Origin: Streptomyces griseiscabiei | GTDB taxonomy: Bacteria > Actinomycetota > Actinomycetes > Streptomycetales > Streptomycetaceae | Assembly: GCF_020010925.1 (NCBI RefSeq) | Contig: NZ_JAGJBZ010000001.1 | Location: 620,001 to 684,000 of the forward strand | Reading direction: 5' to 3' | DNA length: 64,000 nt | Program-made: the position numbers and the translations under genes | The notes under the pieces: model-generated | Told to the model about the DNA's origin: nothing | The model's input: the letters and a program-made list of their open reading frames with translations, nothing else | The model's database searches: none | In this document: positions 1 through 64,000 of the stretch, one piece after another | Layout of the letters: each line of letters begins with the position of its first letter | Numbering within the stretch: position 1 is the first letter of the stretch

Positions 1-828
1 GCCGCTGAAGGGCCGCTGCGCGAACTTGCGGACGTCCAGCATCGGGTGCGGGTGCCGCAGCTCCCAGGCGACGAAGGCGAGCAGACCGGCACCGGCGACG
101 ACGGCCGCGGCGACGGGACCGGCGCCCCAGCCGAAGTGCGGGCCCTCGATGGCCGCGTACACCAGCGATCCGACGGAGACGATCGACAGCAGACCGCCGA
201 CGTAGTCGATCCGGCCCATCCCCTCCGCCTTCGACGGCGGCACCAGGACGAGCGCGCCGACGACGGCGACGAGCGCGATGGGCACATTGATCAGGAACGT
301 CGATCCCCAGGCGTGGTCCTCCAGGAGCCGGCCGGCCACCAGCGGGCCCACGGCGATCGCCAGCCCCGAGGTCGCGGTCCAGGCGGTGATCGCCTTGACC
401 CGCTCGCTCCGGGGGAAGGTCGCGACCAGCAGCGACAGCGTGGCGGGCATCACGACCGCCGCGCCGACCCCCATGATCGCGCGGGCCGCGATGACCAGTG
501 AGGTCTCGTCGACCAGGCTGCCCATCACCGAACCGCCCGCGAAGATCACCAACCCGGTGACCAGCGCGCCGCGCCGGCTGTACTTGTCGCCGATCGAACC
601 CAGCACCAGCATCAGCGCCGCGTACGGGACGGTGTAGCCGTCGACGACCCACTGCAGATCACTGCTGCTCAGCCCCAGATCGGTGGTCATGTCGGGGGCG
701 GCGACGATCAGCGACGTGTTCGCCATCACCACGATCAGCAGGCTCAGGCACAGCACGAGCAGCGCCCACCAGCGCCGTGCGTACGGCCCGGTCATCTTCT
801 CCACGGGGGTGTTCGCGAGGAAGGGCAT
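1..828 (-). CDS. MFS drug-efflux transporter, DHA2/EmrB-QacA type (3' end outside window)
   Basis: Partial gene: the first 276 codons are present and the C-terminus lies beyond the window edge. The start is ATG with an AGGAG ribosome site about 7 nt upstream. The protein begins MPFLANTPVEKMTGPYARRW and shows successive hydrophobic helices. The motif-A loop GSIGDKYSRR follows helix 2, and GLAIAVGPLVAGRLL matches the drug/H+ antiporter motif C of 14-TM DHA2 exporters. It should sit in the plasma membrane and export a small hydrophobic compound by proton antiport; the substrate cannot be read from sequence. It is transcribed divergently from the TetR gene at 960, and the shared intergenic region carries two operator-like repeats. 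Local repression by that TetR is therefore likely. Confidence 0.9.
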   Translation of the reverse strand, partial: MPFLANTPVEKMTGPYARRWWALLVLCLSLLIVVMANTSLIVAAPDMTTDLGLSSSDLQWVVDGYTVPYAALMLVLGSIGDKYSRRGALVTGLVIFAGGSVMGSLVDETSLVIAARAIMGVGAAVVMPATLSLLVATFPRSERVKAITAWTATSGLAIAVGPLVAGRLLEDHAWGSTFLINVPIALVAVVGALVLVPPSKAEGMGRIDYVGGLLSIVSVGSLVYAAIEGPHFGWGAGPVAAAVVAGAGLLAFVAWELRHPHPMLDVRKFAQRPFSG

Positions 829-871
829 CGGAAGCTCCTAAAGGGACGGGGGGACGAGCGGCAGCACTTAA

Positions 872-915
872 TTGCTCATCGATGTGCAGACTAGTTTATT
901 GCCCATCGGTGTGCA
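872..915. promoter_or_regulatory. Tandem TetR operator between MFS and tetR
   Basis: Two 17-nt near-identical elements, TTGCTCATCGATGTGCA (872-888) and TTGCCCATCGGTGTGCA (899-915), differ at two positions and start 27 nt apart. Each is an imperfect palindrome centred on CATCGATG or CATCGGTG. They lie in the 131-nt divergent promoter region, as expected for binding sites of the adjacent TetR. Assignment to that regulator is inference from position. Confidence 0.75.
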
Positions 916-959
916 ACTATCGCGATATCTCTCCCTCCTCCCCCTCCCGAGGTGCCGAT

Positions 960-1700
960 GTGACCACCCGACCGGCACGGACACCGCCCCCGCCGCACCC
1001 GCCGCCGTACGCCCCACCACCCCCACCCGCGCCCCCACCCGCACCCCCACCCCTGCGCCGGGACGCCCGCGCCACCCGCGCCCGGATCCTGGAGGCGGCC
1101 CGGCGGGAGCTGACCCGCGACCCCGACAGCCGTCTGGAGGACATCGCCGGGGCCGCCGGTGTGGCCAGGCGCACGGTCTACGTCCACTTCGCCGGCCGGG
1201 CCGCGCTCGTCGAGGGCCTGGCCGCCGAGGCGGCGGAGGCGATCCGCCTCGCGGTCACGGGCGCCGCCGACGCGACCTCCGACGCCGCGACCTCCGACGC
1301 CGCGACCGACCTGGCGCGTCTGGTCCTCACCGTGTGGCCGGTCGGCGACCGCTTCCGCACCCTCATCCGGCTGGCCCGCCAGGACCTGGGCCCCGACCGC
1401 GTCAACGCCCTGCTGGCCCCGGCCCGCGATCTCGTCACCGGGGTCCTCGCCCGGGGCCAGCGGCAGGGCGCGTTCCAGACCACGGTCCCGCCCGACCCGC
1501 TCGGCCGCGCCATCGAGGCCCATCTGCTGGCCCTGCTCGACTGCGTCAACCGCGGCCTCTGGGCCGACGACGGCACCGGCGCCGCCACCGCGGCCCTGAT
1601 CGCCGCCGGGGTCGCCCCGGACACCGCCGCCACGAAGGTCGACGGCCTGCGGGGCCCCGCCTCCACCCGGGCGGCCACCACTGACACCCCGTTCCGCTGA
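960..1700 (+). CDS. TetR/AcrR-family regulator, divergent from MFS
   Basis: 246 aa from a GTG at 960, preceded by GAGG at a 7-nt spacing; this start is chosen because upstream codons would cross the divergent promoter and operators. The N-terminus is a proline-rich stretch (residues about 8-32) before the TetR DNA-binding domain, ATRARILEAARREL to RRTVYVHFAGRAALV (about 38-85). The C-terminal domain has WPVGDRFRTLIRLARQDLG and ends with LIAAGV. It is clearly paralogous to the TetR encoded at 2648-3301. It probably represses the MFS exporter and itself through the two repeats at 872-915 and is released by a ligand of the pump. Confidence 0.9.
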   Translation: MTTRPARTPPPPHPPPYAPPPPPAPPPAPPPLRRDARATRARILEAARRELTRDPDSRLEDIAGAAGVARRTVYVHFAGRAALVEGLAAEAAEAIRLAVTGAADATSDAATSDAATDLARLVLTVWPVGDRFRTLIRLARQDLGPDRVNALLAPARDLVTGVLARGQRQGAFQTTVPPDPLGRAIEAHLLALLDCVNRGLWADDGTGAATAALIAAGVAPDTAATKVDGLRGPASTRAATTDTPFR

Positions 1701-1711
1701 AGGGAAGACCC

Positions 1712-2605
1712 GTGTACCGATCCCGCCGCGACGCCGACTTGGGCTACGACTATGCGTACGAACCCGGCGACGGCCCGACGTACGACCCGCAGGACCCGCC
1801 ACCTCCCCGCGACCGGCGGGCGACCTGGGGCAGCGACTCCACTCCCCGCCCCCACCGTCGGCGCCGGCGCCCGCTCGCGATCGCCGCCGCCTCGCTGGCC
1901 GCCCTGGTCCTCGCCCCCGTCGCGGTCGACGGGGCCGTGGCCGCGCGGATCGAGTCACGTACGGCGGAGGCCTTCCAGAAGGGCATGGGCACGCCCGCCC
2001 GGCCGGAGGTCGAGGTCCATGGCTTCCCCGTGATCGCGCAGGCCGCCACCGGCACGCTGGACCGGGTGGACATCACCGCGCACGACATCCCCGCCGACGA
2101 CTCGGACCGCCCGCTCCCCGTGACCGAACTCTCCCTGGAACTGGACGGATTGACGAAGTCGGACGACGACAGCCAGGCCCACGCCCGGACGGCGGAGGCG
2201 ACCGCCTTCCTGTCGTACGCCGATCTGTCGGACGCCCTCGGCCTGGAGATCTCCCGGGGCTACGGCACCGACCGGGTCCGCGCCCGCGTCCTGACAACCC
2301 TCGGCTTCGAGGTCACCGCGACGACGACGGTCTCGGCGGCCTCCGGCAACCGGGTCGCCTTCGAGGACTTCAGGGTCGCGGGCCGGGTGGCCCTCCCCGA
2401 GGCCGGCGAGAAACTGCTCGACCGGATCTTCGCCGAGCCAGTCCCCCTGCGGAACATCCCCGAAGGCCTCCACCTGCGCTCGGTCACCCCGACGGACAAG
2501 GGCCTCACCGCCCGCTTCTCCGGCAGGTCGGTCACGTTCCACCCCGACGCCGACACCCAGAGCACCCAGAGCACCCAGGACACCCCGCCGCACGGGACGG
2601 CGTGA
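1712..2605 (+). CDS. DUF2993 (LmeA-like) membrane-anchored protein
   Basis: 297 aa, GTG start 11 nt after the tetR stop with GAAGGGA as ribosome site, so probably co-transcribed with tetR. A charged, proline-rich cytoplasmic N-terminus (1-52, ending in a run of Arg) precedes a single membrane segment (about 54-76, PLAIAAASLAALVLAPVAV). The exported part has the DUF2993 pattern, with RPEVEVHGFPVIAQAATG and TLDRVDITAHDIPADD. DUF2993 relates to mycobacterial LmeA, linked to lipid-linked mannan metabolism. The Streptomyces function is not established. It may bind a lipid in the envelope. Confidence 0.8.
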   Translation: MYRSRRDADLGYDYAYEPGDGPTYDPQDPPPPRDRRATWGSDSTPRPHRRRRRPLAIAAASLAALVLAPVAVDGAVAARIESRTAEAFQKGMGTPARPEVEVHGFPVIAQAATGTLDRVDITAHDIPADDSDRPLPVTELSLELDGLTKSDDDSQAHARTAEATAFLSYADLSDALGLEISRGYGTDRVRARVLTTLGFEVTATTTVSAASGNRVAFEDFRVAGRVALPEAGEKLLDRIFAEPVPLRNIPEGLHLRSVTPTDKGLTARFSGRSVTFHPDADTQSTQSTQDTPPHGTA

Positions 2606-2647
2606 GGCCGAGAGCCGTACTCCGTCACCCCATACGACAGGAAAAGC

Positions 2648-3301
2648 TCAGGCGTCGTCGGCGGGAAGGTCCGCGGCCATCGCCGACGCGACCTCCTCGA
2701 CCACCGCGCCCGCCCGCTTCTCGGGCACCCCGGCGGCGATGAGGGTGGCGATGGCGATCCGATGCCCGTCGCCGTCCTCCAACGCACCGGTGTTGACCGC
2801 CTCCAGGAGCGCGACATGCATCGCCTCGAGTCCCGCGCTCTGCACGGCGGGCGGCAGGTGGGAGTGGAAGACACCGTCCCGCTGCCCACGCGCGAGGATG
2901 GCGGCGACCGCCTCACGGGCCGGCCTCAGCACCTCGGCGACACGCTCGGAGCCCAGGTCCCGCCGGGCCAGCGACAGCAGCATCCGGTACCGGTCCCCCA
3001 CCGGCCACATCGTGAACACGAACTGCGCCAGCGCCCGCTCGGCCGGCTCCGTCGGCTCCGGCCCGGCCGACACGGTCACGCGCAACGTCTCGGCGGCCTC
3101 CTCGGCAAGGGCCTCCAACAACGCCGCCCGCCCCGGGAAGTGACCGAAGAGGGTCCGCCGCACGACCCCTGCGGCCCGCGCCAGCTCCTCCAGCGTGATG
3201 TCGGGGTTCCGCCCCAACTCCTCACGCGCCGTGGCCAGGATCCGCGCCCGATTCGACCGCGCATTACGACGCATCGGCTCACGGGCCACGGACTTGGTCA
3301 C
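2648..3301 (-). CDS. TetR/AcrR-family regulator, paralogue of the one at 960
   Basis: 217 aa from a GTG (VTKSVAREPMRRNARSNRAR) with GAGGG upstream; longer in-frame starts exist but lack a better ribosome site. The HTH is NRARILATAREELGRNPDIT to RRTLFGHFPGRAALLEAL (about 17-65). The ligand domain shares WPVGDRYRMLLSLARRDLG, LARGQRDGVF and LIAAGVPEKRAGAV with the first TetR, so the two arose by duplication and flank the DUF2993 gene. It is convergent with DUF2993 and lies just outside the tRNA-bounded island. No copy of the 17-nt operator is seen upstream, so its target may differ. Confidence 0.87.
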   Translation of the reverse strand: MTKSVAREPMRRNARSNRARILATAREELGRNPDITLEELARAAGVVRRTLFGHFPGRAALLEALAEEAAETLRVTVSAGPEPTEPAERALAQFVFTMWPVGDRYRMLLSLARRDLGSERVAEVLRPAREAVAAILARGQRDGVFHSHLPPAVQSAGLEAMHVALLEAVNTGALEDGDGHRIAIATLIAAGVPEKRAGAVVEEVASAMAADLPADDA

Positions 3302-3456
3302 TGGGCCACCCTCGGAGGATCGATCGACACGGAGACAGAGACAGAGACCCCATTTTGTCACGCCGCCCCGGACGGCCCCGGAACAACCGCGGGACTCCTG
3401 CCCTGCCCGACGAAGCCGCCGGTCAGAAGGTTTCTGCACGCGTAGCGCGCGGTGGG

Positions 3457-3492
3457 GGGTGGGACTCGAACCCACAGCCGACGAATTATGAG
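3457..3492 (-). repeat. Truncated tRNA 3' half, likely attachment-site scar (distal att)
   Basis: 36 nt match the CAT-anticodon tRNA gene at 13850-13885 at 34 positions. They run from the anticodon (CTCATAATTCG) through the T-arm (GGGTTCGAGTCCCAC) to the acceptor. The orientation is the same as the intact tRNA and no 5' half is present. This is the pattern left when an element integrates into the 3' end of a tRNA gene and restores it at the other end. Confidence 0.7.
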
Positions 3493-3669
3493 CTCCGGCG
3501 ATATCGATACGCCTAATTCCGGCCCGTGTCGCTCCCTGTCGGGCACTGCCGATATTTGCTGGTCACCGCACTGCCCTGCTCCCCCGTGGGCGCCTGGGTC
3601 GTACCGTCTTCTATGGCGTTCTGACGGGCACTTCCGGGGCGTTCGGTTGAGCACTGACTGAGCAGAAGA

Positions 3670-3693
3670 GCCTCCGACCTGCAGGTCGGAGGC
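3670..3693. terminator. Perfect 24-nt palindrome, probable terminator
   Basis: GCCTCCGACCTG is followed immediately by its exact reverse complement, then CTTGTCT. This is a strong stem just inside the island's left boundary. Function as a terminator is inferred. Confidence 0.55.
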
Positions 3694-3804
3694 CTTGTCT
3701 CATCTCCTCAACGGTACGCCTTCACCGGCCCGTTGTCAGTGGCCCGCCGTACCGTGGAACCCGTAGTTGACCGTGCTGTTGGCTGCCGTGCTGCTACTCG
3801 GGCA

Positions 3805-3836
3805 CGAAGGCCGGACCGTGCTGTGTCCGGCCTTCG
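3805..3836. terminator. 12-bp-stem hairpin
   Basis: CGAAGGCCGGAC, an 8-nt loop, and GTCCGGCCTTCG form a perfect stem upstream of the FtsK remnant. It is probably a transcription terminator at the island edge. Confidence 0.55.
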
Positions 3837-3930
3837 CCGTTCCCGTCACTCCGCTGCCCGTTCCTCCCGCTTACGGCGCCGGGCCCTCGCCGATGTCAGA
3901 GCCATCTGCGTGAAAGTGCGCCTTGCGGAG

Positions 3931-4617
3931 ATGCTCAGCAACCTTCACAATCCACTGGCCGCCACCCTGGCAACCCGCCTGGTCAAGACAGCACGGGCGT
4001 GCGGCATCATCCTCGTCCTCCTCACCCGGAACCCCGACGCCCCTTCGCTGCCGTCCTCCGTCTCCTCCTCGGTCGGCACCCGGCTGTGTCTGGCCGTCAT
4101 GGACTGGCGGGCCAACGACAACGTCCTCGGCACCGGCGCCTACGACCGCGGACTGCCCGCCACCGACATCAGCATCGACGAGCAGGGCACCGGCATCCTC
4201 ACCCGAGGCCGCGAAGGCAGCACCGTCCGTGCCACCTTCATCAAGCAGACCGAGGCCGATGACATCGCCAAGCGCGCCCTGGCACTCCGCATGGCCGCCG
4301 ACACCCTGTCCAGTCAGTACGTACGCGCGGTCGTCGAGGAGAAGGACGTCGAGACCGTCCTCAACCATCTGCGCGCCATCTGGCCCGCCGGAGTCGAAAC
4401 CGTCCACTCGCACCGCCTCGTCGAGGCCCTCACCGCATACCGGGCCGACCTGTACCGGCTGTGGACGGAGATGGACGCTGCGGGCGCTTCCACCGCCCTG
4501 TTCGCCGCGCTGAAGCCATTCAAGGTGTCTGCCCGTCAGCTCACCATCCAGGAGTGCTGTGGGGGCGCGGAGGGTCTCCGGTTCGCCGATCTGCCCGCCG
4601 CCGAGGACTGCGAGTAG
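3931..4617 (+). pseudogene. C-terminal remnant of an FtsK/TraB-type DNA translocase (AICE)
   Basis: The open frame keeps only the end of an FtsK/SpoIIIE-like conjugative translocase. TRLVKTARACGIILVLLTRN resembles the post-Walker-B region (usually ..GVILILATQRPDADSLP..). It is followed by SSSVGTRLCLAVMDWRANDN and VLGTGAYDRGLPATDI, and then a C-terminal winged-helix-like part with IWPAGVETVHSHRLVEAL. The Walker A and B portions and the membrane domain are absent, so it cannot be an active pump. Homology appears to begin near 3960; the frame stays open upstream to 3733, but that part (Arg-rich) does not look like FtsK. In intact elements this protein moves double-stranded DNA between mycelia. 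Here it marks the region as a decayed integrative element. The 5' boundary is approximate. Confidence 0.75.
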
Positions 4618-4829
4618 AGGCCCCGAAGCCGGTTTCGGATCACGCCAGCGGCTTCACCTCGATCCGAAAACGCTTCACCCGCCGATATCGACGCTGAGCC
4701 GGGAAGTTTCGGGTCTTTCGCCCTAGAGCTCTGAGGCCACCTATCGAGGTCCCTGGCTGTGGCCGATACCTCTCTGCTCAACTCAGTCCGACAGGTGACG
4801 GCCACGACCGGCAGGCGACAAGATGAGCC

Positions 4830-5213
4830 ATGGCCCCAGAGGTTCGCATCTTCAGCATCGCCGTCGCCGTTATATTCCTCGCTGGCGGCGGATTCGCCGC
4901 TGGTCGGCTCACGGCCCCAGAAGCCCCAGCCAGTACCGTCGATTGCTCTGAGCCCCGCAAGCTCTCCGAGGAGTTCATCAACAACAGTTCCAAGAACCAG
5001 GAGGCGGAGCAGCAACGGTACGAGGGGCGGATGGCGGCCAACGCGATCTTGCAGACCCCGGACTGTTTTAGTTCCACGGACCGAGCGGCCGCGCAGACCC
5101 TCCTCGACACAATCGAGCAAGGCGTACAGCAAGATGCCATCGACGGTCTGCGCAGCGACACGGAGGAGTGCGTCGAGGATGCGACCGACGCGTATTCCTG
5201 GAGCGACTGCTAA
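4830..5213 (+). CDS. Small membrane-anchored or secreted protein of unknown function
   Basis: 127 aa. An N-terminal hydrophobic segment (residues 6-26, VRIFSIAVAVIFLAGGGFAA) acts as a signal anchor. The rest is acidic and polar (SEPRKLSEEFINNSSKNQEA..), with four cysteines in the outer part (CSEP, DCFSS, EECVED, SDC), which could form disulphides outside the cell. No catalytic motif is recognised. It lies within the island, with lower GC than the flanks. The ATG start has only a weak ribosome site. Confidence 0.6.
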   Translation: MAPEVRIFSIAVAVIFLAGGGFAAGRLTAPEAPASTVDCSEPRKLSEEFINNSSKNQEAEQQRYEGRMAANAILQTPDCFSSTDRAAAQTLLDTIEQGVQQDAIDGLRSDTEECVEDATDAYSWSDC

Positions 5214-5361
5214 GCCAACCGTGCGCTGTACAAAGCGCGGCAAGCTCCGGCTTCGTGTCGGCCGCCGCACCCACAACGCCTGGCAGCGCACCCACCAGGA
5301 CGGCTCCTGCTGACGTCCTGCAGTATCAGCGAACGACCAACTCGCAACACTCTACCGGGCC

Positions 5362-5709
5362 ATGCTGGGCGCCATGTCTGCACACGGGGATCCTTCGCCG
5401 AACGCTCACCTGACGTATTCGCCACGGCCGCGCATGTTCCGCGAACCCTGGCAGCGCTATGCGTGGGCCGTTGTGCCGCTCATCAGCATGTCTGTCTTCG
5501 CGTTCCTGCCCTTCATAGTCGCGTGGCAGCGCAGGGTCGTGCCCGCTTGGATTGCGGCGGCGTACTTCGTAGGGAGCGCGGTCGTGTTCGGCTTCGCAGT
5601 GGTTCAACCGGACGTCAATGCCTGGTTCACCGTGGCTGTGTGGGCGTTCATGATCACGGCGGTAGTCCACATCGCGCTGCTGGACCCGGCCAAGAAGCGG
5701 GCCAAGTAG
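5362..5709 (+). CDS. Small three-TM membrane protein of unknown function
   Basis: 115 aa from ATG 5362, or 111 aa from ATG 5374 (MSAHGD..). Neither has a good ribosome site, so the start is uncertain. Three hydrophobic helices are visible: YAWAVVPLISMSVFAFLPFI, WIAAAYFVGSAVVFGFAVV and WFTVAVWAFMITAVVHIAL. It ends with a basic tail, DPAKKRAK, presumably cytoplasmic. I do not recognise a family. It belongs to the island cargo. Confidence 0.55.
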   Translation: MLGAMSAHGDPSPNAHLTYSPRPRMFREPWQRYAWAVVPLISMSVFAFLPFIVAWQRRVVPAWIAAAYFVGSAVVFGFAVVQPDVNAWFTVAVWAFMITAVVHIALLDPAKKRAK

Positions 5710-6021
5710 CGGCAGGTCCGTGCCTCACCCGCCGAGGGCGTGCCTGCGCTAGCCCGCCCAGACATCTGGCCCACCTCCGCGCAACCCGATCAACGCAGAC
5801 GCCGCCACGTACGCCTCCACGTCTTCGGCCTCGGCTCGGCACAGGAATTCGTCGACAGACCGTAGGTCAGCCTTCCCTGAAATCGCCCAGGCCCTCATTG
5901 ACCTCGCCTTCGAACTCGGCGCCCCGCAGGCCGTCGACGACGACTTAGCGAAAGCCGCGATCCGCATCGGAGGCGCCCGCGCCACCAGCAAAGCAAAGTT
6001 CTGCCGCCCCACACCGGTCTC
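5710..6021 (+). other. Intergenic stretch with a possible broken coding fragment
   Basis: From about 5868 to 6080 one forward frame reads SAFPEIAQALIDLAFELGAP and continues acidic and amphipathic (QAVDDDLAKAAIRIGGARA) before running out into unrelated sequence and a stop. It has no start codon, so it may be a leftover of the gene that once preceded the GIY-YIG-like protein. Nothing else is recognised. Confidence 0.35.
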
Positions 6022-6357
6022 ATGCCGGGACGCGAGAACGCCCCTCGCGCCGTCGTCTGCTACATCCGCCGAGGCGCAATGGTGAAGATCGGCACGACTG
6101 TTGACCTCCGAGGCCCCATGGCCGCTCTGCCTCCAGAGGAGATCCTGGCCACCGAGCCCGGAGACCAAAAGCTGGAGGTCCAGCAGCAACGAACCTTCCG
6201 CGCCCTCCGCGCACCGGGCCAGCGCGAGTGGTTCTACGCAGGCCGCGAACTCCTGGACCACATACAGCAGATCCTGGCGCAGCACGGGATGCCATCTGCG
6301 GGCCTCTCTACGCTCCGGCCCAGCAATGGCATGCTGAACACATGCGCGACCCTGTGA
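6022..6357 (+). CDS. T5orf172/Mug113 (GIY-YIG-like) domain protein
   Basis: 111 aa. The core VVCYIRRGAMVKIGTTVDLR, then LPPEEILATEPGD, EVQQQRTFRALRAPGQREWF and ELLDHIQQI, match the T5orf172/Mug113 subgroup of the GIY-YIG superfamily. Such proteins are common in actinobacterial plasmids and integrative elements. The GIY-YIG core appears as CYIRRGAMVKIGTT. Whether it cuts DNA is unknown. The last residues (PSAGLSTLRPSNGMLNTCATL) overlap the next, frameshifted gene at 6342. The N-terminus may be truncated by decay. Confidence 0.65.
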   Translation: MPGRENAPRAVVCYIRRGAMVKIGTTVDLRGPMAALPPEEILATEPGDQKLEVQQQRTFRALRAPGQREWFYAGRELLDHIQQILAQHGMPSAGLSTLRPSNGMLNTCATL

Positions 6358-6520
6358 TCGTCGACATCTACGCGGCGGCCATCAGCGCCCAGCAAAAGCC
6401 CGGAACTTCCGCCAATGGCTCCGGCGTGGACGTCTTTCCCACCACGGCTACGACCGCCAGGGGCGCGCCCTCGTCGACCTTCACGAGTTGCAGTCACTGT
6501 CGACAGGCCAAGCGGCTTGA
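6342..6520 (+). pseudogene. Frameshifted small helix-turn-helix protein
   Basis: The first frame starts MRDPVIVDIYAAAI at 6342. A second frame carries RNFRQWLRRGRLSHHGYDRQ followed by GRALVDLHELQSL and a stop at 6518. Together they look like a short MerR/excisionase-like HTH protein of mobile elements, broken by a frameshift near 6380-6395. Each half is unusual by chance but coherent in series. A sequencing error could also explain it. Confidence 0.5.
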
Positions 6521-6779
6521 CCTGTTGCAACACTCAGGCCACATTCACTGTTCCCTCGAACGGTATCCACAGACAGCATCGACCACCAAGCCGAGGCCCA
6601 GAGGTCCGACACGACACAGCAGCGGCCAGCGGTAGCTCCGATTATCCAAGTGCCCGTCGTGAGGATGTCGGGGCATTGCCGTGCCCCATCGTGCGATCCT
6701 GCCCTACGTTGCGTCACAGACCGGTCACAGCACACCCGTACCGGCCCGTAACTACCTGGCGCGCCGTAACCGTGCCCGC

Positions 6780-7256
6780 ATGCGCATCAGACACACCGCC
6801 ACCGCCGTCACTGCAGCCGTCCTCCTCGCCCTCACCGCCTGCAGCAGTGCCGACACCAAGGACAGCAGTAGCGGCAACCCCTCGGCGCCCGCCACCCGCA
6901 AGCTCGACACGGCACCGAACATCGCCGCCGCACTCAACGACGCAGGATTCAACGCGTCCACGCCCCAGGAGAAGACCGACGCGTCCTACATCACCAAAGT
7001 CGGCGGCACGTCCTACAGCCTCACGATCACAGACAAGGCCGGCCAGACCGCGCCCGGCGAAAGCGGCATCAACATGTTCCCCAACGCTGAGGCGCTGAAA
7101 GCGTGGATCCCACTCTCCAAGAGCTTCGGCGGGGTAGCCGTCACCGGTGACACCTGGGCGGTCAGCCTGCCCACCAAGAGCAAGGAAGCACGAGCCGACA
7201 GCCTGGGCCTCGCCCCGAAGGTCGCCGAAGCCTTGGACGGCACGGTGCAACGCTGA
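6780..7256 (+). CDS. Putative lipoprotein
   Basis: 158 aa from ATG 6780. The signal peptide MRIRHTATAVTAAVLLALTA ends in the lipobox LTAC (Cys21), followed by a Ser/Asp/Lys-rich tether (SSADTKDSSSGNPSAPA). The mature part (about 38-158) has alternating strands and helices, including GGTSYSLTITDKAGQ and INMFPNAEALKAWIPLSKSF, and ends with LDGTVQR. No enzyme motif is seen. It should be anchored on the outer face of the membrane. It is one of two lipoproteins in the island; the other (7704) is split by an insertion sequence. Confidence 0.7.
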   Translation: MRIRHTATAVTAAVLLALTACSSADTKDSSSGNPSAPATRKLDTAPNIAAALNDAGFNASTPQEKTDASYITKVGGTSYSLTITDKAGQTAPGESGINMFPNAEALKAWIPLSKSFGGVAVTGDTWAVSLPTKSKEARADSLGLAPKVAEALDGTVQR

Positions 7257-7356
7257 AAGCCCCAGTCAAAGCCCCGCCCTGCAGCGGGACCTTCGTCATG
7301 TCACGGACGCCCAAGGCACTAGTGACACAGAAGACAGCACGCCCCATCCTTTCCTC

Positions 7357-7536
7357 ATGCCTGAACACCAGCACATGCTCGACGGCAAGAGCCGACCCCT
7401 GACCCTCGACGACCTCAAGAAGTTCGTCGCCGCCGCCAGCACAAACGGCACAGATGGAAAGCGACCGCTGCACGCGGAGATAGCCAGCGGGAAGCTCAAG
7501 AAGATTTGGATCGACCTGTCGGAGCCCAACAGGTAG
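7357..7536 (+). CDS. Small conserved-looking hypothetical protein
   Basis: 59 aa, MPEHQHMLDGKSRPLTLDDL then KKFVAAASTNG, PLHAEIASGKLKKIWIDL. The codon pattern and an amphipathic helix (LDDLKKFVAAA) suggest a real small protein, but no family is recognised and the ribosome site is weak. A longer in-frame start overlaps the preceding lipoprotein gene and is not favoured. Confidence 0.45.
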   Translation: MPEHQHMLDGKSRPLTLDDLKKFVAAASTNGTDGKRPLHAEIASGKLKKIWIDLSEPNR

Positions 7537-8061
7537 CCACCTCACAGACGCACGCGAAGCCCCAGCCGATCTCCCCGGCCGGGGCTCCGTCGTGCCCGAG
7601 CCCGGACAGCAGACTGCGCAGGTCACAGGACGGACAAGGCGGCACAGACGCAGGCGACGTAACGGCATGATGCCCCCTCTGTACACAGATCCCAGGGGGG
7701 ACCATGCATATCCGCGCCACCGCCATACTCGCGGTCTCACTCCTCGCAGCAATCACCGGTTGCACTAGTAGCGGCAATGGCGACGGCAAGGCGCGGGAGC
7801 CCGCCAGTACCCAGCCCGTAGCCTCCCAGCCACCCACACCCGAGCCAAGCCCCTCCGCACCCATGGCACTCGGCGATACCTACCACTCGGTCCGAGACGT
7901 CGATGGGGTCACCTACGACAGCACCTCCACCGTCCTCGCCTACGAACACGACGTGAAAGCCCAGGCCTCAGCCGAAGAAGAGACCGGCGCAGCCGGCTAC
8001 GTCTGGTCCGCCCTGGAAATTAAGGTGTGGGGTCTGATGCAGGTTCGGGTGACAGGTTCGG

Positions 8062-8919
8062 TCACGCGGCCTGGAGGGCCGGTGTGGTCATGGCGATCTC
8101 GAATTCGACGGGGGTCAGTCGGCCGAGTGCAGCTTGTCTGCGGCGCCGGTGGTAGGTCCTCTCGATCCAGGTCACGATCGCGATCCGCAGTTCCTCGCGG
8201 GTGGTCCAGGTCCGGCGGTCGAGGACGTTCTTCTGCAGCAGGCTGAAGAAGGACTCCATGGCCGCGTTGTCGCCTGCCGCCCCGACCCGCCCTATCGAGC
8301 CGGCCATCCGGTGACGGTCGAGGGCCTGGACGAACTTCCGGGACCGGAACTGCGATCCGCGATCGCTGTGCAGAATGCACCCGTCGACGTGATCGCGTCG
8401 GGCCACGGCGTTGTCCAGAGCGGTCACGGCCAGGCGGGACTTCATCCGCGCGTCGATGGAGTAGCCCACGATCCTGTTGCTGTAGACGTCCTTGACCGCG
8501 CAGAGGTACAACTTCCCTTCACCGGTGGCGTGTTCGGTGATGTCCGCGAGCCATAGCCGGTTCGGGCCGGACGCGGTGAAGTTGCGGCTCACGAGATCGT
8601 CGTGCACCGGCGGGCCGGCCTTCTTGCTCCTGCCGCGCTTCTTCCCGAACACGCTCCACCAGCGGTTGTCCCGGCAGATCCGCCACGCGGTCCGGTCCGC
8701 CATCCCGGCACCGGCACCACGGGCTTCATCGGCAAGGAACCGGTAGCCGAACTCCGGGTCGTCGCGGTGGGCGTCGAACAGCGCGTTCGCGCGGTATGCC
8801 TCCTCCAGCATGGCGTCAGGCACCGGCTTGCCGAGCCAGCGGTAGTAGGGCTGTCTGGCGAGCTTCAGGACCCGGCACGTGACCGCGACGGGCGTCCCGT
8901 CCCCGGCCAGCTCTTTCAC
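8062..8919 (-). CDS. IS3-family transposase OrfB (DDE integrase)
   Basis: 285 aa. A HTH_21-like region lies near the N-terminus (FDAHRDDPEFGYRFLADEAR), and the rve integrase core has the acidic triad in LADITEHATGEG, HSDRGSQFRSRKF and AAMESFFSLLQKNVL. It is probably made as an OrfAB fusion: OrfA ends 4 nt into OrfB (GTGA). A slippery stretch GGGAAAAGG at 8935-8943 would let a -1 shift turn LPGKGSTRS into LPGKRIYPLVKELAG, joining the two frames. The fusion catalyses cut-and-copy transposition of this element. Confidence 0.9.
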   Translation of the reverse strand: MKELAGDGTPVAVTCRVLKLARQPYYRWLGKPVPDAMLEEAYRANALFDAHRDDPEFGYRFLADEARGAGAGMADRTAWRICRDNRWWSVFGKKRGRSKKAGPPVHDDLVSRNFTASGPNRLWLADITEHATGEGKLYLCAVKDVYSNRIVGYSIDARMKSRLAVTALDNAVARRDHVDGCILHSDRGSQFRSRKFVQALDRHRMAGSIGRVGAAGDNAAMESFFSLLQKNVLDRRTWTTREELRIAIVTWIERTYHRRRRQAALGRLTPVEFEIAMTTPALQAA

Positions 8920-9257
8920 GAGCGGGTAGATCCTTTTCCCGGCAGATGCGCCTGCGACAGATAGGCCGCCGCCCGGCGCAGAACCTCGTTCTCCTGCTCC
9001 AACAGCTTGATCCGCCGACGGGCTTCCCGCAGTTCCCCGCTCTCCTGGCTGGTCACTCCGGGCTTGGTCCCGTCATCGATGTCCGCCCTGCGCATCCATT
9101 TCCACAACGTCATCGGGTGGACCCCGAAGCCCTTGGCCACCTGCTCAACGGTCACACCCGGGCCGCGGTTCCTCGCGACCCGCACGACGTCCTCGCGGAA
9201 CTCTTCCGGATAAGGCTTCGGCACAGCGACATCCTTCCCACCCGCCCCACAGGGCAA
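8916..9257 (-). CDS. IS3-family transposase OrfA
   Basis: Up to 113 aa; the likely functional start is the internal GTG giving VAVPKPYPEEFREDVVRVAR. The helix-turn-helix (VTVEQVAKGFGVHPMTLWKW) binds the terminal repeats. The leucine-zipper-like segment EARRRIKLLEQENEVLRRAA allows OrfA/OrfAB assembly. It overlaps orfB by 4 nt, with the probable -1 frameshift signal upstream of its stop. Confidence 0.88.
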   Translation of the reverse strand: MPCGAGGKDVAVPKPYPEEFREDVVRVARNRGPGVTVEQVAKGFGVHPMTLWKWMRRADIDDGTKPGVTSQESGELREARRRIKLLEQENEVLRRAAAYLSQAHLPGKGSTRS

Positions 9258-9559
9258 GCCAGTTCAGATGTCACCCGATCGTGCATCAGACCCGTGCGTC
9301 AACGGTGTCTACCGCTTGATGGTGGACAAGTCTGAGCGGCCCCTCCGGGCCGACGCCAACCGTCTGCCTGCCGCCCCGGTATGGACGCTGCGGCAGGCAG
9401 AAGCCGCTGACCCATGAAGAGGGAACGGTACGGATCCGCGGGACCTGCGCCATCAGCGGTTTGCCCGCCGGGAGGAATGCAGCGCCTGTGGCAGCAACCC
9501 GACTCCATCGGAACCGAGGCAGACCATTTCCCCGGACAGGAATGTCAGCCGCGGCCCGC

Positions 9560-9925
9560 TCAATGGTCTTCCTTGAGGGACGGGCCGTACTGATTGGCAC
9601 CTGGAACGCTGTCCACGGTCATGCCCATGAGGTACAGGACGGGGCCGACGACCGGGATCAGGGCGATCAGCATCCTCCAGCCGGTCCTGCCGGTGTCGTG
9701 CAACCGGCGGACGGAGACGGACAGCATGGGCACGATGAACGGCAGCAGGAGGACGCTCAGCAGCGGGGCCTCTGCCGCCCAGCCGATCCCTCCGATCACG
9801 GCAGTGGCCATCACGTACAGCACTGAGTACCACCAGTACTCCGACCGCCGGGCGCGACCGGAAAACGTGGCGCAGTTCGTGGTGAGACACGTGCGGGACG
9901 CCTCGCTGAACGACATTCTCTGCAT
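9560..9925 (-). CDS. DUF805 family membrane protein
   Basis: 121 aa from ATG 9925 with GAAGGA upstream. DUF805 signature elements are present: FSGRARRSEYWWYSVLYV at the first helix, and VRRLHDTGRTGWRMLIALIP before the last helices. Four hydrophobic helices are predicted. DUF805 proteins are small inner-membrane proteins, common in bacteria and phages, of unknown biochemical function. The gene is in the island, convergent with the IS-interrupted lipoprotein. The unusual N-terminus MQRMSFSEASRTCLTTNCATF may replace the usual WF..LKKY start. Confidence 0.85.
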   Translation of the reverse strand: MQRMSFSEASRTCLTTNCATFSGRARRSEYWWYSVLYVMATAVIGGIGWAAEAPLLSVLLLPFIVPMLSVSVRRLHDTGRTGWRMLIALIPVVGPVLYLMGMTVDSVPGANQYGPSLKEDH

Positions 9926-10112
9926 GATGGTTCCTTCGAATCGATCGGGGTGGGACACAGGCCGGACCGCGAGAGCGGTCACGCGGACAGCGGGAAGACG
10001 GCAGTGTCCTCGCCGGTCGCGGCGGAGCCGACCGGGTCGTGCCCGAGGAAGCCGGACCGGGGTGGTGGCCTGATGGCCTTCGTTCGGCAGCTGCGGTCGT
10101 GGGGTGGCGGTT

Positions 10113-10484
10113 TCAGAAGCTGTACGGGCCGAAGCGGCCCCAGGCCACCAGCGTGGCGAGGATCAGCAGAACGGCGTTGAGGCCGATCGCGGGGAGTTCC
10201 TTCTTGCGCGCGTGATAGGCCGCGGCCAGCAGCATCGTCATGCCAAGGCCGACAGCGGCCAGTGGCGTCAGGGCGGTGGCGATGCCGGTGGCCGCGGGCA
10301 GGATCAGCCCGAGGGCGCCGACGAACTCCACGATGCCGATGAAACGGACGGCGCCGGGCGGGAAGTCGGCCACCCAGGGCAGCTTCTCGACGAGCTTGTC
10401 CTTGGGCTGGGTGGATTTCATGACACCGGCCATGGTGAACAAGACGGCCAGTACGGCCTGCACGATCCACAGGAAGACGCTCAT
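10113..10484 (-). CDS. DoxX family membrane protein
   Basis: 123 aa with four helices. MSVFLWIVQAVLAVLFTMAG opens the protein, then VMKSTQPKDKLVEKLPW, then PPGAVRFIGIVEFVGALGLI, typical of DoxX/DoxD-like proteins. The family is associated with redox or thiol stress, but this member's role is unknown. It is transcribed in the same direction as the SDR gene at 10841-11515, separated by an SDR remnant. DoxX and SDR genes often share TetR control, so it may belong to the regulon of the TetR at 11645. Confidence 0.85.
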   Translation of the reverse strand: MSVFLWIVQAVLAVLFTMAGVMKSTQPKDKLVEKLPWVADFPPGAVRFIGIVEFVGALGLILPAATGIATALTPLAAVGLGMTMLLAAAYHARKKELPAIGLNAVLLILATLVAWGRFGPYSF

Positions 10485-10524
10485 CAGGGTGGAGTCCTTC
10501 GGGACGAGAGTGAGGAGGGGAACG

Positions 10525-10725
10525 GGACGGAGCGGGCGGCTGGCCGAGGAGGCTGCCGCCGGTGGCGTCGAGGGAAGCTCCGGTGATCCACCGCACCCGG
10601 TCGGTGGCGAGGAAGACCACCACGTCGGCGACCTCCGCCGGCTCGCTCAGGCGCTTGAGTGCCGACAGCTGCGACAGCGGCTCGCGCACCTCGGGCAGGT
10701 CCGGGGAAAGGTGCGCGACCTGGCC
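10525..10725 (-). pseudogene. C-terminal fragment of a short-chain dehydrogenase
   Basis: The reverse frame reads PLSQLSALKRLSEPAEVADV, then VVFLATDRVRWITGASLDAT and GGSLL. This is the characteristic last 60 residues of an SDR (R.G.PEE.A.. fLas..a.fvtG). There is no Rossmann N-terminus, catalytic Tyr/Lys or in-frame stop at the expected end, so it is a remnant fused to unrelated sequence. Ends are approximate. Confidence 0.65.
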
Positions 10726-10840
10726 CGGGGGCGACCCCGCGGGAATGCTTGCGGGGCCGCCCCGGGCAGGTGTCGATGACGAAGTGCGCGGCGTAGACGG
10801 CGGGATGCCAGAAGGCCAGCAGGACGGGCGCTGAGGGGCT

Positions 10841-11515
10841 TCAGAGACTGAAGACGAGTTCGGCCTGGTCGCGCTTGGTGGTGTGCAGGTCCCAGTAGAC
10901 CGGGGAGATCTCCTCGGGTTGGGCGGTCGGGAATCCGGGGATCGCCGGCGTGCCGATCGACACGTTGATGGCGACGTGCGCCGCCTGGACACCGGTGCCG
11001 TCCAGCTCCTTGTGCAGGTTGATCACCCAGTTGCGCAGCGCCGCGGCGGCGGCGTTGACGTTGGCGACCTGCGGCACGGGGTCGACGGAGCCGGCGCCGG
11101 TGGTGAACAGCAGGGTGCCCGCACCGGCCTCCCGCATGGCGGGCAGCACCGCACGGGTGGCGTCGATCGCTCCGTAGAGCTGGAACTCCATCTCGTGCTG
11201 CACGTCGGCCGGCTCGGTGGCGCCCGGGGTGGTCATGACGGTCTGGAGGCCGCCGACCGGGGAGTACTCCAGGACGTCGATGGCGCCGAAGTGCGTGGCT
11301 GCGTCCTTGAGTGCCTGGGTGAGGGCGGGGCGGTCGAGGACGTCGGCGGGGAAGGCGGCGGCGGTGATGCCCTCGGCGGCCAGCTCGCCGACAAGGACTT
11401 CGAGCTTGGTACGGCTGCGGGCGATCAGTGCGACGTCGCAGCCGTGAGCGCCGTAGGTGCGGGCGATGGCGAGACCGAGCTGAGGGCCGGCACCGACGAT
11501 GGCGATGGTGGGCAT
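10841..11515 (-). CDS. SDR-family NAD(P)-binding protein, atypical
   Basis: 224 aa from ATG 11515 (MPTIAIVGAGPQLGLAIART) with GAAAGG upstream. The Rossmann motif is GAGPQLGLAIA rather than TGxxxGxG, as in the SDR subgroup with GxGPGxG. The canonical YxxxK catalytic pair is not evident (the region reads LLFTTGAGSVDPVPQVANVN), so it may be an atypical reductase or an NAD(P) sensor. It is divergent from the TetR gene at 11645 across a region with three operator palindromes, which suggests repression by that TetR. Confidence 0.8.
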   Translation of the reverse strand: MPTIAIVGAGPQLGLAIARTYGAHGCDVALIARSRTKLEVLVGELAAEGITAAAFPADVLDRPALTQALKDAATHFGAIDVLEYSPVGGLQTVMTTPGATEPADVQHEMEFQLYGAIDATRAVLPAMREAGAGTLLFTTGAGSVDPVPQVANVNAAAAALRNWVINLHKELDGTGVQAAHVAINVSIGTPAIPGFPTAQPEEISPVYWDLHTTKRDQAELVFSL

Positions 11516-11542
11516 GAGAGAACCTTTCACTGAAGAGGGCGA

Positions 11543-11627
11543 CGGATAGGGCTATCCGTTTCATTTCCGGAAAGCCCTATCCGGTTCACTGCCCACCGTA
11601 ACACGAGAATCGGATAGGGCATTCCGG
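11543..11627. promoter_or_regulatory. Three TetR-type operator palindromes between SDR and tetR
   Basis: CGGATAGGGCTATCCG (11543-11558) is a perfect palindrome apart from its central GG. CCGGAAAGCCCTATCCGG (11567-11584) and CGGATAGGGCATTCCGG (11611-11627, reverse orientation) share the core CCGGAWWGCCCTATCCG. They fill the 129-nt divergent promoter region and probably bind the TetR encoded at 11645. Confidence 0.75.
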
Positions 11628-11644
11628 TTTGCTAGTCTGACGTC

Positions 11645-12358
11645 ATGAGCCCCCGAGACCCGCACACCGAAGCCAGCGCCGACGCGACTGTTTCCGCAGG
11701 TCAGTCCAAGCGCAGCGACGCGGAGCGCAACCGGGGGCGGATCATCGCCGCCGCGCGCACCGTCTTCGGGCGCGACGGGCTGAACGCGTCGATGGCCTCA
11801 GTCGCGCGGGAGACCGGGGTCGGGATCGCCACCCTCTTCCGCCACTTCCCCCGCAAGGAGGACCTGCTCGCCGCGGTCTTCGCCGACCGTATGAAGGCGT
11901 ACGCGCTGGCCACCGACGCAGCCCTGGCCGATCCGGACCCGTGGCACGGCTTCACCGACTACATCGAGACCGTCTGCGCGATGCAGGCCGCCGACCGAGG
12001 CTTCGCCGACATCCTGACCATGAACTTCCCGGGCGTTCCGGAGCTGGAGAGATATCACGCTCAGGCGTACGAGGGCTTCCTCGAACTCATCGGCCGCGCC
12101 AAGAACAGCGGGCAGTTGCGCGAAGACTTCACCAGCCGCGATCTCGTGCTGCTGCTGATGGCCAACGCCGGAGTCCTCAGCGCCACTGCCGATGCCGCCC
12201 CGGACGCCTGGCGCCGCCTGGTCGCCTGGATGATCCAGTCCTTCCAGGCCCCGGCCCGCGGCCCGCTGCCGGACCCGCCGGAAGACGCTGCGCTGTACGA
12301 GGCCATGCGCCGCGCCAGCCAGAGCGCCACCGCCCCCGAGGCGGGAAAGCGACGCTGA
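11645..12358 (+). CDS. TetR-family regulator of the SDR module
   Basis: 237 aa. The HTH is NRGRIIAAARTVFGRDGLNA then SMASVARETGVGIATLFRHF (about 28-75), and the C-terminal domain follows the SbtR-like pattern (DFTSRDLVLLLMANAGVLSA). ATG start at 11645, immediately downstream of the third operator. It probably represses itself and the divergent SDR gene. Inside the tRNA-bounded island but with normal high-GC codon use, so it may have arrived later than the conjugative backbone. Confidence 0.9.
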   Translation: MSPRDPHTEASADATVSAGQSKRSDAERNRGRIIAAARTVFGRDGLNASMASVARETGVGIATLFRHFPRKEDLLAAVFADRMKAYALATDAALADPDPWHGFTDYIETVCAMQAADRGFADILTMNFPGVPELERYHAQAYEGFLELIGRAKNSGQLREDFTSRDLVLLLMANAGVLSATADAAPDAWRRLVAWMIQSFQAPARGPLPDPPEDAALYEAMRRASQSATAPEAGKRR

Positions 12359-12482
12359 ACCAGCGACCGGCGGGACAGGGCGACCGTGATGAGGCCGTAC
12401 AACGGCGTGGTCTTGCCGGTGGTCGGATCCGCTTGGCAACCTCACAGAACATCAACCATTCCGCACGTTCGCATAACCGGGA

Positions 12483-13139
12483 TCACCAGTACTCGGCCAC
12501 TGCGGAGGTCTGCCGCGGCTGTCCGTCGGCCGAACGGAAGTCGAGTGTGCCGACCTGCGCTTCGGCGTCCAGGCAGTCGCGGAGCCGGTCGAAGAAGGGT
12601 CCGCGGTCGATGGCGAAGCCGGCGGCGACGATGTCGGCGAACTCCGGCATCTGGGGAAGTTCGGTGCCGATCAGACGGGACAGCGCTGCCGTGCCCGGCC
12701 GCGGGACCAGACAGGCGCAGTCGCGGCCGATGTGGTCCAGACCGTAGCGGGCATCGCCGGGCGGGGGCGGTTCGGCGTACTGCACGTCCAGTTGCCACTG
12801 TTCGGAGGTGACGGCCGCGAACAGCGCGGCTTTGGAGGGATACCGCCTGAAGAGAGTGCCGGTGGAGGCGCGGGCCTCCTTGGCGGTCTGGGCCAGGGAG
12901 GTCTTGTCGTATCCGCGGGCGAGGAAGAGGTCGCGGGCGGCGCGGATGATGCGCGCGCGGTGCGCAGAAGGCGGCGCCCCTGGCCCGGATGGCTGTCGCC
13001 GGTCGTCAGGGCGGTCTGGCTCAGGGAGCCGCTGAACAGAACCAGATCCTCGGCGGTGAGATCGGGGCGCAGCAGGCCGTCGTTCGTCACGAACCTCGCC
13101 CGGCTCGCGATCGCGGGCGGCCGACGTCCGACTGTCCAC
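12483..13139 (-). pseudogene. TetR-family regulator with disrupted N-terminus
   Basis: Clear TetR sequence runs from 12968 downward: SAHRARIIRAARDLFLARGY, then TGTLFRRYPSKAALFAAV, ending SADGQPRQTSAVAEYW. No ATG/GTG/TTG lies just before it in frame. The nearest in-frame GTG (13139) would add about 57 low-complexity residues. In the overlapping frame, 12970-13110 reads TNDGLLRPDLTAEDLVLFSG, the C-terminus of another TetR. The two genes therefore seem fused by deletion. It is likely non-functional, although a leaderless or unusual start cannot be excluded. Confidence 0.6.
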
Positions 13140-13170
13140 ATCCCGCGATCCCCAGACCCCGGCGGAGACG

Positions 13171-13318
13171 GTGGACGAGCTCGGCCGACGAGCCCGCGCC
13201 GCGACACCCGAGGAGGCTGCCCGTGCCGGTGACCGGGTCGTGGTGAGCATCCCGCCGGCCCTACCGGGAGCTTCCCGCCCCCGCACTGTCGGACAAGGTC
13301 CTGCTCGACATCGGGGCG
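13171..13318 (+). pseudogene. Fragment of an NADPH-F420 oxidoreductase-like protein
   Basis: One forward frame reads VDELGRRARAATPEEAARAG then DRVVVSIPPA. After a frameshift near 13260 another continues YRELPAPALSDKVLLDIGAS. Together this matches the middle of NADP/F420 reductases (..AADVVVLSIPxxAYRELP..GKVVLDT..). Both ends are missing. Confidence 0.55.
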
Positions 13319-13413
13319 TCCATGACGCGCCGTACGACGAACCCGACGACGGCCGCGTCGAGCCACATCACGTCGTCGGCGATCACCAGCAGCACGCGCT
13401 CGGCGGCCCTGGG
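13319..13413 (-). pseudogene. Walker-B fragment of a LuxR/AAA-type regulator
   Basis: The reverse frame gives RVLLVIADDVMWLDAAVVGF then VVRRVMD, the Walker-B segment of large LuxR-family (LAL) regulators. It abuts the F420-reductase fragment on the other strand. No other domains remain. Confidence 0.45.
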
Positions 13414-13843
13414 CAGCGCACCACGTCTCGCCTCAGCGGTAGGCGTCGCCGCCCCGGGAGGAACGGGATGAGCAGGAAGACCGGCAGCCGTATGCAGGGA
13501 GCCGGCCCGGCCCGGCCGCCCCGTCTGTCGGTCCTCTCTGGGGCCGGTTCCAGTACGGGCTGTTTTCGCGTCCCAACTCGGACGGCACGCCATTCGGACT
13601 GCGTCCGTGCCCCGCCGGCCCGGCAGGCCCGCCCACTCGAAGGTCCCTGGGCAGCGCTTCTGATTCCTCGTGTCCAGCCTGTGTCCAGAATCCGGAGCCC
13701 GGGCCTGGCACATGCCCCCGCAGAAACCTCACACCGACCACAACGGAGCCGAACTCACGCGCGGCAGATTCAGTCCGTTCAGGCACAGTTGACGATCCGA
13801 CAGGGCAAATTGAACGTTTCGGCAGGTCAGAGACCTGCTGAAG
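13414..13843. other. Gene-free stretch next to the tRNA boundary
   Basis: About 430 nt without a convincing gene. Open frames on both strands lack codon bias or family resemblance. It contains a direct TGTCCAG doublet (13670-13690) and AT-richer sequence just before the tRNA 3' end, where an integrase or att-flanking region of the lost element would be expected. No integrase fragment could be recognised. Confidence 0.4.
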
Positions 13844-13917
13844 TGGGGCGGGTGGGACTCGAACCCACGGCCGACGGATTATGAGTCCGCTGCTCTAACC
13901 GGCTGAGCTACCGCCCC
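13844..13917 (-). tRNA. tRNA with CAT anticodon (Met or Ile2)
   Basis: 74 nt, reading GGGGCGGTAGCTCAGCCGG.. on the minus strand. The acceptor pair is GGGGCGG/CCGCCCC, the D-arm AGCTCAGCCGGTTAGAGC, the anticodon loop CTCATAA (anticodon CAT, complement of 13881-13883), the T-loop GGGTTCGAGTCCC and the discriminator A. CCA is not encoded. Elongator tRNA-Met and lysidine-modified tRNA-Ile2 share this anticodon and are not separated here. Its 3' half recurs at 3457-3492. Confidence 0.95.
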
Positions 13918-14063
13918 GTACGGCGTGTCGCGTACATGTGTGCGCGCCGTCTGCCGCAGCATAGCCGCTCATACGATCTCCTGCTTCGGATGGTCGGCCT
14001 TCGCATGCGCTTCTTGACCTTGAGGACTTCGGCGGCGCGCACGCGGTTCCCCCGGACATGAAA

Positions 14064-14084
14064 AAGGACCCCGACGGGGTCCTT
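14064..14084 (-). terminator. Rho-independent terminator of the tRNA-Asn genes
   Basis: Read on the minus strand: AAGGACCCC, loop GTC, GGGGTCCTT, followed by TTT. A 9-bp stem with a T-run lies 10 nt beyond the 3' end of the first tRNA-Asn. Confidence 0.85.
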
Positions 14085-14093
14085 CTTCGTCTG

Positions 14094-14166
14094 CTCTCCC
14101 GACTGGACTCGAACCAGTAACCTGCCGGTTAACAGCCGGCTGCTCTGCCAATTGAGCTACGGAAGA
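14094..14166 (-). tRNA. tRNA-Asn (GTT), copy 1
   Basis: 73 nt. Acceptor TCTTCCG/CGGGAGA has one T-G wobble; the anticodon loop is CTGTTAA (GTT) and the discriminator G. The body is identical to copy 2, 6 nt away, but the acceptor stem differs (TCTTCCG rather than TCCTCCG) with partial compensation. Confidence 0.95.
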
Positions 14167-14172
14167 TCGAAG

Positions 14173-14245
14173 CTCCCCCGACTGGACTCGAACCAGTAAC
14201 CTGCCGGTTAACAGCCGGCTGCTCTGCCAATTGAGCTACGGAGGA
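14173..14245 (-). tRNA. tRNA-Asn (GTT), copy 2
   Basis: 73 nt. Acceptor TCCTCCG/CGGGGGA contains one T-G pair; the anticodon is GTT (14210-14212 complement) and the T-arm CTGGTTCGAGTCCAG. It is first in a tandem co-transcribed pair ending at the terminator 14064-14084. CCA is not encoded. Confidence 0.95.
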
Positions 14246-14431
14246 TTGCCTCGCCGCATCGAACGTACCTCCCTGGGTATTCGCCAGGGGGCGTGCGCTC
14301 GCTGCGACACATACATTAGCGCAAGCAGGGGGGTGCTCCGCCAATCGGTATCCCCCGCGCCCGTCGCCCCCCGCGGGGCGGCGCAAGGCTTCGAGGCAGA
14401 CGTACGCAGACGTAAGGGAAGGGTGGCCGCC

Positions 14432-14737
14432 ATGCGTTACCGGCTCACGTTCTTTGCCGGACTGGCCCTGGGTTACGTGCTCGGCACACGGGCCGGGCGC
14501 GAACGCTACGAGCAGTTGAAGAAGTCGGCACGGCAGGTCGCGCAGAACCCGGCCGTGCGCAACACCGCGGAGTCGGCCGCCCAGCAGGGGCGCGTCTACG
14601 CCGGCAAGGCGTACCACGTGGTGAGCGAGCGGGTCGGGGACCGGATGCCCGACCTGGTGGCCGAGCGGGTCCGCTCGCTGCGCGAACGCAATGCGAACGG
14701 ATCGGCCGGAGACGACTGGGGCACCAGCAATACATAG
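14432..14737 (+). CDS. YtxH-like small protein
   Basis: 101 aa from ATG 14432 with AAGGG upstream. MRYRLTFFAGLALGYVLGTR opens with one glycine-rich membrane helix ending in AGRERYEQ, the YtxH-type signature. A helical, charged cytoplasmic tail follows (LKKSARQVAQNPAVRNTAES). The tail is likely a coiled coil with repeated Ala and Arg/Glu. YtxH-like proteins are linked to general stress in Gram-positive bacteria, but the biochemical role is unknown. Confidence 0.75.
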   Translation: MRYRLTFFAGLALGYVLGTRAGRERYEQLKKSARQVAQNPAVRNTAESAAQQGRVYAGKAYHVVSERVGDRMPDLVAERVRSLRERNANGSAGDDWGTSNT

Positions 14738-14806
14738 GGACCACATCCGGGCGACCGGACCGGCTCGCGGTGCTCCCACCCCTTCCCGTGCGGCAGAATT
14801 TCTGCC

Positions 14807-16261
14807 ATGGGGATAGTCGCCGGGCTGGACAGTTCGCCCGATTTTACGCGCATTGTCGTCTGTGACTCGGACACAGGGGCCGTGCTCAGGCAGGGTTATG
14901 CCCCGCACCCGTTGGAGCCGGCGGAGAGCGGGGGGCGTCCGTCGGACGTCGATCCGCAGGCCTGGCTGCTGTCCCTCGGGGAGGCGGCCGGCGGCGGGCT
15001 GCTGGAGGGCGTGCAGGCGATCGGGGTGTCGTCCCAGCAGAACGGGCTGATCGCGCTGGACGCCCAGGGCAACTCCGTGCGCCCGGCGATGGTCGGCGGG
15101 GACAAGCGGACCCAGGTCGCGGCGGCGGACCTGGTGGACGCGCTCGGCGGGCGGGGCGCGTGGGCGGAGGCCGTCGGCTGTGTGCCGGGGGCCGCCCAGC
15201 CGGTGACCAAGCTGCGCTGGATGAGCCGTACGGAACCGGACGCCGCGATGCGGACGGCCGTACTGCTGCAGGCGCACGACTGGCTGGTCTGGCAGTTGCT
15301 GGGGCGGCCCGTCAGGAGGACCACCGACCGGGGCGGGGCGTCCGGGACGGGGTACTGGAACGCGGCGACCGGGCAGTACCGGACCGACCTCGTGGAGATG
15401 GCGCTCGGCCATCAGGTGATGCTTCCCGAGGTGCTGGGCCCCTCGGACGCCGCCGGTACGACACCGGAGGGGCTCCTCATCTCCGCAGGCACCGGGGAGA
15501 CCATGGCCGCCGCGTTCGGGCTGGGCATCGGGCTCGGGGACGCGGTGGTGTCGCTGGGGGCCTCCGGGTCCGTCATGGCGGTCCACACCCAGGCGCTCGT
15601 GGACTCCTCCGGGATGATCACCTCGCTGGCCGACGCCACGGGGATGCATCTGCCGGTCGTCACCACCCTCAACGCCGTACGGACCCTGCGCGGGGCCGCC
15701 GAACTGCTGGGCGTGGCCGATCTGGAGGGGCTGTCCGAGCTGGCGATGAAGTCGACGCCCGGGTCGCACGGGCTGGTGATGCTGCCGTATCTGGAGGGCG
15801 AGCGGACGCCGAATCTGCCGCACACGGCGGGGACGCTGGCCGGGCTGCGCCGGGAGTCGATGAAGCCGGAGCACTTCGCGCGGGCCGCGTTCGAGGGGAT
15901 GCTGTGCGGGCTCGCGGACGCGCTGGACGTGCTGCGCGGCCGGGGGGTCGACGTACGGCGGATCTTCCTGCTGGGCGCGGCGGCGGAGCTGCCGGCCGTG
16001 CAGGCGGCGGCTCCGGCGCTCTTCGGGGTGCAGGTGGTGGTGCCGCAGCCGGCGGACTACGCGGCGGTGGGGGCCGCGCGCCAGGCCGCGTGGGCGCTCG
16101 GGGTCTCGCAGGGGGCGCTCGATCCGCGTACGCCTCCGATGTGGCCCGGGGCGGCGGCCCAGGTGCTGGATCCGGGGGACGAACTGGCGGTGGGGCAGGC
16201 GGTGCGGCAGCAGTACGTCTCGGTCCGGGAGCAGACCCATCCGGGGGCGTTCCGGGCCTGA
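14807..16261 (+). CDS. FGGY-family carbohydrate kinase with altered active site
   Basis: 484 aa, the usual length for xylulokinase-like FGGY kinases. Conserved elements include GVSSQQNGLIALD (74-86), VTKLRWMSRTEPDA (133-146), QAHDWLVWQLLG (155-166), TDRGGASGTGYWN (173-185) and LGASGSVMAV. Two signature spots deviate. The phosphate-loop GLDSSPDFTRIVV (6-18) replaces the usual IDxSTxSTK. SAGTGETMAAAFGLG (226-240) carries Glu231 where E. coli XylB has the catalytic Asp233 in GGGDN. It may still phosphorylate a pentulose slowly, or have another role. It stands alone; no sugar transporter or isomerase lies beside it. Confidence 0.85.
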   Translation: MGIVAGLDSSPDFTRIVVCDSDTGAVLRQGYAPHPLEPAESGGRPSDVDPQAWLLSLGEAAGGGLLEGVQAIGVSSQQNGLIALDAQGNSVRPAMVGGDKRTQVAAADLVDALGGRGAWAEAVGCVPGAAQPVTKLRWMSRTEPDAAMRTAVLLQAHDWLVWQLLGRPVRRTTDRGGASGTGYWNAATGQYRTDLVEMALGHQVMLPEVLGPSDAAGTTPEGLLISAGTGETMAAAFGLGIGLGDAVVSLGASGSVMAVHTQALVDSSGMITSLADATGMHLPVVTTLNAVRTLRGAAELLGVADLEGLSELAMKSTPGSHGLVMLPYLEGERTPNLPHTAGTLAGLRRESMKPEHFARAAFEGMLCGLADALDVLRGRGVDVRRIFLLGAAAELPAVQAAAPALFGVQVVVPQPADYAAVGAARQAAWALGVSQGALDPRTPPMWPGAAAQVLDPGDELAVGQAVRQQYVSVREQTHPGAFRA

Positions 16262-16406
16262 GAGACCGGAAGTCCGCCCTCACCTGCAAAGTTCCGGCAT
16301 AGGACCTTCACCGTCGGGTTAATTCGGTTGAGGTAACGCGGGTGGAGTGTTCGACGATGGGGGGTGGTGCACCCCGCACCCCGTCTTCGACCCCGAGAGA
16401 TCTCGC

Positions 16407-18140
16407 GTGCTCATACGATTGTTGAGAAGTCATCTCCGTCCGTACCGGACACCGATCGCCCTGCTGGTGCTGCTGCAGTTCGTGCAGACGTGCGCCACGC
16501 TCTATCTGCCCACGCTGAACGCGGACATCATCGACCAGGGCGTGGTGGAGGGGGACACGGGTTACATCCTGTCCTTCGGCGCGCTGATGGTCGGCATCTC
16601 GCTGGTGCAGGTCGTCTGCAACATCGGGGCCGTGTACTACGGCGCCCGCACTGCGTCGGCGGTCGGCCGGGACATCCGGGCGGCCGTGTTCGACCGGGTG
16701 CAGTCGTTCTCGGCGCGTGAGGTCGGTCACTTCGGGGCCCCGTCGCTGATCACCCGGACGACGAACGACGTCCAGCAGGTGCAGATGCTGGTGCTCATGA
16801 CGTTCACGCTGGTGGTGTCGGCGCCGATCATGTGCGTCGGCGGCATCGTGCTGGCGCTCGGGCTGGACGTTCCGCTGTCGGGGGTGCTCCTCGCCGTCGT
16901 ACCGGTGCTCGGGATCTCCGTCAGCCTGATCGTGCGCCGGCTCCGCCCCCTGTTCCGCACGATGCAGGAGCGGCTGGACACCGTGAACCGGGTGCTGCGG
17001 GAGCAGATCACCGGCAACCGGGTCATCCGGGCCTTCGTACGGGACGACTACGAGAAGGACCGGTTCCGGAAGGCGAACGTCGAACTGACGGATGTGTCCA
17101 TGGGAACCGGGCGGATGCTCGCGCTGATGTTCCCGATCGTGATGACGGTCATCAATCTGTCGTCGATCGCGGTGGTGTGGTTCGGCGCCCATCGCATCGA
17201 CAGCGGCCAGATGGAGATCGGCGCGCTCACCGCGTTCCTCGCCTATCTGATGCAGATCGTGATGGCCGTGATGATGGCCACCTTCATGTTCATGATGATG
17301 CCGCGCGCCGAGGTGTGCGCCGAGCGCATCCAGGAGGTGCTGGACACCGACACGAGCGTGGTGCCGCCGGTCGAGCCCGTCCGGGAGCTGCGGCGGCACG
17401 GGTTCCTGGAGGTCCGGGGCGCGGGGTTCCGCTATCCGGGTGCCGAGGAGCCGGTGCTCCGGTCGATCGAGGTCGTCGCGCGGCCCGGTGAGACGACCGC
17501 CGTCATCGGGTCGACGGGCAGCGGGAAGTCGACGCTGCTCGGGCTGGTGCCCCGGCTGTTCGACGCCACCGAGGGCGAGGTGCTGGTGGACGGTGTCGAC
17601 GTACGGACGCTCGATCCGAAGCTGCTGGCGAGGACGGTGGGGCTGGTGCCGCAGAAGCCGTATCTCTTCTCCGGGACCGTGGCCACGAACCTGCGGTACG
17701 GCAATCCGGACGCCACCGACGAGGAGCTGTGGCACGCGCTGGAGGTGGCGCAGGCCAAGGAGTTCGTCGAGCGGCTGGAGAACGGGCTGGACTCCCCCAT
17801 CGCGCAGGGCGGGACCAATGTCTCCGGCGGGCAGCGGCAGCGGCTCGCGATCGCGCGGACGCTGGTGCAGCGGCCGGAGATCTATCTGTTCGACGACTCG
17901 TTCTCCGCGCTCGACTACGCGACCGACGCCGCGCTGCGGGCCGCGCTGGGGCGGGAGACCGCCGAGGCGACCGTGGTGATCGTGGCCCAGCGGGTGGCGA
18001 CCATCCGGGACGCCGACCGGATCGTCGTCCTCGACGAGGGCCGGGTCGTCGGCACGGGGCGCCATCACGAACTGATGGCCGACAACGAGACGTACCGGGA
18101 GATCGTCCTCTCCCAGCTCACGGAAGCGGAGGCAGCCTGA
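16407..18140 (+). CDS. ABC exporter subunit 1 (heterodimeric, non-catalytic NBD)
   Basis: 577 aa from GTG 16407 (VLIRLLRSHLRPYRTPIALL) with GAGAG upstream. An ABC membrane domain of six helices (about 10-310) is followed by an ATPase domain. The latter has Walker A GSTGSGKST, Q-loop VPQKPYLFSG, signature VSGGQRQRLAIART and Walker B IYLFDDSFSALD. The residue after Walker B is Asp instead of catalytic Glu, and the H-loop reads VAQRVATI instead of xxHRLxT. Both changes typify the degenerate site of heterodimeric exporters (TmrAB, BmrCD). It overlaps the partner gene by one base (TGATG), so translation is coupled. Confidence 0.93.
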   Translation: MLIRLLRSHLRPYRTPIALLVLLQFVQTCATLYLPTLNADIIDQGVVEGDTGYILSFGALMVGISLVQVVCNIGAVYYGARTASAVGRDIRAAVFDRVQSFSAREVGHFGAPSLITRTTNDVQQVQMLVLMTFTLVVSAPIMCVGGIVLALGLDVPLSGVLLAVVPVLGISVSLIVRRLRPLFRTMQERLDTVNRVLREQITGNRVIRAFVRDDYEKDRFRKANVELTDVSMGTGRMLALMFPIVMTVINLSSIAVVWFGAHRIDSGQMEIGALTAFLAYLMQIVMAVMMATFMFMMMPRAEVCAERIQEVLDTDTSVVPPVEPVRELRRHGFLEVRGAGFRYPGAEEPVLRSIEVVARPGETTAVIGSTGSGKSTLLGLVPRLFDATEGEVLVDGVDVRTLDPKLLARTVGLVPQKPYLFSGTVATNLRYGNPDATDEELWHALEVAQAKEFVERLENGLDSPIAQGGTNVSGGQRQRLAIARTLVQRPEIYLFDDSFSALDYATDAALRAALGRETAEATVVIVAQRVATIRDADRIVVLDEGRVVGTGRHHELMADNETYREIVLSQLTEAEAA

Positions 18141-20074
18141 TGGCCGGGCCGTTGGCACGGATGGCGGGGGCCGGGGCCCCCGACCAGCACTCCATGGACT
18201 TCAAGGGGTCCGGGAAACGGCTGCTCGCGCAGTTCAGGCCCGAGCGGTTCACGATGTACGCGATGATCGTGTGCGCCGTCCTCAGCGTCGGGCTCTCGGT
18301 GCTCGGGCCGTGGATCCTCGGCCGGGCGACCGACCTCGTCTTCGCGGGCGTCGTCGGGCGGGAGATGCCGGCGGGCGCCACCAAGGCCGAGGTCCTCGAG
18401 TCCATGCGCGAGCGCGGGGACGGCGGGGTCGCGGACATGCTGTCGGGGACCGACTTCACGCCGGGCAAGGGCATCGATTTCGAGGCCGTCGGGACAGTGC
18501 TGCTGGTTGCCCTCGGCATCTTCCTGGTCGCGGGGCTGCTGATGGCGGCGGCCACCCGGCTCTCCAACCGGGCGATCAACCGGACCGTCTTCCACCTGCG
18601 CGAGCAGCTCCAGGCGAAGCTGTCGCGGCTGCCGCTGTCGTACTTCGACAAGCGGCAGCGCGGTGAGGTGCTGAGCCGGGCGACCAACGACATCGACAAC
18701 ATCGGCCAGACGCTCCAGCAGTCGATGGGGCAGCTGGTCAACTCGCTGCTCACCATCATCGGTGTGCTGGTGATGATGTTCTGGGTGTCGCCGCTGCTGG
18801 CGCTGGTCGCGCTGGTGACCGTACCGGTGTCGTTCGTGGTGGCCACGCGGGTCGGCAAGCGGTCGCAGCCGCACTTCGTGGCGCAGTGGCGGGTGACGGG
18901 CAAGCTCAACGCCCACATCGAGGAGATGTACACCGGGCACACGCTCGTGAAGGTGTTCGGGCGGCAGGAGGAGTCGGCGAAGCAGTTCGCCGAGGAGAAC
19001 GAGCGGCTGTACGAGGCCGGGTTCAAGGCCCAGTTCAACAGCGGGATCATGCAGCCGTTGATGTTCTTCGTGTCGAACATCAACTATGTGCTGGTCGCGG
19101 TGGTGGGCGGACTGCGGGTCGCCTCCGGGGCGCTGTCCATCGGTGATGTGCAGGCCTTCATCCAGTACTCGCGGCAGTTCTCGATGCCGCTGACGCAGGT
19201 CGCGTCGATGGCGAACCTGGTGCAGTCCGGGGTCGCGTCCGCCGAGCGGATCTTCGAACTGCTGGACGCGGAGGAGCAGGAGGCCGACGCGGTGCCCGGG
19301 GTGCGGCCGGAGGAGCTGCGGGGGCGGGTGGCGCTGGAGGGGGTGTCCTTTCGGTACGAGGCCGACAAGCCGCTGATCGAGGATCTGTCGCTGGTGGTCG
19401 AGCCGGGGCACACGGTCGCGATCGTGGGGCCGACGGGTGCGGGGAAGACCACGCTGGTCAACCTGTTGATGCGGTTCTACGAGGTCACCGGCGGGCGGAT
19501 CACGCTCGACGGGGTCGATGTCGCGTCCATGTCGCGGGACGAACTCCGGGACGGCATAGGGATGGTGCTCCAGGACACCTGGCTGTTCGGGGGGACCATC
19601 GCGGACAACATCGCGTACGGGGCGTCCGCGTCGCGGAAGGTGACGCGGGGGGAGGTCGAGGAGGCGGCTCGGGCCGCGCACGCGGACCGGTTCGTCCGGA
19701 CGCTGCCGGACGGGTACGACACCGTGATCGACGACGAGGGGACCGGGGTGAGCGCGGGTGAGAAGCAGCTCATCACGATCGCCCGGGCGTTCCTGTCGGA
19801 TCCGGTGATCCTGGTGCTGGACGAGGCGACGTCCTCGGTGGACACCCGTACGGAGGTGTTGATCCAGAAGGCGATGGCGAAGCTGGCGCACGGGCGGACG
19901 TCGTTCGTGATCGCGCACCGGTTGTCGACGATCCGGGACGCGGACACGATTCTGGTGATGGAGAGTGGTTCCATCGTGGAGCAGGGGGCGCACGAGGAGC
20001 TGTTGGCGGCGGACGGGGCGTATGCGCGGCTGTACAAGGCGCAGTTCGCGGAGGCGGTGGCCGAGGTGGACTGA
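18140..20074 (+). CDS. ABC exporter subunit 2 (heterodimeric, catalytic NBD)
   Basis: 644 aa, ATG overlapping the stop of subunit 1. An N-terminal cytoplasmic stretch (1-40) precedes six membrane helices with a large extracytoplasmic insertion between helices 1 and 2 (GREMPAGATKAEVLESMRER). The ATPase has Walker A GPTGAGKTT, Walker B VILVLDEATSSVD with the catalytic Glu, and H-loop VIAHRLSTI. Its signature is VSAGEKQLITIAR, degenerate relative to LSGGQ. Paired with subunit 1 this gives one active and one inactive ATP site. It is probably a lipid or drug exporter; the substrate is unknown. Confidence 0.93.
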   Translation: MAGPLARMAGAGAPDQHSMDFKGSGKRLLAQFRPERFTMYAMIVCAVLSVGLSVLGPWILGRATDLVFAGVVGREMPAGATKAEVLESMRERGDGGVADMLSGTDFTPGKGIDFEAVGTVLLVALGIFLVAGLLMAAATRLSNRAINRTVFHLREQLQAKLSRLPLSYFDKRQRGEVLSRATNDIDNIGQTLQQSMGQLVNSLLTIIGVLVMMFWVSPLLALVALVTVPVSFVVATRVGKRSQPHFVAQWRVTGKLNAHIEEMYTGHTLVKVFGRQEESAKQFAEENERLYEAGFKAQFNSGIMQPLMFFVSNINYVLVAVVGGLRVASGALSIGDVQAFIQYSRQFSMPLTQVASMANLVQSGVASAERIFELLDAEEQEADAVPGVRPEELRGRVALEGVSFRYEADKPLIEDLSLVVEPGHTVAIVGPTGAGKTTLVNLLMRFYEVTGGRITLDGVDVASMSRDELRDGIGMVLQDTWLFGGTIADNIAYGASASRKVTRGEVEEAARAAHADRFVRTLPDGYDTVIDDEGTGVSAGEKQLITIARAFLSDPVILVLDEATSSVDTRTEVLIQKAMAKLAHGRTSFVIAHRLSTIRDADTILVMESGSIVEQGAHEELLAADGAYARLYKAQFAEAVAEVD

Positions 20075-20097
20075 GGGGGTGGGGGCCGGCTGGGGTG

Positions 20098-20203
20098 CGT
20101 TGTCGGGTGCGGCTCGGTGGGGCTTCTCGCGCCCCGCGGCGCAGCCGCAGATGGATACAGCCCCGCGCCCCTGAAGAGCAGGGGCTGCGCCCCCTGCTCT
20201 TCA
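20098..20203. terminator. Dispersed GC-rich repeat ending in a 13-bp hairpin
   Basis: In the convergent gap between the ABC exporter and hrdA, TGAAGAGCAGGGG (20172-20184) pairs with CCCCTGCTCTTCA (20191-20203). It is preceded by a degenerate copy of the CGCGCAGTTCCCCGCGCCCC-type repeat also found near 23702, 26603 and 49441. It probably terminates both transcripts. Confidence 0.6.
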
Positions 20204-20217
20204 TCACCGCGCGCCCC

Positions 20218-21384
<1,167 letters not shown>

Positions 21385-21760
21385 GGGGGCGACCTCCAGG
21401 AATGTCGCTGCCAGGGCGTACGGCAGCGGTACGTCTGGGATGGCGCGGGCGGCCTCTCCGCCGTCCATCCCGTACTCATCGAGCGGAACCGCGGGGATCT
21501 CGGACCCATGGGGGACGGGTCGGCCGCGCTCCGAGGACTCAGGCACCGGAACCCAGTGTGGAGTACGACACACAGCCGCTACGAGGGGCGTGCGGTGACT
21601 TTTTGCGTCCGGGCCGTGACCCCACGGTTACTGTGCCGTACGAGTGTGCTGCTGGGAGGGTCCTAAACCGCTTGAAGGCCGTACGGAGCGGGGGTGGCTC
21701 CGGCGTGGATCGGCAAGTGCGCCGGGGAAGTTCACACCGGGGGCGTGAACCGGCGCGGCC
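21385..21760 (-). other. hrdA leader and dnaG-hrdA intergenic region
   Basis: 376 nt between dnaG and the chosen hrdA start. The hrdA frame stays open upstream for about 190 nt ([20 protein letters not shown]), so a longer HrdA cannot be fully excluded. Upstream of that lies the only sequence able to hold an hrdA promoter. No hairpin terminator or riboswitch-like structure stands out. Confidence 0.4.
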
Positions 21761-23662
21761 TCAGAGCGCCTCCGCGCCCCGCTCGCGCAACGCCTGGTCG
21801 TACTGCTGGAGCACCCACAACTCGTTCTGTACGGCGGCCAGCTGGGCCGGGTCGCCCTGGGCGGCGGCGCGCGCCAGGCTGCCCTGGACGTCGCGCACCC
21901 GGCGCTCGACGGCCCGGCGGCGTACGGTGACGAGTTGGTCGCCCGCGTAGACCTCGTCGACCTTCTTGCGCATGATCGCCTCGACCGCCAGCTCGGTCAC
22001 CATGGCCCGCACCGTGTCGTCCGGCGCGGCCTCGCGGACCCGGACCAGATACTCCTGCGGGTCCTCGACTCCGTACTCGACGCCGCCCGCCTCGATGATC
22101 GCCTCGCGGACGGACGCGTACGGGGCGGCGGTGAACTCGTCGATGCCGTACGCGTCGAACGCCGGGGCCACCAACTCGGGGCGCTGCAGGGCGAGTTTGA
22201 GGAGTTCGCGTTCGGTGGCGAAGACCGGGTTGCGCAGGGTGAGGGCCGGGCCGGAGGGGGGCCGGGCGGTGGACTCGTACGGCTGGGCCTGGCGCTGGGC
22301 GGCCGGGGCCGGGCCCTGGCCGCCGCGGTCGCGGGCCCAGCGGGCGAGCTGGGCGACGCGCTTGACGACGAACTGGGTGTCGAGGATGCCGAGCATGCCG
22401 GCGAGCTGGACGGCGACCTCGTGCTGGGCGCCGCTGTTCTTGATGCGGGCGACGACCGGCGCGGCCTCGTCGAGGGCGGCGGCGCGGCCTGCCGGGGTCT
22501 CCAGGTCGTAGCGGGCGACGATCTGGCGCAGCGCGAACTCGAAGAGCGGGGTGCGGGGTTCGGCCAGCTCGGCGACGGCCCCGTCGCCCTTGGCGAGGCG
22601 CAGTTCGCAGGGGTCCATGCCGTCCGGGGCGATCGCGATGTACGTCTCGGCGGCGAACTTCTGGTCGTCCTCGAAGGCGCGCAGGGCGGCCTTCTGGCCG
22701 GCCGCGTCGCCGTCGAAGGTGAAGATCACGCGTGCGCTGCCGTTGTCCATCAGCAGTCGGCGCAGGATCTTGATGTGCTCGCCGCCGAAGGCCGTGCCGC
22801 AGGTGGCGATGGCCGTGGTGACGCCGGCGAGGTGGCAGGCCATGACGTCCGTGTAGCCCTCGACGACGACGGCCCGGCTGGCCTTGGCGATGTCCTTCTT
22901 GGCGAGGTCGATGCCGTACAGGACCTGGGACTTGCGGTAGAGCGCGGTGTCGGGGGTGTTGAGGTACTTCGGGCCGTTGTCCGACTCGTAGAGCTTGCGG
23001 GCGCCGAAGCCGACCACGTCGCCGCCGATGTCGCGGATGGGCCACATCAGTCGGCCCCGGAACCGGTCGATGGGGCCCCGGCGGCCTTCCTGGGAGAGGC
23101 CGGACAGCAGAAGTTCCTTGTCGGTGAAACCCTTGCCGCGCAGGAAGCGGGTGAGGTGGTCCCAGCCCTGGGGGCTGTAGCCGACGCCGAAGTGGACGGC
23201 GGCGGCCTGGTCGAAACCGCGCTCGGCGAGGAAGATCCGGCCGGTGTCGGCCTCCGCGCCGGTGGCCAGCTGCTCCGCGTACCACTCGGCGGCGATCTTG
23301 TGCGCCTCGACCAGGCGGATGCGCTCGCCGCGCTGGTGGGAGGGGTTGTACCCGCCCTCCTCGTAGCGCAGGGTGATGCCGGCCTGGCCGGCGAGGCGCT
23401 CGACGGCCTCCGAGAAGGAGAGGTGGTCGACCTTCATCACGAACGTGATGGTGTCGCCGCCCTCCTGGCAGCCGAAGCAGTGGAAGAGCCCCTTGCTCGG
23501 GCTGACCTGGAACGACGGCGACTTCTCGTCGTGGAACGGGCAGAGTCCCTTGAGGTTCCCGCCGCCCGCGTTGCGCAGCTGGAGGTACTCGGACACCACG
23601 GCGTCGATCGGGACCGCGTCCCGAACCGCCTTCACGTCCTCGTCATTGATCCGTCCAGCCAC
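21761..23662 (-). CDS. dnaG: DNA primase
   Basis: 633 aa, GTG start (VAGRINDEDVKAVRDAVPID) with a weak ribosome site. The zinc-binding CHC2 domain has CPFHDEKSPSFQVSPSKGLF then HCFGCQEGGD (about 41-69). The catalytic TOPRIM core has VVVEGYTDVMACHLAG (Glu) and FTFDGDAAGQKAALRAF (DxD-like). The C-terminal helicase-binding region ends LWVLQQYDQALRERGAEAL. It synthesises RNA primers for replication. Genes downstream on the same strand are hrdA; upstream, an FAD reductase lies 114 nt away across a repeat-like GC-rich gap. Confidence 0.97.
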   Translation of the reverse strand: MAGRINDEDVKAVRDAVPIDAVVSEYLQLRNAGGGNLKGLCPFHDEKSPSFQVSPSKGLFHCFGCQEGGDTITFVMKVDHLSFSEAVERLAGQAGITLRYEEGGYNPSHQRGERIRLVEAHKIAAEWYAEQLATGAEADTGRIFLAERGFDQAAAVHFGVGYSPQGWDHLTRFLRGKGFTDKELLLSGLSQEGRRGPIDRFRGRLMWPIRDIGGDVVGFGARKLYESDNGPKYLNTPDTALYRKSQVLYGIDLAKKDIAKASRAVVVEGYTDVMACHLAGVTTAIATCGTAFGGEHIKILRRLLMDNGSARVIFTFDGDAAGQKAALRAFEDDQKFAAETYIAIAPDGMDPCELRLAKGDGAVAELAEPRTPLFEFALRQIVARYDLETPAGRAAALDEAAPVVARIKNSGAQHEVAVQLAGMLGILDTQFVVKRVAQLARWARDRGGQGPAPAAQRQAQPYESTARPPSGPALTLRNPVFATERELLKLALQRPELVAPAFDAYGIDEFTAAPYASVREAIIEAGGVEYGVEDPQEYLVRVREAAPDDTVRAMVTELAVEAIMRKKVDEVYAGDQLVTVRRRAVERRVRDVQGSLARAAAQGDPAQLAAVQNELWVLQQYDQALRERGAEAL

Positions 23663-23701
23663 GCGGAGATTCTACGGTGACCTACTGACACGGCCGCGCT
23701 G

Positions 23702-23722
23702 CGGAAGGGGCGCGGGGAACCG
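23702..23722. repeat. Copy of the dispersed GC-rich repeat arm
   Basis: GAAGGGGCGCGGGGAACCGC in the gap between the FAD reductase and dnaG matches one arm of the inverted repeat at 49441-49538 with few changes. Only one arm is recognisable here. Confidence 0.55.
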
Positions 23723-23776
23723 CGCGGGCGGCCGCGTGCCACCCGCAGTCGCCCGCGCGCCCCACCCCGCGGGCGC

Positions 23777-25042
23777 CTAGGCGATCAGACTCTCCAACGG
23801 AATCTGGGGATTCGCGAGCGCGTCCACGTCGACCCGCTCCCGGGACCGGATGAGCTTCTGGATCGGCTCAGTGACATCCCACACGTTGACGTTCATCCCG
23901 GCCAGCACCCTCCCCTCCTTCACCCAGAACGCGACGAACTCCCGCTTCCCCGCGTCCCCCCGGATCAGCACCTGGTCGTACGATCCGGGCGGCGCCCATC
24001 CCGAATACTCCATCCCCAGGTCGTACTGGTCCGAGAAGAAGTAGGGCACCCGGTCGTAGGTGACGTCCTTGCCGAGCATCGAGCGGGCGGCGGCCGGGCC
24101 GCCGTTGAGCGCGTTGGCCCAGTGCTCCACCCGCAGCCGGGTGTCGAACAGGGCGTGCGGGAAGGAGACGACGTCACCGGCGGCGTAGACCGAGGGGTCG
24201 GACGTGCGCAGGCCCGCGTCGACCACGATGCCGCCGCCGTACGCGCGGTCGGCGATCTCCAGGCCCGCGGCCTCGGCGAGACCGATGCGCGGGGCGGCGC
24301 CGATGGCCGCGAGGACGTCGTGCGCCGGGTGCTCCTCCCCCGTGTCCGTACGGGCCGCGAGGACCATGCCGTCCTGGCCGACGATCTCGGTGAGCCGGGC
24401 GCCGAAGTGGAAGCGGACGCCGTGCTCGCGGTGCAGCTCGGCGAAGAGGTTGCCCAGCTCGGGGCCGAGGACGCCGTGCAGCGGGGTCGGCTCGGGCTCG
24501 ACGACGGTGACCTCCGCGCCGTACTCGCGGGCCGCCGCCGCGACCTCCAGGCCGATCCAGCCGGCGCCCGCGACGACCAGGTGGCCGTTGTCGCGGCCCA
24601 GCGCGGCGAGGACGCCCTTGAGGCGCTCGGCGTGGGCGAGGCGGCGCAGATGGTGGACGCCCGCGAGGTCGGTGCCCGGGATGTCCAGCCGGCGCGGCTC
24701 GGCGCCGGTGGCGATCAGCAGTTTGTCGTAGTGGACGAGGGTGCCGTCGTCGCCGAAGCGGACGGTCTTCGCCATGCGGTCGATCGCGTCGACGGTCTGG
24801 CCGAGGTGCAGCTCGATGTCGTTGGCCGCGTACCAGGACGGTTCGTGGACGAAGACGGAGTCGCGCTCCTCCTTGCCGAGCAGATAGCCCTTGGAGAGCG
24901 GCGGGCGCTCGTAGGGGTGGTCGCGTTCGTCGCAGATCAGTATCACGCGGCCGGTGAAGCCCTCCGCTCGGAGCGTCTCGGCCGCCTTCGCGCCGGCGAG
25001 ACCGCCTCCGACGATGACGAATGTCTGATCCGCGTCGACCAC
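23777..25042 (-). CDS. FAD-dependent NAD(P)H oxidoreductase (ferredoxin/rubredoxin reductase type)
   Basis: 421 aa from GTG 25042 with GAGGAGG at 6 nt. The FAD-binding Rossmann motif is FVIVGGGLAGAKAAETLRAE (8-27), then HPYERPPLSKGYL. The NAD(P) Rossmann motif is VVAGAGWIGLEVAAAAREYG, and the second FAD motif is VYAAGDVVSFPHAL. The C-terminal reductase domain runs DRVPYFFSDQYDLGMEYSGW to WVKEGRVLAGMNVNVWDV. It is a pyridine-nucleotide oxidoreductase that would pass electrons from NAD(P)H to a ferredoxin, often for a P450 or oxygenase. No ferredoxin lies nearby. It is divergent from dgt-side genes only in function; it shares their strand. Confidence 0.9.
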   Translation of the reverse strand: MVDADQTFVIVGGGLAGAKAAETLRAEGFTGRVILICDERDHPYERPPLSKGYLLGKEERDSVFVHEPSWYAANDIELHLGQTVDAIDRMAKTVRFGDDGTLVHYDKLLIATGAEPRRLDIPGTDLAGVHHLRRLAHAERLKGVLAALGRDNGHLVVAGAGWIGLEVAAAAREYGAEVTVVEPEPTPLHGVLGPELGNLFAELHREHGVRFHFGARLTEIVGQDGMVLAARTDTGEEHPAHDVLAAIGAAPRIGLAEAAGLEIADRAYGGGIVVDAGLRTSDPSVYAAGDVVSFPHALFDTRLRVEHWANALNGGPAAARSMLGKDVTYDRVPYFFSDQYDLGMEYSGWAPPGSYDQVLIRGDAGKREFVAFWVKEGRVLAGMNVNVWDVTEPIQKLIRSRERVDVDALANPQIPLESLIA

Positions 25043-25186
25043 TTGATGCCTCCTCGTACTGCTTCTTTAAGGGTGCGTCCACATGCGAGCGTCCCGCACA
25101 CAGCGTGATGCGGGAAGAGGTAGTGACCCGATCAGGCCACGCAGGGTCACGTGTCAGTCATATCCCGCACTTCCCGTATATCCCTG

Positions 25187-26512
25187 TCACATCCGTCCCG
25201 TCAGTCTCGCGTGCAGGGTGCGGGCGGAGGGATCGGTGAGCGAGGCGATCTGGTCGACGATCACCCGCTTGCGGGCACGGTCGTCCGGGGCCTCGTCGAA
25301 CAGGGCACGGAACTGGGGTTCGAGGCCTTCCGGGGCGCGGGCGGTGAGCGCCTCGGCGAGTTCGGCGACGACGATCCGCTGGTCGGCGCGGAGCCGCTCC
25401 TGCTCGGCCCGCTGCATCACATAGCGGTCGGCGACGGCCTTGAGGACCGCGCACTCCAGCCGTGCCCCGCGCGGGACGACCAGTTCGGCGGCGTACCGGG
25501 TGAGGGGGCCGCTGCCGTACGTCTGCCGGGTGGCGCCCTCGGCGGCCAGGCAGAAGCGGCCGATGAGCTGGCTGGTGGCGTCCTTCAACCGGGCCTGGGC
25601 GACGGCCGTTCCGTCGTAGCCGTGGGGCCACCACTCCTGGTCGAGGAGGCGGTCGAGGGCCTCGCCCAGCTCGGCGGGGTCGGTGCCGGCGGGCGCGTAC
25701 CGGTCGCGGGCGACCTCGAACACCGCCTGGCGTTCGGGCTCCGCGTGCAGGCAGTTGGGGTCGATGTGGCCCGCGTGCAGGCCGTCCTCGACGTCGTGCA
25801 CGGAGTACGCCACGTCGTCGGACCAGTCCATGATCTGGGCCTCGAAGGTGGTGCGGGTGCCGGGGGCGTCCTTGCGGACCCAGTCGAAGACGGGGCGGTC
25901 GTCGTCGTACACGCCGAACTTGGGGGACGCGGGGTCGGTGGGGTGACCGCCGCGCGGCCAGGGGTACTTGGTGGCGGCGTCCAGGGCGGCGCGGGTGAGG
26001 TTGAGGCCGACGCTGACGAAATCGCCCGACTCCGGGGAGGGCACGAAGCGCTTCGGTTCGATGCGGGTGAGGAGGCGCAGGGACTGGGCGTTGCCCTCGA
26101 AGCCGCCGCAGTCCTCGGCGAACTCGTTCAGCGCCTGTTCGCCGTTGTGGCCGAACGGGGGGTGGCCGAGGTCGTGGGAGAGGCAGGCGGCCTCCACGAG
26201 GTCGGGGTCGCAGCCGAGGGCGGCGCCCAGCTCGCGGCCGACCTGGGCGCACTCCAGGGAGTGGGTCAGACGGGTGCGGGGGCTGGCGTCCCAGGTGTGG
26301 GTGCGGGTGCCGGGGGTGACGACCTGGGTCTTGCCGGCGAGTCTGCGCAGCGCCGAGGAGTGGAGCACGCGGGCGCGGTCGCGCTGGAAGGCGGTGCGGC
26401 CGGGGCGTTTGTCGGGCTCGGGGGCGTAGCGCTCCGCGGCGTGCTGGGTGTAGTGGGCCGGGGTGTCGTGGCTTGTCGGGGTGGTGTGGTCGGGGGGTGG
26501 GGTGCCTTCCAT
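25187..26512 (-). CDS. dgt: Deoxyguanosinetriphosphate triphosphohydrolase-like dNTPase
   Basis: 441 aa from ATG 26512 ([20 protein letters not shown]). HD-domain metal ligands are in [18 protein letters not shown] and [20 protein letters not shown], and later [18 protein letters not shown]. It hydrolyses dNTPs to nucleoside plus triphosphate, lowering dNTP pools. In many actinobacteria it follows dnaG, as here. Convergent repeat-derived sequence lies just upstream. The ribosome site is weak; no better in-frame start exists. Confidence 0.93.
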
Positions 26513-26602
26513 GGTTCGACAGTACGGGGAGGGTGTGACAAAAGGGGGCCTACTCGTCTGCCGGGTGCGGATCGACGGCGGGTGCGGGGTGCGTCGTGGC
26601 TT

Positions 26603-26635
26603 GTCGCGCAGTTCCCCGCGCCCCTTAGAGGGCGC
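26603..26635. repeat. Partial copy of the dispersed GC-rich repeat
   Basis: TCGCGCAGTTCCCCGCGCCC followed by CTTAGAGGGCGCCCC between dgt and the sirohydrochlorin chelatase. The left arm is nearly identical to 49441-49460; the right arm is shortened to a local hairpin. Confidence 0.6.
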
Positions 26636-26664
26636 CCCTGTGGTCCGGCGTCTTCCAGCGCCCC

Positions 26665-27525
26665 CTAGGCCGTCGCCAGCGCCGGGAGGGGCCTCGTCCT
26701 GGTTGTCAGGGACTCGTCGTAGCGGTGCAGGACCAGGTTCGCCATGGCCGGGTGGGCGCCCAGGGGGGCCGCGGCGATCCACGGGGCCTGGGCCGCGCAC
26801 TCCCTCGCGAAGCGGCCGGGGGCCGTGAAGTAGGAGGCGAGGGCTGTGCGGGTGCGGCCCTGGGCGGCGAGGGTGCGGACGGCTTCGGCGACCGTGGGGG
26901 TGGCGGCGGAGGCATACGCGGAGAGGACGGGAACGCCGAGACGGTCGGCGAGGAGCCGGGCCGTACGGCCGGTGTCCTCGGCGGCGTCGGGGTCGCGGGA
27001 GCCGGCGGCGGCCAGCACGACGGCGCTGGTGCGGCGGGTGGCGTCGTCCATGCGGGTGCGCCAGCCGGCCTCGACGAGGCGGGTGCGCAGGGCCTCCACG
27101 AGGAGCGGGTGCGGGCCGAGGGGGGCGGCGAGGCGGGTGCGGGCCCCGGCCGCCGCGGCCATCTCGGGGATGTCCTGCTTGACGTGGTAGCCGCGGCTGA
27201 GGAGGAGGGGGACGAGGACCGCCTCCCGGTCGCCGAGCGCGGCGAGGGTGTCGGGGAGCAGGGGCTCGTTCAGCTCGATGTGGCCGAGGTGCACGGAGAG
27301 GCCGGGGCGCTGTCCGCGGACGCGCTCCATGAGGGCGCGCACGGTCGCCAGGGCGCGCGGGTCGCGGCTGCCGTGCGCCACGAGGACGAGGGCGGGCGGG
27401 GCCGGGCGCCGGGTTCCGTCGCGGGAGACACGGCTGAGCTGGGCGGCCAGTTGGCTCGTGATCAGGTTCATGATGTGCGCCGTACTGTCGAGGTCCGCGT
27501 TCGACTTGTTCGTCGTCGCCGTCAT
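26665..27525 (-). CDS. Sirohydrochlorin chelatase-like (CbiX) protein
   Basis: 286 aa. Two CbiX-like halves: [20 protein letters not shown] with His in VAHGSRD, then [20 protein letters not shown]; and [20 protein letters not shown], then [18 protein letters not shown]. The second half lacks His at the equivalent position, so only the first may be catalytic. The expected reaction is insertion of Fe2+ (or Co2+) into sirohydrochlorin, providing siroheme for the nitrite reductase encoded at 45436. The start ATG at 27525 has no clear ribosome site; an internal ATG (MNLITSQ) is possible. Confidence 0.85.
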
Positions 27526-27815
27526 GGATCGATGGTGCCGGGGAGAGGTTGCCTGCCCGTTGCGCGGTGGTCACGGGTCTTTTCCGGTAGTTCACCGTGC
27601 CGGACAGGGCTGTGTGAACCCCTGCGACCTGGCACTTCTCCTCGTTCGAGTGAAGATTGTCACGCCGGGCGGTGAACCGGAGCGATGCGGATGACGTCTT
27701 CGTTGGGCGGGATGACGGGTGCGATCGGCTTCTCCGGCGGCCCGTCGGAAACAAGCGGGACACATAGCGGGATGCACAAGGGCCCCTCGGGGGGTCCGAG
27801 GGGACGGGGGCCGCG

Positions 27816-28523
27816 GTGGGGCGTGTCGAGCGGGTGGTGCGGGTCGCGCGCGGCGTACGGCTGCCGCGTACGCGGACCGGGCGGCGGCGGGCCGTGCAGG
27901 CGGTGATGGTGCTGTGCGTGCTGGCGCTGCTGCCCTCGACCTGGATGTTCACGGCGGCCGGTGACCGGCTGCGGACCACGGCCGACGTGCCGCGCACCGA
28001 GGTCGCGGTGGTCTTCGGGGCGGGGCTGTGGCAGGGCGAGCCGTCCCCGTATCTCGCGCGGAGGCTGGACGCGGCGGCCGAGCTGTACCGCTCGGGCCGG
28101 ATCAAGGTGGTGCTGGTCACCGGCGACAACAGCCGGGTGGAGTACGACGAGCCGGACGCGATGCGCGGCTATCTCACCGGGCACGGGGTGCCGGACGACC
28201 GCATCGTCAGTGACTACGCCGGGTTCGACACCTGGGACTCCTGCGTCCGCGCCAAGAAGATCTTCGGGGTGGACCGCGCGGTCCTCATCAGCCAGGGCTT
28301 CCACATACGCCGGGCGGTCGCGCTGTGCCAGGAGGCGGGCGTCGAGTCGTACGGCGTCGGCGTGCAGGACCGGCACGACGGGACCTGGTACTACGGGGCG
28401 ACCCGGGAGCTGTTCGCGGCGGGCAAGGCCTCGCTGGACGCGCTCTTCGAGCCGGACCCCCGCTTCCTCGGGCCTGAGGAAACGGGGGTCGAGACGGCGC
28501 TCGCGCTCGCGTCGGCGGGTTGA
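27816..28523 (+). CDS. SanA/YdcF-like (DUF218) membrane protein
   Basis: 235 aa. An Arg-rich N-terminus and one membrane segment ([20 protein letters not shown], about 27-46) precede the DUF218 fold. The fold shows [38 protein letters not shown] and [20 protein letters not shown]. SanA in enterobacteria affects envelope permeability to vancomycin; the exact reaction is not settled. It is divergent from the sirohydrochlorin chelatase gene and convergent with the secreted protein at 28548. Confidence 0.85.
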
Positions 28524-28547
28524 CCCCTCAGCGGATCGACCGGTCGG

Positions 28548-29075
28548 TCAGTGCTTGACGGTGCCCCAGGTGCCCTGGTCCACGGCGCAGCCCCACTTCT
28601 TGCCGTCCGAGGTCTTGCCGTAGACGGCGAACTTCACCTCGTAGAGGTCGGTGCGCAGCATGCGGGTGCTGACCTTGAACGCGGCGCTCTTGCCGGGCTT
28701 CAGGGTCTTGGCGGCGACCTTGACGATCTGGTTGGTCTTCTGGGTGATCCGGGCGCCCTTGGTGGTCACCGTGGCCTTGCCGAAGCGGAGGCTCTTGGTG
28801 TTGGTCACCTTGAGGCTGACGTCCTTGAACGTCGCCTTCTTGCTGGAGTTCGTCAGGCCGAACCGGAGACCGCCGTTGGTCACCCAGTTGTTCTGGTCGA
28901 CGTAGAACTTCTTCAGGTAGGTGATCTTGATCGGGCAGCTGGCGGCGGCCTGCGTCCCGGCGGCCGGACGGGTGTCGGTGGACGCGGCGGACGCGGCACC
29001 GGCCAGGCCCAGCTGGGCGGCGGTGAGCGCGCCGGCGGCCCCGAGGACGGCGACGGTGGTGCGCATACGGTTCAC
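28548..29075 (-). CDS. Secreted protein of unknown function
   Basis: 175 aa from GTG 29075, GAGGAA 8 nt upstream. The signal peptide VNRMRTTVAVLGAAGALTAA continues QLGLAGAASAAS with a probable cleavage after ASA. The mature part is a basic, strand-rich domain (KITYLKKFYVDQNNWVTNGG, LRFGLTNSSKKATFKDVSLK) resembling immunoglobulin-like folds, with two cysteines (SCPIK and WGCAV) likely bridged. No catalytic motif. It ends 23 nt past the stop of the convergent SanA-like gene. Confidence 0.7.
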   Translation of the reverse strand: MNRMRTTVAVLGAAGALTAAQLGLAGAASAASTDTRPAAGTQAAASCPIKITYLKKFYVDQNNWVTNGGLRFGLTNSSKKATFKDVSLKVTNTKSLRFGKATVTTKGARITQKTNQIVKVAAKTLKPGKSAAFKVSTRMLRTDLYEVKFAVYGKTSDGKKWGCAVDQGTWGTVKH

Positions 29076-29375
29076 GGTGATGGTTCCTCTTCCCCCTACG
29101 GCCCTCGCACGGGCCACGTGACAGGACGTACGCCGCGCGGGGATCACGGCCCGACCCCCGTCGTCTGTGGCGCCCGTAGTTCTTAGCACGCGGGAGCCGA
29201 ACAGGTGGACGGCAAGCGCTTGAACGGCCCCTTTCGGTGACAGAACCGGGACATGGGAACCCCCCGCGTTCACCCTGCTCCTCACGTCGGCCCCGGGCCC
29301 GCCGGGAGGTCCCCGTGCCGGTCGCGTAACGGGGGGCGTCCCGGCACGTAACACGTCCGACGCACGCTGGGCGGT
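29076..29375. other. Divergent promoter region of the nitrate reductase gene
   Basis: 300 nt between the secreted protein and nitrate reductase. It contains a GTAAC pair at 29326-29352, listed separately. The rest is GC-rich with no hairpin terminator or riboswitch-like element that I can see. Confidence 0.4.
29326..29352 (+). promoter_or_regulatory. Candidate GlnR-type box upstream of nitrate reductase
   Basis: GTAAC at 29326-29330 and again at 29348-29352, exactly 22 nt apart, as in GlnR boxes whose a-sites repeat every 22 nt. The intervening b-site is poor (CGTCC). It lies only about 25-50 nt before the start codon. The same 22-nt spacing occurs before the nitrite reductase operon. Confidence 0.4.
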
Positions 29376-31577
29376 ATGCCGAACTCCGCGACGCCCACCC
29401 ACTGCCCGTACTGCGCCCTGCAGTGCGGGATGAACCTGACGCCCGGTGCGGACGGGTCCGAAGGTGCCGTGGTGGTGACGGAGCGCGCGGACTTCCCGGT
29501 GAACCGGGGAGCACTGTGCGGCAAGGGCCGTACGGCCCCGGCTGTGCTCTCGTCCCGGGTCAGGCTGACCGGTCCCTTGGTCAGAAGGGCGGGCCGCCTG
29601 GAACCCGCCTCCTGGGACGAGGCACTCGACCGCATCGCCGAGGGGCTCACCCGCACGCGTACGGAACATGGTCCGGACGCGTGCGGGGTGTTCGGCGGCG
29701 GCGGACTGACCAACGAGAAGGCGTACGCGCTCGGGAAGTTCGCGCGGGTGGTGCTGGGCACCTCGCAGATCGACTATAACGGGCGGTTCTGCATGTCCTC
29801 GGCGGCGGCGGCCGGGATGAAGGCGTTCGGGCTGGACCGGGGGCTGCCGTTCCCGCTGGAGGACATCCCGCGGACCGGCTGTGTGATCCTCGTCGGCTCC
29901 AATCTCGCGGAGACCATGCCGCCCGCGCTGCGGTATCTGACGGAACTGCGCGAGAACGGCGGCACGTTGATCGTCATCGATCCGCGCCGCACCCGTACGG
30001 CAGAACAGGCCGATCTGCATCTGGCGCCGCGCCCCGGCACCGATCTCGCCCTGGCCCTCGGGCTGTTGCACCTGATCGTGGCGGAGGGACGGACGGACGA
30101 GGAGTACATCCGGGAGCGGACCGCCGGGTGGGAGGAGGCGCGGGCCGCGGCGATGGCGCACTGGCCGGAGTACGTGGAACGGATCACGGGGGTGTCCGTT
30201 CCCGAACTGCGGGAGGCCGTACGGCTGTTCTGCGAGCCGGAGCACGCGATGGTGCTCACCGCGCGCGGGCCCGAGCAGCAGTCCAAGGGCACGGACACCG
30301 TCGGCGCGTGGATCAACCTCACGCTGGCGACGGGCCGGGCGGGCAGGCCGCTGTCCGGCTACGGCTGTCTCACCGGGCAGGGCAACGGGCAGGGCGGGCG
30401 CGAACACGGGCAGAAGGCCGACCAGTTGCCCGGCTACCGCAAGCTGGTCGACCCCGAGGCGCGCAGGCATGTGGCCGAGGTGTGGGGCGTCGACCCGGAC
30501 TCGCTGCCGGGGCCCGGGCGGAGCGCGTACGAGCTGCTGGACGCGCTGGGTACGGACATCAGGTCGCTGCTGCTGATGGGCTCCAACCCGGTGGTGTCGG
30601 CACCGCGCGCCGCGCACATCGAGGACCGGATCAAATCGCTGGACTTCCTCGCGGTGTGCGATGTCGTGCTGTCGGAGACGGCGGCGCTGGCGGACGTCGT
30701 GCTGCCGGTGACCCAGTGGGCGGAGGAGAGCGGCACGACGACCAATCTGGAGGGGCGGGTGCTGCTGCGGCGGCAGGCGATCACCCCGCCCGACGGTGTC
30801 CGCAGCGACCTGGAGGTCATGCACGAGCTGGCCGACCGGCTGGGCGTCGAGAAGGGCTTCCCGACCGACCCCGAGGAGGTCTTCGAGGAGCTCCGGCGGG
30901 CGAGCGCGGGCGGGCCCGCCGACTACTCGGGGATCACCTACCGCCGGCTCGCGGAGGAGAACGGGGTGTTCTGGCCCTGCCCGGCACCGGCCGACGGGGC
31001 TGGGTCCTTGACTGCCGCCGACGGGGTGGGGGGCCTCGTGGCCGCCGAGCCGGAGACTGCCGGGGCCGCCGCCGGGGTGGAGGCGTCCGCCGCCCCCGCT
31101 GTCGCCGGAGTGCACCCCGGTACCCCCCGGCTCTTCCTCGACCGGTTCGCCACGGAGGACGGGCGGGCCCGGTTCGTGCCGGTGTCGCACCGGGCGGCCG
31201 CGGAGGAGCCGGACGCCGAGTACCCGGTGCTGCTGACCACCGGGCGGGTGGTCGCCCAGTACCAGTCGGGGGCCCAGACCCGGCGGGTCGACGAGCTGAA
31301 CGCCGCCGCGCCCGGGCCCTTCGTGGAGATGCACCCCCGGCTGGCCGAGCGGCTCGGCGCGGCGGAGGGCGAACCGGTCGCCGTGGTCTCCCGGCGGGGC
31401 CGGGCCGTGGCACCGGCCCGGATCACGACCGGCATCCGCCCCGACACGGTCTTCATGCCGTTCCACTGGCCGGGCGAGGGCCGCGCCAACACCCTCACCA
31501 ACCCCGCCCTCGACCCCACCTCCCGCATGCCGGAGTTCAAGACGTGCGCGGTACGGGTGGAGGCGGTGCGGGAGTAG
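29376..31577 (+). CDS. nasA: Assimilatory nitrate reductase, molybdopterin oxidoreductase catalytic subunit
   Basis: 733 aa. The N-terminal [4Fe-4S] site uses C10, C13, C17 and C48 (HCPYCALQCGMN, GALCGKG). The molybdenum ligand is probably C139 in DYNGRFCMSSAAAAG, as in NarB/NasA/NapA. Further signatures are GSNLAETMPPALRYL, LTARGPEQQSKGTDTV, GRPLSGYGCLTGQGNGQGG and MGSNPVVSAPRA. A C-terminal molybdopterin-dinucleotide domain follows an Ala/Val-rich linker (about 545-585). No Tat signal and no extra FeS domain, so it acts in the cytoplasm with an external electron donor. The name nasA is by homology. Confidence 0.88.
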   Translation: MPNSATPTHCPYCALQCGMNLTPGADGSEGAVVVTERADFPVNRGALCGKGRTAPAVLSSRVRLTGPLVRRAGRLEPASWDEALDRIAEGLTRTRTEHGPDACGVFGGGGLTNEKAYALGKFARVVLGTSQIDYNGRFCMSSAAAAGMKAFGLDRGLPFPLEDIPRTGCVILVGSNLAETMPPALRYLTELRENGGTLIVIDPRRTRTAEQADLHLAPRPGTDLALALGLLHLIVAEGRTDEEYIRERTAGWEEARAAAMAHWPEYVERITGVSVPELREAVRLFCEPEHAMVLTARGPEQQSKGTDTVGAWINLTLATGRAGRPLSGYGCLTGQGNGQGGREHGQKADQLPGYRKLVDPEARRHVAEVWGVDPDSLPGPGRSAYELLDALGTDIRSLLLMGSNPVVSAPRAAHIEDRIKSLDFLAVCDVVLSETAALADVVLPVTQWAEESGTTTNLEGRVLLRRQAITPPDGVRSDLEVMHELADRLGVEKGFPTDPEEVFEELRRASAGGPADYSGITYRRLAEENGVFWPCPAPADGAGSLTAADGVGGLVAAEPETAGAAAGVEASAAPAVAGVHPGTPRLFLDRFATEDGRARFVPVSHRAAAEEPDAEYPVLLTTGRVVAQYQSGAQTRRVDELNAAAPGPFVEMHPRLAERLGAAEGEPVAVVSRRGRAVAPARITTGIRPDTVFMPFHWPGEGRANTLTNPALDPTSRMPEFKTCAVRVEAVRE

Positions 31578-31800
31578 GGGCGCCGCCGACACGGCGCGGG
31601 AGACGGTGACCGGCTCCCGGCTCCCTGCTCCCTGCTCCCTGGGCGATCTCGACAGCAGCGACACCCCGTTAACTTGAACATTCATGCTCTCTGATGCGTA
31701 GATCCCGTGTGGGTATCCCGAACGTTGCACCGAGGATGGGGACAGCGGACGCACAGCTCGCCGTGGACACTGGGGAGCACAGCCGACCCGGGGGGATCGC

Positions 31801-32769
31801 ATGCCGCAGCACGACAGTCATCAGTGGGTCGACTCGTTCCCGTGGAGCCTCGCGTACCGCTGGGGCCATTCCGCGCTGACCGCCGACTTCGACCTGAGCG
31901 GTGACGCGCCCGGACTGCTGCGCGTCCGCCGCCCCGACGAACCCGAACCGGGCCCCGAGGAGGGCGCCACCGGCACCGGCACCGCGCTGCCGCTGGTCCG
32001 TCTGACCCTGCTCGGCGACGACACGGAAGCGGGCGGCCGGCTGAGATACCGGGCGCACCACTCCACCTACGGCGGCACCGCACCCGGCACCGCACCCGGC
32101 ATCGCGTCCGACTGCGCCGCGGGCCCGGACTGGCACCGGCTGACCTTCGAACTCCACGACCCCACAACCGGGTTGACCGCCTTCGCCGAGTACGCCTCAC
32201 CGGACGGCGTCCCCGTGCTGCGCTCCCGCGTCCGGCTGCGCCACGACGGCACCGGGACGCTCACCGTGGGCGCGGTCGCCAGTCTTCTCCTCGGCGGACT
32301 GCCCTCCTCCGACGAGCTGTTGGTCCTCCACGCGCACAACGACCGTCTCGGGGAGTCCCGTTGGCACACCGAGCCCCTGCGGAACTCCGTCCCCGGCACC
32401 GGGCACGCGGCGGCACGGCGTGCCGGACGGGGCGGCCTGCGCACGGACGGGCCTCTCGCGACGGGCGCACTCCGGCACCGTAGGGACGGGCGCGCCTGGT
32501 TGTGGCGGATCGAGTCGGCGGCGGGCTGGGCGTGGGAGGCCGGCGAGTCGGCGGGCCGGACGTATCTGGCGCTCGGCGGACCCACCCACGACGAGCACCG
32601 ATGGTGCCAAGTCCTGGCGCCGGGCGCCGAGTTCACGACCGAGTGGGCCGTCCTCGCCCTCGGCACCCGCTTCGACGACGCGCTGTCCGCCCTGGCCGCC
32701 TGTCGCCGCGCCCTGCGCGACCCGCGCGACCGTGCGGACGCGCTGACGGGCGAGCCGGTCACCGACTGA
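31801..32769 (+). CDS. Orphan N-terminal domain of a GH36 alpha-galactosidase
   Basis: 322 aa from ATG 31801 with GGGGGGA upstream. The sequence follows the beta-supersandwich N-terminal domain of GH36 enzymes: WHRLTFELHDPTTGLTAFAE, LVLHAHNDRLGESRWHTEPL, AWLWRIESAAGWAWEAGESA and YLALGGPTHDEHRWCQVLAP. The (beta/alpha)8 catalytic barrel that should follow is missing: the gene stops after ACRRALRDPRDRADALTG. It cannot hydrolyse galactosides as it stands. It could be a relict, or a carbohydrate-binding protein; the intact frame over 969 nt suggests it is expressed. Confidence 0.75.
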   Translation: MPQHDSHQWVDSFPWSLAYRWGHSALTADFDLSGDAPGLLRVRRPDEPEPGPEEGATGTGTALPLVRLTLLGDDTEAGGRLRYRAHHSTYGGTAPGTAPGIASDCAAGPDWHRLTFELHDPTTGLTAFAEYASPDGVPVLRSRVRLRHDGTGTLTVGAVASLLLGGLPSSDELLVLHAHNDRLGESRWHTEPLRNSVPGTGHAAARRAGRGGLRTDGPLATGALRHRRDGRAWLWRIESAAGWAWEAGESAGRTYLALGGPTHDEHRWCQVLAPGAEFTTEWAVLALGTRFDDALSALAACRRALRDPRDRADALTGEPVTD

Positions 32770-32782
32770 CCGGACGCGCACC

Positions 32783-32803
32783 GCGGCGCGGGCCCCGCGC
32801 CGC
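32783..32803. terminator. 9-bp GC hairpin in convergent gap
   Basis: GCGGCGCGG, loop GCC, CCGCGCCGC, between the GH36 domain gene and the convergent GGCT-like gene. Probably a bidirectional terminator. Confidence 0.6.
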
Positions 32804-32810
32804 ACCCGGA

Positions 32811-33251
32811 TCAGCCGCGCGGGCGGTGCGTGCGCCAGTCTCCGCCGTCGATCGGCTTCCCGCCGGCCCGCAGCCCGGCGGCCACGTGCGGGGCGGCGAC
32901 GTAGACCCACGCCCGTACGGCCGTGCCGTCGGCGAGGATCGCCTCGCGGGCCACCCGCTCGTAGAGGTTCGCCGGGTCGTCCGGGGCGTACTCCTCCAAC
33001 TCGTCGAGGGTGCGCAGGAGTTCGGCGTAGGACTCGGGTCGCGCGGTGACCAGTTCACCGCTCACCCCGGCCCGGGCCGCGGCCCCGTCCGCTGCCCCGC
33101 CGGTCTCCACCGCGTAGGGATAGCCGGGGCCGTCGTACAGCGTCATGCCGTACATCCGGGCCGGCTCCTCGGTGCGGGTGCGGCCGCGCAGGAAGAGGTC
33201 GTGGTTGACCTCGCCGGGGCGGAGGGTGCCGTAGACGAAGAAGGGGAGCAC
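32811..33251 (-). CDS. Gamma-glutamylcyclotransferase (AIG2)-like protein
   Basis: 146 aa from GTG 33251 (VLPFFVYGTLRPGEVNHDLF) with AGGAG upstream; longer starts would include the promoter of the divergent protease. The substrate loop YGTLRPGEVN and the candidate catalytic Glu in LDELEEYAPDDPANLYERV match the GGCT/AIG2 fold. The family converts gamma-glutamyl-amino acids or amines to 5-oxoproline. The exact substrate is unknown. Divergent from the M4 protease across a Zur-like motif. Confidence 0.85.
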   Translation of the reverse strand: MLPFFVYGTLRPGEVNHDLFLRGRTRTEEPARMYGMTLYDGPGYPYAVETGGAADGAAARAGVSGELVTARPESYAELLRTLDELEEYAPDDPANLYERVAREAILADGTAVRAWVYVAAPHVAAGLRAGGKPIDGGDWRTHRPRG

Positions 33252-33305
33252 CGTTCTTCTCTCCTGGGGGTGCGGACGTGGCCGGACGTACCGTGCGCAG
33301 GCCTT

Positions 33306-33322
33306 TGCAGAAACGATTCTCA
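33306..33322. promoter_or_regulatory. Zur-like motif upstream of M4 protease and GGCT genes
   Basis: TGCAGAAACGATTCTCA resembles the actinobacterial Zur consensus TGAAAACGATTTTCA at 11 of 15 aligned positions. It lies in the divergent promoter region. A zinc-dependent protease downstream makes zinc control plausible, but this is inference. Confidence 0.3.
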
Positions 33323-33427
33323 CCCCTCACACATCCCCCTGGTGACGCCCTGGACTCGGCCTGTCATGCCCACTTAAATCGGACGACATCCGTGGTCGCT
33401 CCACCGACCACCGTCCCTGGGAGACCG

Positions 33428-35071
33428 ATGAGCCGAATACGGCACCCCCGACGCCCGCGCCTCGCCACCACCGGCACCGCCGTCACGGCCGCCGCGCTGC
33501 TGGCGGCGACGCTCACCCCCACCGCGGGCGCCGCCGACCGGCCCGACCGGGACACCGCGATCGCCGACGCCGCCGACGTCCTGCGGGACCGCGCGACGAG
33601 TCTGGGGCTCACCGCGGACCAGGACACCACCGTACGGGACGTGATCGTGGACGCGGACGGCGCGCGGCATGTCCGCTACGACCGGACCTACCGCGAACTC
33701 CCGGTGCTGGGCGGCGACTTCGTCGTCCATCTCACCCCCGGCGGCGAGTTCCGGAGCGCGGACCGGGCGACCGTCCGGGAGATCACCGTCCCCACCGTCA
33801 CCCCCGCCGTCAAGGCGCCCAGGGCCGCCGATCTCGCCGCCGCCGCGCTGCGCGCCGCGAACGTCGGCGAGACGCTCCGCAGGCTGACGTCCAAGCCCCG
33901 GCTGGTCGTCGACGCCCTGCACGGCGCCCCGAAGCTGGCCTGGCGGACGGACGCGCTGGCCCAGGACGAGGCCGGCAACCCGGTCGCCCGTACCGTCGTC
34001 ACGGACGCCGTCACGGGGAAGCAGATCGACGCCTGGGACGCGCTGGAGACCGCGACCGGCGACGGCAGGTCCCTCTACTCCGGCACGGTCCCCCTGGAGA
34101 CCACCGTCTCCGGGTCGGCGTACCAGCTCAAGGACCCCACGCGCGGCAACACGTACACCGGTGACGCGGCGAACCAGACCGACCTGTGCGTCCTCGGCAT
34201 CTGCGTCCGGCGCGCCCCCGCGACGCTCTTCACGGACGCCGACAACCACTGGGGCACCGGCACGGCCGCGGACCGCGCCAGCGCCGCCGTCGACGCGCAG
34301 TACGGCACCGACACCACCTGGGACTACTACAAGAAGGTCCACGGCCGGAACGGCATCGCGAACGACGGCCGGGGCTCGTACAACCGCGTCCACTACGGCA
34401 ACGCCTACAACAACGCCTTCTGGGACGACAGTTGCTTCTGCATGACCTACGGCGACGGTGACGGGAACCTGCTCGGCCCGCTCGTCTCGCTGGACGTGGC
34501 CGGTCATGAGATGAGCCACGGCGTCACCTCCGCGACGGCCGACCTGACGTACTCGGGCGAGCCGGGCGGGCTGAACGAGGCCACGTCGGACATCTTCGGG
34601 ACCCTGGTCGAGTTCCACGCGGACAACGCCTCCGACCCCGGTGACTGGCTCGTCGGCGAGAAGGTCGTCCGCCCGGGTCTCGGCAGGCCCGCGCTCCGGT
34701 TCATGGACCGGCCCAGCAAGGACGGCTCCTCGGCGGACTGCTGGACTTCCTCGGTCGGGAACCTGGACGTGCACTACTCCTCGGGCGTCGCCAACCACTT
34801 CGCGTACCTCCTCGCCGAGGGCAGCGGCACGAAGACCATCGGCGGCGTCGAGCACTCCGGCACCACCTGCGACGGCTCCACGCTGACCGGCATCGGCAAG
34901 GACAGGCTGGGCGCCGTCTGGTACCGGGCCCTGACCGTCTACATGACCTCGTCCACGAACTACGCGGGCGCCCGTACGGCGACCCTGAACGCGGCGCGGG
35001 ACCTGTACGGGGCGGGGAGCACGGAGTACGGCGCGGTGGCGGCGGCGTGGAGCGCGGTGTCCGTGGGCTGA
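33428..35071 (+). CDS. Secreted M4 (thermolysin-like) zinc metalloprotease
   Basis: 547 aa from ATG 33428. The signal peptide (1-36, LATTGTAVTAAALLAATLTP ending AGA) precedes an FTP/PepSY propeptide (about 37-235). The peptidase domain carries HEMSH (360-364) and the third ligand region GGLNEATSDIFG, plus the catalytic His region HYSSGVANHFAYLLAEGSG. Several cysteines (DSCFC, DLCVLGICVRR) suggest disulphides. It is exported as a zymogen and degrades extracellular protein. Length matches Streptomyces M4 proteases. Confidence 0.95.
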   Translation: MSRIRHPRRPRLATTGTAVTAAALLAATLTPTAGAADRPDRDTAIADAADVLRDRATSLGLTADQDTTVRDVIVDADGARHVRYDRTYRELPVLGGDFVVHLTPGGEFRSADRATVREITVPTVTPAVKAPRAADLAAAALRAANVGETLRRLTSKPRLVVDALHGAPKLAWRTDALAQDEAGNPVARTVVTDAVTGKQIDAWDALETATGDGRSLYSGTVPLETTVSGSAYQLKDPTRGNTYTGDAANQTDLCVLGICVRRAPATLFTDADNHWGTGTAADRASAAVDAQYGTDTTWDYYKKVHGRNGIANDGRGSYNRVHYGNAYNNAFWDDSCFCMTYGDGDGNLLGPLVSLDVAGHEMSHGVTSATADLTYSGEPGGLNEATSDIFGTLVEFHADNASDPGDWLVGEKVVRPGLGRPALRFMDRPSKDGSSADCWTSSVGNLDVHYSSGVANHFAYLLAEGSGTKTIGGVEHSGTTCDGSTLTGIGKDRLGAVWYRALTVYMTSSTNYAGARTATLNAARDLYGAGSTEYGAVAAAWSAVSVG

Positions 35072-35120
35072 CGTCGCCCGAGGGTCGTTCACGTGGCGGC
35101 GCCGGGGAGCCGTGTCCGGT

Positions 35121-35543
35121 TCAGCGGCGCTCCTGCCACCAGCGGGTGAGCGTCTCCGCCTTCAGGTCGAACTCCTTGTCGAGGAAGGAGTCCGGGGTGT
35201 GCAGGGTGGTGCGGCGGCCGTCCGCGGTGTGGAGGGTGATCCGGCGTACGCCGAGAACGCGCCGGACCTCGAAACGCCGAACGGCCGTCCAGGGCACGCG
35301 CCTGCTCCGGATGCCGCGCATCACGAGGGCGTCCTCGGTCAGGGTCAGTTCGTCCTGGCGGCGCAGGACCGCGACGACCACGGTGGCCGTCAGCGCCCCC
35401 GAGAGGCACTGCCGCAGCGTGGCGCCGTCCATCGGGTCGGAGGCCAGGGCGAGGCCCGCGTACAGCAGTGCCGTGCCGCACAGGAACCCCAGCAGGACGG
35501 GCAGGACGGACTGGAGCAGGCCCGGCTTGTACGTGATCGTCAT
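35121..35543 (-). CDS. PH-domain membrane protein
   Basis: 140 aa. Two N-terminal helices (LLQSVLPVLLGFLCGTALLY and LSGALTATVVVAVLR) precede a bacterial PH-like domain: LTLTEDALVMRGIRSRRVPW then VRRFEVRRVLGVRRITLHTA. This arrangement is common in actinobacteria and its role is unknown. It lies 20 nt after the TIGR03943 gene on the same strand and may be the last gene of that operon. Confidence 0.75.
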   Translation of the reverse strand: MTITYKPGLLQSVLPVLLGFLCGTALLYAGLALASDPMDGATLRQCLSGALTATVVVAVLRRQDELTLTEDALVMRGIRSRRVPWTAVRRFEVRRVLGVRRITLHTADGRRTTLHTPDSFLDKEFDLKAETLTRWWQERR

Positions 35544-35563
35544 CGCGTGGGCGTTCCTGTGGG

Positions 35564-36370
35564 TCAGGGCGAGGGGAGCGGGAGGGCGTCCGTGTAGCCG
35601 TTGGAGGGGCGGGTGATCCTCTTGATGCCGTGGGCGTCGAGGGCCGCCGCGGCGGAGCTCGTGCCGAGGGTGCCGCCGGGGTGCCAGGTGCCGGTGAGCG
35701 TGACCCAGGCGTCGGCGGGCGGGGACGCGATGCCGTGGACGCGTACCTTCACGAACTGGGCGTCGGCGGCGCAGCAGCTGAAGATGACCCGGGTCAGATA
35801 CCAGCCGGAGGTCCCGTCGCCCGCGGCCCCCTTGTCCGGGGTGACGAAGCCGGTCAGCCGGACGAGGCGGCCGTCGATGGCCCGGTGGCGGTCCTGCTGC
35901 ACGCGGCGGGTGAAGTCGGTGAGCGTCATCGGAAGGGGGGAGGTCGCCGGCAGGGCGTCGAAGTCGTCCTGGTCGGTGACCGTCACCGCCTTGGGAGCCT
36001 CACGGGAGGCGGTGTACGCGCCGATGGCCGGCGGGGCGTAGAAGAGCAGGCTCAGCGCGGGGAGGAGCAGCAGCCAGGCGACCCGGGGCGGGGTGGAGTG
36101 GTCATGGCCGTGACCGTCGTCGTGCTGGCCGTCGTCGTGGCCGTCGTGGTGACGGTCGTGGCTCTCCCGCTCGGCGCTCCCGTCTCGCCCCTGTCGCCAC
36201 AGCGACCATGCCTCCGCCGCGCCCAGGGCGAGCAGCAGGAGACCCGAGGCGACGAGGAGGGGGTGCATGCCCGCCTTGACGTAGCGCAGGTAGTGGTCGG
36301 TGAGGACGGTGGCGTGCAGGAGGCCGAGGCCGCTGAGGAGGAGAAGGAGCGCCTGGAGGGGGCGTTTCAC
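35564..36370 (-). CDS. TIGR03943-family membrane protein, partner of the permease
   Basis: 268 aa from GTG 36370, which overlaps the permease stop by 4 nt (GTGA). Two N-terminal helices, a histidine-rich cytoplasmic loop (residues about 66-92, HHDGHDDGQHDDGHGHDH), a third helix and a C-terminal domain with RVIFSCCAADAQFVKVRVHG. The His/Asp stretch is a likely metal (zinc, copper or nickel) binding segment. The CC pair is conserved in TIGR03943. Together with the permease gene it forms a two-gene module often linked to metal homeostasis. Confidence 0.85.
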   Translation of the reverse strand: MKRPLQALLLLLSGLGLLHATVLTDHYLRYVKAGMHPLLVASGLLLLALGAAEAWSLWRQGRDGSAERESHDRHHDGHDDGQHDDGHGHDHSTPPRVAWLLLLPALSLLFYAPPAIGAYTASREAPKAVTVTDQDDFDALPATSPLPMTLTDFTRRVQQDRHRAIDGRLVRLTGFVTPDKGAAGDGTSGWYLTRVIFSCCAADAQFVKVRVHGIASPPADAWVTLTGTWHPGGTLGTSSAAAALDAHGIKRITRPSNGYTDALPLPSP

Positions 36371-37512
36371 AGGAGTACCGCTCCGATCAGGACGCTGCAC
36401 AGGATCGCGACGACGACCGTCGCGGCGGAGAAGCGGACCGCGAAGGCCCGGCCGAAGGTGCCCGTCTGCAGGGCGATCAGCTTCAGGTCGACCATGGGGC
36501 CGACCACCATGAAGGCCAGCCGCGCGGTGGGCGAGAAGCCGGTGAGGGACGCGGCGACGAAGGCGTCCGCCTCGGAGCAGACCGAGAGGAGGATGGCGAG
36601 CGCGGCGAGGAACAGCACCGACAGCCAGGGCGAGTCGGCGAAGGTGTCGAGCACCGTGCGCGGGACGAGGACGTTGAAGGTGGCCGCTGCCATCGCGCCG
36701 ACGACGAGGAAGCCGCCCGCGTGCAGGAAGTCGTGCTGGAAGCCGGTCCGGAACTCGTTCCATCGGCTCTGCCCGGGGCGGTGCCCCGTGTGCCGGGCGA
36801 CCGGCTTGAGCCATTCCGCGCGGCCCAGCCAGAGCCACAGCCAGCCCATCACGGCGGCCGTGACGAGCGAGGCGAGCAGCCGGGCCAGCACCATGGCGGG
36901 GCTGCCGGGGAAGGCGATGGCCGTGGCGGTCAGCACGATCGGGTTGATGGCGGGGGCGGAGAGCAGGAACGCGAAGGCGGCGGCCGGGTTGACGCCCCGG
37001 CGGATCAGGCTGTGCGCGACCGGCACCGACGCGCACTCGCAGCCCGGCAGGACGACCCCGGCGGCACCGGCGACCGGGACCGCGAGCGCCGGCCGCTTGG
37101 GCAGGACCCGGGTGAACACCCGGGCCGGTACGAACGCGTTGATGGCACCCGAGAGGGCCGTGCCGAGCAGCAGGAACGGCAGCGCCTGCACGGTGATGGA
37201 GAGACAGACGGTCCGCCACGCCTGGACGGCCGGTTCCTCCAGCCCCCGCCCGACCGCGAACAGCACCACACCGGGGACGACGGCCGCGCCGAGCAGCAGC
37301 AGGGGCCAGTGCCGGGGCCAGCTGTGATCGGGGGTGCCGTCGGGGGCTTCGCGGCGGGCGGCCTCGTGGACCACCACGGCCATCTCCGGCTCCGCCGCCG
37401 TTCTCTCCGGCTCCGCCGTCGCTTCCTCCGACTCGGCCGTCACCGCCCCGTCGGCCGGTTCCTCTGTCTTCTGCATGCCAACTCCGAATGTCCGGCTGAT
37501 CGGATCGAACAT
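36367..37512 (-). CDS. Permease of the YraQ/DUF318 family
   Basis: 381 aa from ATG 37512 (MFDPISRTFGVGMQKTEEPA), GGGAG 9 nt upstream; ATG 37476 is an alternative. A charged Glu/Ala-rich N-terminus (1-75) precedes about eight membrane helices. Signature segments are LPGCECASVPVAHSLIRRGV and LLSAPAINPIVLTATAIAF, then SVCSEADAFVAASLTGFSP. Cysteines within GCEC and CSEAD are family hallmarks and may bind metal or thiols. It is translationally coupled to TIGR03943. Substrate unproven. Confidence 0.88.
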   Translation of the reverse strand: MFDPISRTFGVGMQKTEEPADGAVTAESEEATAEPERTAAEPEMAVVVHEAARREAPDGTPDHSWPRHWPLLLLGAAVVPGVVLFAVGRGLEEPAVQAWRTVCLSITVQALPFLLLGTALSGAINAFVPARVFTRVLPKRPALAVPVAGAAGVVLPGCECASVPVAHSLIRRGVNPAAAFAFLLSAPAINPIVLTATAIAFPGSPAMVLARLLASLVTAAVMGWLWLWLGRAEWLKPVARHTGHRPGQSRWNEFRTGFQHDFLHAGGFLVVGAMAAATFNVLVPRTVLDTFADSPWLSVLFLAALAILLSVCSEADAFVAASLTGFSPTARLAFMVVGPMVDLKLIALQTGTFGRAFAVRFSAATVVVAILCSVLIGAVLL

Positions 37513-37535
37513 AGCGGGCGCTCCCGGCGGACTCT

Positions 37536-37976
37536 TCAGACCCCGTCCAGAAGCGAGGCGAGGCCGTCGTCGAGCGCCGGTTCCAGGTCCTCGCCGCCGA
37601 GCGCGACGACGGCGTAGGAGCGGCGCAGGAAGCGGCGGAGCGAGGGCGTGTCGAAGCGGATCATGGCCATGCCGTGCGGGGAGTGCAGCTCGACGACCGT
37701 GTGCGACGGGCCGCACGGCCACAGGTGCACGTCGCCGATACCGGCCGGGGCGGCCAGCCCCTCCACCAGCAGGGTGCGGGCGAACGTCCAGGTCACCTCG
37801 GCGTCGTCGGTGGAGGCACCGGCCGGGAAGTCGATGTGCACGGCGAGGGGGTCGGCGGGGGTGTAGCGCAGGGTGGTGCGTACCGGGATCTCCTCGTAGT
37901 CGGGGGTGATGAGGCGGGCGCGGGCGCGTTGTTCGAGAGCGGGGGGCGTGGGCCGGGTGGGCTGCGCGGGGTGCAT
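37536..37976 (-). CDS. SsgA-like sporulation/cell-division regulator (SALP)
   Basis: 146 aa from ATG 37976 with GGAG at 7 nt; an upstream ATG (38048) would add a Lys-rich extension with no ribosome site. Signature parts are IPVRTTLRYTPADPLAVHID, EVTWTFARTLLVEGLAAPAG, IGDVHLWPC and GMAMIRFDTPSLRRFLRRSY. SALPs recruit or control septum-forming machinery during sporulation in morphologically complex actinobacteria. It is 23 nt upstream of the permease gene, so it appears to head an operon with it, an unexpected pairing. Confidence 0.9.
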   Translation of the reverse strand: MHPAQPTRPTPPALEQRARARLITPDYEEIPVRTTLRYTPADPLAVHIDFPAGASTDDAEVTWTFARTLLVEGLAAPAGIGDVHLWPCGPSHTVVELHSPHGMAMIRFDTPSLRRFLRRSYAVVALGGEDLEPALDDGLASLLDGV

Positions 37977-38329
37977 GAGCGGTCTCCAGTTCGGGCACTT
38001 CAGGTACTTCGGGCGCTTGAGCTGCTTCGGGCGCTTCGACTTCTTCATGTGGTTCAGGCTCTTCGGATGCTCGGATGCCGCGGGTTCGTGTGTTCGTCAG
38101 ATGTTTCTTCGGTCGGCCTGCCAGGTCGACCTCTCCGGTCGGCCTCTCCGGACGACACACCCTCTCGACCGCGCCAAGACCCCCTGTATTACGCCGTTTT
38201 CAAAGTCACCCGCTGTGACGCGCATCACTTTGTGTGATTACTTGAGATTTTTGTCATCTCGACATACAAAATCGTTCTCATCCCCACTCATCTCATCTCA
38301 TCAGCAGGCGACTGGAGAGCGTTCCCGCC
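37977..38329. other. Divergent promoter region between the SALP operon and the ECF gene
   Basis: 353 nt. On the SALP side it contains an imperfect repeat of CTTCGGGCGCTT-like units (37985-38045). From about 38200 to 38300 it becomes AT-richer (CTTGAGATTTTTGTCATCTC) and includes a Zur-like motif at 38265-38280. Promoters for both directions must lie here. Confidence 0.5.
38265..38280. promoter_or_regulatory. Zur-like motif between SALP/permease operon and ECF sigma
   Basis: On the minus strand TGAGAACGATTTTGTA matches TGAAAACGATTTTCA at 12 of 15 positions. It is 50 nt before the ECF start and about 290 nt before the SALP start. It could control either. Tentative. Confidence 0.35.
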
Positions 38330-40009
38330 ATGACCGACGGCCTCTCCGGGTCCGCGACCGCCGCGTACACCCGGATCTACGAGGAACAGCACCCGCGCCT
38401 GGTCGCGTACGCGCGCTCCCTCACCCGGAACTCCTGGACCGCCGAGGACCTCGTCGCCGAGGCGCACTTCCGCGTGTGGCGGCGGCTGTCCGGGGGGCAC
38501 GAGATCGACAACGTACCGGCGTATCTGATGACGACGGTGCGGCATCTGGCGACGACGGCGGGCACCACGGCCACACGCGAGACGCCCTTGGACCCGACGG
38601 CCCCCGAGCGGGCCGAGGCCGAGATCAGGGTGGTCGGACCCCGGTCGGCCGACGCCTCCGACCCTGCCGAACAGGTCTCCTCCGTCGATCTGTTGGTCCG
38701 GGTACTGGGCCAGCTGCCCGAGCGGTGGGTACAGGCGCTGTGGCTGGCCGAGGCGGAGGGGGAGCCGCTGGAGACCGTCGGACGGCGCATCGGCGCCAAG
38801 CAGGGCGCGACGGCCGTACTGCTGCACCGGGCGCGCGAAGGGATGCGCCAGGCGTTTCTGCGCGAGCAGCCCGGTGCGCCGATCGATCCGGCGTGCCAGG
38901 TGCGTTGGGGGCGCATGCCGGCGTATGTGCGCGGTACGGCGACCTCGCGCCAGTCCGCGCAGTTGCTCGGCCATGTGGACGCGTGCGACGACTGCCGGGC
39001 GCGGCTCTCGGTGCTGATGCGCACGAACGACCGGCTGCCCGCGCTCGTCGGTCCGGCACTGCTGGTGTTCGTGGTGGGCGGCGGCGGGGGCAAGCTGCTG
39101 CTCTCCCTCACGGCGGGCTCCACCGGTACGGCCGCCGTGCTCGGCGGGGCCGGTGGCGCCGGGGGCGTGGGAGGCGCCGGCGGGCAACTGCTGCACGCGG
39201 TGCGGCAGGCCGTGGGCGGCGGGGCGGGTGGCGTGAAGGTGCCCACCGTCGCCGCGGTCGGGGCGGCCACGGCTGCCGCCGCCGTCGTGGCCGGGATCGT
39301 GCTCGGGCCTCTCGACTCCGGTACGGCGCCCGCGCGACGCGAGCCGGTCGCCCAGGCGCCGGGGCCACGGATGCCCGAGGCGCGGTCGCCCGAGGTCGTG
39401 GAGCGGCGGAACGCGGTGACGGACGCGGTGGTCTCGCCCCGGGGAGCGGTGCCTTCCGACCCGGTGGTGGTGCTGGTGGGGGACGACGGCGGTAGGGGTG
39501 CGGGGGGTTCCGGGAGCGATGACGGTGACAGTGACAGTGGTGGCGGGGACCCGCAGCGGCCGGAGGTGACCGTCCCCGAGGGCCCGGACGCGGAGGTGCC
39601 CGGGACCGGGCCCGTGGTCGAGGAGCCCGCGGTGGAGGAACCCGGCGTCGAGGAGCCGGGTGAGGAGGAGCCCGGCGGCGGTTATCCGGGGGCGGAGCAG
39701 CCGCCGGCCGAGGAACCGGTGGCCGAGGAACCGGTGGCCGAGGGGCCCGGTTCCGGCGAGCCGTCCGTTCCCGAGGAGGGGCCCGCTGAGGCACCGCCAG
39801 TGGAGGAGGCACCGCCCGTGCAGGAGGAGCCGCCCGTGGAGGAGCCCCCGGTCGAAGCGCCGCCCGTCGAAGAGCCTCCGGCCGAAGCCCCGCCCGTCGA
39901 AGAGCCCCCCGCGCCTGGTCCGCCGGAGGTTGTCGAGCCTGCGCCGGAGGTGCCTGTTCCTCCTGTGGAGCCGCAACCGGAGGTGCCCGGGCCCGGGGGC
40001 GACTGCTGA
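38330..40009 (+). CDS. ECF sigma factor fused to a membrane-anchored anti-sigma-like tail
   Basis: 559 aa, of which only about 180 form a sigma factor: region 2 (YTRIYEEQHPRLVAYARSLT, DLVAEAHFRVWRRLSGGHEI) and region 4 (LPERWVQALWLAEAEGEPLE, RRIGAKQGATAVLLHRAREG). Residues 206-223 contain HVDACDDC, an HxxxCxxC zinc motif like those of anti-sigma (ZAS) domains. Then come glycine-rich hydrophobic segments (about 243-330), probably one or two membrane passes, and an acidic Pro/Glu-rich tail with repeated PPVEE/PVAEE units (about 425-559) predicted outside the cell. This suggests a tethered sigma factor released by a signal. Stop to next gene is 68 nt. Confidence 0.88.
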   Translation: MTDGLSGSATAAYTRIYEEQHPRLVAYARSLTRNSWTAEDLVAEAHFRVWRRLSGGHEIDNVPAYLMTTVRHLATTAGTTATRETPLDPTAPERAEAEIRVVGPRSADASDPAEQVSSVDLLVRVLGQLPERWVQALWLAEAEGEPLETVGRRIGAKQGATAVLLHRAREGMRQAFLREQPGAPIDPACQVRWGRMPAYVRGTATSRQSAQLLGHVDACDDCRARLSVLMRTNDRLPALVGPALLVFVVGGGGGKLLLSLTAGSTGTAAVLGGAGGAGGVGGAGGQLLHAVRQAVGGGAGGVKVPTVAAVGAATAAAAVVAGIVLGPLDSGTAPARREPVAQAPGPRMPEARSPEVVERRNAVTDAVVSPRGAVPSDPVVVLVGDDGGRGAGGSGSDDGDSDSGGGDPQRPEVTVPEGPDAEVPGTGPVVEEPAVEEPGVEEPGEEEPGGGYPGAEQPPAEEPVAEEPVAEGPGSGEPSVPEEGPAEAPPVEEAPPVQEEPPVEEPPVEAPPVEEPPAEAPPVEEPPAPGPPEVVEPAPEVPVPPVEPQPEVPGPGGDC

Positions 40010-40077
40010 CCACGGGACGGAGGACCGGCGCGGCGACCCGTGCCGAGGGACGACGGGAGACACGACGGGAGACACCT

Positions 40078-40785
40078 TTGCGGGACGGATTCACCGATGG
40101 GTTCTTCACACGGCTGGCGCACGACGCGCATCCGGTCGACCTGATGTGTCTCTATCTGCTGCACGGCTCGGTCGAACGGATCCCCGGCCTGCTGGTCGAT
40201 CGGGAGACGCTGTCGTTCGAGTATCTGAGTCAGCATGTCCGCACCGCGAACCGCTCCGGCCACGGCGACGCGCACACGTTCTCGCTCGCCATCAGGAGGA
40301 AGGTCCGGGGGCGGCCGTACGGCTTGGAGTTCAGGGTCCACTTCATCGACGGTGAGCCCTACGCCGACGCGCTGATCCCGTTCGGTGCCGCTGTCGACCT
40401 CCCCCGGTTCCTGCACCGCTTCCGTGCGCGCTACGCCTCGGGGGGCGCTCCGGGCGACTGGGACTTCGACGTGTACACCGACGTGCGTGATCTCCGCGAG
40501 AGTGTCGTGGCGTTCGGCAACCACCGCCAGATCTGGTTCCAGGTCAACCGCGGTCCGGTGGTGGCCGGCCGGTCCCGGCCGATCACCGGGAGCCGGGGCC
40601 GGCTGGTGACCGGCCGCCTGCACGGGAACGGGTTCGGGACGAACGCCTCCCCGCCGAACGCGGGAAGCGCGATGTTCCCCGACCACCACGCCCGCGTCGA
40701 GGGCACCTCGGCCGAGGCCCGGGCGTACCGGCGCTACGTGGCCGGGCTCCGCGGCCCGCTGCCGCTGCGGGCCGGCCGGCCGTAG
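40078..40785 (+). CDS. Protein of unknown function downstream of the ECF gene
   Basis: 235 aa. TTG start (position 40078) with GGGAG at a 6-nt spacing. The sequence is a mixed alpha/beta domain (LMCLYLLHGSVERIPGLLVD, YGLEFRVHFIDGEPYADALI, FGNHRQIWFQVNRGPVVAGR) with a basic, Gly/Arg-rich C-terminal third. No family is recognised. It follows the ECF gene on the same strand and may be part of its response. It is convergent with the flavoreductase gene, 22 nt away. Confidence 0.6.
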   Translation: MRDGFTDGFFTRLAHDAHPVDLMCLYLLHGSVERIPGLLVDRETLSFEYLSQHVRTANRSGHGDAHTFSLAIRRKVRGRPYGLEFRVHFIDGEPYADALIPFGAAVDLPRFLHRFRARYASGGAPGDWDFDVYTDVRDLRESVVAFGNHRQIWFQVNRGPVVAGRSRPITGSRGRLVTGRLHGNGFGTNASPPNAGSAMFPDHHARVEGTSAEARAYRRYVAGLRGPLPLRAGRP

Positions 40786-40807
40786 GCCCCGGCTTCGGCA
40801 CCGCCCC

Positions 40808-41431
40808 CTACCCCCCGTACGGCCGCCGGCGCTTGGCCTCCCGGAGGGCCCGGCCCCACCAGGAGAGCTGGTCCAGCATGACCCGCGCGGCGGCGTCCGG
40901 GGCGGACGGGTCCTTGAGGTGACCGGAGTCGTCGAACGCGGCGTGGGCGTGGTGGAAGGAGACCGTGTCGCGGACGGTGGTGGCGTGCAGCTCGGCGAAG
41001 ACCTGCCGGAGGTGCTCCGCCGCGCGCAGCCCGCCCGACATCCCTCCGTAGGAGACGAGCGCGACCGGTTTGGCGCGCCATTCGTGGAAGTGCCAGTCGA
41101 TGAGGTTCTTGAGGGCCGCCGGATACGAGTGGTTGTACTCGGGGGTCAGCACGATGAACGCCTCGGCCGCCGCCAGCCTCGGGGTGATCTCGGCCAGCCG
41201 TGCCGTGGCCCCGGGCGTCGGCTCGAACGTCGTCGGGAGGTCGGCCTCGGCCACATCCACCACGTCGACCTCGAAACCGTCGTGCTCCCGCACCCGGTCC
41301 AGCAGCCACTTGGCGATCACCGAGGCGAAGCGGCCCGTGCGATTGCTCCCGATGACCAGCGTCACCCGCACCGGGGTGTCGGCCTGAGCGGGTGCTTCGG
41401 TGTGGGCAGAAGTGTGTGTGTCGGTCTTCAT
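40808..41431 (-). CDS. NADPH-dependent FMN reductase
   Basis: 207 aa from ATG 41431 (MKTDTHTSAHTEAPAQ), preceded by GAGGGTGG. After a short hydrophilic N-terminus the flavodoxin-like fold shows VTLVIGSNRTGRFASVIAKW (phosphate loop GSNRTGR), TPEYNHSYPAALKNLIDW and SYGGMSGGLRAAEHLRQVF. These are hallmarks of the SsuE/ArsH/azoreductase-like NADPH:FMN reductases. It would reduce FMN or quinones in the cytoplasm. Partner oxygenase not seen. Confidence 0.92.
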   Translation of the reverse strand: MKTDTHTSAHTEAPAQADTPVRVTLVIGSNRTGRFASVIAKWLLDRVREHDGFEVDVVDVAEADLPTTFEPTPGATARLAEITPRLAAAEAFIVLTPEYNHSYPAALKNLIDWHFHEWRAKPVALVSYGGMSGGLRAAEHLRQVFAELHATTVRDTVSFHHAHAAFDDSGHLKDPSAPDAAARVMLDQLSWWGRALREAKRRRPYGG

Positions 41432-41715
41432 GGCGACCACCCTCGTACCTCGACTCGACTTGAGGTCAAGTCCTCGCGGACAACGGCCCGCCCTCCTCCG
41501 TCACCCGTTCACACCCCCGCCCTCCGACCATCGCGTTCTCTCCCTCGCCGCGCCCATCCCAGCCCTGTGACCTGCCCAAACGCCTCTCCCTCCGCTCCCC
41601 TCCCCCTTCCCCGGTGCTCACCCACCCCCCTTTCTGACGGCTCATCAGGAAGCGCTCGGGCCGGTCAGCCACTTACCTCGGAAGGGAACGGAGGACTCTC
41701 GGAGGAGGCAGCACG

Positions 41716-42246
41716 ATGCGACATACCGCCCGGCCGCTGACCGCAACCGCCCTCGCCCTCACTCTCGCGGCCTTCGCCGCCGCCCCCGCGTACGCCGCCG
41801 CGGGCACCGGGCGGCTCGAACTCTCCCCCACCGGTGTCGTCCCCGGCGACGAGGTCACCGTCCGCACCGCCGCCTGCGGCACGGGCGGTACGGCCACGGG
41901 GGACGCCAGCGCGGTCGGCGCCGGCTCCTTCTCCCTCGCACCCGGCGACGGGAAGGAACGGCTCGACGGGCGGTTCGAGGTACCGCCGAGCGCACAGCCG
42001 GGGACGTACGAGATCGTCGCGACCTGCGGGAACGGTGGCCGTCGGGTCACCGGCGACCTGGTGGTCTCGCTCACCGGCACGCGGACCGCGCCGCCGGCGT
42101 ATCCGAGGGGAAGCGTGAAGACGGGGGTCGGTGGCGCGCTCGGTCCCGACCCCGTGCAGACCGCGGCGGGTGTGGCGGCTCTGGCCGTCGCCGCCGCGGG
42201 CGGTACCTGGCTCCTGCATCGCCGGGCGAGAGGCGACGGGATCTGA
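41716..42246 (+). CDS. Secreted/cell-surface protein next to the sortase
   Basis: 176 aa. Signal peptide MRHTARPLTATALALTLAAF ending AYA, then an immunoglobulin-like domain (LELSPTGVVPGDEVTVRTAA, PPSAQPGTYEIVATCGNGG) with one cysteine pair (TAAC and ATC). Near the C-terminus are a hydrophobic helix (TAAGVAALAVAAAGGTWLLH, 148-167) and a basic tail (RRARGDG), the layout of sortase substrates. No LPxTG or LAxTG is present before the helix; the spot reads GGALGPDPVQ. Either it is simply membrane-anchored or it uses an unusual sorting signal. The sortase gene follows. Confidence 0.75.
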   Translation: MRHTARPLTATALALTLAAFAAAPAYAAAGTGRLELSPTGVVPGDEVTVRTAACGTGGTATGDASAVGAGSFSLAPGDGKERLDGRFEVPPSAQPGTYEIVATCGNGGRRVTGDLVVSLTGTRTAPPAYPRGSVKTGVGGALGPDPVQTAAGVAALAVAAAGGTWLLHRRARGDGI

Positions 42247-42268
42247 CGGACACCCTCCGCTGTCCGTC
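42245..42268. terminator. 8-bp hairpin at the stop of the surface protein gene
   Basis: GACGGACA, 8-nt loop, TGTCCGTC. It overlaps the stop codon. It may terminate or attenuate transcription before the sortase gene. Confidence 0.45.
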
Positions 42269-42289
42269 CGCCGGTACCGCCGTCCCCAC

Positions 42290-42324
42290 CCCTCCGGGCC
42301 CGACGCCCCTCGTGGCCCGGAGGG
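42290..42324. terminator. 11-bp hairpin before the sortase gene
   Basis: CCCTCCGGGCC, 13-nt loop, GGCCCGGAGGG. A perfect stem; no T-run, as is usual for Streptomyces. With the 42245-42268 hairpin it could set the ratio of sortase to substrate message. Confidence 0.5.
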
Positions 42325-42395
42325 AGGGACAAGACAGATGAAGAGAAAGGCCCCGCACGGCCCCGGAGGTGGCTGTGGAGGGTGAGGAGGTTCTC

Positions 42396-43073
42396 GTGCG
42401 TCGGGTCGCCAACTCCGTCATAGCCGGGGTCACCGTCGTGGCCCTCTGTTCCGGCGTGTGGCTGCTGCACAGCGGCACCGCGTCGCACGCGCCGCCGCAG
42501 CCGTCGGCCGCACAGGCCCATGTCCCGCCGTCCGGTCCGGGGAATCCGTCCGGCCCGGCGGTCCCGTCCTCCGGTACGACGGCCCCCGGCGAGACCGCCG
42601 CCGTCCCCCTGCCGCCCTCTCCGCCCGACCGCATCCGGATCCCCTCCATCCGTGTGGACGCGCCGCTGACGGGGCTCGGGCTCACGCCCGCCGGCAGCCT
42701 CGACGTTCCGCCCGCCGAGAAGGCGAATCTCGCGGGCTGGTACGAGGCCGGCACGACCCCGGGCGAGCGGGGCACCTCGATCGTCGCCGGGCATGTGGAC
42801 AACGCCGACGGGCCCGCCGTCTTCTTCCGGCTCGGCGCGCTGCGGCGGGGCGCGACCGTCGAGGTGGACCGGCGGGACGGCGGGATCGCGGTGTTCACGG
42901 TGGACGCGGTGGAGGTGTACGACGCCCGGGACTTCCCCGACGCGAAGGTGTACGGCGCGGCGGCACGGCCGGAGTTGCGGGTCATCACCTGCGGCGGCGG
43001 GTACTCACGGGCGACCGGCTACCAGGGCAACGTGGTCGTCTTCGCCCACCTCACGGGCAGCCGCCCCGCCTGA
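42396..43073 (+). CDS. Class F-type sortase
   Basis: 225 aa. GTG 42396 is preceded by GAGGAGG at 6 nt, which decides it over an earlier GTG. One N-terminal membrane helix (VANSVIAGVTVVALCSGVWL) and a Pro-rich linker (about 30-75) precede the sortase barrel. The barrel shows IRIPSIRVDAPLTGLGL, TSIVAGHVDN (catalytic His), VITCGGGYSRATGYQGNVVV (catalytic Cys; Arg in SRATGY). The TCGG catalytic motif is typical of class F sortases of actinobacteria. It cuts a sorting motif and transfers the protein to the wall or another acceptor. Confidence 0.9.
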   Translation: MRRVANSVIAGVTVVALCSGVWLLHSGTASHAPPQPSAAQAHVPPSGPGNPSGPAVPSSGTTAPGETAAVPLPPSPPDRIRIPSIRVDAPLTGLGLTPAGSLDVPPAEKANLAGWYEAGTTPGERGTSIVAGHVDNADGPAVFFRLGALRRGATVEVDRRDGGIAVFTVDAVEVYDARDFPDAKVYGAAARPELRVITCGGGYSRATGYQGNVVVFAHLTGSRPA

Positions 43074-43119
43074 TCACCACGAGAAGCGCCGGGCGCCGCG
43101 GCCCCTGTGCGCCCCTCCC

Positions 43120-43905
43120 TCACGCCACCCACTGCTCGTACCCCATCTTCGCCACCAGCGTGAACACCACCGTCAGCAGGACCACCCGGACGAAACCGCT
43201 GCCCTTCTTGAGGGCCGTACGCGCGCCCACCGTGCCGCCGACGAGGTTGAAGACCGCCATCAGGGCCGCCAACTGCCAGTACACCGTGCCCTTCCAGGCG
43301 AAGGTGGCGAGGGCGCCCGCATTGGTGCAGCAGTTGACGATCTTGGCGGTGGCGGAGGCGGTGACCAGGTCGAGGTGGAGGACGGCGGTGAGGGCGAGGA
43401 CCAGGAACGTACCGGTGCCGGGGCCGACGAGACCGTCGTAGAAGCCGATGCCGACGCCCGCGAGGCCGATCGCGGCGAGGACGCGGCGCGCGGAGACCGG
43501 GCCCGTGCCGGGGGCCGTGCCGAAGGCGGGACGCAGGATCACGAAGGCGCCCACGGCGACGAGGACCACCATGACCACCGGCTTCAGGATCTCGGTGCTC
43601 ATGCCCGCGGCCACGAACGCGCCGGCCGTCGAGCCCGCCAGCGCCGCCAGACCGATCCGTACGGCGATCTTCACGTCGACCGGGGTGCGGCGGGCGTACG
43701 TCACCGCCGCGCCCGTCGTGCCGACGATGGCGACCGCCTTGTTGGTGCCGAGCGCGTACTGCGCGGCCGAGGCGCCGTTCGGCAGGCCCAGCAGGAGGGT
43801 GGGGAGGAGCAGGAGCCCGCCACCGCCCACCACGGCGTCGATCCAGCCGGCCGCGAGGGCGGCGGCGCAGAGGACTACGACCATGGTCAGCGATATGTCG
43901 GGCAT
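43120..43905 (-). CDS. TauE/SafE-family permease
   Basis: 261 aa from ATG 43905 (MPDISLTMVVVLCAAALAAG); ATG 43944 would add 13 residues. About eight helices. Family signatures are AGWIDAVVGGGGLLLLPTLL near the N-terminus, ALGTNKAVAIVGTTGAAVTY, and GFYDGLVGPGTGTFLVLALT in the second half. These are anion exporters or importers of sulfite/sulfonate or related compounds. It is convergent with the sortase and divergent from the nitrite reductase operon; co-location with nitrite reductase could hint at an anion role, unproven. Confidence 0.9.
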   Translation of the reverse strand: MPDISLTMVVVLCAAALAAGWIDAVVGGGGLLLLPTLLLGLPNGASAAQYALGTNKAVAIVGTTGAAVTYARRTPVDVKIAVRIGLAALAGSTAGAFVAAGMSTEILKPVVMVVLVAVGAFVILRPAFGTAPGTGPVSARRVLAAIGLAGVGIGFYDGLVGPGTGTFLVLALTAVLHLDLVTASATAKIVNCCTNAGALATFAWKGTVYWQLAALMAVFNLVGGTVGARTALKKGSGFVRVVLLTVVFTLVAKMGYEQWVA

Positions 43906-44208
43906 GATCGCGACCCTATGCGGCGGGATAGGTGTGCTGTCCATCGACCTGAGGATCTTCTGAGCTTCGGCGGCACGCGCCCCCGGCCGCTGCCTCTCTC
44001 GTCGGCCCGTAGCCGCCCGCTCGCCCCGTATACGTGCACATGACCGCCGTATCGCCAGGTCAGCAGCGTGATCGAGGCCGTCCTCACACCCCACCCGGCT
44101 CTTCCGGAAACCCCTCACACCCCGGTCGGGGCCGCGGGGAGGGCAGCGTTCCCCGTGGGAAACAGACGTGATGCGGTCGGGTAACACCGGCACCGCACGC
44201 TCAGGGGC
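43906..44208. other. Divergent promoter region between TauE/SafE and nirB operon
   Basis: 303 nt. It contains the GAAAC/GTAAC pair at 44159-44185 and a GTTCCCCGTGGGAAAC near-palindrome (44148-44163). Nothing else recognisable. Confidence 0.45.
44148..44185 (+). promoter_or_regulatory. Candidate GlnR-type box before the nitrite reductase operon
   Basis: GAAAC at 44159-44163 and GTAAC at 44181-44185 are exactly 22 nt apart, matching the period seen upstream of nitrate reductase. GTTCCCCGTGGGAAAC (44148-44163) is a near-perfect inverted repeat overlapping the first site. Shared control of the two nitrogen genes by GlnR (or NnaR) is likely but unproven. Confidence 0.45.
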
Positions 44209-45435
44209 ATGACCTCGAATGAGCGTGTGGTGGTGATCGGCTCCGGCCTCGCGGGTGTACGTCTCGCCCGGCGGCTGGGAGAGCTGGGCATGCCCGCCAC
44301 GCTGGTGGGCGAGGAGGAGCACACACCGTACAACCGGGTGCTGCTCGCCGAAGTCCTGGCCGGACGGTACGCGCCCGAGGTCATCGCGTTGCCCGCCCCC
44401 GCCGAGCCGACCCGGCTGACGCGCGGCCGGGTGGTCCGTGTCGACCGCGAGATGCGAGCCGTACATCTCGCGGACGGCACGGAGATCGCGTACGACCGGC
44501 TGGTCCTCGCGACCGGTTCGAACCCGGTGCTGCCGCCGCTGCGCGGCCTGTGGGACCCGGAGCGGCACGAGTTCCCCGACGGGGTGCACGCCTTCCGGAC
44601 CATGGACGACTGCGTCGGCCTGTCGAAGGCCGTACGGCCGGGCGTGCGGGCCGTCGTCATCGGCGGTGGGCTCCTCGGGGTCTCCGCCGCCCGCGCGCTC
44701 GCCCTGCGCGGCGCGCAGGTGGTCCTCGCCCAGCAGGGCGAGCGGCTGATGGAACGTCAACTGGACCCGGCCGCCTCGAAGTTGGTCCGCCGGCATCTCA
44801 CCGACCTCGGTGTCGAGGTGCACACCGAGACCCGGGTACGGGCCGTGCGCAGCGTCGGCGGGACCGTGCGGTCGGTGTCGATGGCCGACGGATACGCCCT
44901 CGACGCGGATCTCGTGGTCATCGCCTGCGGGGTGCACCCCCGGGTGGGTCTCGCCCAGGAGGCGGGGCTCGCGGTGCACAAGGGCGTCATCGTCGACGAG
45001 GAGCTGCGCACCTCCGACCCCCGTATCCACGCCATCGGCGACTGCGCCCAGTTCGAGGGCACGGTGTACGGGCTCGCCACCCCGGCGCTCGAACAGGCAG
45101 ATGTGCTCGCCGAGTTGCTGGCGGGGAACGCGCACTCCCGTTACACCGGCACCCGCGCCCTGACCCGGCTGACGCTGGCCGGCGCCGACTTCCTCGACCT
45201 GGCCGCGTTCGGCGAGCCCGAGCCGCTGCCCGGTGACGACGTCATCCAGCTGGCCGACGCCACCCGCGGCACCTACCGCAAGGTCGTCGTCCGCGGCGAC
45301 CGCCTGGTCGGCGGGGTCCTCGTCGGCGAACTCGGCACCGTGGGCGCGCTCGCCCGCGCCTGGGAGGGAGCGGAGCCGCTCCCCACGGACGGCGCTCCCC
45401 TGCTCCACCTGCTCACCAACGATGGAGGCTCCTGA
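44209..45435 (+). CDS. FAD/NAD(P)-binding oxidoreductase of the nitrite reductase operon
   Basis: 408 aa. FAD Rossmann motif VVVIGSGLAGVRLARRLGEL (7-26), then EEHTPYNRVLLAEVLAGRY; NAD Rossmann AVVIGGGLLGVSAARALALR; second FAD motif IHAIGDCAQFEGTVYGLATP. It resembles the N-terminal half of NirB but lacks FeS and siroheme domains. It ends directly before nirB: the stop TGA abuts the nirB ATG with no gap. It may act as an accessory NADH reductase for nitrite or nitrate reduction. Confidence 0.9.
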   Translation: MTSNERVVVIGSGLAGVRLARRLGELGMPATLVGEEEHTPYNRVLLAEVLAGRYAPEVIALPAPAEPTRLTRGRVVRVDREMRAVHLADGTEIAYDRLVLATGSNPVLPPLRGLWDPERHEFPDGVHAFRTMDDCVGLSKAVRPGVRAVVIGGGLLGVSAARALALRGAQVVLAQQGERLMERQLDPAASKLVRRHLTDLGVEVHTETRVRAVRSVGGTVRSVSMADGYALDADLVVIACGVHPRVGLAQEAGLAVHKGVIVDEELRTSDPRIHAIGDCAQFEGTVYGLATPALEQADVLAELLAGNAHSRYTGTRALTRLTLAGADFLDLAAFGEPEPLPGDDVIQLADATRGTYRKVVVRGDRLVGGVLVGELGTVGALARAWEGAEPLPTDGAPLLHLLTNDGGS

Positions 45436-48048
45436 ATGTCCGCCACCCTGGGGGCCACCCCCACGATCGTGCTCGTCGGCCACGGCATGGTCGGCCAGCG
45501 CTTCCTCGAAGCGCTCGCCGAGCGCGGCCTGACCGCCACGCACCGCGTGGTCGTGCTCTGCGAGGAGCCTCGCCCGGCGTACGACCGGGTGGCGCTCACC
45601 TCGTACTTCGCGGGCAAGAGCCCCGAGGACCTCTCCATGACCGACATGGAGTTCATCGAGACGCACGGCATCGAGCTGTTCGTCGGCGACCCGGCCGAGA
45701 CCGTCGACCGTGAGTCGAGGAAGGTCACGGCCCGCTCCGGGCAGGTCTTCGAGTACGACGTCCTCGTCCTCGCCACCGGCTCGTTCCCCTTCGTGCCGCC
45801 GGTCCCCCACAAGGACGCCGCGGGCTGCTTCGTCTACCGCACGATCGAGGACCTGCTCGCGATCGAGGAGTACGCGAAGACGGCCGAGACCGGTGCCGTG
45901 GTCGGCGGCGGTCTGCTGGGACTTGAGGCGGCCGGCGCGCTGAAGGGCCTCGGACTCACCTCACACATCGTGGAGTTCGCGCCCCGGCTGATGCCGGTGC
46001 AGGTGGACGACGGCGGCGGCGCCGCGCTGCTGCGGACCATCGAGGACATGGGTCTGAGCGTGCACACGGGTGTGGGTACGCAGGAGATCGTGGTCGACGA
46101 GGCCGGTGCCGTCACCGGCATGAAACTCTCCGACGGCTCCGAACTCGCCACCGACCTGGTCGTGTTCAGCGCCGGTGTCCGCCCCCGCGACCAGCTCGCC
46201 CGTGACTGCGGGCTGACGGTCGGCGAGCGCGGCGGCATCAGCGTCGACGAGCAGTGCCGGACCGTCTCCGACCCGCAGGTCTTCGCGATCGGCGAGTGCG
46301 CGCTGGCCTCCGACGGCCGGGTGTACGGCCTGGTGGCCCCCGGGTACGAGCAGGCCGAGACGGCCGCCGCCACGATCGCGGCGGACGAGGCGTCCTTCAC
46401 GGGCGCCGACATGTCCACCAAGCTCAAGCTGCTCGGCGTGGACGTCGCCTCGTTCGGTGACGCGCACGGCGCGACCGCCGACTGCCTGGACGTCGTGTAC
46501 TCCGACTCCCGCTCGGGTGTCTACAAGAAGCTGGTCATCGGCCGCGGCGGCGAACTGCTCGGCGGCATCCTGGTGGGTGACGCGGAGGCGTACGGCACGC
46601 TGAAGGCGTTCACCGGGTCGGTCCCGCCCGTCTCCCCCGAGTCGCTGGTCCTCCCGGCGGGCTCCGGCGGCGGCGCCCAGCTCGGCCCGTCCGCGCTGCC
46701 GGACGAGGCGATCATCTGCTCCTGCCACAACGTGTCCAAGGGCGCGATCCGGGGCGCGGTGACCGAGCACTCCTGCACCACCGTGCCCGAGGTCAAGAAG
46801 TGCACCAAGGCCGGTACGGGCTGCGGCAGTTGTGTGAAGGTGCTGGGCCAGCTGGTCACCGCCGAGCTGGAAGCCGGCGGCGTGGTCGTCGACAAGGGCC
46901 TGTGCGGCTGCTTCTCGCAGACCCGCGAGGAGCTGTACGAGATCGTCCTCGCCCTGCGCGTCAACACCTACCAGGACCTGCTGGACCGCTACGGCCGCGA
47001 CGGGGCCAAGGGCGGCGACGGCTGCGAGGTCTGCAAGCCCGCGGTCGGCTCGATCATCGCCTCCCTCGCCCCGACCATCGGCGCGAGCGGCTATGTCCTG
47101 GAGGGTGAGCAGGCGGCCCTGCAGGACAGCAACGACCACTTCCTGGCCAACCTCCAGAAGAACGGCTCGTACTCGGTCGTCCCGCGCATCCCCGGCGGTG
47201 AGATCACCCCCGAGGGGCTGATCGTGATCGGTGAGATCGCCCGCGACTTCGGTCTCTACACGAAGATCACCGGTGGTCAGCGGATCGACATGTTCGGCGC
47301 CCGCGTCGAGCAACTCCCGCTGATCTGGACCCGGTTGGTGGACGCCGGCTTCGAGTCCGGTCACGCCTACGGCAAGTCGCTGCGGACCGTGAAGTCCTGT
47401 GTGGGCCAGACCTGGTGCCGCTACGGCGTCCAGGACTCCGTCCGCATGGCGATCGACCTGGAGCTGCGCTACCGGGGCCTCAGGTCCCCGCACAAGCTGA
47501 AGTCGGCGGTCTCCGGATGCGCCCGTGAATGCGCCGAGGCCCAGTCGAAGGACTTCGGCATCATCGCGACGTCGAACGGCTGGAACCTCTACGTCGGCGG
47601 CAACGGCGGCGCCACCCCGCGCCACGCGGACCTCCTCGCCCAGGACCTGAACGACACCGAACTCATCAGGCTCATCGACCGCTTCCTGATGTTCTACATC
47701 CGCACCGCGGACCGTTTGGAGCGCACCTCGACCTGGCTGGAGCGCATCCCCGGCGGCCTGGACCACGTCCGCGACGTGGTCGTGGAGGACTCGCTCGGCA
47801 TCTGCGAGGAGCTGGAGTCCCTGATGACCGACCACGTCGCGCACTACGCCGACGAGTGGGCCTCCACCATCAACGACCCGGAGAAGCTGGCCCGGTTCGT
47901 GTCCTTCGTCAACGCCCCCGACACCCCGGACCCGGTCGTCGGCTTCGTCCCCGAGCGTGAGCAGATCAAGCCCGACCTGCCGCTGCTGTCCATCGGTCTG
48001 CGGCCCGCCGCCGCCGAAGAAGTCCTGGAAGGAAGTGCCCAGCGATGA
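45436..48048 (+). CDS. nirB: Nitrite reductase (NAD(P)H), large subunit
   Basis: 870 aa. Domains in order: FAD/NADH reductase (PTIVLVGHGMVGQRFLEALA at 10-29; VVGGGLLGLEAAGALKGLGL near 155), BFD-type [2Fe-2S] domain with CSCHNVSKGAIRGAV and CTKAGTGCGSC (about 435-475), a second cysteine pair (DKGLCGCFSQ, GCEVCKPAVG), then the ferredoxin-like and siroheme/[4Fe-4S] half with SCVGQTWCRYGVQDSVRMAI and SGCARECAEAQSKDFGIIAT (cluster Cys). It reduces nitrite to ammonium with six electrons in the cytoplasm. It overlaps nirD by 4 nt (ATGA). Confidence 0.96.
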   Translation: MSATLGATPTIVLVGHGMVGQRFLEALAERGLTATHRVVVLCEEPRPAYDRVALTSYFAGKSPEDLSMTDMEFIETHGIELFVGDPAETVDRESRKVTARSGQVFEYDVLVLATGSFPFVPPVPHKDAAGCFVYRTIEDLLAIEEYAKTAETGAVVGGGLLGLEAAGALKGLGLTSHIVEFAPRLMPVQVDDGGGAALLRTIEDMGLSVHTGVGTQEIVVDEAGAVTGMKLSDGSELATDLVVFSAGVRPRDQLARDCGLTVGERGGISVDEQCRTVSDPQVFAIGECALASDGRVYGLVAPGYEQAETAAATIAADEASFTGADMSTKLKLLGVDVASFGDAHGATADCLDVVYSDSRSGVYKKLVIGRGGELLGGILVGDAEAYGTLKAFTGSVPPVSPESLVLPAGSGGGAQLGPSALPDEAIICSCHNVSKGAIRGAVTEHSCTTVPEVKKCTKAGTGCGSCVKVLGQLVTAELEAGGVVVDKGLCGCFSQTREELYEIVLALRVNTYQDLLDRYGRDGAKGGDGCEVCKPAVGSIIASLAPTIGASGYVLEGEQAALQDSNDHFLANLQKNGSYSVVPRIPGGEITPEGLIVIGEIARDFGLYTKITGGQRIDMFGARVEQLPLIWTRLVDAGFESGHAYGKSLRTVKSCVGQTWCRYGVQDSVRMAIDLELRYRGLRSPHKLKSAVSGCARECAEAQSKDFGIIATSNGWNLYVGGNGGATPRHADLLAQDLNDTELIRLIDRFLMFYIRTADRLERTSTWLERIPGGLDHVRDVVVEDSLGICEELESLMTDHVAHYADEWASTINDPEKLARFVSFVNAPDTPDPVVGFVPEREQIKPDLPLLSIGLRPAAAEEVLEGSAQR

Positions 48049-48395
48049 CCCTCGCTCCCGAGAAGACCGATGTGAAGGTCCAACTGCGGCTGGCGGACGG
48101 CTGGTTCACGGTCTGCGACCTGACCCTGCTGATCCCGGGCCGCGGTGTGGCCGCCCTCCTCCCGGACGGCGAGCAGGCCGCGCTGTTCCTCGACCGCGCG
48201 GGGAAGCTGTACGCCGTCGACAACCGCGACCCCTTCGGCGGCGCCGCCGTCCTCTCCCGCGGCCTCACCGGCAGCCACCAGGGCCGCCCCTTCGTGGCCT
48301 CCCCGCTCCTGAAGCAGCGCTTCGACCTGGAGAACGGGCAGTGCCTGGACGACGAGACGGTACGGATCACGGCGTACGAGGTGCGGGCGGCGTAG
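48045..48395 (+). CDS. nirD: Nitrite reductase (NAD(P)H), small subunit
   Basis: 116 aa. Rieske-like fold: VCDLTLLIPGRGVAALLPDG, LFLDRAGKLYAVDNRDPFGG, LKQRFDLENGQCLDDE. The Cys/His cluster ligands of true Rieske proteins are absent, as is normal for NirD. Start ATG overlaps the nirB stop, giving coupled translation. It is the accessory subunit needed for NirB activity in bacteria. Confidence 0.94.
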   Translation: MTLAPEKTDVKVQLRLADGWFTVCDLTLLIPGRGVAALLPDGEQAALFLDRAGKLYAVDNRDPFGGAAVLSRGLTGSHQGRPFVASPLLKQRFDLENGQCLDDETVRITAYEVRAA

Positions 48396-48413
48396 CCCGG
48401 ACCTCCCCGCCCG

Positions 48414-49343
48414 TCACGCCTTCAGCTCCGAGCACCTGACCCCGGTCAGGTGCTCGGAGGCGGTCCAGAGGCGTTCGCCCGCCCGGTCGTCGAGAGTCCA
48501 GGGCGCCCGGGGCGACGGACGCGGGGCGCCCCACATCCCGAAGGCCGGGCCGATGAAGGAGTCGGGGCGTACGCCGGGGGCGGTCGCCGCGTACAGCGTG
48601 GGCAGGGCGCCCCCTTCGGGGGACTGGGCGAAGAAGCGGTTGCCGACGCGCATGAAGCGTTCGACGCCCTTGCGGCCCTCGGCGGCCGGCCCGGCCGTCT
48701 GGAGGTTGGTGGACGCGTACCCGGGGTGCGCGGCGGCGGCGACGACCTCCGAGCCGTTCGTCGCGAGCCGCCGGGCCAGCTCGTGGGTGAAGAGCAGGTT
48801 GGCGGTCTTGGAGCGGCCGTAGGCGAGCCAACGGCCGTACGGCCGCTCGCTGTCGAGGTCGTCGATGTCGATGTTCGCCCGCAGGTGCATGAAGCTGGAG
48901 ACGGTCACGACGCGGGCGCCGGGAGTGCCGAGGAGCAGTGGCAGGAGCAGGCCGGTCAGCGCGAAGTGACCGAGGTGGTTGGTCCCGAACTGCGTCTCGA
49001 AGCCGTCGGCCGTGCGGCCCTGGGCCACGGCCATCACGCCCGCGTTGTTGACGAGCAGGTCCAGCCGGTCGCTCGCGCGGGCGTACGTCTGCGCGAAGTC
49101 CCGTACGGAGCCCAGGTCCCCGAGGTCGAGACGGATCAACTCCGCGCTGCCGTCGGGGACTTCGGCGGCCATCCGCTCCAGCGCGGCGGCGCCCCGCTCC
49201 TCGCTGCGGCAGGCGAGGACGACGTGGGCGCCGCGGCGGGCGAGTTCCCTCGCGGTGACGTAGCCGAGGCCGCTGTTGGCGCCGGTGACCACCGCGGTGC
49301 GGCCGCGTCGGTCCGGGATGTCGCGCAGGGTCCAGCCTGGCAT
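48414..49343 (-). CDS. Short-chain dehydrogenase/reductase
   Basis: 309 aa. Cofactor motif AVVTGANSGLGYVTARELAR (TGxxxGxG, 17-36), NNAGVMAV, catalytic Ser in VVTVSSFMHLRANIDIDDL and YGRSKTANLLF (YxxxK). It resembles WWOX/retinol- or protochlorophyllide-reductase-like SDRs. The Ser/Tyr/Lys set is complete, so it is probably active, NADP(H)-dependent; substrate unknown. Convergent with nirD (19 nt gap) and separate from the SulP operon. Confidence 0.92.
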   Translation of the reverse strand: MPGWTLRDIPDRRGRTAVVTGANSGLGYVTARELARRGAHVVLACRSEERGAAALERMAAEVPDGSAELIRLDLGDLGSVRDFAQTYARASDRLDLLVNNAGVMAVAQGRTADGFETQFGTNHLGHFALTGLLLPLLLGTPGARVVTVSSFMHLRANIDIDDLDSERPYGRWLAYGRSKTANLLFTHELARRLATNGSEVVAAAAHPGYASTNLQTAGPAAEGRKGVERFMRVGNRFFAQSPEGGALPTLYAATAPGVRPDSFIGPAFGMWGAPRPSPRAPWTLDDRAGERLWTASEHLTGVRCSELKA

Positions 49344-49440
49344 GGCGCCGCCTTCCCGAGGTGTTTCCTGGGCCGGTTTCAGCGTAGACCGGTGGGGGGT
49401 GTTGTGGGAGGTGTGTCGGCTGCGGGTGGGTGGGGGCTGG

Positions 49441-49538
49441 TCGCGCAGTTCCCCGCGCCCCTGAAAAGCAGGGGCTGCGCCCCGTGCTTGTCAGGCCCGC
49501 AGGGGCCTGGTCTTTCAGGGGCGCGGGGAACTGCGCGA
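49441..49538. repeat. 26-bp perfect inverted repeat (dispersed Streptomyces-type element)
   Basis: The left arm 49441-49466 (TCGCGCAGTTCCCCGCGCCC + CTGAAA) is exactly complementary to the right arm 49513-49538. The 46-nt centre holds its own hairpin (AGGGGCTGCGCCCC). Reduced copies lie at 20098, 23702 and 26603. The right arm overlaps the last codons and stop of the SulP gene. Confidence 0.85.
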
Positions 49539-51413
49539 GAAGCCCCACTCGTCCGCGGTCGGCATCGGGCGGGTGTCGAGGTAGAACCACTCGGCGGTGG
49601 GCCCGGGGCCGGTCCCGGGACCGGGGCCGGGGCCGTGCGGCAGCGGGCCGGTGCCGCCGACCGCCGCCGTTCCGATCGTGGCGTAGTCCCACACCTCGGT
49701 CGACGCCGGCTCCGGCTCCCTCGACTCTGCCGGCTTCGTCGGCGCCGCCGGCTGCGTGAGGTCGGGCATCAGCAGTTCCACCCGCAGCCCGGCCCCCCGC
49801 TGCTGCGCCACGAACTCCTCGACCTGGTTGCGGCAGGCGTGGTCGAGGTGGGTGACACCGAGCAGGTCGAGGCGGATGCGCGGCTTGCCGGAGGCCGCCG
49901 CGTTCTCCAGCGCGTCTATCAGCTTCGGCAGCCGCAGGAACGTCGCGTTGCCCGCCATGACGACCTTCGCCGTGTCGTCCTCGATGTGCTGCCGGATGAC
50001 GGTCTGCGACATCCGCAGCGCGGCCAGCACGATGCCCGCGGCCAGCCCGAACAGCACCCCTTCGAGCAGCGCGGTCGCCGTGATGACCAGGGTGGTCAGC
50101 GTCATCACCGCGAACTCGCCCCGGTCCTGCCGCCACATCTTCGGGAACTCGTCCGGCGCGAAGAGTTTCCACCCGCTGTGCACGAGGACACCCGCGAGCA
50201 CCGAGATCGGGATCAGCGCCAGCACCTGCGGCAGCAGCAGCGCGAAGGCGAGCAGCCACAGGCCGTGCAGCGTACGGGAGAGGCGGGTCTTGGCCCCGGC
50301 CTGGACGTTGGCCGAGCTGCGCGCGACGACGGCGGTGATGGGCAGCGCGCCGAGCAGGCCGGCGATCGTGTTGCCCGCGCCCTGGGCGATCAGCTCGGTG
50401 TTGTAGCGGGTGCGCGGGCCGTTGTGCATCCGGTCCACGGCGGCGGCGGTGAACAGGCTCTCCGCCGAGGCGATCACGGTGAAGGTGAGGATCGCCGTGA
50501 TGATCCCGGCACTGGCCAGCCCGGACAGCTGCCCCGGCCCCGGCACGTCCACGGAGGCCAGCAGATTGCCGACCTGGAGCGTCTTCACCTCGACGCCCGG
50601 CAGCGCGGCGACCGCGATCCCGATGCCGACGGCCACCAGCGCGGCCGGGACCTTCTTGACCGGCCCGGGCATCTGCTTCCACAGGAAGCTGAGCACGATC
50701 GTGACGATGCCGAGCCCGGCCGCGATGAGCGCCTGCGGGTTCGTCACGGTGTCGGCGATCAGCCCGGGGACACCCGCCATGTTCTCCAGCGGGGTGCCGG
50801 GCGCCTTGGAGTCGGACATCGGGTAGAGCTGGCTGAACATCAGCGGCAGGCCGATGCCCGCCAGCATGCCCTGGACCACGGCGAGGGAGATCGCCTGGAA
50901 CATCCGGCCCAGCTTCACCAGGCCCAGCACGATCTGGAGGATGCCGGAGAAGAGGACGATCACGCCGAGCATCGCGACGCCGAACTCCATGACCGTCTCC
51001 GCGACGAGCGCCGCGAGACCGGCCGCCGGGCCGCTGACCTGGAGGGTGCTGCCGCGCACCGCGCCGACCACCAGGCCGCCGATCACCCCGGAGATGATGC
51101 CCAGTTCGGCGGGCACACCGGAGGCCACGGCCACACCGATACAGAGCGGCAGCGCGACCAGGAAGACGACGAGGGACGCGGTGATCTCGGTGCCGAAGTC
51201 GATGCGCCCGCCGCCGGAGGCGCCTGGGCGGGTGCCCTTGGCTCCGGGGGGCGGTGCCGATGCCGGTGCCGATGCCGGTGCTTCCTGCGGGAAGCCGGGG
51301 ATGTCGGGGGCGTATCGGGGGGCGGCGGGGAACTCGCTGAAGGCGGCGGGGGCGGGGGCGGGGGCGGGCCCGGGGGTGCCCTGCTCGCGCCGGCGGCCGT
51401 GGAGACCGCTCAT
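49515..51413 (-). CDS. SulP-family anion (bicarbonate/sulfate) transporter with STAS domain
   Basis: 632 aa. A Pro/Ala-rich cytoplasmic N-terminus (1-67) precedes 12-14 helices: ASLVVFLVALPLCIGVAVAS, GSTLQVSGPAAGLAALVAET, then ASAESLFTAAAVDRMHNGPR and LPITAVVARSSANVQAGAKT. A STAS domain follows (about 480-565, FLRLPKLIDALENAAASGKP). The tail after it is low-complexity (GPLPHGPGPGPGTGPGP). The last residues (GFSRSSPRP) and the stop are encoded by the dispersed repeat at 49441-49538. Start overlaps the carbonic anhydrase stop (ATGA), so bicarbonate is the likeliest substrate. Confidence 0.9.
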   Translation of the reverse strand: MSGLHGRRREQGTPGPAPAPAPAAFSEFPAAPRYAPDIPGFPQEAPASAPASAPPPGAKGTRPGASGGGRIDFGTEITASLVVFLVALPLCIGVAVASGVPAELGIISGVIGGLVVGAVRGSTLQVSGPAAGLAALVAETVMEFGVAMLGVIVLFSGILQIVLGLVKLGRMFQAISLAVVQGMLAGIGLPLMFSQLYPMSDSKAPGTPLENMAGVPGLIADTVTNPQALIAAGLGIVTIVLSFLWKQMPGPVKKVPAALVAVGIGIAVAALPGVEVKTLQVGNLLASVDVPGPGQLSGLASAGIITAILTFTVIASAESLFTAAAVDRMHNGPRTRYNTELIAQGAGNTIAGLLGALPITAVVARSSANVQAGAKTRLSRTLHGLWLLAFALLLPQVLALIPISVLAGVLVHSGWKLFAPDEFPKMWRQDRGEFAVMTLTTLVITATALLEGVLFGLAAGIVLAALRMSQTVIRQHIEDDTAKVVMAGNATFLRLPKLIDALENAAASGKPRIRLDLLGVTHLDHACRNQVEEFVAQQRGAGLRVELLMPDLTQPAAPTKPAESREPEPASTEVWDYATIGTAAVGGTGPLPHGPGPGPGTGPGPTAEWFYLDTRPMPTADEWGFSRSSPRP

Positions 51414-52051
51414 GAGCCGTGCACCTGGAAGCCGCCGTCCGCGTCCAGTTCATGGATCTTGCCGGTGTCGATCTCGTAGTACCAGCCGTGCAACCGCAGC
51501 CGTCCTGAGTCGAGTTGCTGCCGGGCGACCGGGTACTCGCGCAGGACCGCGAGCTGGTTGCGGATGTTGAGCTGGACGACCTCGCGCAGGGCGGGGTCCT
51601 CGGACTGCTCGGTGTCCCGGGCGGTGCCCGTGTCCCCGAGGACCGGTTCGAGCGCGGGGCGGGCGTAGTCGAGCCAGGCGTCCACCCTGGGCAGTCCGGA
51701 CAGGTCGGCGCCGTACTTCAGCGCCCCCATCGCACCGCAGTGGGAATGGCCACACACCACGAGGTCCTGAACGCCGAGCACCTCCAGCGCGTACTCGATG
51801 GTGGCGGCCTCACCGGAGGCGGCCCCCTGCGCGTCATGTGCGTCGTGCGGGGGCACGATGTTGCCCGCATTCCGTAGCTCGAATATCTCGCCGGGCCGCG
51901 CCCCGGTGATCAGGGCGGGAATCACCCGCGAGTCCGAGCAGGTAATGAACAACGCCTCGGGAAATTGCCCGACGGCGAGTTTCCGGTATTCGTCACTCTC
52001 GAAGTCGACCCGCCGCTTGAACGACCGGGCGCGATCCAGCAACGCCTTCAC
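51410..52051 (-). CDS. Beta-class carbonic anhydrase
   Basis: 213 aa. Zinc ligands and active-site dyad are in ALFITCSDSRVIPALITGAR (Cys; Asp-Arg dyad) and VCGHSHCGAMGALKYGADLS (His, Cys). IFELRNAGNIVPPHDAHD completes the pocket. It interconverts CO2 and bicarbonate. It is followed with a 4-nt overlap by the SulP transporter gene, a pairing known for bicarbonate uptake or carbon supply. Promoter region 52052-52344 precedes it. Confidence 0.95.
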   Translation of the reverse strand: MKALLDRARSFKRRVDFESDEYRKLAVGQFPEALFITCSDSRVIPALITGARPGEIFELRNAGNIVPPHDAHDAQGAASGEAATIEYALEVLGVQDLVVCGHSHCGAMGALKYGADLSGLPRVDAWLDYARPALEPVLGDTGTARDTEQSEDPALREVVQLNIRNQLAVLREYPVARQQLDSGRLRLHGWYYEIDTGKIHELDADGGFQVHGS

Positions 52052-52344
52052 CGTGCCTCCCTGAACTGGTTACGACCCGTTCTGACCTGCTCTTACGACC
52101 GTAGGGGGCCGATGACCAGAGGAAGGTTAAGCGAACACTAAAACGCCGCCAGATTTTCCACAGATTTCAGCCAGTCCCGCTTCCACGCAGGTCCGGCGGG
52201 CTCCGGCGACCGAATACAAGCGGTTTCTGAGGGTCATTTCACAATGCTTCGGATTCCCTGCGCGTTCTTGTTCGCGGTCTTGTAGCGTGGCGCCCCACAG
52301 CACGGGTCTCGTGTTGTCCCGACTTTCTGGAGAGACAGGCGGCC

Positions 52345-54402
52345 ATGGGCGTACGAGTGCTGCTCATCGAGGACGACGAGACGATCGCCGAACCGCTCGC
52401 CGACGGGCTGCGGCACTTCGGCCTGACGGTCCACCATGTGGCCACCGGCACGGACGGGTTGAGAGGTCCGCACGGCGATGTCGTCCTGCTGGACCTCGGT
52501 CTGCCCGACATGGACGGCATCGACGTCTGCCGCGGCATCCGCCGGACCTCCGACGTCCCCATCATCATCCTCAGCGCACGCGGCGAGGAGGCCGACCGCG
52601 TCCTGGGCCTCGAACTCGGCGCCGACGACTACCTGGCGAAACCGTTCAGCATCCGCGAACTGGTCGCCCGTATACGCGCGGTGTCGCGACGCCATCTGCG
52701 ACCGGGGGCCGGCGGGGGCGGGGTCACGGCCTCGGGCGATGTGGTGGCCGGGGTCGTGGTGGCCGAGGCGGGGGTCGGGAGGGCGGCCGTGGGGGGTGGT
52801 GTCGGTTTCGACGCCGGTGCGGATCTCGACGGCGGGGTCGGTGCACGTGCCGGTGCAAGTGCCTTTGCCGGTACGGGCGTTGGGGTCGGTGTCGGTCCGG
52901 GCCGCCTGGCCGGGGGTGGTTTCCGGGGTGGGAACGACTTCACGGAGGCCGGCGGCTTCGGGGCCGCCGGGAGCGACTTCGGGGCCGGGGGCTCGCGCTA
53001 CGACGGAGACGCGGGGGTGGGTGCCGGTGCCGGTGGGGACATGGGTGCCGGTGAGGGTGCGGGTGCGGGAGCCGGTTCGGGTTCCCATGCTGGAACGGGG
53101 TCGCGCGCGGGTCGGGGGCGGGGCGGGGGCGCCAGGCGCAGGAGCCGGGGCGTCCCCGACGCCGGAGACGTAGGGCGCGGGAGCGGTGTCGGTGGTGACG
53201 GTGGCGCGGGCGCGGGCCATGGCGTCCGGGACACCGGCGGTCCTGAGACCGGCTTCGGCGACGGAGACTCCGGCCGCCGTGGGACCGGCCCCGGCTTCGG
53301 CCGGGACACCGGCGGTCCTGGGACCGGTTTCGGCTCCGGCGTGGGGCCCGGCGGGTCCGAGTACGACTGGTCCGCCGGTAACGAGGGGCTGAGCGAGGGG
53401 ACTTCGGCCCGCGAGACGTCGGCCCAGGACGCACCGGGCTTCGGCACCTCGGCCCACGACGGTCCGGGCCACGACTCATCAGCCTTCGGCACCCGACCGC
53501 CGGGAACCCCGTCGCGCGGTGCGCCCTTCGGCGGGACCCCCGCGCACGGCACTGCCGCCGTCCCCGGCACCCCGGTCTTCGGCGAGGCCTTCGACAACCC
53601 GCCGTTCGGGAACCCGGAGTACGGGAACCCGGGGTTCGGCGGCGGCGAGGGCTCGTTCGGCGGCGCTCGGCCCGGGTTCGACGGCGGTCAGGGCGCGTTC
53701 GGCGGCGCACCCGCGCAGGGCACGCCCCCGCACGGTTCGCCGATGTACGGCACCCCGGCCCACGGCACGCCCGCGTACGGCACCCCGCCGCACGGCTCCC
53801 CCGCGTACGGAAGCCAGGGGTACGGAGGGCAGGCGTACGGCACTCCGGCGCACGGCAGCCCGGTGTACGAGCCCCCGGTCTACGAGCCGCCCATGTACGA
53901 GCAGGCCCCGCCCGAAACCCGGGACGCCTCCGGTACGGCCGCGGCCGACGACGGTTCCGCCGCGCCGCCGCCCGGCCCGCTGGTCGTGGACCGGCGGACC
54001 CGGCAGGTGTGGGTGGGCGAGGTGCCGGTCGCGCTGACGCCGAAGGAGTTCGAACTGCTGGCGCTGCTCACGGAGGACCCCGGCGCCGTCTACTCCCGGC
54101 AGCAGATCCTCAACCGTGTCTGGGACGAGCACTACCAGGGCCCGACCAAGACCCTGGACGTCCATGTCGCCACACTGCGCCGCAAGTTGGGTGATCCGGC
54201 GTGGATCCAGACCCTGCGCGGAGTCGGCTTCCGGCTGGCGGTACGCACCCCCGGCCGGGCACCGGGACCGGCACCGGGCCAGAACCGGGATCAGGGTCAG
54301 GAGCAGGAGCAGGGTCGGCCCGCCGGGCACGGGCGGGGGCAGGGCACGGGCCTCGGCCGGGGATCCGGCAGGCATCGCACCCGTGAGGCCAGGGCGTCAT
54401 GA
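52345..54402 (+). CDS. OmpR-type response regulator with about 425-residue low-complexity linker
   Basis: 685 aa instead of about 225-240. The receiver domain (1-118) is normal: RVLLIEDDETIAEPLADGLR, phosphoacceptor D50 in VVLLDLGLPDMDGID, K99 in ADDYLAKPFS. The winged helix (about 545-635) is also normal: ALTPKEFELLALLTEDPGAV, LDVHVATLRRKLGD, LRGVGFRLAV. Between them lie a Gly/Val/Ala/Asp-rich part (119-400) and a Gly/Pro/Tyr/His-rich part (about 440-535) with repeated GTPAHG/GTPAYG units and YEPPVYEPPMYE. The tail (636-685) is also Gly/Arg-rich. It overlaps the histidine kinase gene by 4 nt. Confidence 0.9.
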   Translation: MGVRVLLIEDDETIAEPLADGLRHFGLTVHHVATGTDGLRGPHGDVVLLDLGLPDMDGIDVCRGIRRTSDVPIIILSARGEEADRVLGLELGADDYLAKPFSIRELVARIRAVSRRHLRPGAGGGGVTASGDVVAGVVVAEAGVGRAAVGGGVGFDAGADLDGGVGARAGASAFAGTGVGVGVGPGRLAGGGFRGGNDFTEAGGFGAAGSDFGAGGSRYDGDAGVGAGAGGDMGAGEGAGAGAGSGSHAGTGSRAGRGRGGGARRRSRGVPDAGDVGRGSGVGGDGGAGAGHGVRDTGGPETGFGDGDSGRRGTGPGFGRDTGGPGTGFGSGVGPGGSEYDWSAGNEGLSEGTSARETSAQDAPGFGTSAHDGPGHDSSAFGTRPPGTPSRGAPFGGTPAHGTAAVPGTPVFGEAFDNPPFGNPEYGNPGFGGGEGSFGGARPGFDGGQGAFGGAPAQGTPPHGSPMYGTPAHGTPAYGTPPHGSPAYGSQGYGGQAYGTPAHGSPVYEPPVYEPPMYEQAPPETRDASGTAAADDGSAAPPPGPLVVDRRTRQVWVGEVPVALTPKEFELLALLTEDPGAVYSRQQILNRVWDEHYQGPTKTLDVHVATLRRKLGDPAWIQTLRGVGFRLAVRTPGRAPGPAPGQNRDQGQEQEQGRPAGHGRGQGTGLGRGSGRHRTREARAS

Positions 54403-56048
54403 CCCGACGCCTGCTGCTGAGCTACCTCAGCCTCGCCGCCCTGGTCCTGCTCGGCCTGGAGATCCCGCTGGGCTTCGTCTACTCGCGGGCCGAACGCGAG
54501 CGGATCGTCAACTCCGCCAACGACGAGGCCGAGTCGGTGGCCGCGTACGCGGCGCTGTCCCTCGCCGCCGGACGCCGGGACGAACTCGTCGAACGCGCCC
54601 GGCACTGCGCCGAGCGCATCGGCGGGAAGGTCGTCATCGTCGACGCGGACGGGAAGCTGCTGGCCTCCTCCCACTCCCTGTCCGCCGACGAGGAGGAGAC
54701 CCTGTCGTCCCAGCCCGAGATCTCCGCCGCGCTCCGGGGCAGCGCCACCACGGACGTACGGACGACGACGACCGGCGGGGTGCACTACCTGTCCGTGGCC
54801 GCTCCGGTCGGCCACGCCACGACCGACACGGGCACGGGCACGGGGACGGGGACGGGGACGGGGACAGGTTCTGGCTCGGGCTCGGGCTCGGGCTCGATCA
54901 CAGCCGCACGTACGACCACATCCACCGCCACCGCCACAGCCACCGCCACATCCACAACCGCGCGCCCGGCCTCGGCCTCGGCCGCGTCGGCGCAGGGTGC
55001 CGTGCGCGTCACCCTCCCCACGACCATGGTGCACGCCCGCGTGTTCGCGGTCTGGCTGCTGCTCGCGCTGGCCGGGCTCGCGGTGCTCACCGGGGTCGCG
55101 GCGGTGGCGTTCGCGTTCGCGCGCTGGACGGGGCGTCCCATCCGGCAGTTGGAGGAGGCGACGCACCGGCTGGCCGAGGGGGGTGCGGCCACCAGCGTGG
55201 TGGTCACCTCGGGCCCGCCGGAGGTACGGAGTCTCGCGACGGCCTTCAACACGACCGCCGCCCGCCTCGAACACCTGCTGGCCTCCCAGCGGGCCTTCGC
55301 CGGTGAGGCCTCGCACCAGCTGAAGACCCCGCTGGCGGCACTGCGGCTCCGGCTGGAGAACCTGGAGCCGGACATCGCCCGGCGCGCCCGGCCCAGCCTC
55401 GACGCCGCCGTCACCGAGACGGACCGGCTGGCCCGGATGGTCGAGGGGCTGCTGGCGATGGCCCGGCTGGAGGAGGCGGCGGCCATCCCCGCCCAGGTCG
55501 ATCTGGGCGGCGTCTGCGCGGAACGGCACCGTACGTGGGGGCCGTTGTTCGAACGCGAGGGGGTCTCGCTGGTCCTCTTCGCCGGTGCGGTCGGCCCGGT
55601 GACGGCCGTCCCCGGAGCCGTGGAGCAGATCCTCGACAACCTGCTCTCCAACGCGCTGCGCGCCTCGCCCGCGCACAGCACGGTCACCATGGAGCTACGG
55701 CTCCTCGTGCCCGCCCGGCGGGCGCTGCGCGACGCCCGGCCCAGCTGGGTCGACCTCCATGTCACCGACGAGGGGCCCGGGATGACGCCCGAGCAGCGCG
55801 CCCGCGCGTTCGACCGCTTCTGGCGCGCCCCCGGCGCGCCCAAGGGCGGCACCGGTCTCGGTCTCTCCCTCGTACAGCGTCTGGCGCATGCGAGCGGCGG
55901 GGACGTGACACTGCGGGAGGCGGCGACGGGCGGGCTGGACGCCGTGGTGCGTCTTCCGTCGGCGGAGCCGCCGGTTCCGCCGCCCGGCCACGGGTTCGGA
56001 GGCAGGCCGGGGCAGCGACGTCGTGAGGCTCCACCGCTGCCGGCCTGA
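54399..56048 (+). CDS. Sensor histidine kinase, cognate of the RR
   Basis: 549 aa. TM1 (4-26), extracytoplasmic sensor domain (about 27-205), TM2 (near 215-240), HAMP (about 241-295), HisKA with FAGEASHQLKTPLAALRLRL and catalytic ATPase with EQILDNLLSNALRASP (N box), DEGPGM (G1) and GGTGLGLSLVQRLA (G2). The sensor loop holds a repeat tract (about 144-190: GTGTGTGTGTGTGSGSGSGS, then TATATATS) encoded by in-frame hexanucleotides (ACGGGG, GGCTCG). Length changes there keep frame, so they would only lengthen or shorten the extracellular part. Overlap ATGA with the RR gene. Confidence 0.93.
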   Translation: MTRRLLLSYLSLAALVLLGLEIPLGFVYSRAERERIVNSANDEAESVAAYAALSLAAGRRDELVERARHCAERIGGKVVIVDADGKLLASSHSLSADEEETLSSQPEISAALRGSATTDVRTTTTGGVHYLSVAAPVGHATTDTGTGTGTGTGTGTGSGSGSGSGSITAARTTTSTATATATATSTTARPASASAASAQGAVRVTLPTTMVHARVFAVWLLLALAGLAVLTGVAAVAFAFARWTGRPIRQLEEATHRLAEGGAATSVVVTSGPPEVRSLATAFNTTAARLEHLLASQRAFAGEASHQLKTPLAALRLRLENLEPDIARRARPSLDAAVTETDRLARMVEGLLAMARLEEAAAIPAQVDLGGVCAERHRTWGPLFEREGVSLVLFAGAVGPVTAVPGAVEQILDNLLSNALRASPAHSTVTMELRLLVPARRALRDARPSWVDLHVTDEGPGMTPEQRARAFDRFWRAPGAPKGGTGLGLSLVQRLAHASGGDVTLREAATGGLDAVVRLPSAEPPVPPPGHGFGGRPGQRRREAPPLPA

Positions 56049-56217
56049 ACCGGGGCCCCCGCCGGCCTGAACCGACGGCCCCTGTGAATAACCCCGTAGA
56101 GTCATGGGTTGTCCATGCTCCGTCAATCACGCTCCCCTAAGTTCCATCAGCGCGCGACCCCGCCGCCGACCGGCAGGCGGGCCGGTCAAGGCACTCAAGG
56201 CACCCCTTGGAGCGACT

Positions 56218-57378
56218 GTGGAACGTCGTACTCTCCTGCGCGCGGCCGTACTCGGCGGCACCTCGACCGCCTTCGGCGGAACCCTGTGGCGCGGCGCCGC
56301 GTACGCCGCGCCCGCCCAGCCCGGCACGGGCCCGTACGGGGCGCTCGGCGCGGCGGACGCCAACGGCCTCCGGCTCCCGGGCGGCTTCACCGGCCGGGTG
56401 ATCGCCCGTTCCGGCCAGACGGTCCCCGGTACGTCGTACACCTGGCACAACGCCCCGGACGGCGGCGCCTGTTACGCGGACGGCACCGGCTGGATCTATG
56501 TCTCCAACTCGGAGATCAACCCCTCCGGCGGCGCCAGCGCGGTGCGGTTCTCGTCGACGGGCACGGTGACCTCGGCGTACCGCGTCCTGTCCGGCACCCG
56601 CCAGAACTGCGCCGGTGGCAGGACCCCGTGGAACACCTGGCTGTCGTGCGAGGAGGTGGACCGCGGCTATGTCTACGAGACCGATCCGTGGGGCACGAAC
56701 GCGGCGGTGCGGCGGGACGCGATGGGCCGCTTCAAGCACGAGGCGGCGGCGGCCGACCCGGTCCGCCGGGTGGTCTATCTGACGGAGGACGAGACGAACG
56801 GCCGCTTCTACCGCTTCGTCCCCACCACTTGGGGCAACCTGTCCTCCGGCACCCTCCAGGTGATGGTCGCCGGGACCGCCACCTCCGGCACCTACACCTG
56901 GGCCAACGTCCCCGACCCGGACGGCTCCCCCACCAGCACCCGCACCCAGGTCCCGGGCGCGAAGTCCTTCAACGGCGGCGAGGGCTGCCACTACGCCGAC
57001 GACACGGTCTGGTTCACCACCAAGGGCGACAACCGCGTCTGGCAGCTCGATCTCGCCGCCGGCACCTACGAGTTGGCGTACGACGACTCCCTGGTCACCT
57101 CCGGGACGGCGCCCCTCACCGGCGTCGACAACATCACCGGCACCGCCTCCGGGGACCTCTATGTCGCCGAGGACGGCGGCACCATGGAGATCTGCCTCAT
57201 CACCCCGAACGACACCATCGCCCCCTTCCTCCGCGTCGACGGCCAGTCCTCCTCCGAGATCACCGGCCCCGCCTTCTCCCCCGACGGCCGCCGCCTCTAC
57301 TTCTCCAGCCAGCGCGGCACGAGCGGCAGTTCGTCGGGCGGCATCACGTACGAGGTGACGGGCCCGTTCCGCAGCTGA
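56218..57378 (+). CDS. PhoX/DUF839-family Tat-exported protein
   Basis: 386 aa from GTG 56218 with GGAG at 6 nt. VERRTLLRAAVLGGTSTAFG carries a Tat-like twin arginine (ERRTLL). The mature beta-propeller has GTSYTWHNAPDGGACYADGT, TWLSCEEVDRGYVYETDPWG, YLTEDETNGRFYRFVPTTWG, GEGCHYADDTVWFTTKGDN and YVAEDGGTMEICLITPND. PhoX-type proteins are calcium-dependent phosphatases, but this branch is usually annotated only as DUF839. No pho box was searched for beyond the nearby sequence. Confidence 0.85.
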   Translation: MERRTLLRAAVLGGTSTAFGGTLWRGAAYAAPAQPGTGPYGALGAADANGLRLPGGFTGRVIARSGQTVPGTSYTWHNAPDGGACYADGTGWIYVSNSEINPSGGASAVRFSSTGTVTSAYRVLSGTRQNCAGGRTPWNTWLSCEEVDRGYVYETDPWGTNAAVRRDAMGRFKHEAAAADPVRRVVYLTEDETNGRFYRFVPTTWGNLSSGTLQVMVAGTATSGTYTWANVPDPDGSPTSTRTQVPGAKSFNGGEGCHYADDTVWFTTKGDNRVWQLDLAAGTYELAYDDSLVTSGTAPLTGVDNITGTASGDLYVAEDGGTMEICLITPNDTIAPFLRVDGQSSSEITGPAFSPDGRRLYFSSQRGTSGSSSGGITYEVTGPFRS

Positions 57379-57455
57379 CGCGGAATTCGGAACGGCATTA
57401 TCGAACTCATTCTCACGCAAGACTTGTTCGATTCCGCTTCTGCTAGGTTCAGCGG

Positions 57456-58826
57456 GTGGTCATGCCCAACGAACCGGGGCCAAAGAGCCTCCAGGAAAGC
57501 CTCGGAATCAGCGCTCGCCCGCGCAAGGTTCTCCTGGCGGCATGCGGTACTCGCGGGGACGTACAACCCTTTCTCGCATTGGCCGTGGCGCTGCGTCGCC
57601 ACGGCCATCACCCGTTATTGGCCGCCCCTTCCTCGTACGCGTCCGACGCCGCCGCGTACGGCGTCGATTTCGCCGCGATCGACGACGGCCCGACCCGGAT
57701 CCTCGACGAGACGACGACCCGCGGAACCATCGACAAGGGCCTCACGGGCGTGCGGGGGAAGATCGCCGCCGCGCGGACCGTCGCCCGCCTCAAGCGGCTG
57801 CTCATCGCCCCGCTGCGCGATGTGGCCGCGATCGCCCACGACCACGGCGACATCGCGGCGGTGGTGCATTCGGCGGCGTTCCCCGTCCAGCACGTGGCCG
57901 ACATGCTGGACGTACCCGCCGTCGTCGTGGCGCTGCAACCCGGCTGGATCCCCACCGACCTGTTCCCCTGCCCGCTGATGCCGCTCCCCCGCGTACCGCG
58001 TCTCCTCAACCGGAGCACGTACGCCGTGGTCGTGGCCGCCCAGCGGTCCCGCGAGGTGGAGCGCTGGCGGACCACCGAACTGGGCCTGGCCGCACGCCGG
58101 CACGGCGCCCGACGGTGGCTGCGGGACCCCGAGGGGCGGCGACGCCCGGTGCTGCAGTCGTTCAGCAGGCATGTCACCCCGGTCGACCCGGCGTGGGGCG
58201 ACGCCGTACGCACCACGGGTTTCTGGTACCTCCCGGCCCGCCCCGACTGGACACCGCCCCCGGAGCTGACCCGCTTCCTGGACGAGGGCCCGCCTCCCGT
58301 CTACATCGGCTTCGGCAGCATGGCCGGCACCCGGGGACGGCGGAACAACGCGCTGGTCACCGAGGCGGTCCGTCTCACCGGCGTACGAGCGGTGGTCGCG
58401 ACCGGCTGGGGCGGTATCGACGCGTCGGGCGGACCCGCCACCTCCGCGACCCGCTCCGCCCCTTCGCCGTCGCGCATCCTGGCGATCGAACAGGCCCCTC
58501 ACGACTGGCTCTTCCCCCGTACGGCCGCGGTCGTGCACCACGGCGGCCCCGGCACCGTCGGCGCCGCCCTCGCCGCGGGGCGCCCCCAGGTCCTCTGCCC
58601 CCACATGGGCGACCAGACCCACTGGTCCGCCCGTATGCACGCACTGGGCGTCGCCCCCGCCCCCCTCGCGGCCCGCGCCCTCACCGCGCGCGGGCTGGCG
58701 GACGCGATCACCACGGCGGTGACGGACCGGCGCCTGGTTCACCGGGCCGGTGAAATCGCCCCCTTGGTCCGGGCCGAGGACGGCGTCGACGCAGCGGTGA
58801 ATTCCCTGCTGACCCACTTCATCTGA
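57456..58826 (+). CDS. Glycosyltransferase, GT1/UGT family
   Basis: 456 aa, GTG 57456 or ATG 57462. The N-terminal acceptor domain opens VLLAACGTRGDVQPFLALAV (25-44), typical of antibiotic and sterol glucosyltransferases. The nucleotide-sugar domain has YIGFGSMAGTRG, IEQAPHDWLFPRTAAVVHHG and GGPGTVGAALAAGRPQVLCP, the donor-binding motif (HHGGxGT). It would transfer a sugar from an NDP-sugar to a small molecule. The condensation-domain gene starts 34 nt downstream, so it probably belongs to a small specialised-metabolite operon. Confidence 0.93.
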   Translation: MVMPNEPGPKSLQESLGISARPRKVLLAACGTRGDVQPFLALAVALRRHGHHPLLAAPSSYASDAAAYGVDFAAIDDGPTRILDETTTRGTIDKGLTGVRGKIAAARTVARLKRLLIAPLRDVAAIAHDHGDIAAVVHSAAFPVQHVADMLDVPAVVVALQPGWIPTDLFPCPLMPLPRVPRLLNRSTYAVVVAAQRSREVERWRTTELGLAARRHGARRWLRDPEGRRRPVLQSFSRHVTPVDPAWGDAVRTTGFWYLPARPDWTPPPELTRFLDEGPPPVYIGFGSMAGTRGRRNNALVTEAVRLTGVRAVVATGWGGIDASGGPATSATRSAPSPSRILAIEQAPHDWLFPRTAAVVHHGGPGTVGAALAAGRPQVLCPHMGDQTHWSARMHALGVAPAPLAARALTARGLADAITTAVTDRRLVHRAGEIAPLVRAEDGVDAAVNSLLTHFI

Positions 58827-58859
58827 TCCCCCCACACACATCGCGAACGAAGGCCCCGA

Positions 58860-60422
58860 GTGCTGCAAATCCCGTTCTCAGAAGCCACCGTCGAACCTGG
58901 GACCGTAATCTCCTGGTCCCTGCGAACAAGGAACTCCTCTCCAGAAGAAAAGAACTCCCCCCTCCCTTTCCCTCCCTCTTCGACTTCCCCTTCCACTTCC
59001 GCTTCCGCTTCTTCCGTATCGGCATCGGCATCGGCATCGTTCAATCAGGACAAGCATCATTTGTCGTCCGAGGCGTCTCGGAACACGAGTGACGGAATCG
59101 CCAGTTCGATCACGGTCACCTTCGAGATCGCGGGCCGGCTGGACACGGCGGCGCTGGAATCGGCGCTGCTGCTCCTCGTGCGGCGGCACGAGGTGCTGCG
59201 CAGCGAGTTCCGGCGCCTGGCCGGGGACCTGAACTGCACGGCGCTGGCACCGGAGTCCATGGTCCTGGAGGCGGAGGAGGTCGGCCGTTTCCACACCGGC
59301 GACGATCTGCACATCCACCTCGACAAGACGTTCAAGAGCATCGACACGCTCTCCTGGCCGCTGTTCCTGATGGGCGCGGTGGTCCGCGAGGCGAGCGCGA
59401 CCGTCTATCTCTGCTTCGACCACATCGTGTGCGACGGCCTGTCCATGCCCGTCGTCGTGAACGAGCTCCAGACCGCGTACGCCGCCCTCACCGCGAGGCG
59501 CACCCCCGAACTCCCGTCCACGGGAAGCTATTTGACCTTCGGCGACAACCAGCGCCGCCGGTATGCCGCCCTCGGCGCGGACGACGACCGCCTGGCGTAC
59601 TGGAAGGACTTCATCCGCGGCAACGGCGGCTTCTTCCCCAGGTTCCCCTTCGATCTGGGCGTCCCCGAGGACCAGCTGTACCCCCTGGTGAACCGGGCGC
59701 TCCCCCTCCTGGACCCCCACCGGACCGACGCCCTGGCGGCGGGCGCCCGCGCGTCCGGCGGCAGTGTCTTCACGGCCGTACTGGCGGCCGCGGCGACCGC
59801 CCAGCACCGTTTCGGAGGGCCGGGGGTCTACCGGGGCCTGCTGCCCGTCAGCGAACGGACGGCGGACGACGAGGGGGCCCTCGGTGTCACGGGGGAAGCC
59901 CCGAACCCTTGGCTGCACTCCATCGGCTGGTTCGTGAACACGATGCCGATCGAGTTCCAAGTGGCCGAGGGCGGCACGGACCACGCCACCACCATTGCGC
60001 GGGCGCGCACGGCGTACGGCGAGCTGCAGCGGCACACCGGCGTGCCCTTCGTGCGGGCCTGGGAGTTGCTGGCCCCGGAGACCTTCTCCCTCCACCACTG
60101 GCCGTGTCCGGTGAACTTCTTCTCCTACATCGACTTCCGGCGGACGCCCGGCGGCCTCCACCACCCGCTCTGGAACCCGAGGTTGCACGTCTGGGCGGCC
60201 CGGGGCAACGGCATCAGCCACTGGTTCCACCGCACCGCCACCGGCCTCCACGTCAACATGCTGCATGTCGACACACCCCAGGCACATGAGATCAGCGACG
60301 CCCTGCACGACGAACTCGTACGGGTCCTGCTGGAGATGGCGGGCGAACGGGACGCGGGGCGGGCGCTGTCCATCCCACGGCCGTCGCGGGAGGCGACGAC
60401 GGCATCGACGGCACGGAACTGA
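58860..60422 (+). CDS. Free-standing condensation-domain protein
   Basis: 520 aa. GTG 58860 with GAAGG upstream. The condensation fold begins after about residue 70 (ITVTFEIAGRLDTAALESAL). The active-site motif is VYLCFDHIVCDGLSMPVVVN, i.e. DHxxxDG where the consensus is HHxxxDG; the second, catalytic His is kept. Later motifs include WFVNTMPIEFQ and PCPVNFFSYIDFRR. No adenylation or carrier domain is present. Residues about 28-62 are a Ser-rich insert (STSPSTSASASSVSASASAS) encoded by hexanucleotide repeats. It may make an ester or amide bond between carrier-loaded or CoA-type and free substrates. Confidence 0.88.
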   Translation: MLQIPFSEATVEPGTVISWSLRTRNSSPEEKNSPLPFPPSSTSPSTSASASSVSASASASFNQDKHHLSSEASRNTSDGIASSITVTFEIAGRLDTAALESALLLLVRRHEVLRSEFRRLAGDLNCTALAPESMVLEAEEVGRFHTGDDLHIHLDKTFKSIDTLSWPLFLMGAVVREASATVYLCFDHIVCDGLSMPVVVNELQTAYAALTARRTPELPSTGSYLTFGDNQRRRYAALGADDDRLAYWKDFIRGNGGFFPRFPFDLGVPEDQLYPLVNRALPLLDPHRTDALAAGARASGGSVFTAVLAAAATAQHRFGGPGVYRGLLPVSERTADDEGALGVTGEAPNPWLHSIGWFVNTMPIEFQVAEGGTDHATTIARARTAYGELQRHTGVPFVRAWELLAPETFSLHHWPCPVNFFSYIDFRRTPGGLHHPLWNPRLHVWAARGNGISHWFHRTATGLHVNMLHVDTPQAHEISDALHDELVRVLLEMAGERDAGRALSIPRPSREATTASTARN

Positions 60423-60432
60423 CCTGCGCAGA

Positions 60433-60478
60433 GGGGCCGGCGGCGGCGTCCCGTCACATCGACCGGGCCGCCGGCCCC
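60433..60478. terminator. 12-bp inverted repeat in convergent gap
   Basis: GGGGCCGGCGGC (60433-60444) and GCCGCCGGCCCC (60467-60478) are perfect complements in the gap between the condensation gene and the convergent small protein. Probably a bidirectional terminator. Confidence 0.7.
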
Positions 60479-60481
60479 GGC

Positions 60482-60832
60482 TCACCGGAACTCGTGGACG
60501 ACCTCGATCCGACCCACGAGGTGCGCGTTGAACTCGTCCAGTTCCTCCGCCGGCACCCACAATTCGAGGATCGTCTCGCCGCCGGCCTGCCGCACGGGGT
60601 AGCGCCGCAGGAACTCGGCGTCCACCTCGAACCGGGTGACGAACCCCGCCCCGTCGTGCTTCACGTTCCAGTCCCGGGCGATCTTCACCGCGTACGCCTC
60701 GTCGAGGACCGGGTAGAAGATCGGCTGCTCGGGCAGCCTCGGCGGCCAGGCCCGCCATCCCGAGTCCCGCACCAATCCCAGCTCCACGGGGCCGGTGGGC
60801 CGCCACAACGTCCTCGTCGGCTGCCTGCTCAC
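60482..60832 (-). CDS. Conserved small protein, function unknown
   Basis: 116 aa. TLWRPTGPVELGLVRDSGWR, then PPRLPEQPIFYPVLDEAYAV, RDWNVKHDGAGFVTRFEVDA, ending VGRIEVVHEFR. This compact alpha/beta family is frequent in actinobacteria and is sometimes labelled ADP-ribosylation/crystallin J1, a name I do not consider informative here. No catalytic residues are proposed. Convergent with the condensation gene; not obviously part of the same pathway. Confidence 0.7.
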   Translation of the reverse strand: MSRQPTRTLWRPTGPVELGLVRDSGWRAWPPRLPEQPIFYPVLDEAYAVKIARDWNVKHDGAGFVTRFEVDAEFLRRYPVRQAGGETILELWVPAEELDEFNAHLVGRIEVVHEFR

Positions 60833-61006
60833 GGATCGGTCCGCCTTCTCTGCGCGGCGACCGCGGGTTCGGCCGGCCGGGGGGCCGACGGTATCCGCGG
60901 ACTCGGCCCGGCAGCCACCGGGTTTGCGCCGGACCCGCGGGAGAGGGCGGTGCCCGGTGCGGGACGCCGCCCTCTCCTGTCCTGTCTCACCACGGCCGCC
61001 GTCGCG

Positions 61007-63304
61007 TCAGTCCCGCCGGATCAGCTCCGGGTCGATCCGCCGCCCGACGAGCGGCAGCGCGCCGATGGCGGCGACGGCCACCGCGCCGAGTGCGCAGGCC
61101 AGCAGCAGGGGGATTCCGGCGCCGTCCCAGTAGACGGCGCCGCCCCCGGTCACGAGATAGCTGGACTCCGCCAGCTTCCCGGCGACCACGGCCAGCACCA
61201 GCCCCACGGCCAACGGGACCACCACCTGCGCCACTTGCACGGCCCGCAGCGTACGCGGCCGCGCGCCGAGCAGTGACAACGCGGTGACCTGTGGCTTTCG
61301 CTCCACGGCGCGGTCCGTGGCGGCGACGAGGTAGGCGGCTACGCCGATGATCAGGCCGAGGACCATCCCGATGCCCAGCAGACTCTTCACCACGGTGATC
61401 TGCTGCAGCGATGTGACCACCACCCCCGGTGTGTCGACCTCCGTGGTGGGGTCCACGCCGCCGATGCCGTCCAGTACCTGACGGACCGTCTCGGGGGTTG
61501 AGCTGCTGAGGAGGGTGAGGGTGGCGGAGTCGGGGCGGAAACCTTCCGGAAGCGCGGAGGGCGGCACCAGTACGTCGCCGCTGCCGAAGATCGGCCAGCC
61601 CGGGTAGCCGCTGAACCGCAGTGTCTGTCGTGGCACCGCTACTTTCATGGCGTGCCGCTCGCCTCCCCTTCGCATGTCGAAGAGGAAGGTCGCTCCGGGC
61701 TTGCTGGCCTCTGCGTACAGCTGACCCGGATCCCAGAGCCGTACCGGGCGGTCGTCCACACAGTTGTCGACCCGGGGCAGCATTCCGCGCAGCTGCGCGC
61801 AGGTGGCCACCACGGCACGGATGGCCGGAACCATGTGGTCGATGTCCGCGCTGGTCCGCGACTCCATGACCACCGCGTGCGCGCGAACGCCCTTCACCTG
61901 CTGCCAGGCCCGCTGCTTCTCGTCGGTGACACCCTTGAGCGGAATCGTGTACTCCTGGACGGGCAAGGTGTTCTTGCTCACTTGGTCCAGTTCGATGAGT
62001 ACTCCCTGGACGAGCGACGCCGCGAAGACCAGGATCACCAGTCCGGTCGCCACCCTCAGTGCGCCCCCGGCCTCGATCTCGTTGCGCCGCATGGCAAGGC
62101 CCAGAGAGACCGAGTGGGTGGCTCGGGCCACTTTCCGGGAGAGCGTTCGCGAGAAGACCGGCAGCATCATCACCAGCCCGACGCCGACCAGAACGACGGC
62201 AAGCGGCATGAGGATCGAGGAGAGTGCCGTCTCCCGGGGTGCGTTGCCCGTCGCACCGGCCACGCAATACCCCATCACGATCCCCAGTCCTGGAACCAGT
62301 GGGAGCAGACCCCACTTTCCGGGTGACCTCTCCGCTGCGCTGCGACGGACGGCCAACGGGTTCTCCGCCGCCTTCCTCGCGCTCGCCCGGCCCACGAACC
62401 AAGCGAGGGTCGGACAGCCGAAGAGGCAGGCCAGGGCGGTGGACAGGGACAACGAACCGTCCGAGGGGTACCACTTGAAGCCTGGCACCCCCACTCTCGA
62501 GACGAGTTGGTTGGCTACCTCGTAGATACCCAGACCGAGCACGGCACCCAGCAAGGCCGCTGCGACCGTCTCGGCGGCATTGACCCTCTGGGTGCCCCTC
62601 CTGCTCAGTCCCAGCAGCCGCAGTGCCGCCAGCCGCCGGGTGCGAGCGGCCGCGGAGAGCCGGGCACACACGGAGAGGAACACGGCCAAGGGCAGAAGGA
62701 CGACGCCGGCCAGCGTGAACCGGACGATGTCGAGAGTCGACGGGTCCACCGTCGGCAGGCTCGCGGACTCTTTGCCGAAGAACCCCACGGGTTGGCCGCC
62801 CTCCAGCTCTCCCCGGCCTACGCCGACATAGGCGTACAACTCGTCGGGGTGAGCCAGCCCTTGGGCACCGATGGTTCCTCGCTGCGTACCTGGCAGCAGT
62901 TGAGCCAGGCCGGGCTCCCGCCGCAGAATCTCGCTCAACCGGGGAGAGACGAACAGCGCACCCGGACCTGGAAGTTCACCCAGACCCGGCGGTGGTTGGG
63001 CAGGCTTGTCCCCTCGGACCACGAAGACGCGGGTGAGGGGTTCCGCGGCGTAAGGGTCCGTCCTGGTCAGCAGGGAGGAGCCGCCCTCGGGTACAACACA
63101 GGCGAAACGGTGCGGGTCCGTGACGCAATCCGGCTCACGCGCCGCCTTACGCCCGTCCTGCGCGGCCAGAATCCCGGGAATCGCCAGAACCATGGCCAGA
63201 CAGCCCACCCCGACGGCACTCCCCACGACCATGAGCAGGAAACGCACCCGGCTGCCCCGCCCCGCCCCCATCAACAGCCGAAGCCCCAGGACGAGTTCCC
63301 TCAC
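61007..63304 (-). CDS. ABC transporter permease, FtsX/MacB-like (two-repeat)
   Basis: 765 aa. N-terminal helix (VRFLLMVVGSAVGVGCLAMV), large extracytoplasmic domain (about 55-190), three helices of a first FtsX domain (FTLAGVVLLPLAVFLSVCAR; RRLAALRLLGLSRRGTQRVN). A middle block of helices follows, then a second extracytoplasmic domain (about 430-625) and a second FtsX domain (KPQVTALSLLGARPRTLRAV). This is the actinobacterial two-repeat FtsX permease. It would export or extract a lipid, peptide or metabolite with the ATPase below. Its start overlaps the ATPase stop by 4 nt (ATGA). Confidence 0.92.
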   Translation of the reverse strand: MRELVLGLRLLMGAGRGSRVRFLLMVVGSAVGVGCLAMVLAIPGILAAQDGRKAAREPDCVTDPHRFACVVPEGGSSLLTRTDPYAAEPLTRVFVVRGDKPAQPPPGLGELPGPGALFVSPRLSEILRREPGLAQLLPGTQRGTIGAQGLAHPDELYAYVGVGRGELEGGQPVGFFGKESASLPTVDPSTLDIVRFTLAGVVLLPLAVFLSVCARLSAAARTRRLAALRLLGLSRRGTQRVNAAETVAAALLGAVLGLGIYEVANQLVSRVGVPGFKWYPSDGSLSLSTALACLFGCPTLAWFVGRASARKAAENPLAVRRSAAERSPGKWGLLPLVPGLGIVMGYCVAGATGNAPRETALSSILMPLAVVLVGVGLVMMLPVFSRTLSRKVARATHSVSLGLAMRRNEIEAGGALRVATGLVILVFAASLVQGVLIELDQVSKNTLPVQEYTIPLKGVTDEKQRAWQQVKGVRAHAVVMESRTSADIDHMVPAIRAVVATCAQLRGMLPRVDNCVDDRPVRLWDPGQLYAEASKPGATFLFDMRRGGERHAMKVAVPRQTLRFSGYPGWPIFGSGDVLVPPSALPEGFRPDSATLTLLSSSTPETVRQVLDGIGGVDPTTEVDTPGVVVTSLQQITVVKSLLGIGMVLGLIIGVAAYLVAATDRAVERKPQVTALSLLGARPRTLRAVQVAQVVVPLAVGLVLAVVAGKLAESSYLVTGGGAVYWDGAGIPLLLACALGAVAVAAIGALPLVGRRIDPELIRRD

Positions 63305-63987
63305 GACACCTCCCTCACCTGAGCGGAGAGGACGCCGTCGCGCATCGTGTAGCGGCTGTCCGCACAGGCCGCCACCTCTGAGTCGTGTGTCACCAGCACC
63401 ACCGCGGTTCCCTGCGAGCGGGCAAGGGTCAGGAACTCTTCGAGCACGGCAGCGGCGTTGCCGCTGTCGAGCGATCCCGTCGGCTCGTCGGCGAAGACCA
63501 CAGCGGGACGGTGCACCAGCGCTCGAGCCACCGCGATCCGCTGACTCTGGCCCCCGGAAACCTGTGAGGGCCGCCGCTCGCGCAGATCCGCGAGCCCGAG
63601 GCGGCCGAGCACCTCTCCGGCAGCGGCATGCGCCTCCTTCTTGCGCTGTCCGGCGAGGCGCAGAGGAAGCGCGGTGTTCTCCTCGACCGTCAACTCGGGT
63701 AGCAACTCGCCGTACTGGAAGACGAACCCGAACCGTTCTCGGCGCAACTCGCTGAGTTCCTCGTCATCCAGGTCACCGAGGCGGCGCCCCTCGAATCGGA
63801 CCTCACCACTGGCCACCGGCAACACCCCGGCCAAGCAGTACAGCAGCGAGGACTTCCCCGAGCCGCTCTGCCCGGTGATCGCCGCGACCTCCCCCCGGCT
63901 CAGGGTGATCTCGGCGTTCCTGACTGCGGGGGTCTCACCGTAGAGAAGGTCGACTCCCTTGGCGCACAGGACTTCTGATGTCTTGAT
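63301..63987 (-). CDS. ABC transporter ATP-binding protein (LolD/MacB type)
   Basis: About 228 aa. Walker A GQSGSGKSS, Q-loop FGFVFQYGELLPELT, signature VSGGQSQRIAVARALVHRP, Walker B VVFADEPTGSLD, H-loop VLVTHDSEVAA. The start is a problem. In frame, a TAG lies at 63997-63999, so the gene must start within the next few codons. No ATG, GTG or TTG precedes the conserved N-terminus (EVLCAKGVDLLYGETPAVRN). An ATC at 63987 with AGGGGA 5 nt upstream, or a CTG (LCAKG), are the only candidates. A sequence error is also possible. Coupled to the permease. Confidence 0.8.
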   Translation of the reverse strand: MKTSEVLCAKGVDLLYGETPAVRNAEITLSRGEVAAITGQSGSGKSSLLYCLAGVLPVASGEVRFEGRRLGDLDDEELSELRRERFGFVFQYGELLPELTVEENTALPLRLAGQRKKEAHAAAGEVLGRLGLADLRERRPSQVSGGQSQRIAVARALVHRPAVVFADEPTGSLDSGNAAAVLEEFLTLARSQGTAVVLVTHDSEVAACADSRYTMRDGVLSAQVREVS

Positions 63988-64000
63988 CTCGTTCCCCTAA

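Follow-up and report, generated by a model that had tools for sequence, protein, structure and literature searches.

An OmpR-type response regulator of Streptomyces griseiscabiei with a long, predicted disordered linker of variable length among relatives

Response regulators of the OmpR/PhoB family, among them RegX3, PrrA, MtrA and the VanR of S. coelicolor, share a receiver with a phospho-acceptor Asp, a winged helix and a paired kinase. Their two domains are joined by linkers quoted as 5-21 residues in an excerpt of the VanR structure paper (PMC8329863). The regulator analyzed here, encoded in a 64,000-nucleotide stretch of the S. griseiscabiei genome (the window), has all the common parts, but its linker comprises about 425 residues, is predicted to be disordered and carries repeats and conserved islands. 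We take a short linker to be a usual property of the family and not its definition, and class the protein as a variant member. Excerpts of the open-licence literature yielded, among the matches listed, neither a report of an OmpR-type regulator whose linker is long and disordered nor one of a regulator/kinase pair linked to a carbonic anhydrase.

The regulator protein has 82 matches across its own genome. When a receiver match and a winged-helix match within 3 kb of each other were paired, 28 other pairs were obtained, with linkers of 15-46 residues (median 20) against 433 for the window, a measure that takes in the last turn of the receiver; 23 other receiver matches had no winged-helix partner and two winged-helix matches had no receiver.

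The regulator, its kinase and their neighborhood

The gene (52345..54402; all features lie on the forward strand unless stated otherwise) was assigned to an OmpR-type response regulator of 685 aa from its open reading frame and Pfam domains. The receiver (residues 5-111; 52357..52677) was delimited by Pfam PF00072 (Response_reg, E 1.4e-22, above the curated cut-off), by alignment and by AlphaFold2, which modeled it with confidence (block pLDDT 87-97); D10, D11, D50 and K99 are invariant in 54 aligned proteins and S77 is present in at least 90% of them. The winged-helix DNA-binding domain (residues 561-631; 54025..54237) was recognized by Pfam PF00486 (Trans_reg_C, E 4.6e-25, 87.9 bits vs a cut-off of 26.2) and by AlphaFold2, and nearly all of the 176 residues with a pLDDT of at least 90 fall inside the two domains, judging from block means. 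In the same model, the receiver ends with a helix (103-118) and the DNA-binding part opens with a strand (546-549), with no secondary structure and block pLDDT values of 33-55 in residues 121-540. As nothing structured lies between these bounds, the linker amounts to about 425 residues (119-545; 52699..53979, delimited by AlphaFold2, composition and repeats). The original prediction of two intact domains joined by a tract of this length is borne out, and the disorder that it had ascribed to the tract is likewise predicted by AlphaFold2. The C-terminal tail, also said to be of low complexity, is so by composition and by the model (residues 634-685, 52 residues; 54244..54399). None of the NCBIfam named regulators (CreB, CseB, MtrA, PhoB and others) reached its cut-off among the best 25 of 82 models, CreB scoring highest (186.8 bits vs 273), and a specific NCBIfam name was therefore dropped.

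The regulator and kinase open reading frames share 4 nt, as had been noted in arguing against a chance fusion. At 71% GC, where an antisense ORF of 412 aa overlaps the regulator gene, an open frame by itself is weak evidence; stronger evidence comes from the relatives, which preserve the reading frame, and the argument stands.

In the sensor loop of the cognate histidine kinase (54399..56048; HAMP, HisKA and HATPase_c by Pfam), residues 139-198 (TGTGTG...SGSG; 54813..54992) form a low-complexity insert, identified from the distance to the phospho-His motif across the 44 loci described below. Inserts of 59-88 residues, rich in Thr, Ala, Gly and Ser, occur in six of these loci, all from the window's clade; the insert was read by motif in 21 of the 44 kinases, and 38 were judged by that distance to be without it (247-261 vs 303-332 residues). 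The kinases of a second long-linker group (L145, L155) have none. Lying between two hydrophobic segments, the insert is apparently outside the cell, if the usual topology applies, and would thus be unable to touch the linker.

The divergent neighbor encodes a carbonic anhydrase (51410..52051, reverse strand; PF00484), and a SulP-family transporter gene lies at 49515..51413 (reverse strand; PF00916). A role in bicarbonate/CO2 supply may be surmised from the neighboring genes alone. The SulP N-termini at this locus (L134-L176, L009) are often repeat-rich, with 14-162 residues in the 28 loci read, and a PhoX-type gene (PF05787; 56104-57378) is found directly 3' of the kinase gene.

Immediately 5' of the regulator gene lies GGAGAGACAGG, which is similar in many relatives. 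Upstream alignment also brought out GAAGGTTAAGCGAACACTA (52122..52140) between the divergent genes, whose core AAGG[TC]TA[AG] is found in 42 of the 44 upstream regions (330 bp each), and a second conserved element, TTGTAGCGTG (52280..52289), about 55 bp 5' of the regulator start, with the pattern TTGTA.[CG]GTG in 35 of the 44. GAAGGTTAAGCGAACACTA may be the operator of the regulator or a piece of the carbonic anhydrase promoter. Phosphorylation-dependent dimerization and direct-repeat DNA binding are traits of the family, and in this candidate element TTAA and CTAA start 11 bp apart. At up to two mismatches, the GAAGGTTARNSGAACNCTA pattern has a single copy in the 10.6-Mb genome, and a reversed control also has one.

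Linker length and divergence among relatives

A close receiver match (E<=1e-56) was present in 43 of 295 sampled same-genus genomes, the window's own included, at 44 places. The full regulator was obtained from 42 fetched regions, L164 running off its contig, and these together with L009 (S. acidiscabies) and the window make up the 44 loci parsed. A wider search had given 80 loci, many in other phyla, from which L009, L010, L011 and L058 were examined and L009 alone was used later; the closest solved sequence relatives of this short-linker orthologue are RegX3 (2oqr) and PrrA (1ys6). Since 41 of the 44 regulators have a carbonic-anhydrase motif upstream and 41 of 44 keep the 4-nt kinase overlap, most loci are orthologues by position too. 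Their linkers measure 20-433 residues (median 66), that of the window being the longest; 31 are below 100 residues, six fall between 100 and 149, and seven reach at least 150. The short-linker Streptomyces orthologues, such as L009, have mostly the same neighbors, upstream elements and kinase overlap as the window, and receivers 78-94% identical to its own, but differ in having linkers that measure 20-138 residues (37 of 44 loci) and in the absence of the kinase insert (38 of 44). Long linkers are also found in two single-contig genomes (G228 and G254) and in NCBI proteins from S. europaeiscabiei (325 residues), S. scabiei (four entries, 224-259) and S. ipomoeae (202). In Streptomyces sp. MB09-02B (P0035), the orthologue's linker leads into other sequence and not into a winged helix, which suggests a rearrangement or insertion within the linker.

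Domain parsing retained 159 of 265 proteins, the remainder having failed the domain motifs, and a quick tree was built from the receiver plus the DNA-binding domain (136 rows after duplicate removal, 199 columns). In the window's clade (23 rows) the domains are 96-100% identical and the linkers range from 138 to 433 residues. Between the window protein and P0012, domain identity is 99.5% and the linkers measure 433 and 292 residues, respectively, and proteins with identical 199-aa domains have linkers of, for instance, 224, 227, 253, 259, 261 and 312 residues in one set and 252, 321 and 323 in another. The domains are thus intact and strongly conserved, and linker length is hypervariable among close relatives. 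Linkers of at least 150 residues need six changes on the quick tree, and its starred branches force at least two; owing to the close similarity of the domains, most inner branches have poor support. The second group lengthened separately, with repeats other than those of the window's clade, which has GTPAHG and YEPP units; ESF units occur elsewhere (0 of 23 long clade linkers vs 17 of 135 others).

For six loci of the clade, domain dN was 0.000-0.012 and the dN of alignable linker 0.125-0.437, with linker dS 3.5-6 times domain dS. As protein-guided dN/dS values exaggerate constraint in stretches of uncertain alignment, and the linker values are partly alignment error, nucleotide alignments served for a further count of substitutions. 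Codon position 3 had the largest linker count in 15 of 15 aligned pairs from the six loci (pairs sharing genomes); between the window and L135, for example, substitutions at the three positions numbered 61, 64 and 104 in the linker and 6, 9 and 33 in the domains. The third-position share in the linker (about 42-58%) lies far under the 65% or more of the domains, and in local nucleotide alignments some gaps are not multiples of 3 and some matches are out of register. From the third-position excess, the linker is most likely translated in its present frame and weakly constrained.

Composition, repeats and islands of the linker

The first part of the linker (52699..53358), distinguished by composition and codon statistics, is Gly/Ala/Val-rich with repeats of 6, 12 and 39 bp. 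Its description as Gly/Val/Asp-rich was roughly right for residues 118-340 (G 39%, V 8.5%, D 7%), but Ala (14%) and Arg (8%) are as frequent. GC at codon position 3 is lowered to 0.77 in residues 126-340, where GGT accounts for 29 of 83 Gly codons. Residues 341-545 contain 22% G, 17% P and 13% A and, as had been predicted, repeated G(T/S)P(A/P)(H/Y)G units (53719..53856; 15/30-bp DNA repeats), of which seven were counted, against 0.005 on average and never more than one when the sequence was shuffled 5000 times; the further sequence named with them, YEPPVYEPPMYE, was found to begin at residue 508. With the coding pattern tried for GTPAHG-type units, this gene is the sole match in the genome at up to one mismatch. 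Very similar GTPAHG/GSPAHG units occur in the Streptomyces proteins P0062 and P0077 (ATP-binding kinase-like) and P0079 (DUF3152), which differ from the window protein in having other domains and repeats at other positions; we infer convergence. Tandem repeats cover 482 bp of the regulator gene, more than in each of 200 control bins of 2 kb sampled from 400 kb of this genome, which average 26 bp and peak at 368 bp.

Two islands stand out among the clade linkers: YDWSA (residues 340-344; 53362..53376) and, near the DNA-binding domain, YEPPVYEPPMYEQAPPETR (residues 508-526; 53866..53922). Y340, D341 and W342, as well as P511, Y513, P515, P516, Y518, E519, Q520, P522 and R526, are present in all 22 distinct clade linkers starting with VSRRH, a count that excludes P0013, which belongs to the clade on the tree but starts differently. 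A related motif, YDWTAAR, forms the extreme C-terminus of eight proteins from the S. acidiscabies group, a starred clade with short linkers. A rare motif at two places in one family would look like a short linear motif, although this pattern was noticed post hoc.

Regarding composition, the 44 pooled linkers (4282 residues, leaving out 8 residues at the receiver end) contain one Lys, no Cys and 6.4% Tyr+Phe, and the window linker contains neither Lys nor Cys and 6.9% Tyr+Phe. The SulP N-termini offered a comparison at the 28 of 44 loci where both were readable, the window being left out as the script did not detect its SulP N-terminus. Lys made up 1 of 3036 linker residues vs 96 of 1933 SulP residues (5.0%), and Tyr+Phe numbered 197 in the same linkers vs 40 in the SulP N-termini (2.1%). 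Cytosolic tails near a membrane tend to be positive. SulP tails adjoin the membrane, which biases them as a Lys control, and related residues are not independent, so that the difference in aromatics carries more weight than that in Lys, which is suggestive. Relative to a base-composition null, itself a weak one, Tyr+Phe was enriched 3.3-fold in the window, 2.9-fold in five clade loci, 1.8-fold in two loci of the second group and 3.1-fold in 36 loci with linkers below 120 residues; a set of IDR-like controls includes wrong-frame ORFs and serves as a rough guide only. Alignment of orthologues had been proposed as a check on conservation of the linker: its composition, in the form of aromatic enrichment, is kept, but its length is not.

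Condensate-forming aromatic low-complexity regions are rich in aromatics, have Gly/Ser/Pro spacers and are free of Lys. The window linker resembles them in all three respects but differs in having no even aromatic spacing. Tyr and Phe lean to even spacing in 21 of 32 long linkers from related rows, four of them significantly so (p<0.05 against shuffles), and one is more clustered (p>0.95), although tandem repeats alone would yield some evenness. In the window they lean to clustering (p 0.90, shuffles), and even spacing was dropped for this protein.

Explanations for the long linker

We regard it as probable that this is an ordinary OmpR-type regulator, controlled by phosphorylation, whose linker became a long, disordered, length-tolerant tether with repeat turnover and loose compositional control. 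Length changes would stem from the turnover of tandem GC-rich repeats. Phosphorylation would still pair the receivers, the tether would leave the DNA-binding domains almost independent in finding their sites, the islands might act as docking motifs for some partner or for the protein itself, and a loose compositional rule would keep the tether unfolded and soluble. In an ideal-chain estimate with an assumed persistence length of 0.4 nm, the rms distance between the ends comes to about 11 nm (33 bp) for 433 residues and 2.3 nm for 20, with effective concentrations of about 0.4 and 43 mM, respectively. A tether this long should decouple the DNA-binding domains from the geometry of the receivers and make any inhibitory contact of the one with the other weaker.

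That the expansion was purely neutral, with a junction tolerating any non-folding insert, slippage filling it and the linker merely connecting, would fit the low-complexity growth that the locus also shows in the sensor loop of its kinase and in the SulP N-terminus, as well as the short repeats and atypical third positions of the first linker part. It fits poorly with islands kept in 22 of 22 distinct linkers, with the near absence of Lys and Cys, with a Tyr/Phe enrichment common to short and long linkers and with the third-position excess of substitutions, and we consider it unlikely. The growth at the two other places suggests that repeat turnover is the raw material and that selection filters what stays. 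It seems equally improbable that selection maintains the linker for a function of its own, namely as a lysine-free aromatic disordered tether bearing position-tolerant recognition motifs that recruit a partner or self-associate, even though a YDW[S/T]A motif inside the linker of the long-linker clade and at the extreme C-terminus in the short-linker clade matches what a short linear motif should show. If true, the regulator would serve as a platform for recruitment, with the number of repeats setting its reach.

The idea put forward in the original prediction, that the tract clusters the regulator into condensates or bridges distant DNA sites, can be framed as a sticker-and-spacer model, in which an aromatic, Gly/Pro/Ser-rich and lysine-free tract concentrates the regulator at its promoter or bridges sites; it appears distinctly unlikely. 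In its favor are the aromatic content and the lack of Lys and Cys in the window linker, the broadly similar composition at which two groups with different repeats have arrived, and the even lean of Tyr/Phe in many long linkers. Condensates and DNA bridging, though conceivable, are not supported: linker length is not conserved (20-433, with most loci below 100 residues), the window's aromatics are uneven and the operator-like site is single-copy in the genome, and the low-complexity growth in the kinase and SulP proteins points first to repeat turnover. Bridging between several sites was dropped because of the single copy, there being no second site at up to two mismatches, and the 33-bp span of the ideal chain also speaks against it. 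A misassembly, a frameshift or a miscalled gene, which would go with the weak codon-position contrast in the first linker part and the overlapping antisense ORF, is extremely improbable: the window's contig measures 4.0 Mb, and long linkers recur in other genomes, two of them single-contig, and in named NCBI records. This recurrence speaks against an artifact for the family, a reading that was dropped, and uniformly short orthologues alongside an assembly error, the combination named as able to refute the prediction, are not what was found.

Domains 96-100% identical with linkers of 138-433 residues, together with linkers of 20-119 in more distant orthologues, constitute a natural test series. 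It is suited to asking how far mechanical coupling between receiver dimerization and DNA binding extends, and also whether bacterial disordered regions evolve by rules of composition rather than of sequence.

Elsewhere in the window, a tandem-repeat tract with units of 15, 18 and 30 bp is found at 39610-39911, in the bin that ranks second in the window for repeat DNA (346 bp), and positions 14093-14246 hold two tandem copies with 97% matches and a 79-bp period that correspond to a putative tRNA gene, perhaps for asparagine.
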